A stretch of DNA of 44,331 nucleotides from Parvibaculum sp. (lineage in GTDB: Bacteria > Pseudomonadota > Alphaproteobacteria > Parvibaculales > Parvibaculaceae): NCBI GenBank assembly GCA_030682415.1, contig JAUXOE010000118.1, positions 1 through 44,331 on the forward strand. The letters run 5' to 3'. The position numbers and the translations under genes were made by a program. The notes below the pieces were generated by a model. It saw nothing but the letters and a program-made list of their open reading frames with translations, was not told the origin of the DNA and searched no databases. Positions 1 to 44,331 of this stretch are shown one piece after another; position 1 is the stretch's first letter; each line of letters starts with the position of its first letter.

Positions 1-10
1 GAGTGAGCCG

Positions 11-1465
11 TCAGGCGACCTCGAAATCCTCCCAGACCGGCTCGCGCATATCGGCCTCGAACTTCTCGTAAGTCCAGGGCCATGAGGCGATGTTGCCATG
101 CGGGTCAATGTACCAGCTCTGGCAGCCGGTCGCCCAGACCGTGTCGGGGAGTTTGGCGCGCACCGCTTCGTTGAAGGCCTGTGCCGCTTCGCGCTTCGGC
201 GCGATCTCCGAGACGTTCCCGTCCCGGAGCTTCAGGATCAGCTTCAGCGCGAAGTTGAACTGGTTTTCGGCCGTCAGCAGCCAGGAGAAATTTCCGATCG
301 GGCTGTTCGGTCCGCCGATCATGAACCAGTTGGGAAAATCGGGCACAGTGACGGCCTTGTAGCCTTCGTTCCCCTTGGCCCAGGCGACGTCCATCGTCTT
401 GCCGCCGCGCCCCGTCACTTCCATCGGCCGGAACAGCTGATGCGTGTTGAAGCCGGTCGCCAGCACGATCACGTCGAGCGGATGAAGCCGCCCGTCTTTG
501 GTGCGGATGCCGTCGCGCTCGAAGCGTTCGATCCCTTCTGTCACCAGTTCGGCGTTGGGCCGCTGCAGCGCCTCGTAGAAATTGTCCGACAGGATCATGC
601 GCTTGCAGCCGACCGCATAGCTCGGCGTCAGCTTGGCGCGCAGCACGGGGTCGGCGACGCGGGCGAGATTTTCCTCACACGCCGTCACCATCGCCCGATA
701 GGCGCCCGGATTGGCGCCGACGATCGCGGCGGCGAATTTCGAATTGTTCTCGAAGGAGATACGTTGATACTCCTGTTCGAGCAGCGCCGGATCGGCGCGG
801 TAGAGCGCCTTCTGTTCCTCGGGGATCGGCGCCTGCGGCAGCGGCAGAATCCATTGCGCCGTACGCTGAAAAAGCGACAGATGCGCCACCTCGTCGACGA
901 CCGCGCCGACGATCTGCGTCGCCGTCGAGCCGGTGCCGATCACGCCGACGCGTTTGCCCGCGAGCGAGACCTCGTCCTTCCAGCGCGCGGTATGAAAGGC
1001 CTCGCCTTCGAAATCGTCGAGACCCGGAATATCGGGCATGACCGGGTGATGCAGAATGCCGGTCGCGGTGATCACCGCATCGAAAGCGCCCTGATCGCCC
1101 TTCGATGTTTCGAGATGCCAGCGGCGGTCGCGCCAGTCGGCACGCGTGACCTCATGGCCGTAGCGGATCGAGGCCTCGACATTATGCTTGCGCGCCACAT
1201 CCTTCAGGTAATCGAGAATTTCCGTCCCCGGCGCGCAGACGCGGCTCCATTCGGGATTGGGTTCGAAGGAATAGCGATAGCCATGCGAGGGCACGTCGCA
1301 GGTGACGCCCGGATAGCGATTGTCGCGCCAGGTGCCGCCCAGCGCGTCGGCCTTCTCGTAGATCGTCACATCTTCGATGCCCGCCTCGCGCAGCTTGATC
1401 AGCGCCATGATGCCCGAGGCGCCGGCGCCGATCACCGCGATCCGGAGTTTTCTGTCGCGCGTCAT
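11..1465 (-). CDS. Flavin-containing monooxygenase, Baeyer-Villiger type
   Basis: This 484-residue protein should oxidise a ketone or related carbonyl using FAD, NADPH and O2. An FAD-binding Rossmann motif (GAGASG) lies at residues 13-18 and a second nucleotide-binding motif (GTGSTA) near 177-182. The Baeyer-Villiger fingerprint FxGxxxHxxxW is seen at residues 152-162, but it is followed by K instead of the usual P or D, so the exact subfamily is uncertain. The ATG at 1465 is preceded by a GGACAGACAG stretch. It lies downstream of a second monooxygenase in the same direction, separated by about 200 bases of repeats, so it may have its own promoter. The substrate cannot be read from the sequence. 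Confidence 0.88.
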   Translation of the reverse strand: MTRDRKLRIAVIGAGASGIMALIKLREAGIEDVTIYEKADALGGTWRDNRYPGVTCDVPSHGYRYSFEPNPEWSRVCAPGTEILDYLKDVARKHNVEASIRYGHEVTRADWRDRRWHLETSKGDQGAFDAVITATGILHHPVMPDIPGLDDFEGEAFHTARWKDEVSLAGKRVGVIGTGSTATQIVGAVVDEVAHLSLFQRTAQWILPLPQAPIPEEQKALYRADPALLEQEYQRISFENNSKFAAAIVGANPGAYRAMVTACEENLARVADPVLRAKLTPSYAVGCKRMILSDNFYEALQRPNAELVTEGIERFERDGIRTKDGRLHPLDVIVLATGFNTHQLFRPMEVTGRGGKTMDVAWAKGNEGYKAVTVPDFPNWFMIGGPNSPIGNFSWLLTAENQFNFALKLILKLRDGNVSEIAPKREAAQAFNEAVRAKLPDTVWATGCQSWYIDPHGNIASWPWTYEKFEADMREPVWEDFEVA

Positions 1466-1520
1466 GCTGTCTGTCCTTGTGTTCGGGTCGCGGCGACCGG
1501 CCGGTCCGGCGGCGGGGCTC

Positions 1521-1581
1521 CGAAAGCGGGGATAAGTTCAGGTTATCCCCGCTTTCGAGCGGCATCAAAAGCGGGGACAAG
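1521..1581. repeat. Perfect 15-bp palindrome plus a third repeat copy
   Basis: CGAAAGCGGGGATAA (1521-1535) and its exact inverse (1543-1557) flank a 7-base loop. A third, slightly diverged copy (AAAAGCGGGGACAAG) follows in direct orientation at 1567-1581 and runs into a T tract on the plus strand. The unit looks like a REP-type or miniature mobile palindrome; this identity is inferred from shape only. It lies between the two monooxygenase genes. Confidence 0.6.
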
Positions 1582-1611
1582 TTTTTTTCGACGCCCCGCC
1601 ACGGTCATTTG

Positions 1612-1639
1612 TGACAGTTTTATGACAGTTTCGTGACAG
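1612..1639. repeat. Three TGACAG repeats at exact 11-bp spacing
   Basis: TGACAG occurs at 1612, 1623 and 1634, each followed by a T-rich or G-rich spacer of five bases. The one-helical-turn period puts all copies on the same DNA face, as in multi-site regulator binding. The array is about 30 bases past the stop of the upstream monooxygenase and about 150 bases before the start of the downstream one. Confidence 0.55.
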
Positions 1640-1667
1640 AGGGGGGGTCTGCAGCGGTTTTTCGCTG

Positions 1668-3302
<1,635 letters not shown>

Positions 3303-3475
3303 GATTTCCTCCCGTTTTTATTGTTGTCCGATTGTAGCCCGCGGGAGGGCCGGCACAAGGGAGGATGCACCCGCGCGCCCCTTGCACGATCGCTTGGCAT
3401 TGCGCGCCGATCCCTTCAAACTCGGTATGGGGCTGCCACAAGCAGCGAGAATGAAGCATCGCTCGGGGGGTACAC

Positions 3476-4141
3476 ATGAAACTTCACATCAAACTTCTGC
3501 TTTCGATTGTCGCGGCCATGCTGCTTGCCGGCTGCGCGACGTCGCGCAGCGTCGTGGCGGTTCAAGCGGCGCCGTCCTATCAATCGGCCAATCCCGCCGA
3601 TGGAACGGCCATCAAGCTTGTCACAACAGATCTCCGCAAGTTCGAGTTGGCGCCTGCGACGCCCGATATTCCATCGCTGAAGAATGGCGAGATCACCAAC
3701 ACCGCGATCACGTCGCGCGCCATTGCGCGCAAGCGCAACGGCTATGGAAAGGCGCTTGGCGACGTCTTGCTTCCGGAAGGACAGACCGTCGCGACAACGG
3801 TGGAATCGGCCGTAGCAGCTGGCTTTCGCGAGGCCGGCTACCGTGTATTGAGGCCCGGTGATCCTGGATTTGAAGACGCCGTTGCCGTCGATGCACAGAT
3901 CAATCAGTACTGGTCATGGGTCAATATTGGCTTCTGGGCGTTGACGCTGAATTGCCGAAGCGAGGTCACCCTCACGGCACCATTGCCCGGGATGGAGACC
4001 GGGCTGAAAGTCACGGCACTGGCCGACAAATCGGCCCAGGCCGCGTTCGAAAGCGTCTGGCAGGACATTGCCAATCAGGGCCTGACAGAGCTGACGCGCA
4101 GCGTCTCCCGCGCCTTGCCGCGTCGGACGGCGGCTTTCTAG
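3476..4141 (+). CDS. Predicted lipoprotein, YajG-like
   Basis: A 221-residue protein begins with a type II signal peptide: basic start, hydrophobic stretch, and lipobox LAGC with the modified cysteine near residue 20. It is therefore probably anchored in the outer or inner membrane facing the periplasm. The rest alternates beta-rich and helical stretches, with a pattern (TDLR, EITNTAI, LGDVLLPEGQT, REAGYRVL) resembling YajG-type lipoproteins; that match is weak. The ATG at 3476 follows a G-rich stretch. It stands alone and ends 39 bases before an intrinsic terminator, so it is likely monocistronic. Function unknown. Confidence 0.8.
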   Translation: MKLHIKLLLSIVAAMLLAGCATSRSVVAVQAAPSYQSANPADGTAIKLVTTDLRKFELAPATPDIPSLKNGEITNTAITSRAIARKRNGYGKALGDVLLPEGQTVATTVESAVAAGFREAGYRVLRPGDPGFEDAVAVDAQINQYWSWVNIGFWALTLNCRSEVTLTAPLPGMETGLKVTALADKSAQAAFESVWQDIANQGLTELTRSVSRALPRRTAAF

Positions 4142-4180
4142 CCGCGCCGACAGCGCCCGCCTAGCCAGGCGGCACAGGGA

Positions 4181-4208
4181 AGCCCACCGGGTTCCGGTGG
4201 GCTTTTTT
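4181..4208 (+). terminator. Intrinsic terminator after the lipoprotein gene
   Basis: A perfect 10-bp stem (AGCCCACCGG at 4181-4190 with CCGGTGGGCT at 4194-4203), a three-base loop and a run of six T make a textbook rho-independent terminator, 39 bases past the lipoprotein stop. Confidence 0.92.
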
Positions 4209-4269
4209 GTTGCTGTGACAACGACATAGGGCGCGCGGCGGGCATCAATCCGATGCCGCAGATCACCCC

Positions 4270-4325
4270 TTGACAGAAGTGTGTGCCCGCTTACATATAG
4301 CGGAAGTAAGTGTCTACTCACTTAT
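4270..4325 (+). promoter_or_regulatory. Promoter with TetR-type operator before the VIT-VWA gene
   Basis: A consensus -35 TTGACA (4270-4275) is followed after 16 bases by a -10-like TACATA (4292-4297). Immediately downstream lies the inverted repeat AGTAAGTG (4305-4312), six bases, CACTTA (4319-4324), covering the expected transcription start. The same half-sites recur at 7185-7206 before the TetR-containing transcript. A repressor bound here would block initiation. The match between the two palindromes is seen; the TetR assignment is inference. Confidence 0.75.
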
Positions 4326-4359
4326 GAAATCTCTCGCCCCCCTTACGGAGGAGATGAAA

Positions 4360-6462
4360 ATGCTAAATCCCTCGGGCTTTTTTTCTCGCGGCGCCCGGCT
4401 GCTTCCCGCCCTCGCGCTGCCGGCCTTGCTGTGCATCGCGACGCCCGCCGATGCCGCCGGATTGCTGACACCGGCCGGATCGTCGACACCGCTGGCGATC
4501 GAGGATCATCACGTCAATGTGCTGATCGAAGACGGCTACGCGACAACGACGATCGTGCAAACCTTCCGGAACCCCGCCGCGAGCGATCTCGAGGCGGTCT
4601 ATGCTTTCCCTGTCCCCGAACATGCGGCGGTGGGCGAATTCACCTACTGGATCGACGGCAAACCCGTCACCGCCGAAGTCCTGAAACGACAGGAAGCACG
4701 GACGCTTTATGAAAGCGAGAAAGCCGCCAATCGCGAGACGGCGCTGGCCGAGCAGGAAGATTTCCGCCGCTTCCAGATGTCGGTCTGGCCGGTACGCGCC
4801 AATTCCAACGTGCGCATCCGGCTTTCCTACATTCAGCCGGCGAAACTCGACGCGGGCGTCGGGCGTTATGTCTACCCGCTCGAGGAAGGCGGCACCGACG
4901 ACGCAGCTGTCGCTTCGTTCTGGCAGATGAAGGATGAGGTGACGGGTACGTTCCGTTTCGACATGACGCTGCGCACCTCCTATCCGGTGGAGGCATTGCG
5001 TCTGCCCGCCCATCCCGATGCAACCATCTCGCAAGGCCAGGACGGGGCGTGGCATGTCTCGATCGCGCGCGGCAGCCATGCCGGCGATGCGGAAGAAGTT
5101 CCGTCGCCAGTCGCGCAAGGCGTTGCGATGTCGGCGCTCAACGAGGACGTCGCGCTCTACTGGCGCCAGAAAGCCGGACTGCCTGGCTCGCTTGATGTGC
5201 TCTCCTACAAGAAATCGCCGGAGGGCCGCGGCACCTTCATGGCGGTGTTGACGCCGGGCGAGGACAACGCGGTGATCACCACCGGCCGCGACTGGACATT
5301 CGTCGTCGACCGCTCGGGCTCGATGGACACCAAGTTCGCAACCCTGATGGAAGGCCTCGGCCGCACGCTGGAGAGCCTGCCGTCGCAAGACCGGTTCCGC
5401 GTCGTGCTGTTCGACCACAACGCCTCGTGGATGTTCAACGGCTATCGCTCCGCCACGCCGGCGGAAATCCAGAAAACCTCAGCCGAGCTGCGTCGTTTGC
5501 AGGTCGGTGGCGGGACCAATCTCTATGCCGGTCTCCAGATGGGGCTCCGCGATCTGGATGCCGACCGGCCGAACGGCATTGTGCTGATCACCGACGGCGT
5601 CGCCAATGTCGGTCCGCATGAGCGAAAGGACTTTGTCGATCTCGCCGGCGCGCAGGATGTGCGCCTCTTCACTGTCGTGATGGGCAACAGCGCAGACCGC
5701 CCAATGCTCGAACATCTTGCCGCCATCTCCGGCGGCACCTCGATGAATGTTTCCAACAGCGACGACATCACAGGACGGTTGATGACAGCCGTCACCCGCT
5801 TGTCGCATCACGCATTGAGCGATATCGACGTCAAGATCGAAGGTCCCCGCACGGCCGATGTGACGCCCGAACTCAAGGGCGGTCTGTTTCGCGGCGAACA
5901 ACTCGTTGTGTTCGGACACTACTGGGGCGCCGGGCCGGCGACGTTCCGCGTGAGCGGCAAGATCAACGGCAAGGACAAGGTCTATGAGGCGACCCTCGAC
6001 ATGCCCGATGTCGCCGACCGGCATCCGGAGATCGAACGGCTCTGGGCCTTTTCACGCATCGAGGATTCGATGCGCCGGGCGGCGGTGCTCGGGACGGATG
6101 CCGATTCGACCCAGGCGGTCGTCGACACGGCGCTCGAATTCGGCCTGCTGACGCCCCACACATCCATGGTCGTCGTTCGCGAGGAGGTGTTCGCGCAGGC
6201 GGGCATCGATCGCAACAATCAGCAGCGTCTCGCGACCGAAGCCGATGCCCGGACGGCGCGTCAGGTCTCGGCACCGAGCTTCGCTTCCGCGCCGGTCGGC
6301 GCTTCGCCGCGGCCCCATATTGCCACGAGCGGCGGTGGCGGTGGCGGTGGCGGTGGTGGTGGCGGTGGTGGTGGCGGTGCGGCCGGCCCGCTGCTCCTGT
6401 TGCTGCTCGGGCTTTTCCATCTGGTGCGTTCACGCCAGCGCGCCATGCAGGTGAAGGCCTGA
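4360..6462 (+). CDS. VIT-VWA domain surface protein with GlyGly-CTERM-like tail
   Basis: This 700-residue exported protein has a signal peptide ending near PADAA, a VIT (vault/inter-alpha-trypsin) domain at about residues 35-165, and a von Willebrand A domain from about 310 with metal-site motif DRSGS near residue 317. Its C-terminus has 16 consecutive glycines (658-673), a leucine-rich membrane segment and a basic tail, the layout of a GlyGly-CTERM sorting signal. The next gene, one base away, encodes a rhombosortase-like protease, supporting cleavage and surface release or anchoring. I place the start at ATG 4360, eight bases after GGAGG; ATG 4354 is too close to it, and the in-frame TTG at 4270 is the -35 box. 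The partner bound by the VWA domain is unknown. Confidence 0.88.
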   Translation: MLNPSGFFSRGARLLPALALPALLCIATPADAAGLLTPAGSSTPLAIEDHHVNVLIEDGYATTTIVQTFRNPAASDLEAVYAFPVPEHAAVGEFTYWIDGKPVTAEVLKRQEARTLYESEKAANRETALAEQEDFRRFQMSVWPVRANSNVRIRLSYIQPAKLDAGVGRYVYPLEEGGTDDAAVASFWQMKDEVTGTFRFDMTLRTSYPVEALRLPAHPDATISQGQDGAWHVSIARGSHAGDAEEVPSPVAQGVAMSALNEDVALYWRQKAGLPGSLDVLSYKKSPEGRGTFMAVLTPGEDNAVITTGRDWTFVVDRSGSMDTKFATLMEGLGRTLESLPSQDRFRVVLFDHNASWMFNGYRSATPAEIQKTSAELRRLQVGGGTNLYAGLQMGLRDLDADRPNGIVLITDGVANVGPHERKDFVDLAGAQDVRLFTVVMGNSADRPMLEHLAAISGGTSMNVSNSDDITGRLMTAVTRLSHHALSDIDVKIEGPRTADVTPELKGGLFRGEQLVVFGHYWGAGPATFRVSGKINGKDKVYEATLDMPDVADRHPEIERLWAFSRIEDSMRRAAVLGTDADSTQAVVDTALEFGLLTPHTSMVVVREEVFAQAGIDRNNQQRLATEADARTARQVSAPSFASAPVGASPRPHIATSGGGGGGGGGGGGGGGGAAGPLLLLLLGLFHLVRSRQRAMQVKA
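6331..6378 (+). repeat. 16-codon GGY trinucleotide repeat (polyglycine)
   Basis: Sixteen glycine codons, all GGC or GGT, run without interruption just before the C-terminal membrane segment of the VIT-VWA protein. The tract is prone to slippage in multiples of three, which would change linker length without breaking the frame. Confidence 0.9.
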
Positions 6463-6463
6463 C

Positions 6464-7135
6464 ATGCGCGAAGGGCTTTTACCAAAGCCCGTCACAGCAA
6501 GGAACCATGGCGGGTCATCCCTGCCATGGTTTCCACTGCTTCTTGCGGGCGCGATGTGTGCGATCCATTTTGCCGGCGGCGCCTGGGCGGAAGCGCTGAT
6601 TTTCGACCGCGCGCAGATCGAGGCGGGCGAGATCTGGCGGCTCGTCACCGGGCATCTTGTCCATCTCAATCTGCAGCACCTGCTCTGGAACGCGATCGCC
6701 TTTGTCGTTCTGGCGGCGATGGCGCGATACGACGAAGGCATTTCCTATGCGCGGCAGGCGGGGATCATGCTGGCGGGCGTCGCGGTGATCGACATCGCGC
6801 TTTATGCGAGCCCGTCACCGCTTTCCTTCTATGCCGGTTTCTCGGGCGTGCTGAACGCGCTCTGGGCGGTGATGATCGTGGAAGCGTGGCGACAGAAGAA
6901 GAGCCTTCTCATTGCCGGTATCGGCGTGCTGTCGCTGGCGAAGATCGGCTATGAGGCGCTGACTGCGAAGACGCTGTTCTTCGACACACCCTGGCCCGCC
7001 GCCTTCGAAGGTCATGCGGGCGGCGTACTGGCCGGGCTGCTCTTCGTGGCGGCGGCGCATCTGTGGCCGAAGATGAAAACCTGGGCGATGGCTGGAAGCG
7101 CCGCCACTCTCAACAATACTGAAATAAAACAATAA
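6464..7135 (+). CDS. rrtA: Rhombosortase (rhomboid-family sorting protease)
   Basis: A 223-residue multi-pass membrane protein of the rhomboid serine protease superfamily. The motif HLVHLNLQHLLWN (64-76) is the first conserved loop, YAGFSG (123-128) supplies the catalytic Ser127, and GHAGG (183-187) supplies the catalytic His184. The compact size and the position one base after a protein with a GlyGly-CTERM-like tail identify it as the rhombosortase type, which processes such tails in the inner membrane. Translational coupling with the upstream gene is likely. An ordinary small rhomboid is the alternative, but adjacency to the candidate substrate makes the sortase reading more probable. Confidence 0.85.
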   Translation: MREGLLPKPVTARNHGGSSLPWFPLLLAGAMCAIHFAGGAWAEALIFDRAQIEAGEIWRLVTGHLVHLNLQHLLWNAIAFVVLAAMARYDEGISYARQAGIMLAGVAVIDIALYASPSPLSFYAGFSGVLNALWAVMIVEAWRQKKSLLIAGIGVLSLAKIGYEALTAKTLFFDTPWPAAFEGHAGGVLAGLLFVAAAHLWPKMKTWAMAGSAATLNNTEIKQ

Positions 7136-7179
7136 GATAGGCGCCGGTCGCCAAAAATCACCTCACGCCGATATTCGCC

Positions 7180-7208
7180 TTGACAGTAAGTGTGCACTCA
7201 CTTACTTT
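7180..7208 (+). promoter_or_regulatory. Promoter with embedded TetR-type operator before the TetR operon
   Basis: TTGACA (7180-7185), a 17-base spacer and TACTTT (7203-7208) form a good sigma-70 promoter. The palindrome AGTAAGTG (7185-7192), six bases, CACTTACT (7199-7206) fills the spacer and overlaps both boxes. It matches the repeat at 4305-4324. The TetR gene at 7977 is on this transcript, so autoregulation is expected. Confidence 0.8.
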
Positions 7209-7262
7209 AGCGACATGGCCAGCGTTGGCAGGCCTCGGGAACATTCGAAAAGGGTAACCGAC

Positions 7263-7922
7263 ATGACCACACTCCGCAGCGTCATCAACTGGTTCAAGAC
7301 CATGAATGCGCGCAACCGGGCCGCGCTGAAGGCCCGTGCGAGCCGCGCGCTTTCCGACCTGCGCCGGGCACATGGGAAAATCGCCGCTGAGGCGAAAGTG
7401 CTCGACCGGCAGTTTGCGAGCGAGCTGCGCTACAAGTCGGCGCTGGCGCGGATCGACGCACGACTCCTTGACCTCACGAACCGGTTGCTGACGGCCGAGA
7501 CGGCTGGCGACCGCGCCTCGGCCGAGACGCTGGCCGCGGCGGCGGCGCAATGGGACGCCCGCCGGCAATCCTGCGAAGCGGAACTCAACCTCGTCCGCCG
7601 ACGGATCAACACTGCGCGCCACGGCTGGGCAAAGCTCGAAAAGGACGCGCGGCAGATCGGCGCCTGGCTGCGCCGATCGCTTACCGGCGCGCGGCCGGTC
7701 TGGGCCGACGCCGTCGGCCGCATGGGCGAAAAGCTGGTGGCGGGCATGGCGGCGGAACGGGCCCGCATCGCGGACATGATGACGAAAAGTGCCCTTCTCC
7801 ATGACGGCCGCGACCTGTCGGCGCCGTTGGCGCAGCTGCGGCGCTTCCACATCGCCCGCCAGCAGATCGGCGCGGCTGAGCTGCGCGGCCTCCTCACCGC
7901 GAACCTTCAGGCCGCCAACTAG
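7263..7922 (+). CDS. Uncharacterised helical, charged protein
   Basis: The 219-residue product is not recognised. It has no signal peptide or membrane segment and is rich in Ala, Arg, Leu and Glu with heptad-like spacing through most of its length, so a cytoplasmic helical or coiled-coil protein is likely. I choose ATG 7263, preceded by AAAGGG, instead of ATG 7215, which lies almost on the predicted transcription start. It is the first gene of the transcript that continues into the TetR gene 54 bases later, and it is expressed from the operator-bearing promoter at 7180. Its role may relate to the surface-protein or lipid genes around it, but the sequence gives no proof. Confidence 0.7.
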   Translation: MTTLRSVINWFKTMNARNRAALKARASRALSDLRRAHGKIAAEAKVLDRQFASELRYKSALARIDARLLDLTNRLLTAETAGDRASAETLAAAAAQWDARRQSCEAELNLVRRRINTARHGWAKLEKDARQIGAWLRRSLTGARPVWADAVGRMGEKLVAGMAAERARIADMMTKSALLHDGRDLSAPLAQLRRFHIARQQIGAAELRGLLTANLQAAN

Positions 7923-7976
7923 AGGGGAACCTGCTAGGATTCGCGCCATTGCGACCCCATCGAGAGCGAGACCGGA

Positions 7977-8558
7977 ATGCCCCGTGCCCCCGATACTAAG
8001 ACCAAGATCGAACGCGCTGCCCTGGAACTGTTTGTCTCCCAGGGCATCATGGAAACCCGCACGCGGCAGATCGCCGAAGCGGTCCGGATTTCCGAAGGCA
8101 CGATCTATCGTCATTTCGAGAGCAAGGACGAACTCGCGCGCGAGCTCTTCAAGCGGCAACATGTGAGTCTTGCCGAGGCGATCAAGGCGGCGGCTGCCGG
8201 GCACAAGCATATCGACGAACAGGCGCGCGCCATCGTGGCCGCCTATTGCGCCATGGCCGACAAGGATTGGCTGCTGTTCCGCTACCATCAGCTCAGCCAG
8301 CATGCGCTGCTGCGCTATTTCGACCCGAACCTTCCGAACCCCGTCGCCGTCGTCGTCGATGTCGTGAAAGCCGCAATGGCGCGCAAGGAGATTCCGAACG
8401 ACGACGCCAATGTCCGTGCCGCCATGGCACTCGGCGTCGTGCTGCAGGCCGTCACCTTCAAGGCCTTCGGGCGCATCAAGGGGCCCCTGTCAAAGCACAG
8501 GGATCTCTTTGCCGAAGCCATCATCGCCGTTCTGCACACCAAGACCCCCGCACCCTGA
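7977..8558 (+). CDS. TetR/AcrR family transcriptional regulator
   Basis: A 193-residue TetR-type repressor with an N-terminal helix-turn-helix at residues 30-49 (QIAEAVRISEGTIYRHFESK) and a helical ligand-binding C-terminal domain of normal length. It should be a dimer that leaves its palindrome when a small molecule binds. The likely targets are the paired palindromes at 4305-4324 and 7185-7206. Those operators frame the VIT-VWA/rhombosortase genes and this gene's own transcript. The acyltransferase and transporter genes follow within 14 bases, so the ligand could be a fatty acyl compound; that is inference. Confidence 0.92.
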   Translation: MPRAPDTKTKIERAALELFVSQGIMETRTRQIAEAVRISEGTIYRHFESKDELARELFKRQHVSLAEAIKAAAAGHKHIDEQARAIVAAYCAMADKDWLLFRYHQLSQHALLRYFDPNLPNPVAVVVDVVKAAMARKEIPNDDANVRAAMALGVVLQAVTFKAFGRIKGPLSKHRDLFAEAIIAVLHTKTPAP

Positions 8559-8571
8559 ACGGAGCCGCATC

Positions 8572-9282
8572 ATGCGATCCTTCCTCTTCAACCTTGCCTT
8601 CTACGGCTTCACGGCGCTTGTCGCGATTGCCTGCCTGCCGCTGACCTATCTCAACTCGCCGAAGCCTCTGGCCGCCGTGTTGCACTGGTGGGCGAAGGGG
8701 ATCGTGTGGCTCCTGCGCAATGTTGCAGGCATCAAGATCGAGGTGCGGGGGCACGAAAACATTCCGGCCGCCGGCCCGAGCCTCATCGCCTCCAAGCATC
8801 AAAGCTTCTCCGACGGCATTCTCGTGCTATCGCTGCTGCCCAACATCGCAACCGTGGCGATGAAGGATCTGCTCGACTATCCGGCAATCGGACGCATCCT
8901 GACGAAGCTCGATATGATCATGGTCGACACCTGCGGCGGCGGCACCGAGCGCAACAAACTCAGCACGGCAGCGCGGCGGGCCTATGACAGCGAGCGACAC
9001 ATCCTGATCTATCCCGAAGGGCAGCTCGTGCCGGTGGGCGACCGCGAACGCTACAAGATCGGCATCTACCATCTTTACGCCGACCTCAACCTGCCGGTGA
9101 CGCCGGTGGCGACGAATGTCGGCCTCTGCTGGCAATGCCGAGCCTGGCGCAAGACGCCGGGAACGGCCGTGCTCTCGTTCCTTGAGCCGATCCGCACCGG
9201 CCTCGACAAGGATACTTTCATGCGCGTGCTCGAAGACACGATCGAAGCCGAGACGGCACGCCTGGTGGGAGAAGCGGCATGA
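8572..9282 (+). CDS. 1-acylglycerol-phosphate acyltransferase-like (PlsC family)
   Basis: A 236-residue membrane-associated acyltransferase that should move an acyl chain to a lysophospholipid or lysophosphatidate. A hydrophobic N-terminal segment (about residues 5-30) is followed by the HX4D catalytic motif HQSFSD (76-81) and the substrate motif YPEG in the second half. I start it at ATG 8572, 13 bases after the TetR stop, because the longer reading frame has no family similarity. The stop overlaps the next start by four bases (ATGA), so it is coupled to the transporter. PlsC plus an LplT-like transporter suggests lysophospholipid recycling. Confidence 0.87.
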   Translation: MRSFLFNLAFYGFTALVAIACLPLTYLNSPKPLAAVLHWWAKGIVWLLRNVAGIKIEVRGHENIPAAGPSLIASKHQSFSDGILVLSLLPNIATVAMKDLLDYPAIGRILTKLDMIMVDTCGGGTERNKLSTAARRAYDSERHILIYPEGQLVPVGDRERYKIGIYHLYADLNLPVTPVATNVGLCWQCRAWRKTPGTAVLSFLEPIRTGLDKDTFMRVLEDTIEAETARLVGEAA

Positions 9283-10613
9283 GCGAGCACAAGCATCATT
9301 CGCAGTTCCGGCTGCTGGCCTCGCCGCGCTTCCTGCCGCTCTTCATCACGCAGGCCCTCGGCGCCTTCAACGACAATATCTTCAAAAATGCGCTCGTCAT
9401 CCTGATCACCTATTCGGCGACGACCAGCCTTGAAGGCATCGACACGCAAACGCTGGTGGCGCTGGCGGGCGGCATTTTCATTCTTCCGTTTTTCCTCTTT
9501 TCCGCCACCGCCGGACAATTCGCCGACAAGCTTCCCAAGCCTGCGCTTGTGCAAAAGGTGAAGTTGTTTGAGATCGTCATCATGATCGCAGCCGCCATCG
9601 GCTTCGCGCTCGAAAACCCGATCATGCTTTTGACCGTTCTCTTCTTCATGGGGACCCAATCAGCGATTTTCGGACCGCTCAAATACGGGCTCCTGCCGGA
9701 ACTTCTGGGGGAGGACGAGCTTGTCGGCGGCAATGCGCTGATCGAGACGGCGACCTTCCTTGTCATTCTCATCGGCACCCTGCTTGGCAGTCTGATCGTT
9801 CTCAAGACGCATGGGCTTGCCGCCGTGTCGGTGCTGTGTATCGGGATCGCGGTGCTGGGCTGGCTCGCGTCGCGGCGCATTCCCGATCGTCCCGCGGCGA
9901 GCCCCGAGGTGCGGATCAACTACAATATCGTTTCAGAGACGCTGAAGATGGTCGCCTTCGGCTACAAGGACCTGCCGATCTTCCGTTCGATCGTCGGCAT
10001 CTCCTGGTTCTGGCTGGTCGGCTCGGTCTTCATCATGCTGTTTCCGGTCTTCTCCCGCGATGTGCTGAGCGGCAATGAACAGATCGTCGCCATGCTGCTT
10101 GCAATCTTTTCCATCGGCATCGGCATCGGATCGCTCCTCTGCGACAAATTGCTGGGTGGCAAGGTTCGGGACTATTACGTGCCGGTCGGCGCGCTCGGCA
10201 TCACACTGTTTTCCGCCGATCTCTTTTTCGCGAGCGATCCGTTGCTCGCGACCGGCGCCGGCGAATTCATCGGCATCGTCGCCTTTCTTCAGGTCCCGGA
10301 GAACTGGCGGATCGTCGGCGACCTGTTCGGCATCGCGATTTGCGGCGGGCTTTATATCGTTCCCCTCTATGCCATCCTCCAGGCGCGAAGCCAGCCCGCA
10401 TATCGCGCGCGGCTGATCGCCGTCAACAATGTGCTCAATGCATTGGCAATGGTGGGTGCGTCGGGCTTCATCTTCTGGCTCACGGACGAGGGCACGTCGA
10501 TACCGGGCATTTTCCTCACGATCGGGCTGCTGAACATTCCGGTCACGCTCTACGTCTCTTTCGTGGTGATTTCGACCGCCGCGCGACGTCTCGCGAAGAG
10601 AGTCAGTTCCTGA
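9279..10613 (+). CDS. MFS transporter, lysophospholipid transporter (LplT)-like
   Basis: A 444-residue major facilitator with about 12 hydrophobic segments. The start (FRLLASPRFLPLFITQALGAFNDN) is typical of LplT-type flippases and of the transporter half of fused Aas-LplT proteins. It should move lysophospholipids, or related amphiphiles, across the inner membrane to the upstream acyltransferase, whose gene overlaps it by four bases. An amphiphile exporter of the same family cannot be excluded. The alpha/beta hydrolase follows after 14 bases, giving a plausible lipase, flippase and acyltransferase set. Confidence 0.83.
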   Translation: MSEHKHHSQFRLLASPRFLPLFITQALGAFNDNIFKNALVILITYSATTSLEGIDTQTLVALAGGIFILPFFLFSATAGQFADKLPKPALVQKVKLFEIVIMIAAAIGFALENPIMLLTVLFFMGTQSAIFGPLKYGLLPELLGEDELVGGNALIETATFLVILIGTLLGSLIVLKTHGLAAVSVLCIGIAVLGWLASRRIPDRPAASPEVRINYNIVSETLKMVAFGYKDLPIFRSIVGISWFWLVGSVFIMLFPVFSRDVLSGNEQIVAMLLAIFSIGIGIGSLLCDKLLGGKVRDYYVPVGALGITLFSADLFFASDPLLATGAGEFIGIVAFLQVPENWRIVGDLFGIAICGGLYIVPLYAILQARSQPAYRARLIAVNNVLNALAMVGASGFIFWLTDEGTSIPGIFLTIGLLNIPVTLYVSFVVISTAARRLAKRVSS

Positions 10614-10627
10614 AACGGGGCGCACGC

Positions 10628-11599
10628 ATGCGGATTGAACGAAGGCGCTTCTTTCCCGCTGCCGCAGCGCGCCGGCGCCACCGGTGGCTGTATCTGCCGG
10701 TCCTTCTTCTGATCCTTGCGCCGTTCATCGCGGCGACAATGAGCGTGACCGCAGAGGGGCGGCCGAATCTCGCGATTTCGACGCTGGGCGGTCAGCAATT
10801 CTGGACCGACAGGGCGATGCGCGCCGGCTGGCGTATCCAGTGTCACGCGCTCAGCGGACATTGCCGATTGCTCGATCCGGCAGACATCCGGCGCGGTTGG
10901 GGCGATTTTGTCGAGGTCGAGCGGCTGCTCGAGACCGTGAGCCCGACCAGCGACGCCCGAAGGCGCCTTGTTGTTCTGGTCCACGGATTCGGCGGCCATG
11001 CATGGACATTCTCGCGGCTGAAAAAGGCTTTGAAAGACGACGGCCATGAGGTCGTCCATTTCACTTATGCGAGCACGCTTGCGCGCGTGCCGGAACATGC
11101 CGGCGACCTTCGGTCCTATCTGGGGAATCTCGAGAATGTGGATGAAGTGATTTTTATCGCGCACAGCATGGGCGGCCTCGTCGTCGATCACGCCCTGGCG
11201 GCGGAGACACCGGCATTCGACACTGCGAAAGTGTCCGGCATTGTGCGTCTCGGCACACCGGTCCGTGGATCGGCGCTCGCCCGGCAAGCTGTCGACATCG
11301 CCGGCGCCGCCACACCCCGATGGTCGCCGGTCGCAGATGTCGCCGCCGGCCTCGCGATATCCGATGCATCGCCTCCGACCTGCAGCATTGCCGGCAGCCT
11401 GAAAGGCGGCACAGGGATCAATCCGTGGATCGAGGGCGACGATGACGGCGTTGTCGGTGTCTCGGAAGTTTCGGGCGATGACGGGATCGGGACGCTCGTC
11501 GTACCGGCGTCGCATTTCACGCTGACCGGCAACGCGGAAACGATCGCCGCCGTGCGCATGTTTCTGAAATCCGGTCGCTGTCAGCCGGTCGGGAGCTGA
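10628..11599 (+). CDS. Alpha/beta hydrolase, PGAP1/lipase-like, membrane-anchored
   Basis: A 323-residue protein with an Arg-rich start and one hydrophobic anchor (about 23-40), followed by an alpha/beta hydrolase fold. VLVHGFGGHAW forms the oxyanion region and AHSMGG carries the nucleophile, Ser180; an acidic stretch and SHF near the C-terminus probably hold the Asp and His. The natural substrate is probably a lipid or ester at the membrane surface. ATG 10628 is chosen because the longer frame overlaps the transporter. It is the last gene of the TetR-linked transcript. The 3' end is duplicated as a fragment at 24770-24937. Confidence 0.8.
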   Translation: MRIERRRFFPAAAARRRHRWLYLPVLLLILAPFIAATMSVTAEGRPNLAISTLGGQQFWTDRAMRAGWRIQCHALSGHCRLLDPADIRRGWGDFVEVERLLETVSPTSDARRRLVVLVHGFGGHAWTFSRLKKALKDDGHEVVHFTYASTLARVPEHAGDLRSYLGNLENVDEVIFIAHSMGGLVVDHALAAETPAFDTAKVSGIVRLGTPVRGSALARQAVDIAGAATPRWSPVADVAAGLAISDASPPTCSIAGSLKGGTGINPWIEGDDDGVVGVSEVSGDDGIGTLVVPASHFTLTGNAETIAAVRMFLKSGRCQPVGS

Positions 11600-11771
11600 G
11601 CAGGCCAACAGATTGTCGGCAGGACCGGCGCAGGCATGACATCGCCCGCCTGAGATCAAGGCGATGACCACAGCGGGCCGCCGTCGTGCCGGCAGATTTC
11701 AGAACACGTGATTGAAGATTGGTGGTGCTTGCAGTCACGACCTTACGTGCCTCGGCGCAAATTCCCAGTTG

Positions 11772-11929
11772 TCAGGGAAAGAACAGGGAAGTTACAATTT
11801 TTGATCCGGTTTCCGGAAATTCGTCCGGAATTCTCTAAGGAATTCACAGGCTTGGCGAGGAATTCCCTTAACATCGGAACAGGGAATTTGTTCAACCGAA
11901 CAGGGAACCAATCACACGGAAACAGGGAA
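11772..11929. repeat. AACAGGGAA repeat array in a gene-free stretch
   Basis: The 711 bases from 11600 to 12310 hold no intact gene. AACAGGGAA occurs at 11782, 11878, 11899 and 11921 (the last three 21-22 bases apart), with a related TCAGGGAA at 11772 and several GGAATTC copies between. Two-turn spacing resembles binding arrays at recombination or replication sites. A nearby integrase-like remnant at 12055-12165 suggests a mobile-element scar. Confidence 0.6.
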
Positions 11930-12054
11930 GCCCTTGCGTCGATCAGGGACGGCACATGCCCGGTGCGTCGGCTCGCGGCGCGCATGCCGCGCTTGTTTGC
12001 CGATTGGCGCTACTGGTCCGCATAGAGTCTCCCGCGCGCCCGTCGGTGAGGGCG

Positions 12055-12165
12055 CAATGCGAGGCGACGCCGTATCCGATCGACCGCAAAGGCTGCTGAT
12101 ACGTGACCGTAGGTTTTTATGACTTGCGTGCAATCTGCATGTCCCAACTGATCAGCGTTGGCGGA
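12055..12165 (-). pseudogene. Tyrosine recombinase C-terminal remnant
   Basis: The minus strand encodes about 37 residues containing QLGHADCTQVIKTYGHV, which follows the spacing of the phage-integrase C-terminal motif (LGHAxxxxxxxxYxHL with the catalytic Tyr). No upstream catalytic Arg region and no start are present, and the frame upstream runs into the cheR gene. I read it as a degraded end of an integrase. It could be a chance match, as only one motif supports it. Confidence 0.45.
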
Positions 12166-12310
12166 GACCTTGCGCGTTCGGGCGCGGGCCTTGCGAACGC
12201 CCCGGTAGGCCTGGAGACGACGCCACACAGAATCGCCCTCTATCTGTACCTGCCCCGAACGCTGGACCACGGCGCGCGGACAGTTCTCGCCTGACCTCTC
12301 CGTCGCCTCG

Positions 12311-13129
12311 CTATTGCGCGAGACCGAACAGACCGCGTTCGCCCGGCAGAACACGGAAGGCGTTCGAAATCCCGACGACGGTTTCGGCACCGCCGAGACA
12401 GAGATAACCCCAGGGACGCAGCGTCTTTGCGAGACCGGCGAATACCTGTCTGCGCGTCGTCTCATCGAAGTAGATCAACACGTTGCGGCAGAAGACAATG
12501 TCGAAACTGCCAAGACCGCTCGCGACCGGGTCGTCGAGAAGATTGTAGCGGCGAAACTCGATCATGTTGCGGAGCTTATCCTTGACGCGCCACCCGTCCT
12601 TCTCGGGTTCGAAGTGCTTCTGCACCATGGCCTCGGGCAGGCCGCGCGAAACTTCGAAGACGGAATAGCGACCTGCCCGGGCCCGGGCAAGCATCGCATC
12701 CGATATGTCGGTTGCGACGATCTCGACCTGCCAACCAGCAAGCGCCGGGCCCATGCTGTCAACCGTCATGGCCAGCGAGTAGGGCTCCTGCCCGCTCGAA
12801 CAGGCTGCGCTCCAGATGCGGATGCGGCGTGACGATTTGTTCATCGCCATGACTTCCGGCAGCAGACTCGAACGCAGCCGCTCGAACGGCCAGCCGTCGC
12901 GGAAGAACAGCGTTTCGTTCGTCGTCATGGCGTCGACGATCTGTGTCAGCGCGGCGTCGTCGCGCGTCCGGCGGATCTGTTCAATCAGGCTGCCGACGCT
13001 CTCGACGCCGCGGCGCCGCGCGATCGGCATCAGGCGGCTCTCGATCAGGTAGCCTTTTTCCAGCGTAACGACGAGACCGGAGCGCTCGTAGAGCATCTGT
13101 TTCAGATAGTCGAATTCGGCCGGGTTCAT
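12311..13129 (-). CDS. cheR: Chemotaxis protein methyltransferase CheR
   Basis: A 272-residue S-adenosylmethionine-dependent enzyme that methylates glutamates on chemoreceptors. The N-terminal helical domain (about 1-75) precedes the methyltransferase domain with the conserved RIWSAACSSGQEPYSLAM motif, the DISDAML adenosine-binding loop and the FDIVFCRNVLIYFD motif. Length is normal. Its ATG overlaps the cheB stop by four bases, so the pair is translationally coupled. It is the last gene of the chemotaxis operon, and downstream lies gene-free remnant DNA. Confidence 0.96.
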   Translation of the reverse strand: MNPAEFDYLKQMLYERSGLVVTLEKGYLIESRLMPIARRRGVESVGSLIEQIRRTRDDAALTQIVDAMTTNETLFFRDGWPFERLRSSLLPEVMAMNKSSRRIRIWSAACSSGQEPYSLAMTVDSMGPALAGWQVEIVATDISDAMLARARAGRYSVFEVSRGLPEAMVQKHFEPEKDGWRVKDKLRNMIEFRRYNLLDDPVASGLGSFDIVFCRNVLIYFDETTRRQVFAGLAKTLRPWGYLCLGGAETVVGISNAFRVLPGERGLFGLAQ

Positions 13130-14247
13130 TTACCTTCTCCTGAAGCGATACGCACAATGGCGGGACCGATTTTCTGCAGCGGCAAAATCTCGCTGCACAG
13201 GCCGGCCTGCGCGACAGCGCCGGGCATGCCCCAGACGACGCTGGTTTCGCGATCCTGCGCGAGAACCCGACCGCCCTGCCCGACGACGTCCCCGCAGCCC
13301 TTGAGCCCGTCGCATCCCATGCCGGTCAGGATCACCGCGAGAAGACGTTCCTTGCAGAACCGCGACAGGCTGCGCAGCATGGGATCGACGGCGGGCTTGC
13401 AGGAGTTTTCCGGCGGCCCATCGTCGAGACGGATGATGAGGCCTCCCGCCGCGCGCGGTTCCACAACGAGATGCTTGCCGCCCGGCGCGATATAAATGTG
13501 GCCGGGTTCCGGGATGTCGCCGTCGCGGGCCTCGCTTGCAGGGCGGCCCGAATAGCGCGTCATGTGTTCGGCGAGCAGTGCGGTGAAGCTCGCCGGCATG
13601 TGCTGCGTGACCAGGATCGGCTGACGTATCGATGGGTCGAGGTTCTTCAAGACTTCCGCCAGCGCCTGTGGGCCGCCGGTCGAAGAGCCTATGGCGATGA
13701 TGTCGGGTGGGACCGCCTGATCTCTCTCACGACGCCGGACGCGCGGCGCAGGTACGGGCTTGACCGGCGGCACGGGTGTCTTTTTCCTGGCGCCGTGCGT
13801 TTCGGCTGCCTTGCATGCCGCGTGATGCCTGACTTTGGCAACGAGTTCAGCCGTGAAGCTTTCGGCGCCTCCAAGACCGGCACTCGGCTTCTGCACGAAA
13901 TCGACGGCGCCGATCGCCATTGCCTTCATGGCGATGTCTGCATCGCGGTGGCTCGCGGCCGATGCCATGACGATTTTCAGATCGGGGTCGACCGCAAGAA
14001 GCTGCGGCAAGGCCGCCATGCCGTCGAGCTCCGGCATTTCGATGTCGAGCACGACGACGTCGATCTCGTGACGCCGCATCGCCTTCAATGCCTGCAGCCC
14101 GTTGGGCGCCGATGCAACAACCTCGATGTCGGGCTCCTGATCGAGAGTTCGCGTAACGATGCCGCGCGCGACGGCGGAATCGTCGACCACCATCACTTTG
14201 TATAGCTTGTTTTCGGCATTGGCCGTCGTTCGCAGATCGGTCGCCAT
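13126..14247 (-). CDS. cheB: Chemotaxis response regulator methylesterase CheB
   Basis: A 373-residue two-domain protein: an N-terminal receiver (about 15-135, phosphorylation site in VVVLDIEMPELDG) and a C-terminal methylesterase with the catalytic serine motif IGSSTGGPQAL, a THMPASFT loop and the ILTGMGCDGLKG segment. It removes receptor methyl groups, activated by CheA phosphotransfer, and forms the adaptation pair with CheR. The start follows a strong G-rich ribosome-binding site (GGGGGGGTAA). The linker is Lys/Pro/Arg-rich. Confidence 0.96.
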   Translation of the reverse strand: MATDLRTTANAENKLYKVMVVDDSAVARGIVTRTLDQEPDIEVVASAPNGLQALKAMRRHEIDVVVLDIEMPELDGMAALPQLLAVDPDLKIVMASAASHRDADIAMKAMAIGAVDFVQKPSAGLGGAESFTAELVAKVRHHAACKAAETHGARKKTPVPPVKPVPAPRVRRRERDQAVPPDIIAIGSSTGGPQALAEVLKNLDPSIRQPILVTQHMPASFTALLAEHMTRYSGRPASEARDGDIPEPGHIYIAPGGKHLVVEPRAAGGLIIRLDDGPPENSCKPAVDPMLRSLSRFCKERLLAVILTGMGCDGLKGCGDVVGQGGRVLAQDRETSVVWGMPGAVAQAGLCSEILPLQKIGPAIVRIASGEGK

Positions 14248-14272
14248 TTACCCCCCCGGCGTGAATTCTCTT

Positions 14273-14764
14273 TCAGGATTTGTCGTCGGCCATCAGAAGT
14301 TCGTCCACCATGCCCTGGCCGAGCCCGTTGCCCGGCAGGGCCGGTCCATTGAGCAGGGAAGATTTTTCCGCGACGTCGCCCACCGCGACGTTATCGTTTT
14401 CCAACGCATCGAGACATTGCGCCAGCGCTCCAAGTGTCTCGATCGTGTGCGCGATGCGCTGACCTGTGATGTCCTGAAAACTGCATGCTTCCATGAGCTC
14501 GCCGCAGCAATCGGCCACCACAGCCGCCGCAGCGTCAGGGTCGGAGAAATCGATGGCGACCATGCGTTCCGCGGCACCCATGATGCGATCGACGGCGGCT
14601 TCCATTTCGTTTCTGGCCGTTCGTTGTTCCTCCATGGCACGTGCCAAGCCGCCGATTCGGAAGTCCCGATCGAGCAGGTCTTTCAGGTGCCGGCGGCGGC
14701 GAAAGGCAACCCGGTAGAGATCGACGCATTCGTCGGCAATACGTTCGAAGAGATTTTGCGCCAT
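14273..14764 (-). CDS. cheZ: CheZ-family chemotaxis phosphatase (short form)
   Basis: A 163-residue helical protein with the CheZ active-site signature CSFQDITGQRI, whose Gln inserts into the CheY active site to speed dephosphorylation. Its C-terminus (MVDELLMADDKS) resembles the CheY-docking tail. It is shorter than the roughly 210-residue enteric CheZ, with a reduced N-terminal hairpin. It starts two bases after the cheY stop. CheZ is less common in alphaproteobacteria than phosphate-sink CheY proteins, so this operon uses an enzymatic off-switch. Confidence 0.88.
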   Translation of the reverse strand: MAQNLFERIADECVDLYRVAFRRRRHLKDLLDRDFRIGGLARAMEEQRTARNEMEAAVDRIMGAAERMVAIDFSDPDAAAAVVADCCGELMEACSFQDITGQRIAHTIETLGALAQCLDALENDNVAVGDVAEKSSLLNGPALPGNGLGQGMVDELLMADDKS

Positions 14765-14766
14765 CG

Positions 14767-15153
14767 TCAGAAATCCCCCAGTACGGTCTTCAGTTTTGCC
14801 TTGAGGATTTCGGCGCTGAATGGCTTGATAATGTAGTTGTTGACGCCGGCTTGGCGCGCGGCCACGACATTCTCGGCCTTCGATTCGGCTGTGACCATGA
14901 CGAAGGGGAGCGAGGAAAGCGCCGCGTCGCCGCGCACTTCCTTCAGAAGCTCGTAGCCGGTCATAGGCTGCATATTCCAGTCGGATATCACGAGCCCGTA
15001 GGTCCGTTTGCGTAGCTTTTCCAGCGCGTCCTTGCCGTCGGTTGCTTCGTCGATATCGGTGAAACCAATCTTGTTGAGCAAGTTGCGCACGATCCGCAGC
15101 ATGGTCCGGTAGTCATCCACGATCAGAATTGGCATCTTCAGGTCGACAGCCAT
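14767..15153 (-). CDS. cheY: Chemotaxis response regulator CheY
   Basis: A 128-residue single receiver domain. The acidic pocket is in LIVDDY near the start, the phosphoacceptor Asp is in LVISDWNMQP (about residue 57), and the switch Thr (VMVTAES) and Lys (IIKPFS) are in place. Phosphorylated by CheA, it should bind the flagellar motor or another output. It lies between cheW and cheZ. No motor genes are in this window. Confidence 0.95.
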   Translation of the reverse strand: MAVDLKMPILIVDDYRTMLRIVRNLLNKIGFTDIDEATDGKDALEKLRKRTYGLVISDWNMQPMTGYELLKEVRGDAALSSLPFVMVTAESKAENVVAARQAGVNNYIIKPFSAEILKAKLKTVLGDF

Positions 15154-15189
15154 CTCGTTCTTCCCTTTGAGTGATGTCAGTTTCCTCGA

Positions 15190-15669
15190 TCAGGCATCGG
15201 CACGGATCGAACCGAGCACGTCGGCAACCCCGAGTACGATGAGAAGCCGGTCGTCGAGCCGATAGATGCCCTGCGCAACATCGCGCCAGCGCGTATCGAG
15301 TGTCGCCGGTACGGCCTCGCGGCGCTGCGCGGGCAGGCTCAGCACTTCTCCGACCTCGTCGACCAGAAGACTGAACGGCTCGTCGTCATGCTCGACGACC
15401 ACGGCCATCGCCTTCGCGACGAAATCGTCCGCCGGAAGTCCGAGACGCTTGCGCATATTGATCGCCGTGACGATGCGCCCCCGCAAATTCAGGGAGCCGG
15501 CGACCTCGTCCGGCGCGAGCGGCACCCGGGTGATGTTCTGCGGTCCGAGAACGTCGCGAACATTCAGCACGGGAATACCGAAGGCCTGGCCGCCAACGCT
15601 CATGGTCACATAGTCGTCAGCCGCACCGGTGGTGGTGTCGGACAAATTGTTGTCGGCAACAATACTCAT
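15190..15669 (-). CDS. cheW: Chemotaxis coupling protein CheW
   Basis: A 159-residue single CheW domain that links receptors to CheA. Typical features are YVTMSVGGQAFGIPVLNVRDVLGP at the N-terminus, the LNLRGRIVTAINMRKRLGL core and LLVDEVGEVLSLP. It overlaps the cheA stop by four bases, so it is coupled to CheA synthesis. The N-terminal 18 residues are polar and unstructured. Confidence 0.95.
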   Translation of the reverse strand: MSIVADNNLSDTTTGAADDYVTMSVGGQAFGIPVLNVRDVLGPQNITRVPLAPDEVAGSLNLRGRIVTAINMRKRLGLPADDFVAKAMAVVVEHDDEPFSLLVDEVGEVLSLPAQRREAVPATLDTRWRDVAQGIYRLDDRLLIVLGVADVLGSIRADA

Positions 15670-18572
15670 GCTGCAATCTCCGTTGCGGACTCGTCGGACG
15701 AAAGAACCCGTGACAGAACACTCAAGAGCGCCTTTGGATCGAGCTTGGTCACGTAGTCGGTGAACCCGGCGCTCATACCACGCTCGATGTCTTTCGGATT
15801 GGCATGCGACGAAAGTGCAATGATCGGAACTCCCTTCATCTGCGCATCGCTCTTCAGCATTCGAGCAAGGTCGAAGCCCGAAAGTCCCGGCATTTCAATA
15901 TCGGAAACGATGATGTCGAAACGGCCATGGTCCTTGCATATTTCAATCGCAGCCTCGCCGTGCTCGGCGACCGTGACGTGATAACCCGCAAGCGTCAGCA
16001 TCGGCATCAACAGGTTGCGAAAGAACGCGCTGTCTTCTACAAGCAACACGTTGCGGCTGTCTTCCTCGCCGAATGCCTTTTCCGTTTCCACGCTGAACCA
16101 GTCCGGATCGCTCTGGCGCAGGTAGTGGACGGTGTCGATGACATCGGTCGTGGCGCCGGCGATGATGGCGCTGCCGAGAATGCCCGGACGGCTGCCACCT
16201 GCGAGCTGCAGATCGAGCGGCGCTTCAATGATGTCGATGACGCGATCGACGACAAGGCCGAGCATGCGATGACCGTCGACGAACACCAGGATCGGGTGCT
16301 TGCCGCTTCGGGCGGCAGGCTGGCTGTCGAGACCAATCAGCGGCATCAGGCCGCCGCGATATTGCAGCACGGTGCGGGCGCCCGCCTGTTCCGCCGTCGA
16401 GAGGTCAGCCTCCTCGAGACGCGCCACCAGCGATAGCGGCACCGCCTTCGGCCCGCCGTCGCCAGTCTGGAATACCAGCATCGAGACAGCGTCGCGACCG
16501 CGCACTTGATGGCTTCCGTCCGCCTGCTGAGTCGCCTCGACATGGGGGGCGGCGGAAACAGCAGTGGCAAGGCCGTTCGGATCGAGGATCATGATCACGC
16601 GGCCGTCGCCGAGTATCGTCGTCCCTGAAAAAGAGGGAATGTGCCGGATGGTACGCGACACGGGCTTGACCACGATTTCCTCGGTGTCGAAGACCTTGTC
16701 GACGATGATACCAAAGACGAAGGCGCCGACCTGAGAGACGACAACATAGGTGCTTCCGGGACCGTCTTCTTCCTCGGCGGCGTCGGTGCGCGGAAGGTCG
16801 AGAATTTCAGCAAGAGAGACGAGCGGCAGCAACCTGTCGCGCAGCCGGTAAACCGGACGGCCGTTGATACTCTCAAGACCCTTCTCCGAAGTGTGGCTGA
16901 TGCGCACGAGCTCAATGACGCTGTTCTGCGGCATCGCGAAGCGCTCGCCGGCACATTCAACGATGAGCGCCGACACGATGGCCAACGTCAGCGGTATCTT
17001 GATGACGAAACGCGAGCCTGCGCCTTCGGTCGACTGGAATTCGATGATGCCGCCGATCTTCTCGATGTTGCTGCGCACCACGTCCATGCCGACACCGCGA
17101 CCGGAAACACTGGTGACAGCGGCGGCGGTCGAGAAACCGGGACGGAAGATGAACTGCTGTATCTGCTGCTCGGTCATCGTCTCGAGCTGAGATTCGGTTG
17201 CGAGACCGTTCGCCACCACCTTCTCGCGGATGCGGGCTGTCGGCAGACCGCGGCCATTGTCGGAGACTTGAACGACGATATGTCCCCCTTCATGGCGCGC
17301 GGACAGTTCGATCGTGCCGTGTTCAGGCTTCCCGGCGGCAAGGCGTTCGCCTACCGTTTCGATGCCGTGATCGGCGGAGTTCCGCACCATATGGGTCAGC
17401 GGATCGCGGATCGACTCCAGTATCTGGCGGTCGAGTTCGGTATCGGCGCCGAGCATGATGAGTTCGATCTTTTTGTCGAGTTCCTGTGTCAGGTCGCGCA
17501 CCAGCCGAGGCAGTTTTCCCCAGGCGTTGCCGATCGGCTGCATGCGCGTCATCATCACGCTCTCCTGCAGTTCGGTCGTGACCTGGTTCAACCGCTGCAG
17601 CGGCGGTCCGAAAGGGCTATCACCGCAGCCGCGCAGGATCTGCAGAAGCTGGTTTCGCGTCAGCACCAGTTCGCTGACCATCGTCATCAGGTCTTCGAGA
17701 ACATTGATGTTGACCCGCAATGTTTCGGCCTGCCCGGCGGCCGCATCGCGTCTTTCGGCTGGCGGCGCCGTTTCGGGTCGGCCGGCTTTCGGTGCCGCCG
17801 GCGCGGGTGCGGCGGCCGGCTTCGGCTCCTCTCGGCTCAGGAGGCCAAGCAGCGCCGTCACATCTTCGGCGTTGACGGCCAGCGACGCGAAGGCTTTGCC
17901 GATCTCGCCGCGCAGCGTACCGATGTCGCTTTCGGTCCAACCGTTGTCGGCCAGACAGGTCAGCACATCCGCGATGTCGATGCCGGGCGTCTTCTGCAAG
18001 GCAACAGCAAATCCGCCCGCCAGCGCGAACTGCAATCGCAGCATGTCGGGCGCCAGTGCATCGCCCTGCGCGACTTTTTCAAGAAAGGCGGCACAGGCGA
18101 TCTCGCAAGCAGTGTCGATACCCGAAGCGCCGCCGGCCCGCTCATAGAGCGTTCCGGGACGGACGGCGGGTGCTTCCGACGCGACAGGCGGAGCTTCTCC
18201 CGACGCAAGCACGCGCAGGGCCGATGTCAATTCATCGTCGCTGCCGGCGGGTTCGCTGCCGCTCGCGCCAAGATCGGCGACCAGCTCCTTGATGCGGTCG
18301 AGAGCGGCAAGCACCAGGGAAACGACCTCCGGCGAAACTTCGAGACCGCCATCCCGCACGCGTCCCAGCACGTCCTCCGCCGCATGCGCCACCGTTTCGA
18401 GGCGCGGCAGACCGAGGAATCCGCAGGTTCCCTTGATCGTGTGCATGATGCGGAAAATGCTGCCGAGCAGCGCCGGGTCTCCCGGCCGTTGTTCGAGTTC
18501 GACCAGCTCGCTGTCCAGCACATCGAGCGCCTCGCGCGTTTCGGCGAGAAATTCCTTGAGAAGATCATCCAT
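15666..18572 (-). CDS. cheA: Hybrid chemotaxis kinase CheA with truncated-globin-like segment, two CheW-like domains and receiver
   Basis: A 968-residue histidine kinase (numbering from ATG 18572). Order: HPt domain with phosphorylated His44 (MHTIKGTCGF); a segment at about 141-247 resembling a truncated globin without its haem-binding region, where P2 is usually found; an Ala/Pro linker; dimerisation helices (about 288-340); ATPase with VRNSADHGIE and SDNGRGL; a CheW domain; a second CheW-like domain (about 690-815); and a receiver with phosphoacceptor near 891 (IIVSDIEMPG). The start MDDLLKEFL is canonical; a GTG at 18587 would add five residues. The receiver may act as a phosphate sink. 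The first gene downstream is cheW, overlapping by four bases. Confidence 0.94.
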   Translation of the reverse strand: MDDLLKEFLAETREALDVLDSELVELEQRPGDPALLGSIFRIMHTIKGTCGFLGLPRLETVAHAAEDVLGRVRDGGLEVSPEVVSLVLAALDRIKELVADLGASGSEPAGSDDELTSALRVLASGEAPPVASEAPAVRPGTLYERAGGASGIDTACEIACAAFLEKVAQGDALAPDMLRLQFALAGGFAVALQKTPGIDIADVLTCLADNGWTESDIGTLRGEIGKAFASLAVNAEDVTALLGLLSREEPKPAAAPAPAAPKAGRPETAPPAERRDAAAGQAETLRVNINVLEDLMTMVSELVLTRNQLLQILRGCGDSPFGPPLQRLNQVTTELQESVMMTRMQPIGNAWGKLPRLVRDLTQELDKKIELIMLGADTELDRQILESIRDPLTHMVRNSADHGIETVGERLAAGKPEHGTIELSARHEGGHIVVQVSDNGRGLPTARIREKVVANGLATESQLETMTEQQIQQFIFRPGFSTAAAVTSVSGRGVGMDVVRSNIEKIGGIIEFQSTEGAGSRFVIKIPLTLAIVSALIVECAGERFAMPQNSVIELVRISHTSEKGLESINGRPVYRLRDRLLPLVSLAEILDLPRTDAAEEEDGPGSTYVVVSQVGAFVFGIIVDKVFDTEEIVVKPVSRTIRHIPSFSGTTILGDGRVIMILDPNGLATAVSAAPHVEATQQADGSHQVRGRDAVSMLVFQTGDGGPKAVPLSLVARLEEADLSTAEQAGARTVLQYRGGLMPLIGLDSQPAARSGKHPILVFVDGHRMLGLVVDRVIDIIEAPLDLQLAGGSRPGILGSAIIAGATTDVIDTVHYLRQSDPDWFSVETEKAFGEEDSRNVLLVEDSAFFRNLLMPMLTLAGYHVTVAEHGEAAIEICKDHGRFDIIVSDIEMPGLSGFDLARMLKSDAQMKGVPIIALSSHANPKDIERGMSAGFTDYVTKLDPKALLSVLSRVLSSDESATEIAA

Positions 18573-18685
18573 GTCGGCGTGCCCCACATCCTGCCTCAGA
18601 CTTACGACAGTAAATCGGGGAATTTAATGATAGATAAAGTCCTCAATTATTATATTTATTCTTTGATTAATACTTGGAGATCAAA

Positions 18686-18707
18686 ACCTATATTCTATAA
18701 CATAGGT
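18686..18707 (-). terminator. Weak AT-rich hairpin after the histidine kinase gene
   Basis: Six paired bases (ACCTAT with ATAGGT) around a 10-base loop end in TTTT on the minus strand, directly after the kinase stop at 18710. The 137-base gap to cheA is strongly AT-rich. It may partly separate the two transcripts, and the AT-rich gap may hold a cheA promoter. Confidence 0.35.
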
Positions 18708-18709
18708 AA

Positions 18710-21475
18710 TCAACCAACACGCGCCGGCCGCTGGCCAGCTATCCCCATGGCTTGCCGTGTCCGCGATGCCGGGAAGCGAACCTCGACGCAGGTGCCGCGC
18801 CCAGGTTCGCTGTCGAGAGCAAGGGTTGCATCGTGAAGCGTCGAAAATTGCCTGACCAGCGCGAGACCAAGCCCGACACCGTCGAAGCGTCGCGACAGAC
18901 TGCCCTCGACCTGGACAAAGGGATCCATGACACGCTCGATGTCCGCTGCGTCGATGCCGATGCCGTTGTCTTCGACGCGTAGAGCGATGCCACCGCCGAC
19001 ATCCATCCGGGCAGAAAGCGAGACCGTGCCCGCGGCCGGCGTGAACTTGATCGCGTTCGAAAGGAGGTTGAGCAGTATTTGCTTCAGAAGACGCGCGTCG
19101 GCAAAGAGGCCAGGGAATCCTGAGGGAATCAGGCCGCCAAGCAACAGACTGGATTGAGCCGCTCGGCCTTCGACCGTCCGTATGCAGGCATCAAACAGTT
19201 CGGCGAGATCGAGTACCGTTTCGTCAAGTTCGGTTACGCCGATCTCGATGCGGCTCAGGTCGAGGATGTCGTTGATGACAGCGAGAAGATGATTGCCGCT
19301 GTCATTAATGTCCTTGGCGTAGATGCGGTACTGCCCCACCTCCATCGGACCCAGCACGTCGCTTGCCATCAGTTCGGAGAATCCGATGATTGCATTGAGC
19401 GGCGTGCGCAACTCGTGGCTCATATTGGCAAGGAACTGTGACTTCGACTGATTGGCAAGTTCGGCGCGGCTGCAGGCTTCGCGCAGCTCTTCGGTTACAT
19501 GGTTGATCGTCGTCGTGTCGAGAACAGTACCACGCATGCGCGTCGGCTTGCCACCGGCATCACATTCGATCTCGGCCTGTTCGCGCACAAACCTGATCGA
19601 ACCGTCCGGCAGGACCACGCGATGTTCAATCCCGTAGGGTTCGAGAGTCTCAAGCGCATATGTGACGGCCTGTTCGACTTCGGCACGATCGTCGACATGA
19701 ACATGCTCAAGGAAGACCGGATAGGACATCTCAATGGATTGCGGCTCGAGACCGAATATCCGATAGGCTTCGTCGGACCACTGGAGTGTATTGGACGCGA
19801 TATCCCATATCCAACCGCCCAGATGAGCAATCCTTTCCGCCTCGGCGAGATTATGCGCGCTTTCGCGCAACGCCGCGACAGCGCGGTGACGATCCGTGAC
19901 GTCGTAGCATCCGATCAGCACGACGCTCTCGCCCGCAAGGCTCATCAAGACCGCCGACAACGCACACCAGGTGACGTTGCCGCTGTCTTTTCTGACCGGC
20001 GTCTCTATTCCATCGGTCCTTCCATCCGCAGTCACGCCGCCGGACAATTTTTCGAAGAGGCCCGCGTCGAAGAATTCCGCAATATTGCGACCCACAACTT
20101 CGGGCAATGCCGTCTCAACAAGCTCGGAAAAGGATCCATTGGAAAACAGAATTTCGCCATCGGTCAGGCGCGCGATTGCGATTCCAAAGGGCATCGCCTC
20201 GACGATCATGCGCAGCTGGCGCTCACGCGCATGCAACGCGTCCTCGGCTTGGCGCAGCACCGTTAGATCCCGTACAACAGCCGTATAGGATACTTCATTC
20301 TCGATCGTCATACGCGAAACCGAAGCCTCTGCCGGAAATTCGCTGCCATCCTTGCGACGTCCTTTTACTTCGGGGCGCGCCGCCATCAGCATGGTCGAGG
20401 GGCCGTCCTTGCCGAAGCGCGCGATATGCGCCTTGTGACGCGACCGCGCACTTTCTGGCAGCAACACGGCGAGAGGCCGGCCGATGATCTCCGTGGCTTC
20501 ATAGCCGAAGACGCGTTCGGCTTGCTTGTTGAATATCCTGATCGTCTGGCTGCTGTCTGTCGTCACGATTGCGTCGCCCGCTGTTGCCAGCAGTTCGTCG
20601 AGCCTGCGGCATGCGCCGGCTTCCAGCTCTGCATTGATGCGACATTTCAGCGCGAGCCCGACGCGATCCGCTACACCGCGGAGAACCTCCAGTGCCAACC
20701 GGTCCCGCGGCAGAATTCGATTCGTCTCGAAGGCAAGCACAGCAACGATTTCATTGTTGGCCCAGAGCGGCAAGGCGAGCGCTCCGCCCGGCGGCGCGCC
20801 ACCATCGCCAGCATCTACGACTTTGCCTTTGGTGCCGGCACGACAGACAACCTCTCCCGTCCTCCAGGCTTCACCGACGCTGCCGCCATCGCGGGCGTCG
20901 CGCTGCAGTGCCGGAATTTCAGTCTCTCGTTGACGGCTCGCAACATACGCGCCCTTACGAGTACGATGACTCCGACGCACGAGACTGGCGCCATGCGGCA
21001 CCCACACCTCTGCATGAGGCCACGACGTATAGAGGCATATCACTCGCAGCAGCGCATGGAGTGACGCATCGAACGTCGCCGAACGCATGATGCGGTCGAC
21101 AGCCATCTGCGCAAGGCGGAGCCTGCGGTTCTCCTGAACCGATGGCGTAACATCGGTTGCGATGAGGATCGTATTGGCACCGGGCGCCCAGATGCGCGTC
21201 AGCGTCAACTCTCTGCCATCGACCCTGCGACAGCGGCGCCGCAACTCGTAGTTCACCTCTTGAACAGAACCTGCCGTATTCGGCAGGACGGACATCTTGC
21301 TGCCAGCCGTCAGTGTTTTTTCGACCGTCGAGAGCGTGAAGCATTCGGCAGATACGCCGCCAAACTTCTCCAGCAACTCGACGGCGCTCGTGCTTTGCGA
21401 AACCAGCGCTCCGCTGGCGGGATCGAAGACGAAGACCGCTGGCGGAAGCGACTGATCTGGCACACGGCTTACCAT
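18710..21475 (-). CDS. Multi-PAS/GAF sensor histidine kinase, soluble
   Basis: A 921-residue kinase without membrane segments. Order: PAS-like (about 10-110), GAF (140-290), PAS (295-410), PAS (425-540), PAS (550-665), HisKA with the phosphorylated His in FLANMSHELRTPLNAIIGFSE, and an ATPase domain with NLLSNAIKF, DNGIGI and VGLGLALV. No receiver domain is present. It sits between the receptor and cheA genes, 23 bases after the receptor stop, so it probably works beside the chemotaxis pathway, perhaps phosphorylating CheB, CheY or the CheA receiver; that is inference. The several PAS modules could bind haem, flavin or small ligands; no diagnostic residue is clear. Confidence 0.9.
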   Translation of the reverse strand: MVSRVPDQSLPPAVFVFDPASGALVSQSTSAVELLEKFGGVSAECFTLSTVEKTLTAGSKMSVLPNTAGSVQEVNYELRRRCRRVDGRELTLTRIWAPGANTILIATDVTPSVQENRRLRLAQMAVDRIMRSATFDASLHALLRVICLYTSWPHAEVWVPHGASLVRRSHRTRKGAYVASRQRETEIPALQRDARDGGSVGEAWRTGEVVCRAGTKGKVVDAGDGGAPPGGALALPLWANNEIVAVLAFETNRILPRDRLALEVLRGVADRVGLALKCRINAELEAGACRRLDELLATAGDAIVTTDSSQTIRIFNKQAERVFGYEATEIIGRPLAVLLPESARSRHKAHIARFGKDGPSTMLMAARPEVKGRRKDGSEFPAEASVSRMTIENEVSYTAVVRDLTVLRQAEDALHARERQLRMIVEAMPFGIAIARLTDGEILFSNGSFSELVETALPEVVGRNIAEFFDAGLFEKLSGGVTADGRTDGIETPVRKDSGNVTWCALSAVLMSLAGESVVLIGCYDVTDRHRAVAALRESAHNLAEAERIAHLGGWIWDIASNTLQWSDEAYRIFGLEPQSIEMSYPVFLEHVHVDDRAEVEQAVTYALETLEPYGIEHRVVLPDGSIRFVREQAEIECDAGGKPTRMRGTVLDTTTINHVTEELREACSRAELANQSKSQFLANMSHELRTPLNAIIGFSELMASDVLGPMEVGQYRIYAKDINDSGNHLLAVINDILDLSRIEIGVTELDETVLDLAELFDACIRTVEGRAAQSSLLLGGLIPSGFPGLFADARLLKQILLNLLSNAIKFTPAAGTVSLSARMDVGGGIALRVEDNGIGIDAADIERVMDPFVQVEGSLSRRFDGVGLGLALVRQFSTLHDATLALDSEPGRGTCVEVRFPASRTRQAMGIAGQRPARVG

Positions 21476-21498
21476 ACCGGGCTTCGCGAGACGCGACG

Positions 21499-22845
21499 TC
21501 AGGCCGCGCGAGCGCGCGTGAGAAACTTGTCGACCTGTTCGCGCAGCGTTTCGGCCTGACGGGCAAGGATGTCCGAAGAGCCGGAAATCTGTGCGGCCGC
21601 CGAACCCGTCTCGGCAGCGGCTTCAGCGACTGCAACAATGTTGGACGACACGTCCTGAGTGCCGCGCGCCGCCTCCTGGACGTTGCGCGCGATTTCATTG
21701 GTCGCCGCGTCCTGTTCGTCGACTGCTGCCGCAATCGAGGTTGCGATCTGATTCATTTCGGTGATCGTCTTCTCGATTGACTTGATTGCGTCGACAGATT
21801 CCTGCGTCGCGCCCTGCATCGTCTTGATCTGTTCGGCAATTTCCTCGGTCGCCTTCGCCGTCTGGTTGGCGAGGCTCTTGACCTCCGAGGCAACGACCGC
21901 AAAGCCCTTGCCGGCCTCGCCTGCCCGTGCGGCTTCGATCGTCGCGTTGAGCGCAAGCAGATTCGTCTGCGCCGCGATGTCGTTGATGAGGGTCACGACG
22001 TCGCCGATCTTCTGGGCGGCTTCCGCAAGCCCCTGGACCTTGTCGTCGGTGCGACGAGCTTCCTGTACGGCTTGCCCTGCTATCTTGGTCGACATCGACG
22101 CCTGGCGGCCAATCTCGGCGATGGAGCTCGACAATTGCTCGCTCGCCGACGCGACCGTCTGCACATTGGTCGAGGCTTCCTCGGAGGCCGCAGCAACCGT
22201 CGTCGTCTTGGAGCTGGTCTGCTCGGCGGTCACACTCATCGCCTGGGCGGATGCCTGCAGCTCGGTCGAAGCGGAAGCGACCGACTTGATGATCTCGTTG
22301 ACCGCGACATCGAAATCGGCAATTGCAGTTTCGAGCGTCCTCTGACGTCCGGCGCGCTCCTCGACCATCGCATCCTGATAGGCCGAGATCGCGAGGTCCA
22401 TATCGAACATCACCGCCGTGTTGAGCGCGGAGATCACCTCGGCAAGACGCTTCGGCGTCCAGCGATACTTCTGGACTGCGATTTCGACGAGGCGGTTCAT
22501 CACAAATTTATAGCCGCCGATATACCAGCGCGGCTCGAGACCGATACGGTTGTGCGTGAGACCGATCGTGTGAACGCTCTGCATGTAAGCGTCGTCGAAG
22601 GTACCGGAAAAGAGCCGGCCCCAATGCGTGCCCTGCGCCTGTTTCAGGCGCTGCGTCTGGGTGCCGACAAGCTTGGCCAGTTCGGGAACGCTCCCGAGAT
22701 GCGCGTAGAAACTATCGAGAACAGCCGGCAGATGCGGTTCGATCACCGTCCAGAAATCGCGAAGCGCATCGCCTGTTGCTTCCGAAACCTCCATAAAGCG
22801 CATGCGGCCTTCCCGGTCGACGGTCGGCCCTTGGTCCTTGCTCAT
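21499..22845 (-). CDS. Globin-coupled methyl-accepting chemotaxis protein (protoglobin sensor)
   Basis: A 448-residue cytoplasmic chemoreceptor without transmembrane segments. Residues about 15-170 form a protoglobin domain; HNRIGLEPRWYIGGY includes the proximal haem His98. After a coiled-coil linker comes the MCP signalling domain with the hairpin tip (VVASEVKSLANQTAKATEEI) that contacts CheA and CheW. The haem should sense O2, CO or NO, as in HemAT-type receptors. I start it at ATG 22845 because GGTGGGGGA lies 4 bases upstream; a GTG at 22857 is the alternative. It is the first gene of the chemotaxis operon and divergent from an FNR-like gene. Confidence 0.93.
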   Translation of the reverse strand: MSKDQGPTVDREGRMRFMEVSEATGDALRDFWTVIEPHLPAVLDSFYAHLGSVPELAKLVGTQTQRLKQAQGTHWGRLFSGTFDDAYMQSVHTIGLTHNRIGLEPRWYIGGYKFVMNRLVEIAVQKYRWTPKRLAEVISALNTAVMFDMDLAISAYQDAMVEERAGRQRTLETAIADFDVAVNEIIKSVASASTELQASAQAMSVTAEQTSSKTTTVAAASEEASTNVQTVASASEQLSSSIAEIGRQASMSTKIAGQAVQEARRTDDKVQGLAEAAQKIGDVVTLINDIAAQTNLLALNATIEAARAGEAGKGFAVVASEVKSLANQTAKATEEIAEQIKTMQGATQESVDAIKSIEKTITEMNQIATSIAAAVDEQDAATNEIARNVQEAARGTQDVSSNIVAVAEAAAETGSAAAQISGSSDILARQAETLREQVDKFLTRARAA

Positions 22846-22917
22846 AAATTCCCCCACCAGAAACGGGCCGGCGGTGCCGGCCTCAAACCCTCCTTCGCGC
22901 CGGGTCCGGGCTGACAG

Positions 22918-22939
22918 GTCGCATATACTGCGACTTTTT
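22918..22939. promoter_or_regulatory. Dyad in the MCP upstream region
   Basis: GTCGCA (22918-22923), five bases, TGCGAC (22929-22934) is a perfect dyad 73 bases upstream of the MCP start, followed on the plus strand by TTTTT. It can be an operator or a short plus-strand terminator; no plus-strand gene precedes it, which favours the operator reading. Confidence 0.4.
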
Positions 22940-23039
22940 GTCTGCCGAATCGGTGCGATTAAAGTTGATTTTATGATTTCACTTGAAACAAATGGTTAAT
23001 ATTACAGTACATCGAACAATATAATTTATAACAACTGTG

Positions 23040-23062
23040 TATATACTGGATTTATATACTGG
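23040..23062. repeat. Direct repeats TATATACTGG in the MCP/FNR intergenic region
   Basis: TATATACTGG occurs at 23040-23049 and 23053-23062, 13 bases apart. The core ATATACTG recurs at 22923-22930 inside the dyad, and its inverse CAGTAT is at 23185-23190. The 345-base divergent region (22846-23190) is otherwise AT-rich with no gene. The shared core may bind one regulator of both genes. Confidence 0.45.
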
Positions 23063-23190
23063 GTTGTCGTTTTTTATTGTGCAAGCTGGCACTGGCCAAT
23101 GTAGTTCTGCCGCGATATCTATGAGGGAAGTCCCCATTGCCATGGCGACGCGCTGCGTGAACCGTCGTTTCCGTCCGGAAAGTACAGTAT

Positions 23191-23946
23191 GTGAGCAACG
23201 ATATCGAACCGGGCCCGAAGCCGCTTTCCGACAAGTCCAGATTTCGAGCAAGCAGGGGAACTTCCAATGACTGCGGCGCCTGCCCATTCCGGCACGCCAC
23301 GTTCTGCAACGCTGTTTTGGGACCCGGCAAGGATTCAACACGTCGGCGCACATCCGAAGGCACAATCCGCGCGCGCCAACATCTGCACAAACCGGGTGAT
23401 GCGCGCGGGCGGGTCATGGTGCTGCGGGACGGCTGGGCCGTCAGGTTCGCCCAGACCCCCGAAGGACGACGCCAAGTTCTGTCGATCCTGCTTCCCGGCG
23501 ACGTCGCTGGCGGCGACATCCTGCTGCACAACGAGGTGCGCGTGCCCGTGCAGGCGATCACGCCTGTTAAGTATTGCGCATTCGATACTGATGACTTGAA
23601 GGCAATCGCCGATCGCGATCCGAATGTCGTCTGGGCCTTCATGGGTATCTGTTTTTCAGGCCACGAGGCCAGTGAGGCGCGTATTGTCGACCTCGGCCGC
23701 CGTAATGCCGAGCAACGCATCGCGCGGCTCATACTCGATCTTCACGAGCGCCTGACGGCACGCGGGCTCGCCACTGGCGACACGATGCCCTTTCCGCTGC
23801 GCCAGCAAACAATCGCTGACGCGCTCGGACTGACCCAGGTTCATGTCAGCCGTGTGATGACCGCGATGCGGGCGCTGGGCGTCATCCGGCTCGCCGGCGG
23901 CTCCCTGACCGTTCTTGACATGCATGGGCTGCGCGACATGGCTTGA
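23191..23946 (+). CDS. Crp/Fnr-family regulator with four FNR-like cysteines
   Basis: A 251-residue transcription factor: cyclic-nucleotide-type sensor domain (about 55-165), dimer helix, and C-terminal winged helix-turn-helix (QQTIADALGLTQVHVSRVMTAMRALGVI). Three N-terminal cysteines (C28-X2-C31-X7-C39) and Cys129 in VKYCAFDTDDL sit where E. coli FNR places its [4Fe-4S] ligands, so oxygen sensing is likely; E. coli spacing is X2 then X5, so this is a variant. GTG 23191 follows GGAAAG by seven bases. It diverges from the globin receptor gene, which it may regulate (inference). Confidence 0.88.
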   Translation: MSNDIEPGPKPLSDKSRFRASRGTSNDCGACPFRHATFCNAVLGPGKDSTRRRTSEGTIRARQHLHKPGDARGRVMVLRDGWAVRFAQTPEGRRQVLSILLPGDVAGGDILLHNEVRVPVQAITPVKYCAFDTDDLKAIADRDPNVVWAFMGICFSGHEASEARIVDLGRRNAEQRIARLILDLHERLTARGLATGDTMPFPLRQQTIADALGLTQVHVSRVMTAMRALGVIRLAGGSLTVLDMHGLRDMA

Positions 23947-24144
23947 TGGCGGATAGCCACAACAAGACATTTTCTTCCTGGCGCGTCCTGCAATTCCCGT
24001 CAACCACGTCATTCGTATTCGCGCGAACAACCTACTGACATAACCCCCCGGCCTCCACGCTTAGAGTATCAGGTTATTGAATGGGTGGCCGAGTCACGCT
24101 CAGCCTGCGGAGTGATTTTATCCTCCACTGCAGACGCCTCCTGC

Positions 24145-24564
24145 CTACTCCCCTAGCAAACCCGCCGTGCGTTTGCTGATGCCGCGGTTCTGCTCGATGG
24201 TCTTGCGCAGGGTCTGGTTATCGGGATCCTCTTTCAGCATGCACGCCAGAAACTCGATCTCCTCGTCTATGTCCTCCTTGTGCTTCCTCGCCTGATCCCA
24301 GATAACCTTCTCCTCTTTCGTGAAGGGGCCGTGGACCACGGATTCACCCGTGCGCATGTCGATATGGATATGATCCGGGTGCGGATACATCTCGATCGGC
24401 TCAAGGCCCAGGGCCTCGTGGCGCGCAACAAACATGAGGGTCGGGCCCAGACAAATGCCAAATCCCCCTCGCTGCTTGCAGGCCTGCTCGTCCATGAAGA
24501 CGGCGCGCCCTATTGGCCGCGTCAGGGACGCAAGAAGGGCGCAAATTTCTACTACTATGTGCAT
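24145..24564 (-). CDS. Hypothetical protein, probably a rearranged fragment (DUF5681-like tail)
   Basis: A 139-residue open frame. The C-terminal two thirds (from about ALGLEPIEMYPHPDHIHIDM, charged and helical to the end) look like real coding sequence and recall the tail of DUF5681-type proteins that accompany mobile elements; I am not certain of that family. The N-terminal part (about residues 1-45) lies antisense to the serine recombinase fragment at 24440-24765 and is probably not native sequence, so the gene seems truncated at its 5' end. No convincing ribosome-binding site precedes 24564. Confidence 0.4.
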   Translation of the reverse strand: MHIVVEICALLASLTRPIGRAVFMDEQACKQRGGFGICLGPTLMFVARHEALGLEPIEMYPHPDHIHIDMRTGESVVHGPFTKEEKVIWDQARKHKEDIDEEIEFLACMLKEDPDNQTLRKTIEQNRGISKRTAGLLGE

Positions 24565-24765
24565 CCTTCGGGCCCTTGCCTGTCCACGAGATCGACAGCT
24601 TCGTCACCGACGAACTGATCGCCCTTCTCGGGCGACAGGCAGAGCTCTGCCGGATCATCGACACGGATGATCCGGCTCAGATGGATGTGGCAGGTGCGAA
24701 GGCCGCACTCACTGCTGCCGAGATCAAGCTCCGCCCGTGCAGGGACATTGTCCTTCAGATCGTCG
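24440..24765 (+). pseudogene. Serine recombinase fragment, frameshifted
   Basis: The first part, ending near 24575, contains SPSLLAGLLVHEDGAPYW followed by a GRKKGANFYYYV stretch, the zinc-ribbon region of large serine recombinases (usually LLAGLLxDxxG...RYRYYV). After a frameshift near 24570 the reading continues as VTDELIALLGRQAELC through about 24765, matching the following helical region. The resolvase catalytic domain is absent. It is therefore an inactive remnant flanked by other fragments. The family match rests on my reading of the motif. Confidence 0.7.
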
Positions 24766-24769
24766 ACAA

Positions 24770-24937
24770 GGTGACGGCGTTGTCGGTGTCTCGGAAGTTT
24801 CGGGCGATGACGGGGTCGGGACGCTTGTCGTACCGGCGTCGCATTTCGCGCTGACCGGCAACGCGGAAACGATCGCCGCTATCCGGCGTTTCATCGCGAC
24901 GGGACGCTGTGGCGCGCAACCGCAGGCCGCCGGCTAG
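24770..24937 (+). pseudogene. Duplicated 3' fragment of the alpha/beta hydrolase gene
   Basis: The last 55 codons of a hydrolase, from DGVVGVSEVSG to the stop, nearly repeat the 3' end of the gene at 10628-11599: 24772-24879 differs from 11443-11550 at three of 108 bases by direct comparison. The catalytic Ser region is missing and the upstream sequence is recombinase-derived. Its stop codon overlaps the rtcA stop from the other strand. It is the tail of a lost paralogue or a copied segment. Confidence 0.85.
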
Positions 24938-25947
24938 CTGATCGAGACGAGATGCGACCCGTCTTCCCGAATATCGAAGCGGCAGGTGCAATCAAGAAAC
25001 TTCGAAATGACATCGGCCGCCGTCCGCGTATGTTGCGTCGGCTTGACTGTGGTGAAGGAGCCGCCGCCGGCGAGAGCGAGCGGCAGAATGAGCTGATCGG
25101 CGAGATAGGGTCCGGCAAAGGCGGACGTCGCCATGTACCCCGCCAGGCGCTGCGCGGCGGTCCGCGCAATCGATCGGGCCGACACGCCCAAGCGGCCAAC
25201 GCCGCTGACGATTTCGGTAACATGCTCGAAGCGGGCCTCGAGCATTAAGATGTTTCCTGGTCCGAGGTCCTGCGGAAGTTCCCGAATGGAACAAATGTCG
25301 TCGGGCCATTCCAGATGCTTCCGTGCGACGCGGATTTCCTCTTCGGCAATGCTGCGCGGCAGGCCGGCGATCAGGACGCTTGCGCCCATATCCAGCAACG
25401 CGCCGCGCGAAAGGCAATCGACCGCGTGAAGTGGTGCGGGAGTGATCTCGAACTCCACCCGGCCGCCACCGCGCGGATGGAATCCATGGCGAACGAGCCG
25501 CGCGCCCACCTTGCCACCCATCCGCTTCAACGCGGGCAAAAAGCACCGGTCGAGAAAGTCGAATGGCGGCGCCCAGATGTTGTGCGTGCCTCCCTCCAGC
25601 ACGAGCCGGGACGGGCTCCCGGCCCTCATGAGAGGCAGAAGCACAGTCTGAAGCACGAGCGAGGTACTGCCGGCCGTTCCGATGGAAAAGCAATACTCTC
25701 CGCCCTCCACCCGGCCGGGCCGAAAGACAATCTCCGAAGCGCCGATGCAGACACCTTCGCATTCGGCCCTTCCCGTCTGGCAGGCGGCATCAATCGCCGT
25801 CACATGCTGACGCATCAATCCGGGCCGCTCACGACGCCCACGAATATTCACAAGGCGAAAGGGCTGCCCGGTGATCAGCGAGAGCGCCAACGCATTGCGC
25901 AGTATCTGCCCGCCGCCTTCGCCTTCGGAGCCGTCGATAGTGATCAT
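24934..25947 (-). CDS. rtcA: RNA 3'-terminal phosphate cyclase RtcA
   Basis: A 337-residue enzyme that uses ATP to convert RNA 3'-phosphate ends to 2',3'-cyclic phosphate, and can adenylylate 5' ends. The N-terminal DGSEGEGGGQILRNALALS motif is diagnostic, and the catalytic His lies in the C-terminal TTVKPTQHTRTAADV stretch. Length is normal. It follows rtcB after 33 bases and is probably cotranscribed from the sigma-54 promoter at 27380-27394. Its stop overlaps a convergent hydrolase fragment, so a rearrangement boundary touches its 3' end without damaging it. Confidence 0.95.
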   Translation of the reverse strand: MITIDGSEGEGGGQILRNALALSLITGQPFRLVNIRGRRERPGLMRQHVTAIDAACQTGRAECEGVCIGASEIVFRPGRVEGGEYCFSIGTAGSTSLVLQTVLLPLMRAGSPSRLVLEGGTHNIWAPPFDFLDRCFLPALKRMGGKVGARLVRHGFHPRGGGRVEFEITPAPLHAVDCLSRGALLDMGASVLIAGLPRSIAEEEIRVARKHLEWPDDICSIRELPQDLGPGNILMLEARFEHVTEIVSGVGRLGVSARSIARTAAQRLAGYMATSAFAGPYLADQLILPLALAGGGSFTTVKPTQHTRTAADVISKFLDCTCRFDIREDGSHLVSIS

Positions 25948-25980
25948 CGGGAAGCCGCCCCAGCCGTACGTGTGAAGGGA

Positions 25981-27207
25981 CTAACCCTTCACACACACCA
26001 CCTGTTTGAGTGTATGCACGATTTCGACAAGGTCACGCTGCGCGGCCATGACGGCATCGATCGACTTGTAGGCACGGGGACTTTCATCGATGACATCCTC
26101 ATCCTTCCTGCATTCGACACCCGTCGTGTCCGCGAGGTGATCGGCGAGCGTAAGCGCCCGCTTTGCTTCAGCACGCGACATTACGCGGCCGGCGCCATGA
26201 CTGCAGCTATCGAAGGACTCCTTGTTTCCAAGCCCGCGAACAATAAAGGACTTCGCGCCCATGGATCCGGGAATGATGCCCATCGTGCCCTTCGCGGCAC
26301 GCACGGCTCCCTTCCGGGTCACAAGAATGTTTTCTCCGAAATGGTTCTCACGCCGCACGTAGTTGTGGTGACAGTCGATGGCTTCAAGTTCGGCATCGAA
26401 CGGCTTCGAAATCTGCATACGCAGCGCACGTACGATATTGTCCATCATCATCCGCCGGTTCAGTGCGGCAAACTCCTGAGCCCATTCGACAGCTTCAACG
26501 TAGTCGTCGAAATGCGTCGTGCCTTCCGGAAAGTAGGCAAGATCCTCGTCCGGGAGGTTGATGAACCACTTGCGCATATCCTCTTTGGCGAGCTCGATGA
26601 AGAAACGGCCGATTGAATTGCCGACGCCTCGCGAGCCCGAGTGAAGCATGACCCAGACGCGCCCGTCCTGGTCGAGACAAAGCTCGATGAAGTGATTGCC
26701 GGTTCCGAGCGTCCCGAGATGGACGATGTGGTTCGTCTTTTCGAGCCTCGGATATTTTGCGGCAATGAGGTTGAAGCGGGCGGAAAGCGTCGCCCACGCA
26801 TCGACAATTTCAGCCGGCGGCTCCCCCCAGGACCCCTTGTCCCGCTTGCCGCGCCCGACGTCGCGGCCATGCGGGACCGCGCGCTCGATGGCGCAACGGA
26901 TGCCTTCGAGGTTGTCCGGAAGATCGGATGCCATGAGCGAGGTGCGCGCCGCCATCATCCCACAGCCGATGTCGACACCGACCGCCGCGGGAACAACGGC
27001 ACCCCGTGTCGGAATGACCGAGCCGACGGTGGCGCCGATCCCGACATGAACGTCGGGCATGACGGCGACATGCTTGAAGATGAAGGGCAGCCGGGCGGCC
27101 GCGGCAAGCTGGGCGCGCGCCTTGTCGTCGACCGGGACGCCTTTCGTCCACATCTTGATTGGCGCGCCGCCCTCGACCGTCTGATACTCGAAACCTGTTT
27201 CCGTCAT
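25981..27207 (-). CDS. rtcB: RNA-splicing ligase RtcB
   Basis: A 408-residue GTP- and Mn-dependent ligase that joins RNA 2',3'-cyclic phosphate or 3'-phosphate ends to 5'-OH ends. Visible motifs are MPDVHVGIGATVGSVIPT, the metal-binding VGVDIGCGMMA with Cys82, GSRGVGNSIG, HNYV, and SHGAGR, which holds the guanylylated His. I start at ATG 27207, seven bases after GAGAGGG, as the earlier in-frame codon at 27249 lacks a ribosome-binding site. It is the first gene of rtcBA and has a roughly 160-base leader. It repairs RNA cut by ribotoxins or during stress. Confidence 0.95.
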   Translation of the reverse strand: MTETGFEYQTVEGGAPIKMWTKGVPVDDKARAQLAAAARLPFIFKHVAVMPDVHVGIGATVGSVIPTRGAVVPAAVGVDIGCGMMAARTSLMASDLPDNLEGIRCAIERAVPHGRDVGRGKRDKGSWGEPPAEIVDAWATLSARFNLIAAKYPRLEKTNHIVHLGTLGTGNHFIELCLDQDGRVWVMLHSGSRGVGNSIGRFFIELAKEDMRKWFINLPDEDLAYFPEGTTHFDDYVEAVEWAQEFAALNRRMMMDNIVRALRMQISKPFDAELEAIDCHHNYVRRENHFGENILVTRKGAVRAAKGTMGIIPGSMGAKSFIVRGLGNKESFDSCSHGAGRVMSRAEAKRALTLADHLADTTGVECRKDEDVIDESPRAYKSIDAVMAAQRDLVEIVHTLKQVVCVKG

Positions 27208-27228
27208 GGCAACACCCTCTCTCCGGCC

Positions 27229-27287
27229 ATCGCCTGCGGAACAAGTCACGCGGTTGGCGACAACATTCTTCGCGACGCATAGGCGAT
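27229..27287 (+). other. Nested hairpin in the rtcB leader region, candidate small RNA on the plus strand
   Basis: On the plus strand ATCGCCTGCG (27229-27238) pairs with CGCA (27276-27279) and GGCGAT (27282-27287) around a two-base bulge. Inside, CGCG (27249-27252) pairs with CGCG (27271-27274), and GTTG (27253-27256) with CAAC (27261-27264) across a GCGA loop. GCGA is a GNRA tetraloop only on the plus strand. A strong plus-strand terminator follows 10 bases later. Together they look like a roughly 100-base RNA antisense to the rtcB leader. No clear promoter was found. Confidence 0.35.
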
Positions 27288-27296
27288 ACGGGGCTG

Positions 27297-27327
27297 GGGC
27301 GGCCGGCCCATTCCGGCCGCCCTTTTT
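27297..27327 (+). terminator. Strong intrinsic terminator, plus strand, between rtcB and rtcR
   Basis: GGGCGGCCGG (27297-27306) and CCGGCCGCCC (27313-27322) form a perfect 10-bp stem with a six-base loop, followed by TTTTT (27323-27327). The T tract is only on the plus strand, although no plus-strand protein gene lies upstream. It falls inside the rtcBA leader, downstream of its sigma-54 promoter, where the minus-strand transcript would also fold it. Confidence 0.75.
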
Positions 27328-27379
27328 GCCCGCACCGGACGGAACGCATGATCAGTGACGTCCGGCATTAAGGCACATA

Positions 27380-27394
27380 GCACAGCACGTGCCA
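27380..27394 (-). promoter_or_regulatory. Sigma-54 promoter of rtcBA
   Basis: Reading the minus strand: TGGCAC, five bases (GTGCT), GTGC. The essential GG and GC are at the correct spacing; only one T of the -12 TTGC is changed to G. It points to rtcB, and the divergent rtcR gene encodes a sigma-54 activator. Transcription should begin near 27367, leaving a leader of about 160 bases. Confidence 0.8.
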
Positions 27395-27501
27395 AACGCG
27401 GGCTGAGCTGTCCTATTCGTCCGAAAGCCAGCAAAAGAGCCCGTTTTCTTCGGATTTTTCCCCGCTACAAAAGTGAACCGGCCCATGATTTTTCTATCTG
27501 T

Positions 27502-27520
27502 TTATCTAATTTCTAGATAA
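27502..27520. promoter_or_regulatory. Inverted repeat directly before rtcR
   Basis: TTATCTA (27502-27508) and TAGATAA (27514-27520) form a perfect 7-bp inverted repeat around five bases, 10 bases before the rtcR ATG. The stretch is AT-rich with several -10-like hexamers, so the repeat could be an autoregulatory operator over the rtcR promoter. Confidence 0.45.
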
Positions 27521-27530
27521 TAATATAATC

Positions 27531-29126
27531 ATGAAACCGCTCACCGTCATTGGCTTCATAGGCTCCACGCTCGACGCGAGCGAGGCAGCTCCCTCGCGAT
27601 GGAACAAGTGGCGTCCGTCCGTGAATCTCTGCATGCATGAAGACCTGCGGGTGGACCGGTTCGTCATGCTGCACGGGACCGCACATCAAGCTCTGGCAGA
27701 GATGGTGACCGCCGACATCGCGACCGTCTCGCCCGAGACGGCCGTCGAACGCCGGCCGCTCGATTTCAAGGACCCTTGGGATTTCGAAGAGGTCTACGGA
27801 AAGCTTCTGGATTTTGCCCGCTCCTACCCGTTCGAACCGGATAGCGAGGACTATCTGATCCACATCACGACGGGCACACATGTCGTGCAGATATGCCTGT
27901 TTCTTCTCACTGAAGCACACTACCTGCCGGGCCGGCTCCTCCAGACACAGCCCTCGCGAGACAGGCAACGACATACCGCCGGAGCATGGAGCGCCATCGA
28001 TCTCGATCTTTCGCGATATGACAGCATCGCGACACGCTTCGCGGCCGCCGCCGCGGAAAGCATCTCGTTCCTGAAATCCGGCATCGACACGCGCAACGAA
28101 GCCTTCAACCGAATGATCGACGAGATTGAGCAGGTCGCCATTCGCTCGAAGGCGCCGCTTCTGTTGATGGGCCCAACGGGTGCCGGCAAGAGCCAGCTTG
28201 CACGGCGTATCTACGAACTGAGACGCCTGAAGCACCAGATCTCAGGGCCGTTCGTCGAGGTCAACTGCGCGACGTTGAAGGGCGACGGCGCGATGTCCGC
28301 ATTGTTCGGACATAAGAAGGGCGCGTTCACAGGCGCCATGTCGGACAGACCCGGCCTCCTTCGCACAGCCGACAAGGGCATGCTCTTCCTCGACGAGATC
28401 GGCGAGTTGGGACTCGACGAGCAGGCCATGATCCTTCGTGCGATCGAGGAAAAGCGTTTCATGCCCGTCGGCGCGGACAAGGATGTTGGATCTGATTTTC
28501 AGCTGATTGCTGGGACCAACCGCGATCTCGCGCGGGCGATGACGGAAGGGACGTTCCGCGACGATCTGTTTGCGCGCCTCAACCTTTGGACGTTCTCGCT
28601 CCCCGGGCTTTCACAACGCCTCGAGGACATCGAACCAAATCTCGACTACGAGCTGGACCGGTTTGCTCAACGCGAAAGTACGCGCGTGACGTTCAACAAG
28701 GAGGCCCGTCACCGTTTCCTAACCTTTGCCACATCTGCGGACGCATCATGGCCCGGAAATTTTCGCGACCTTGCCGCAAGCGTGACGCGCATGGCCACCC
28801 TCGCTTCCTCGGGCCGGATAAATATCAACGGCGTGGATGCGGAAATCAAACGGCTGAGCGAGCTCTGGGCTCACTCCAGAACCGGGCCCAGCGACAATCT
28901 GGAAGAGCTCCTCGATGACGCGGTATTAAAGCAAATGGATATGTTCGACAGAGTGCAGCTTGCCGAAGTCGTCCAAATCTGTCGCGGCAGCCAGTCGCTT
29001 TCGGATGCGGGGCGGAAGCTGTTTGCCGCTTCACGCAACCGCCGCACCACGGAAAACGACGCCGACCGCCTGAGAAAATACCTAACCCGATTCAAGCTGA
29101 CATGGGCGACGATCAAGCAGACCTGA
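27531..29126 (+). CDS. rtcR: Sigma-54-dependent activator RtcR with CARF domain
   Basis: A 531-residue activator of rtcBA, closely matching E. coli RtcR in layout. The N-terminal CARF domain (about 1-180; motif HITTGTH at 111-117) probably binds an RNA-derived ligand such as a cyclic-phosphate-ended fragment. The AAA+ domain has Walker A GPTGAGKS (214-221), the sigma-54 contact loop GAFTGA (264-269) and Walker B LFLDEI. The C-terminus (DRLRKYLTRF region) is the DNA-binding part. It diverges from rtcB. The ATG at 27531 has no Shine-Dalgarno sequence, but the conserved N-terminus supports it. Confidence 0.96.
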   Translation: MKPLTVIGFIGSTLDASEAAPSRWNKWRPSVNLCMHEDLRVDRFVMLHGTAHQALAEMVTADIATVSPETAVERRPLDFKDPWDFEEVYGKLLDFARSYPFEPDSEDYLIHITTGTHVVQICLFLLTEAHYLPGRLLQTQPSRDRQRHTAGAWSAIDLDLSRYDSIATRFAAAAAESISFLKSGIDTRNEAFNRMIDEIEQVAIRSKAPLLLMGPTGAGKSQLARRIYELRRLKHQISGPFVEVNCATLKGDGAMSALFGHKKGAFTGAMSDRPGLLRTADKGMLFLDEIGELGLDEQAMILRAIEEKRFMPVGADKDVGSDFQLIAGTNRDLARAMTEGTFRDDLFARLNLWTFSLPGLSQRLEDIEPNLDYELDRFAQRESTRVTFNKEARHRFLTFATSADASWPGNFRDLAASVTRMATLASSGRININGVDAEIKRLSELWAHSRTGPSDNLEELLDDAVLKQMDMFDRVQLAEVVQICRGSQSLSDAGRKLFAASRNRRTTENDADRLRKYLTRFKLTWATIKQT

Positions 29127-29351
29127 GCGATCCGTTTTTGTGGTCCGTGGAACTGGCAGGAAAATCCATCACGCGACACAGTCCGATGACGCAGCACCGG
29201 ACGCCGTGATTCGTGCGCTCGACAGGATTGCAGCTCTATCCCGTCTTTCGCATCACAACGACAACGGCTACCGGAGAACCGGCGTATTTCCACCGATCTC
29301 CCGGAAGATCAAGCGACCCTTGCGGCCGAGATTTCGGATCGGGGGATGAAT

Positions 29352-29427
<76 letters not shown>

Positions 29428-29556
29428 GCCTTGTATCCGGCGCGGGATGGGCCCCGCACCGACGGTGGCGGAACTTAGGGCCGCGCCCCCCGGCGATCAA
29501 GAGAAACTTGATGCCGGAGAGATCGCGCAACCGCGGCGTTCCGCCTTGCCGTTATT

Positions 29557-32109
<2,553 letters not shown>

Positions 32110-32304
32110 GTGCGTTTTCGCCGTTCTGGCGGCGCGCCTTTTTCGCATTGCTCTGACGCAGGATTCCGCCGGTCGGGTCGCTTTTTGCAACCTCTAACCG
32201 ACACCGCCCAAATCCACATGCTCCCGGACGTTCTACGATTTCGGGGGAAGACCCGCGGACCCAACCGCCGGCCGGAACAAAAGCATCGTCAGGAGACTTT
32301 TACA

Positions 32305-34014
32305 TTGGCTAACACCGCAAGCGCGCTCAATCCGAGCCGCGAAGATTTTGCCGCCCTGCTGGAGCAGTCCTTTTCCGAAGGCAGCATGCAGGAAGGCTCC
32401 GTCATCAAGGGGACGGTCGTCGCCATCGAAAACGACCTCGCCATCATCGATGTCGGCCTCAAGACGGAAGGTCGCGTCGCCCTCAAGGAATTTGCGACAC
32501 CCGGCAAGCTCGCCAACCTCAATGTCGGCGACGTCGTCGAGGTTTATCTCGAGCGCATCGAGAACGCGATGGGCGAAGCGGTGCTCAGCCGCGAAAAGGC
32601 CAAGCGCGAAGAAAGCTGGATTCGCCTCGAGGAAGCCTTCGAGAAGCAGGATCGCGTCGACGGTCAGATTTTCGGCCGCGTCAAAGGCGGCTTCACGGTC
32701 GATCTCGACGGCGCTGTGGCCTTCCTGCCCGGCAGCCAGGTCGATATCCGTCCCGTGCGCGACGTGACGCCGCTGATGAATATTCCGCAGCCCTTCCAGA
32801 TTCTGAAAATGGACAAGCGGCGCGGCAATATCGTCGTCTCTCGCCGCGCGGTGCTCGAAGAGACGCGCGCCGAACAGCGGCAGGAGCTGGTCGAGAACCT
32901 GAAAGAAGGCCAGGTGCTCGAAGGCGTCGTCAAGAACATCACCGATTACGGCGCCTTCGTCGATCTCGGCGGCGTCGACGGTCTCCTTCATGTCACCGAC
33001 ATTGCATGGCGCCGCGTCAACCACCCGACCGAAGTGCTCTCGATCGGCCAGACGCTGAAGGTTCAGGTCATCAAGGTCAATCACGACACGCAGCGCATCT
33101 CGCTCGGCATGAAGCAGCTCAAAGCCGATCCCTGGGAAGGTGTCGAGACGAAATATCCGCTTGAGGCGCGCTTCAAGGGCCGCGTCACCAACATCACCGA
33201 TTACGGTGCGTTTGTGGAGCTTGAGCCCGGCGTGGAAGGCCTCGTCCATGTCTCCGAGATGAGCTGGACCAAGAAGAACGTGCATCCGGGCAAGATCGTT
33301 TCCACCTCGCAGGAAGTGGAAGTGATGGTGCTCGAAGTCGATCCGGTGAAGCGCCGCATCTCGCTTGGTCTCAAGCATTGCATGGACAATCCCTGGACGA
33401 CCTTCGCCGAGAAGTATCCCTCGGGCACAATGGTCGAAGGCGAGATCAAGAACATCACCGAGTTCGGGCTCTTTGTCGGTCTCGACGCCGATGTGGACGG
33501 CATGGTGCACATGTCCGATCTCGACTGGAACCGCCCGGGCGAAGAGGCGATGACCGATTACCAGAAGGGCCAGATCGTGAAGGCGGTCGTGCTCGATGTC
33601 GACACCGAGAAGGAACGCATCTCGCTGGGCATCAAGCAGCTCTCCGGCGATCCGATGGAATCGCTGGGCGATATCCGCAAGGGTGCGGTCGTGACCTGCA
33701 CGGTCACCGCCGTCACCGAAAACGGCCTCGAGGTCACGGTGGGTGCGGACGATATGTCGGCCTTCATCCGTCGCGCCGAACTGGCGCGCGACCGTGGCGA
33801 TCAGCGACCGGAACGCTTTTCGGTCGGTGACAAGATCGACGCCCGCGTGACGCAGTTCGACCGTGCGGCCCGCAAGATCCAGCTTTCGATCAAGGCGCTC
33901 GAAATCGCCGAAGAAAAAGAAGCGGTGGCGCAGTACGGCTCGTCGGATTCGGGTGCATCGCTGGGCGACATTCTCGGTGCGGCCCTCAACAAGGCCGGTT
34001 CGGACGACAAATAA
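32305..34014 (+). CDS. rpsA: 30S ribosomal protein S1
   Basis: A 569-residue protein with six S1 RNA-binding repeats (about 30-100, 115-180, 200-270, 285-355, 372-442 and 458-528); copies of the ITDYGAFVDLGGVDGLLHV type are visible. It helps ribosomes bind mRNA. I start it at TTG 32305, eight bases after AGGAGA; the product begins MANTASALNPSREDF, as in relatives. A TTG start and a 195-base upstream leader leave room for S1 autoregulation (inference). The C-terminus (ASLGDILGAALNKA) is typical for alphaproteobacteria. Confidence 0.97.
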   Translation: MANTASALNPSREDFAALLEQSFSEGSMQEGSVIKGTVVAIENDLAIIDVGLKTEGRVALKEFATPGKLANLNVGDVVEVYLERIENAMGEAVLSREKAKREESWIRLEEAFEKQDRVDGQIFGRVKGGFTVDLDGAVAFLPGSQVDIRPVRDVTPLMNIPQPFQILKMDKRRGNIVVSRRAVLEETRAEQRQELVENLKEGQVLEGVVKNITDYGAFVDLGGVDGLLHVTDIAWRRVNHPTEVLSIGQTLKVQVIKVNHDTQRISLGMKQLKADPWEGVETKYPLEARFKGRVTNITDYGAFVELEPGVEGLVHVSEMSWTKKNVHPGKIVSTSQEVEVMVLEVDPVKRRISLGLKHCMDNPWTTFAEKYPSGTMVEGEIKNITEFGLFVGLDADVDGMVHMSDLDWNRPGEEAMTDYQKGQIVKAVVLDVDTEKERISLGIKQLSGDPMESLGDIRKGAVVTCTVTAVTENGLEVTVGADDMSAFIRRAELARDRGDQRPERFSVGDKIDARVTQFDRAARKIQLSIKALEIAEEKEAVAQYGSSDSGASLGDILGAALNKAGSDDK

Positions 34015-34021
34015 GGACGCA

Positions 34022-34048
34022 ACGGGTGGGGCGACAAGCCCCGCCCGT
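34022..34048 (+). other. GC-rich hairpin after rpsA without T tract
   Basis: ACGGGTGGGGC (34022-34032) pairs with GCCCCGCCCGT (34038-34048) across five bases, with one G-T wobble. No T run follows, so it is more likely an mRNA-stabilising 3' hairpin or processing site than a terminator. Confidence 0.5.
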
Positions 34049-34097
34049 CGCGTTAAGCTCCGGCTCCGCATTCGTCCTGTCCGGAGGGTTAAGACAC

Positions 34098-35042
34098 GTG
34101 TCGCTCGATGCAGATACATTGACAGACAGGCGGCGTTTGAAGCGCCGCCTGTTTTTTTGGCGCGCCGGCGCCATCCTCGCGCTGGCCGTGGCATTGATTG
34201 CGTTGATCTCCGAGCGCGGCTGGCCGGCCCGTTCGCATATCGCCCGGGTCGAGATCGGCGGCATTGTCGTCGACGACCGCTTGCAACACGAAATGCTGGA
34301 GAAGATCGCCAAGGACCCGAGCGTCAAGGCGGTGATCCTCGCCATCGACAGCCCCGGCGGCACGACGACGGGTGCCGAAGCGCTCTACGAATCCATCCGC
34401 CATGTCGCGGCCGAGAAGCCGGTCGTCGCCGTGCTGGGGACGGTCGCGGCGTCGGGCGGCTATATCGTCGCCATGTCGGCCGACCGCATCGTCGCCCGCG
34501 GCAACACCATCACCGGCTCCATCGGCGTCATCTTCCAATGGGCGCAGCTTGAGGAACTTCTGAAGCATATCGGCGTCGAAATGCGCGAGGTCAAATCGGC
34601 ACCACTGAAGGCCGAGCCGAACCCCTTCCACCGGCCGAGCCCGGAGGCGCTGCGGGTGACCAAGGAACTTGTCGACAGCTCCTATGACTGGTTCCTGCAT
34701 CTCGTTATGGAACGGCGCGATATGGACGAGGCAATGGCGCGGCGCCTCGGCGACGGACGCGTCTTCACCGGCTGGCAGGCTGTGGAAAACGGGCTTGTCG
34801 ACGAGATCGGCAGCGAAGAGCAGGCGATTGCCTGGCTTGCCGAGGAACACGGGCTCGATCCCGATCTCCCGGTCCAGACATGGGAACCGGCTTATCCCAG
34901 TCTCGGCATCGCCGGCTTTGTCGGGCGGACGCTCGGCGAGGCGATCATCGTTGCCGGTGAAGTCGTGGCCGGAAAAACACAGCAAACAAAAAGACTTACA
35001 CTTGACGGTCTGACAAGCGTTTGGCAACCTGACCGCCAATAA
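34098..35042 (+). CDS. sppA: Signal peptide peptidase SppA (S49, short form)
   Basis: A 314-residue membrane-anchored serine protease that degrades cleaved signal peptides. The basic start RRRLKRR is followed by one membrane segment (about 22-40) and the S49 domain: AIDSPGG, then ASGGYI with catalytic Ser119 and the general-base Lys171 in SAPLKAEP. GTG 34098 lies 10 bases after GGAGG and is chosen over the longer frame. A strong terminator-like hairpin overlaps codons 10-21 of this gene. ihfB follows. Confidence 0.93.
   Translation: MSLDADTLTDRRRLKRRLFFWRAGAILALAVALIALISERGWPARSHIARVEIGGIVVDDRLQHEMLEKIAKDPSVKAVILAIDSPGGTTTGAEALYESIRHVAAEKPVVAVLGTVAASGGYIVAMSADRIVARGNTITGSIGVIFQWAQLEELLKHIGVEMREVKSAPLKAEPNPFHRPSPEALRVTKELVDSSYDWFLHLVMERRDMDEAMARRLGDGRVFTGWQAVENGLVDEIGSEEQAIAWLAEEHGLDPDLPVQTWEPAYPSLGIAGFVGRTLGEAIIVAGEVVAGKTQQTKRLTLDGLTSVWQPDRQ
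34126..34158 (+). terminator. Intrinsic terminator lying inside the sppA reading frame
   Basis: ACAGGCGGCG (34126-34135) and CGCCGCCTGT (34143-34152) form a perfect 10-bp stem with a seven-base loop, followed by seven T (34152-34158). All of it lies in sppA codons that encode the conserved RRRLKRRL start. It probably ends much of the rpsA transcript while still coding. Confidence 0.75.
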
Positions 35043-35111
35043 GGGGAGAGTCAGGACCGCTTCCGGTGACGGTCAAGGACAATGCGAGGCACGGCCGGGG
35101 GACGCAAGCAT

Positions 35112-35441
35112 ATGATCAAATCGGAACTCGTCGCGCGTCTGGCTCAGGCCAATCCGCATCTCTACCAGCGCGACGTCGAACGCATCGTCGGCACGATTTT
35201 CGACGAGATCAGCGCCGCGCTGGCGCGGGGCGACCGGGTTGAGCTGCGCGGCTTCGGGGCCTTTTCGGTCAAGAGCCGCCCGGCGCGCACCGGCCGCAAT
35301 CCGCGCACCGGCGAGCCCGTTCACGTCGAGGAAAAATCGGTGCCCTTCTTCAAGACGGGCAAGGAATTGCGCGAGCGCCTTAACAATGCCGATATTTCCG
35401 ACGACAAGCTGATGGCGGCCGACGACGGCGACGACGATTGA
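35112..35441 (+). CDS. ihfB: Integration host factor subunit beta
   Basis: A 109-residue DNA-bending protein that pairs with IHF-alpha. [11 protein letters not shown], the [13 protein letters not shown] region and [12 protein letters not shown] (the beta-arm with the intercalating Pro) are diagnostic. It is slightly longer than the usual 94-100 residues through an acidic tail ([13 protein letters not shown]). I choose ATG 35112, not the upstream ATG 35082, because it gives the family N-terminus and follows GGGGGA. Confidence 0.96.
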
Positions 35442-35490
35442 TCCCGGCGCCGGCGGCTCTTGTTGACGCCCTGATTTCGGGACAGAACGC

Positions 35491-35778
35491 GTGAAACTCC
35501 TGCGCTGGATATTGCTGCCGCCCGTCGTTCTCCTTGCAATGGCGCTGGCGGTGGCCAACCGGTCAAGCGTGACCTTCAGCCTCGATCCCTTCAACCCGGA
35601 GAGCCCGGCGCTCGGCGTCGATATCCCGCTTTTCCTGATCGTGCTGGTTTCGGTGCTTGTCGGTATTCTGGCCGGCGGCTTCGGCGCCTGGGCGCAGGCT
35701 CGGCGAAAAGCGGCGCGGAGCAAGGGCGCGGCCCCGGTGAACGGTTTGCCGGCGCTTCGAGCCGCCGAAAACGACTAA
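35491..35778 (+). CDS. lapA: LapA/DUF1049-family small membrane protein
   Basis: A 95-residue inner-membrane protein with two hydrophobic segments (about 5-22 and 45-68) and a basic cytoplasmic tail, matching the LapA (lipopolysaccharide assembly protein A) domain, including the [13 protein letters not shown] stretch between the helices. It starts with GTG 35491. In enterics LapA works with LapB in LpxC control; no lapB is adjacent here. The position between ihfB and pyrF is common in alphaproteobacteria. Confidence 0.85.
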
Positions 35779-35825
35779 ATCCGGTCCCCTTGCGGCGCCG
35801 ATCTGCTATAAGGCGGCCCAAGGAC

Positions 35826-36542
35826 ATGAGCAGGCCCGCGATGACACTTGGCAACCCGATTTTCTGCGCCCTGGACACCACCGATGTCGATCGGGCGGCG
35901 ATGCTTGCGCGCGGCCTCAAAGGCAGCGTCGGCGGTGCCAAGATCGGCATGGAATTTTTCAACGCCCATGGGCCGGCCGGCTACCGGGCGGTGGCTGAAA
36001 CGGGACTGCCGATCTTTCTCGACCTGAAGCTTCACGACATTCCGAACACGGTCGCCGGCGGCATTCGCGCGGTACTGCCGCTCGCGCCCGCCATCGTCAA
36101 TGTCCATGCGGCCGGCGGCAGCGCCATGATGCGTGCGGCCGCCGAGGCGGCGCGCGAGGCGGGCGAGCGCCGTCCGCTGATCATCGGCGTCACGCTGCTG
36201 ACAAGCCTTGATGAAACCGATCTGGCGGCAACCGGCGTCGGCGGCACGGCATCCGACCAGGTGCGCCGGCTTGCCGGCCTTGCGGCCGCTGCCGGTCTCG
36301 ACGGCGTCGTCTGCTCGGCCCATGAGATCGAAACCCTGCGCCGCGATCTCGGGTCTGACTTCAAGCTGATCGTGCCGGGCCTCCGCCCGGCCGGGAGCGC
36401 CATCGGCGACCAGAAGCGGGTGATGACGCCGACCGAAGCCCTGGCGCTCGGCGCCGATGTGCTCGTTATCGGCCGACCCATTACCGGCGCGGGCGATCCG
36501 CGGGCCGCGGCCGAAGAGATCGTCCGCTCGCTTGCGGCCTGA
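35826..36542 (+). CDS. pyrF: Orotidine 5'-phosphate decarboxylase
   Basis: A 238-residue TIM-barrel enzyme that makes UMP. The catalytic DxKxxDIPNT array is seen in [25 protein letters not shown] and the C-terminal phosphate-binding GLRPAG and VIGRPIT motifs are in place. ATG 35826 is used; ATG 35841, just before [14 protein letters not shown], is an equally possible start with better ribosome-binding-site spacing. trpF starts seven bases after its stop. Confidence 0.95.
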
Positions 36543-36549
36543 TCCCGCC

Positions 36550-37197
36550 ATGACGGTCCGTGTCAAAATCTGCGGCTTGTCGACACCGGAAACGATCGAG
36601 GCATCGGTCGCCGCCGGCGCCGACTATCTCGGTTTCAACTTCTATCCGGAAAGCCCCCGAAGCATCTCGCTCGCACAGGCCCGCGCACTGGCCGCCGGCG
36701 TTCCGTCCTCCGTGCTCAAGGTCTCACTCACCGTCGATGCCGACGACCGGACACTCGACGGGGTGGTCGAGGCGCTCCAGCCCGATATCCTGCAGCTTCA
36801 TGGCGCCGAAACGCCGGACCGGCTCGTCGAGCTCAAATCGCGCTATGGCATCACGCTGCTGAAGGCTATTGGCGTCGCCGAGCCGGGCGATCCGGAACTT
36901 TGCGAAATTTACCGAGATTCCGCCGATTTGTTGCTGTTCGATGCCAAACCGCCTAAATCTATGGCGGGCGCACTGCCGGGTGGAAACGGCCTCGTTTTCG
37001 ACTGGTCGCTGATCGCCGGCCATCGGCCGGAGATGCCCTGGATGCTTTCGGGCGGCCTCACCGCTGAAAATGTCGCCGAGGCGATCCGCATTACCGGCGC
37101 CGAAGCGGTCGACGTTTCATCCGGTGTCGAAAGCGCGCCGGGCAAGAAGGATCCGGCCGCGATCGCAGCCTTTATTCGTGCGGCCAAGGGCGCCTGA
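36550..37197 (+). CDS. trpF: Phosphoribosylanthranilate isomerase
   Basis: A 215-residue TIM-barrel enzyme of tryptophan synthesis. VKICGLSTPETI carries the catalytic Cys, LGFNFYPESPR follows, LLLFDAKPPK contains the catalytic Asp, and DVSSGVESAPGKKDP is the phosphate-binding end. ATG 36550 is seven bases past pyrF. trpB follows after 36 bases with its own ribosome-binding site. It is separate from trpC, as usual in this class. Confidence 0.96.
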   Translation: MTVRVKICGLSTPETIEASVAAGADYLGFNFYPESPRSISLAQARALAAGVPSSVLKVSLTVDADDRTLDGVVEALQPDILQLHGAETPDRLVELKSRYGITLLKAIGVAEPGDPELCEIYRDSADLLLFDAKPPKSMAGALPGGNGLVFDWSLIAGHRPEMPWMLSGGLTAENVAEAIRITGAEAVDVSSGVESAPGKKDPAAIAAFIRAAKGA

Positions 37198-37233
37198 CGG
37201 CAGCCTGAATTTGGTGGAAGAGAAAGTTCGAGC

Positions 37234-38451
37234 GTGAGCACTTCGCAAGCCAACTCACTACGCAACGGACCCGACGAGCGGGGTCGCTTCGGCATTTTCG
37301 GCGGCCGCTTCGTCGCCGAAACGCTGATGCCGCTGGTGCTCGATCTCGACAAGGCCTACACCGCCGCGAAGAACGACCCAGCCTTCCAGGCGCAGATCGA
37401 TTTCATGCAGCGCGATTATGTGGGCCGGCCAAGCCCGCTTTATCTCGCCGAACGTCTGACCGAGAAATTCGGCGGCGCCAAAATCTACATGAAGCGCGAC
37501 GAGCTCAACCATACCGGCAGCCACAAGATCAACAATTGCCTCGGACAGATTCTGCTGGCGATGCGCATGGGCAAGACGCGCATCATCGCCGAAACTGGTG
37601 CCGGCCAGCACGGCGTCGCGACCGCCACCGTCTGCGCGCGTTTTGGTCTGCCCTGCGTCGTCTATATGGGCACCACCGACATCGAGCGGCAGAAGCCCAA
37701 TGTCTTCCGCATGAAGCTTCTCGGCGCCGAGGTTGTGCCGGTCACGTCTGGAACCGGCACGCTGAAGGATGCGATGAACGAGGCCTTGCGCGACTGGGTG
37801 ACCAATGTCGACAACACCTATTACCTCATCGGCACGGTCGCCGGCCCCCATCCCTATCCGGCGATGGTACGCGACTTTCAGTCGGTGATCGGCAACGAAA
37901 CGAAAGCGCAGATGCAGGAGCGCGAGGGGCGGTTGCCGGATTCGCTGGTCGCCTGTATCGGCGGCGGCTCCAATGCGATGGGATTGTTCCATCCCTTCCT
38001 CGACGATCGGTCGGTGAAAATCTACGGCGTCGAGGCGGCCGGCAAGGGCCTTGAAACCGGCGAGCATTGCGCCTCGCTGAAAGGCGGCTCGGCCGGCGTG
38101 CTGCATGGCAACCGGACCTATCTGCTGCAGGACGAAGACGGGCAGATCAAGGATGGTCATTCGATTTCGGCCGGTCTCGACTATCCCGGCATCGGGCCCG
38201 AGCATGCATGGCTGCACGAAACGGGTCGTGCCGAATATGTGTCGGCGACCGACAGGGAAGCGCTTGAGGCGTTCCAGCTCTGCTCGCGGCTAGAAGGCAT
38301 CATCCCGGCGCTTGAACCGGCGCATGCGCTGGCCTTTGTTTCGAAGCTTGCGCCGACACTGCCAAAGGATCACCTGATGGTGATGAATATGTGCGGGCGT
38401 GGCGACAAGGACGTGTTCGCGGTTGCCGACCATCTGGGGGTGACGCTGTGA
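37234..38451 (+). CDS. trpB: Tryptophan synthase beta subunit
   Basis: A 405-residue pyridoxal-phosphate enzyme that joins indole and serine. The PLP lysine lies in [29 protein letters not shown] and the C-terminal [10 protein letters not shown] complete the signature. It starts with GTG 37234 behind GGAAGAGAAAG and overlaps the trpA start by four bases (GTGA), so subunits are made in equal amounts. Confidence 0.97.
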
Positions 38452-39287
38452 CGACGCGGCTCGACAAACGCTTTGCGCGTCTGAAGACGGAAGCCCGCGC
38501 GGCCTTCGTCACCTTCATCACCGCCGGCGATCCCGATTTCGACACGACACTGGCGATCCTGAAAGGCCTGCCGGCCGCCGGCGCCGACGTCATCGAACTC
38601 GGCATGCCGTTCACCGATCCAATGGCCGACGGACCGGCCATCCAGGCATCGACGCAGCGGGCGCTGAAAGCGGGCGCCAGCATGATGAAGACGCTTGATC
38701 TCGTGCGCCGGTTCCGCGCCAGCGACAGCGATACGCCGATCGTGCTGATGGGCTATTACAATCCGATCTATCACATGGGCGTCGAACTGTTCCTTTCCCG
38801 CGCGACCGAAGCGGGCGTCGACGGATTGATCGTGGTCGATCTGCCGCCTGAGGAAGATGACGAGCTCTGCGAACCCGCCATGCGCGCCGGTCTCAATTTC
38901 ATTCGTCTCGCGACGCCGACGACCGACGACCGGCGCCTGCCGGCCGTTCTCGCCAACACGTCGGGCTTCGTCTACTACGTCTCGATCAACGGCATCACCG
39001 GCTCGGCAAGCCCCGAGACGCGCAATGTCGCGGCGGCAGTCGCCCGCATCAAACGTCACACTTCTTTGCCGGTCGCTGTCGGCTTCGGCATCCGCACGCC
39101 GGAACAGGCGGCCGAGATCGCACGCAACGCCGATGGCGCCGTGGTCGGCTCGGCGATCGTCGATGCCATTGCCGCCGAAATCGATCCGCAAGGCCGGGTG
39201 AAACCGGGCGCCGCCGAGCGCGTTCTTGCATTTGTGCGCAAGCTTGCCGATGGCGTTCACGGCGCGCGCGCCACCGCAGCGGAATAG
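38448..39287 (+). CDS. trpA: Tryptophan synthase alpha subunit
   Basis: A 279-residue TIM-barrel subunit that splits indole-glycerol phosphate. The catalytic Glu is in [18 protein letters not shown] and the Asp in [15 protein letters not shown] and the phosphate site [10 protein letters not shown] follow. GTG 38448 overlaps the trpB stop. accD starts 13 bases downstream. Confidence 0.97.
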
Positions 39288-39300
39288 AAGGAAGGACCCG

Positions 39301-40212
39301 ATGAACTGGATCAACAATGTCGTCCGGCCGAAAATTCAGCGGGTTTTCAAGAAGCGCGAACAGGCGCCCGACAATCTCTGGCATAAATGCAGCAATTGCG
39401 GCGAGATGATCTTCCACCGCGATCTCGACGCGGCGATGCGTGTCTGCCCCGCCTGCGACCATCATTTGCGGTTCGGCACGAAGGAGCGCCTCGCATCGAT
39501 TTTCGACAATGCCGACTACCAGCTCGTGCCTGTCGACGGTGTCCCGCTCGATCCGCTGAAGTTTCGCGACCAGAAGAAATATCCCGACCGCCTCAAGGAA
39601 GCGCGCAGCAAGACCGGCCGCGACGACGCCGTGACCGTCGCGCACGGACCGCTCGACGGTGTCGAGACGGTGGTCGCGGTTGAAGACTTCTCCTTCATGG
39701 GCGGTTCGCTCGGCATGGCGGCCGGCGAGGCGATCATTCGCGGCGCCGAGGTGGCGCGTGAAATGAAGGCGCCCTATATCCTCTTCACCGCCGCCGGCGG
39801 CGCGCGCATGCAGGAAGGCATTCTGTCGCTGATGCAGATGCCCCGCACCACGGTGGCCATCCAGCTGCTGCGCGAGGCGGGCCTTCCTTTCATAGTCGTG
39901 CTGACCGATCCGACGACCGGCGGCGTGCTCGCCTCCTATGCCATGCTGGGCGATATTCAGATCGCCGAGCCGAAGGCGTTGATCGGCTTTTCGGGCCGTC
40001 GCGTCATCGAGCAGACGATCCGCGAAAAACTGCCGGACGATTTCCAGCGGGCAGAGTTCCAGATGGAACATGGCATGGTCGACATGATCGTGCATCGTCA
40101 CAAGATGAAGGAAACGCTGGCGCGTATTGTTCGGCTGATGACGCATCGCCCGCGCAGCGCAAAGCAGCAAAGCGCCAATGTCCCGGCGACGGTTGCCGCG
40201 CCGGCGCCGTGA
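39301..40212 (+). CDS. accD: Acetyl-CoA carboxylase carboxyltransferase subunit beta
   Basis: A 303-residue subunit that with AccA carries carboxyl groups from biotin to acetyl-CoA in fatty-acid synthesis. A four-Cys zinc ribbon ([20 protein letters not shown], then PAC) sits at about residues 31-53; the crotonase-like domain has [22 protein letters not shown] and [15 protein letters not shown] 39301 is just past an AGGAAGGA site. It shares an operon with trpA and folC, overlapping folC by four bases. Confidence 0.97.
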
Positions 40213-41531
40213 GCGAACAGGAACGCTTAACCAGCGACGTCATCCTCGACCGCTTGACCGGGCTTCATCCGAAGCTGATCGACCTTTCGCTCGATCGCAC
40301 ATGGCGATTGCTTGCCGCACTCGGTCATCCGGAACGCGCCTTGCCGCCGGTTTTCCACGTCGCCGGAACCAACGGCAAGGGATCGGTTGCCGCTTACCTG
40401 CGGGCCTGCCTCGAAGCGGGCGGCTATGCCGTTCACAGCTACACCTCGCCGCATCTCGTGCGCTTTCACGAACGCATCCGCCTTGCCGGACGTCCGCGCA
40501 GCGCCTTCATCGCGGAACCGGCGCTGGCGGCGCTGCTCGACGAATGCGAGCGCGCCAACGGCGGTCAGCCGATCACTTTTTTTGAAATCACCACCTGTGC
40601 CGCGCTGCTCGCCTTTTCACGCGCACCGGCAGACGCCCTGATCCTCGAAGTCGGCATGGGCGGACGGCTCGACACGACCAATGTCGTTGCAAGGCCCGCC
40701 GTCTCCGTCGTCACGCCGGTCGATCTCGACCATCAGGCCTTTCTCGGCGACACGATTGCGCTGATCGCGGCCGAGAAAGCCGGCATTCTGAAGCGCGGCG
40801 TTCCCGCCGTCATCGGCCCGCAACCTGACGAGGCGCGTGTTGCCATTGAAATGGCGGCCGAAAAAACCGGTACGCCGCTCTTCATGCACGGACAGGAATT
40901 CACCGCACATGAGGAGGCGGGATCGCTTGTCTATCAGGACGAGGCCGGCCTTCTTGACCTTCCCTTGCCGCGGCTTGCCGGCCGGCATCAGATCGACAAT
41001 GCCGGCATCGCCATTTGCGCGCTGCGCCGCGCGGAGATTTTCCCGCTCGATCGGACAGCGATCGCCGAGGGACTGACCCATGTCGAATGGCCGGCACGGA
41101 TGCAGCGCCTGACGCGCGGACCGCTGTTCGATTTGTTGCCGAAGGAGAGCGATCTCTGGCTCGATGGCGGCCACAATCCCGCGGCCGGACGCGCCATCGC
41201 CGAGACCATGGCCGATCTCGCCGCGCGGGATCCAAAGCCGCTCGTGCTCATCTGCGGCATGCTCGACACCAAAGACGCCACCGGCTTCTTCGCGCCGTTC
41301 GCCGGGCTCGCCGCGCATGTCGAGACGGTCACCATTCCGGACGCGCCAGCATCGCTGCCGGCCGAAAAGCTCGCCGAGGCCGCACATGCCGCCGGGCTCG
41401 ACGCGACGCCGGCCGCATCGCTCGAGCAGGCGCTTTCCCGCGCCAATGTCGATGCCGGCCGTGCCAGCCCGCGCGTCCTGATTTGCGGCTCGCTCTATCT
41501 TGCCGGTCACGTGCTGCGCGACCACGCATGA
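40209..41531 (+). CDS. folC: Folylpolyglutamate synthase / dihydrofolate synthase
   Basis: A 440-residue Mur-ligase-type enzyme that adds glutamate to dihydropteroate and folates. The ATP loop [14 protein letters not shown] and the [12 protein letters not shown] motif lie in the N-terminal half, [13 protein letters not shown] in the middle and [14 protein letters not shown] near the C-terminal domain. GTG 40209 overlaps the accD stop (GTGA). It is the last gene of the block and ends at a bidirectional terminator. Confidence 0.96.
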
Positions 41532-41533
41532 AA

Positions 41534-41563
41534 AAGGCCGGTTCGTGAGAACCGGCCTTCTTT
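41534..41563. terminator. Bidirectional intrinsic terminator between folC and trxA
   Basis: AAGGCCGGTTC (41534-41544) and GAACCGGCCTT (41549-41559) form a perfect 11-bp stem with a GTGA loop. T runs follow on both strands (TTCTTT on plus, TTTTT on minus), so it ends both the convergent folC and trxA transcripts. Confidence 0.92.
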
Positions 41564-41582
41564 AAATCTCCCGCAACGGCAA

Positions 41583-41903
41583 TCAGATCGCGCCGTCGAT
41601 CCATTCGACGATCTTGCCTTTCGGCAGCGCGCCGACTTTGGTCGCGGCCACCTGACCGTCCTTGAAGATCATCAATGTCGGGATACCGCGCACGCCGTAC
41701 TTGGTCGGCACATTCGGGTTCTCGTCGATATTGATCTTCGCGACGGTCAGCTTGCCGCCGTAATCCTTGGCGATCTCTTCCAGCGCCGGGCCGATCTGCT
41801 TGCAGGGGCCGCACCACTCCGCCCAGAAATCGACCAGAACGGGGCCGGAAGCATCCAGCACATCGCTCTCGAAGGATTGATCGGTCACTTTGTTGGTCGC
41901 CAT
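41583..41903 (-). CDS. trxA: Thioredoxin
   Basis: A 106-residue cytoplasmic thioredoxin. The redox motif WCGPCK (about 31-36), the cis-proline segment [11 protein letters not shown] and the buried Asp are all in place, and there is no signal peptide. It lies downstream of addA in the same direction after 119 bases and ends at the shared terminator with folC. Confidence 0.97.
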
Positions 41904-42022
41904 CTTCTTCCTTTCCTGGCCCTGGTTCCTGATTCACCAGGCGGGCCTGCGCGCCAAAAGGGCGCGAATACGGGGGTACAAATTCAACGTGACATCAAAT
42001 CTAGGAACGCGCCACCCCAAGG

Positions 42023-44331
42023 TCAAGGCGCGCTCTTTGTCGCGGATTTGGCTGATTCCAGAACATTTTCCAACATCCGGGCGGGTAATTCCATCAGTGC
42101 CGGGCCCTCGGTCCACAAAAGTGCGCAGCGCACCTTGCGGTCGGGGAAAATGCGCGCCAACACGGCGCGATAGGCGGCCATCTGCGCCACATAGGCCGGC
42201 GCGACATCCGTCGGTGTCGTGGGCGGCGGACGATTCGTCTTATAGTCGATGATCATCACCGCGTCTCTTGTGACACAGAGGCGATCGATCTGGCCGGTTA
42301 CCGGAAAGGGCGTGCCGCCGAAATCGATCATGCCGGCAATCGGCGCCTCGGCGCGGCTGCCGGTCGCGAAGACGCCGGCGAACTTCTCATCGTTCAGCAC
42401 GCGGAAGACAGCATCCTCAATCTCGGTCTGCTCATCCGCGTCGAGCCCATGCGCGGGCAGGGCCAGATAGCGTTTGGCCGCGCCGGCGCGGGCGTCGGGC
42501 GCCATGTCCGGCAATGTTTCGAGCAGGCGGTGAATGAGGCTACCACGTTGAAAGCGGCGCGTAGCATCGCCGGCGCGCGGCGATACCGGCACGGGCTCCG
42601 CCATGCCCTCGGGCGGCAGGCGCGACGGCGCCAGCGGGCGCGAGGGCCGCGGCTCGGCACCGGCGTCACGCCGCGTCCAGTCCGGGCGTTCCGGCAGCGG
42701 AGAGGGAGTGGCGGCCATTTCCGGCTCGGGTTTGCGCTTCTGTTTGCCTTCGATACGCCAGACGGGTCCGCCATCGGCATGCGCCGCTGCCTTCGCCTCC
42801 GGCAGCAACGCCTCGCAGGCAAGTTCGTACCAGCATTCGGGCGGCGGCGGATTGACGCCACGATAGCCCGCCACATAGAGCCGGTCGCGGGCGCGCGTCA
42901 TCGCCACATAGAGAAGCCGCCGGTATTCCTCGGCTTGCACGCGGCGATGCCCCTCGCGTGCGATGGCGCTGACCTCGTCCTCGTCCTTCTTGCGCACCGG
43001 CCACAGCAACAGCCTGGGCCCGTCATTCGGCAGCGGCAATTCGAGCAGCGCCGGATCGTGACTGCCGCCCGGCACGGCGCAGGTGTCGGGCATGAAGACG
43101 ATTTCGGCCTCAAGACCTTTCGCGCCATGCACGGTCATCACGCGCACCTCGTCGCGGCCCTGATCCATGTCGCGCTTGATTTCGGCGGCGCCGCGCTCGA
43201 CCCAATGCACAAAGGCTTCAAGCGAGGGTGCGTGACGGCGTTCGAATTCGAGCGCCAGCGACAGAAGTTCGTCGATCGGATCGGCCGCGTCCGGCCCGAG
43301 CCGCGCCAGCAACCGCTCGCGGCCCTTCTCGGCCAGCACATGCGCGAAGAATTCATAGGGCGGTTCGAAATCGGCACGGGCGAGCAGGCTCGTCAACAGC
43401 GCCTCGGCCTCGGCGAAGCGCACATTGCCGCCCGCCTTTTCCTGCAGCGCTTTCCAGAGCGACCCCTTGCGATCGATCGCCAGATCGAAAAGCTCGTCTT
43501 CGGCGAGGCCGACCAGCGGACTTTTCAGGACCGTCGCCAGCGTCAGATCGTCATCCGGCAGCAGCGCGAAATGCGCCAGCGCCAGCAGATCCATCACCGC
43601 AAGCTGTTCGGTCAGCACCATGCGGTCGGCGCCGGCGACCGCGATCCCCTGCTCCTTCAGATGCCGCACCATTTCGCCGACAAAGGCGTTTCGGCGGCGC
43701 ACCAGAATCAGAATGTCGCCGGGCCGAATCGGACGGCCGCGCCCGGCAAGCATTTCCTTGTTGTCGAGCCAGGTCCTGATGGTCAGCGCGATGCGCGCAG
43801 CCAGCTTCGCCATCGGTGCGGTCTGGGTCATGTAGTCGAGCGGCGCGTCCCAGACGACCGCCTCCTCGTCCTCCTCCGGTTCCTCCAGCGGCCAGATCTC
43901 GACGAGACCGGCATCGCTGGCGCGGAAGGCGATGTGATCGTCGAATTCACCCGACGCCGTCAGCCCGTCGCGGGCATGCGCCAGCGCGAAAACCTTGTCA
44001 ACCGCCGCGAGCACTTCCGGCACCGAGCGGAAGGAACGCGTCAGCGGCACATAGTCCCATTTGCGTTCGGCCGCCTTCACGCGCTTTTCGAAATAGCGTT
44101 TCATCGTATCGAAGCGGGCCGGATCGGCGCCCTGGAACGAAAAGATCGACTGTTTTTCATCGCCGACCGCGAAGACGGTGCGCACCCGCTCGCGCGCGCC
44201 ATGACCGACCAGAAACTCTTCCGCCAGCGCCGCGATCACGTCCCATTGGTCGGGACTGGTGTCCTGCGCCTCGTCGACCAGAATGTGATCGATGCCGCCA
44301 TCGAGCTTGTAGAGAACCCAGGCGGCCATGC
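42023..44331 (-). CDS. addA: Double-strand break repair helicase-nuclease AddA (C-terminal part; 5' end outside window)
   Basis: 768 residues of AddA are present, and the start lies beyond the right edge. The visible part begins in the helicase (VDEAQDTSPDQWDVI, motif II; FAVGDEKQSIFSFQGA, motif III; VMTVHGAKGLEAEIVF, motif V) and ends with the RecB-like nuclease: GSLIHRLLETLP, then GQIDRL and IDYKTNRPPP, the metal-binding D...DYK set. With AddB it resects DNA ends for recombination. trxA follows downstream. Confidence 0.95.
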   Translation of the reverse strand, partial: MAAWVLYKLDGGIDHILVDEAQDTSPDQWDVIAALAEEFLVGHGARERVRTVFAVGDEKQSIFSFQGADPARFDTMKRYFEKRVKAAERKWDYVPLTRSFRSVPEVLAAVDKVFALAHARDGLTASGEFDDHIAFRASDAGLVEIWPLEEPEEDEEAVVWDAPLDYMTQTAPMAKLAARIALTIRTWLDNKEMLAGRGRPIRPGDILILVRRRNAFVGEMVRHLKEQGIAVAGADRMVLTEQLAVMDLLALAHFALLPDDDLTLATVLKSPLVGLAEDELFDLAIDRKGSLWKALQEKAGGNVRFAEAEALLTSLLARADFEPPYEFFAHVLAEKGRERLLARLGPDAADPIDELLSLALEFERRHAPSLEAFVHWVERGAAEIKRDMDQGRDEVRVMTVHGAKGLEAEIVFMPDTCAVPGGSHDPALLELPLPNDGPRLLLWPVRKKDEDEVSAIAREGHRRVQAEEYRRLLYVAMTRARDRLYVAGYRGVNPPPPECWYELACEALLPEAKAAAHADGGPVWRIEGKQKRKPEPEMAATPSPLPERPDWTRRDAGAEPRPSRPLAPSRLPPEGMAEPVPVSPRAGDATRRFQRGSLIHRLLETLPDMAPDARAGAAKRYLALPAHGLDADEQTEIEDAVFRVLNDEKFAGVFATGSRAEAPIAGMIDFGGTPFPVTGQIDRLCVTRDAVMIIDYKTNRPPPTTPTDVAPAYVAQMAAYRAVLARIFPDRKVRCALLWTEGPALMELPARMLENVLESAKSATKSAP

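Follow-up and report, generated by a model that had tools for sequence, protein, structure and literature searches.

A putative non-haem truncated-haemoglobin domain in the P2 position of the chemotaxis kinase CheA of Parvibaculum

The window, by which we mean the whole stretch of DNA analyzed here (44,331 nt), is contig JAUXOE010000118.1 of Parvibaculum sp. GCA_030682415.1, and the CheA encoded there and its insert are referred to below as the window CheA and the window insert. It carries a chemotaxis cluster in which a CRP/FNR-type regulator on the opposite strand is followed by a HemAT-type receptor, a PAS kinase, CheA, CheW, CheY, a CheZ-like protein, and CheB. The features, by position in the window, are as follows.

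13126..14247, minus strand: CheB (PF01339)
14273..14764, minus strand: CheZ-like protein (PF04344, E 2.7e-4, below that family's cut-off)
14767..15153, minus strand: CheY-type single receiver (PF00072)
15190..15669, minus strand: CheW (PF01584)
15666..18587, minus strand: CheA, 973 aa, in the order HPt, trHb-like domain, dimerization, ATPase, CheW twice, receiver
15723..16049, minus strand: receiver of CheA, residues 847-955 (PF00072)
16563..16970, minus strand: CheW-like domain (P5) of CheA, the higher-scoring of two stretches (PF01584)
16986..17405, minus strand: ATPase (P4), residues 395-534 (PF02518)
17550..17726, minus strand: dimerization domain (P3), H-kinase_dim, residues 288-346 (PF02895)
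17733..17831, minus strand: Pro/Ala-rich variable linker on the C side of the trHb-like domain, residues 253-285 (dN/dS)
17832..18152, minus strand: predicted degenerate truncated-haemoglobin (trHb) domain, residues 146-252 (TLYERAGG...LLSR), about 107 residues (hhalign, dN/dS)
17961..17963, minus strand: Leu209, putative equivalent of F8 (proximal His); Leu, Ile, Met, or Val and never His in 19 rows
18093..18095, minus strand: Cys165, putative equivalent of B10 (distal Tyr); Cys in 19 of 19 aligned Parvibaculum-type rows
18153..18272, minus strand: variable linker on the N side of the trHb-like domain, residues 106-145 (dN/dS above the domain's in five of six pairs)
18288..18566, minus strand: HPt (P1), residues 8-100 (PF01627)
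18710..21475, minus strand: PAS/GAF histidine kinase
21499..22857, minus strand: HemAT-type receptor, protoglobin plus MCP signaling domain (PF11563, E 1.5e-42; PF00015)
23191..23946, plus strand: CRP/FNR-type regulator (PF13545, PF00027)

The window CheA begins with GTG, with an ATG five codons downstream, and was identified as a CheA by the presence of HPt, dimerization, ATPase, and CheW-like domains, all in CheA order by Pfam. It was the sole CheA matched in its genome (93% complete) at E values up to 1e-30, and the closest CheA to it, that of locus L001, matches it at 90% in the core. Pfam returned no matches for residues 100 to 288. A sequence-only reading of this DNA had placed a trHb-like segment without haem ligands at 17832 to 18152 of the minus strand, between the HPt domain and the dimerization helices; that segment is exactly residues 146 to 252 of the protein, and Pfam does put it between HPt (8 to 100) and H-kinase_dim (288 to 346). 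The same reading reported no histidine in residues 141 to 247. None occurs anywhere from residue 69 to residue 398 of the window CheA and therefore none in the interval named.

Searched alone, the window insert gave no trHb match in Pfam or NCBIfam at E values up to 10, and the trHb signal therefore depends on the family profile. In the search against PF01152 that had been proposed, the window insert found nothing at E values up to 10. The insert profile consisted of 13 rows, namely, the window insert and those of 12 further Parvibaculum-type CheAs with the same insert among 80 loci. In hhalign comparisons it aligned with 13 free-type trHbs over 105 collinear columns (95.8%, P 8.2e-9, score 53.3) and with 19 trHb domains of other CheAs over 109 columns (96.3%, score 56.6). 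The maximum scores over 200 column shuffles were 25.4 against the free-type trHbs and 23.3 against the trHbs of other CheAs, the reversed profile scored 7.6 and 12.1 against the same two sets, and the highest score among six further domains taken from these CheAs was 21.2; on these three controls, a chance resemblance to trHbs was rejected. The match of the insert family is collinear over the whole domain, and the order of trHb landmarks that had been read by eye was recovered in the 105 columns shared with the free-type trHbs. Two of those free-type rows (L091 and L157) belong to fusions with PAS or PAS-MCP and a third (L153) ends a long unscanned frame; none was recognized as a CheA.

Pairwise searches were run with the database size set to 24736 and filters off. 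An HMM of the trHbs of other CheAs, containing no Parvibaculum rows, gave the 13 inserts E values of 1.5e-6 to 25 (5 of 13 at or below 0.005; window insert, 0.08), and an HMM of the free-type trHbs alone gave them 5.8e-4 to 58 (window insert, 0.08); at the upper ends of these two ranges, the pairwise scores of some Parvibaculum rows lack significance. PF01152 matched 2 of the 16 members of our set A2, presumably the two Emcibacter rows. In a search of the PDB, the 13-row profile found a cyanoglobin in third place (E 0.2), with unrelated helical chains above or level with it. A 19-row Parvibaculum-only profile found cyanoglobins over about positions 5 to 110 (E 0.02 to 0.17) and HbN (E 0.9); the top match by E value was a designed helical repeat (0.0013, aligned in three short segments), and a fragment of EML4 tied with the best globin. 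The PDB search is weak when taken alone, and the globin assignment is therefore carried by the profile comparison.

The P2 domain of CheA has an alpha/beta fold. The insert shares its position between HPt and the dimerization domain with P2 domains (PF07194, PF09078) and has no sequence match to them. A better match to a known P2 domain, which would have spoken against the globin reading, was looked for at the insert and no P2 family matched; an ordinary P2 domain is ruled out, as neither PF07194, PF09078, nor a CheY-binding family matches there. Elsewhere in the window genome, PF07194 had a lone match on another contig (E 0.8) and PF01152 had none at E values up to 10. A Pfam match of the window CheA to PhageMin_Tail (E 0.03) was rejected as weak and far under the family cut-off.

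Domains with the insert's position and a clear trHb sequence were found in other members of the class. From a sample of 385 alphaproteobacterial genomes, 20 stretches were retrieved on the basis of matches to the insert profile and PF01152. Outside the genus, the insert profile scored best against two CheA frames of about 1000 aa (in genomes G123 and G091), after which came free trHbs mixed with further CheAs. Pfam recognized HPt, PF01152, and the dimerization domain together in 16 cases (L141 to L147, L149 to L152, L154 to L156, L160, and the fragment L159), and it recognized no P2 domain in any of the 16. The P2-place trHb of L155 matches cyanoglobin with an E value of 3e-31. Together with L148 (genome G370), the window genome, and genome G323, these put a trHb-CheA in at least 19 of the 385 genomes. 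L148 was taken as a trHb-CheA on a PF01152 E value of 7e-4 and a match to our A4 profile, of which it is itself a member, with other CheA domains present; the Pfam domain scan of L148 found no globin at E values up to 0.001. For L223 and L224, which lie outside A4 and have no Pfam globin match, the assignment comes from the A4 profile (E 2e-15 and 4e-13, respectively). In a sample of 398 genomes from the phylum, the recognized CheA fusions among the matches listed were all alphaproteobacterial (the window genome, G037, G740, G658, and G680), and in four long frames from outside the class (G567, G604, G605, and G735) the trHb was C-terminal and Pfam found no CheA domain.

Other arrangements were also seen. 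Two CheAs (L152:2354-5953 and L151:2-2620) have two trHbs each: the first occupies the P2 place, the second lies within the CheW domain (P5), and all four have the F8 His. A CheW protein (L158:1979-3184) has a C-terminal trHb that is missing the F8 His, a PAS-MCP receptor (L157:2965-5829) has an N-terminal trHb, and a trHb is N-terminal in a trHb-PAS frame that runs to the end of the retrieved stretch (L091:1447-2496).

The residues of the haem pocket were compared at the positions that we take to be B10, CD1, E7, E11, and F8 in these alignments. In the 19 aligned Parvibaculum-type rows, F8 is Leu in 9, Ile in 5, Met in 3, Val in 2, and His in none, and B10 is Cys in all 19 rather than Tyr. 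In the eight rows compared at the remaining positions, CD1 is never Phe, in a part of the alignment that is gappy, and E7, E11, and F8 are hydrophobic. Positions of the insert that are invariant (19 of 19) include Cys25, Gln46, and Trp77. Of the 19 rows, 17 have a further cysteine at insert position 21 and 14 have one at position 71, the five rows that are missing Cys71 being L009 and L230 to L233. Non-Parvibaculum CheAs contributed 24 trHb domains, of which 11 have the F8 His and 13 have another state there (Phe in seven, a gap in three, and Arg, Gln, and Lys in one each). Outside CheA, free and fused trHbs keep the His in 16 of 17 cases, the exception being the trHb fused to CheW. The full set of Tyr B10, Phe CD1, Leu E7, Gln E11, and His F8 is found in the P2-place trHbs of L154, L155, L156, L159, and L160 and also in the second trHbs of L152 and L151. 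By these alignments, the window insert has lost four residues of the haem pocket that some related CheAs keep in full, namely, the F8 His, the Tyr at B10, the Phe at CD1, and the Gln at E11. In the trHbs of L142 and L144 to L146, the stretch around F8 is deleted, unlike the route of ligand loss in Parvibaculum.

The survey of related CheAs that the sequence-only reading had called for therefore found class-mates whose CheA has a group I trHb in this position, 11 of the 24 such domains having the proximal His. Its suggestion that the region of the haem residues is shortened stood insofar as the alignment is gapped ahead of the E region and again in the E-F/GGP region, but the difference amounts to just about four residues. 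Globin ancestry, loss of the haem ligands, and the P2 position of the insert were all borne out at the level of sequence. Because of the profile match, the ligand loss, and the trHb-bearing related CheAs, we interpret the insert as a non-haem trHb in the P2 position of CheA, probably descended from a haem-competent trHb and predicted to bind no haem.

Many CheAs of the class do without a globin. No trHb match was found in 65 of the 80 loci; five of the 65 (L024, L025, L048, L051, and L069) have a linker that is cut or misaligned and are not counted as trHb-less, and about 60 of 80 combine a readable linker with no trHb. The CheA core is 57 to 66% alike in three other genera of the family, with 48 to 49% for a second piece in genus g2, and the seven CheAs whose linker was read in those genera all have a low-complexity linker, with no trHb match in any of them (0 of 7); the order-level genome sample consisted of the same 40 genomes as the family-level one. 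Four plasmid-borne CheAs (two from Azospirillum and one each from Microvirga and Rhodovastum) had no trHb match. In a number of trHb-less CheAs (L235 to L241, L019, L055, L070, and L244), the low-complexity linker contains a recurring motif like RPGEVSLDELERAFQEAEGPE, which occurs twice in L244 and is perhaps a linear docking motif replacing P2. Other recurring linker motifs were seen in L038, L033, L060, and L036, e.g., NEFGAPVAAELLEEV, which occurs three times in L038.

Of 104 CheA rows, 29 were dropped as fragments or near-copies; a tree of the remaining 75 cores, built without the insert columns, grouped the 15 Parvibaculum rows in one clade (support 100). This clade lies inside a 19-row clade (support 95) with the His-keeping L143, L154, and L156 and with L046, which is long-branched and His-less; the 18-row clade without L046 has a support of 56. 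The other three of the six His-keeping rows (L141, L152, and L155) are elsewhere in the tree. On the core tree, at least 3 changes are required to explain the F8 state of the rows with a trHb and at least 7 to explain where the trHb is present, and a single clade of all trHb-CheAs was not rejected (p-AU 0.24). In a tree of the domain only, which is weak and has long branches, the Parvibaculum domain is unplaced and does not join the domain of its His-keeping sister.

Within the genus, an orthologous CheA was present in 19 of 27 genomes, and the insert was present in all 19, which rules out an artefact of one assembly. Among the remaining eight genomes, some of which are incomplete, seven had no CheA match at E values up to 1e-30 and G760 had two more distant ones. 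For six pairs of Parvibaculum-type genes, the dN/dS of the insert was 0.02 to 0.18 and that of the core (residues 286 to 830) was 0.03 to 0.10, figures that are rough because several pairs approach saturation at synonymous sites. The linker on the C side had values of 0.37 to 0.62 in four of the six pairs, dS being saturated in the other two, and the linker on the N side exceeded the insert in five of six (in one of these by dN only, as the linker dS was saturated) and fell below it in one. The insert sequence is under constraint, and its dN/dS of 0.02 to 0.18 rules out pseudogene decay.

The HemAT-type protoglobin receptor (21499 to 22857) shares the chemotaxis cluster with the window CheA, and a HemAT-type gene stands beside CheA in 11 of 11 main-type Parvibaculum loci (L001 to L008, L010, L013, and L065) and also in L229 and L234. 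No such gene was found within the 3.5 to 6 kb of upstream flank of L009, L228 (from the same genome), L230, L232, and L233; L231 has no upstream flank in this comparison. The rows without Cys71 thus include every one of L009, L230, L232, and L233, and the absence of Cys71 and that of the HemAT-type gene may be a single event. Because the HemAT-type receptor stands in the cluster of CheA, Parvibaculum probably has globins of two types working in one chemotaxis pathway.

Group I trHbs (PF01152; HbN and cyanoglobin) share their landmark order with the insert, align with it collinearly over 105 to 109 profile columns, and directly occupy its site in other CheAs. In contrast to them, the Parvibaculum rows do not have the F8 His, B10 Tyr, and CD1 Phe, they are embedded in CheA, and the window insert falls below detection by PF01152. 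Another close parallel is RsbR of the Bacillus stressosome, which, in the passages of PMC4976288 consulted, is likewise a signaling protein whose globin domain is devoid of haem residues and has haem-binding homologs elsewhere, and whose non-haem globin domain was crystallized with a fatty acid. RsbR differs in that its globin is of the sensor-globin type at the N terminus of a STAS protein, whereas the insert is a truncated globin inside a chemotaxis kinase. Globins in chemotaxis proteins are described, in passages of PMC13401364 and PMC6194562, for receptors, namely, HemAT (protoglobin-MCP) and a Corallococcus MCP with PAS and Bac_globin domains; in these the globin lies ahead of the MCP part, whereas here the kinase CheA carries it. 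The titles and abstract openings of the literature on globins with CheA or chemotaxis, a set mostly without subscription journals and bioRxiv, included no paper on a trHb in CheA, and the passages of PMC1592074, PMC7082302, PMC3770913, PMC6956133, and PMC8788690 that were seen mention no globin in CheA.

We favor, at roughly even odds and on account of its position, the explanation that the domain has been kept as a putative docking or spacing module in place of P2. An ancestor within the Alphaproteobacteria would have acquired a haem-binding, gas-sensing trHb in its CheA, or such a trHb would have spread from one CheA to another within the class; the lineage of Parvibaculum would then have lost haem while retaining the globin fold for docking and spacing. 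The trHb-like domain would do the job of P2, keeping CheY, CheB, or the CheZ-like protein close to HPt once HPt is phosphorylated, and oxygen sensing would be located in the adjacent HemAT-type receptor. We hold this view because of the profile match and its controls, the trHb-CheAs in the class, the core-tree clade shared with His-keepers, the constraint, the absence of a P2 family match, the status of this protein as the sole CheA matched in its 93% complete genome at E values up to 1e-30, and the adjacent HemAT-type receptor. It is possible, though we consider it only about half as probable, that the domain is a non-haem sensor in which the emptied pocket binds a small molecule such as a fatty acid or an alcohol, or in which the conserved cysteines respond, so that CheA activity is changed directly. 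The fatty acid-bound RsbR globin and the haem-free binding of ethanol by HemAT (PMC7542364) are precedents, the ancestral domain was probably a sensor, and the cysteines at B10 and at insert positions 21 and 71 would be candidate responders; however, the hydrophobic residues at E7, E11, and F8 in the eight rows also suit a collapsed core, and Cys71 is absent from 5 of 19 rows.

It is unlikely that the domain is a plain folded spacer, left from a lost sensor and setting the distance between HPt and the kinase core. A low-complexity linker suffices in the about 60 loci and in the seven CheAs of other family genera, which is compatible with a need for spacing alone, but the constraint and invariant positions such as Cys25, Gln46, and Trp77 exceed what a spacer would need. 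Still less probable is that haem is bound through another residue, e.g., Cys165 or a Met, for gas or redox sensing: the B10 Cys is invariant and trHbs of other CheAs have all the usual haem residues, but the F8 His is found in none of 19 rows, the CD1 Phe is found in none of eight (where the alignment is gappy), and His is entirely absent from the window domain. We regard as highly improbable an unrelated helical, P2-like domain that resembles a trHb through convergence or composition. The missing single-sequence match of the window insert and the poor PDB matches (cyanoglobin at E 0.2 and 0.02, with unrelated helical chains above or level) would fit it, but it is contradicted by the shuffles, the reversed profile, and the six control domains, by the clear trHbs at the same site in related CheAs, and by the graded series of scores.

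With the docking or spacing module as the favored reading for Parvibaculum, a broader proposal may be made tentatively, with somewhat less than an even chance of being right: the Alphaproteobacteria may have an unnamed class of O2- or NO-sensing CheAs with a trHb in the P2 place, and in two cases a second trHb in the CheW domain, in which the kinase itself reads the gas, and several lines including Parvibaculum may have lost the ligands and converted the domain to a thiol or ligand switch or to a docking domain. The globin sensors known from chemotaxis are at its receptor end, and one within CheA could allow O2 or NO to be read directly by the central kinase. The series from full to no haem residues at one fixed site would make it possible to test directly how a sensor turns into something else, and in some alphaproteobacterial CheAs it is a trHb that fills the place of P2.
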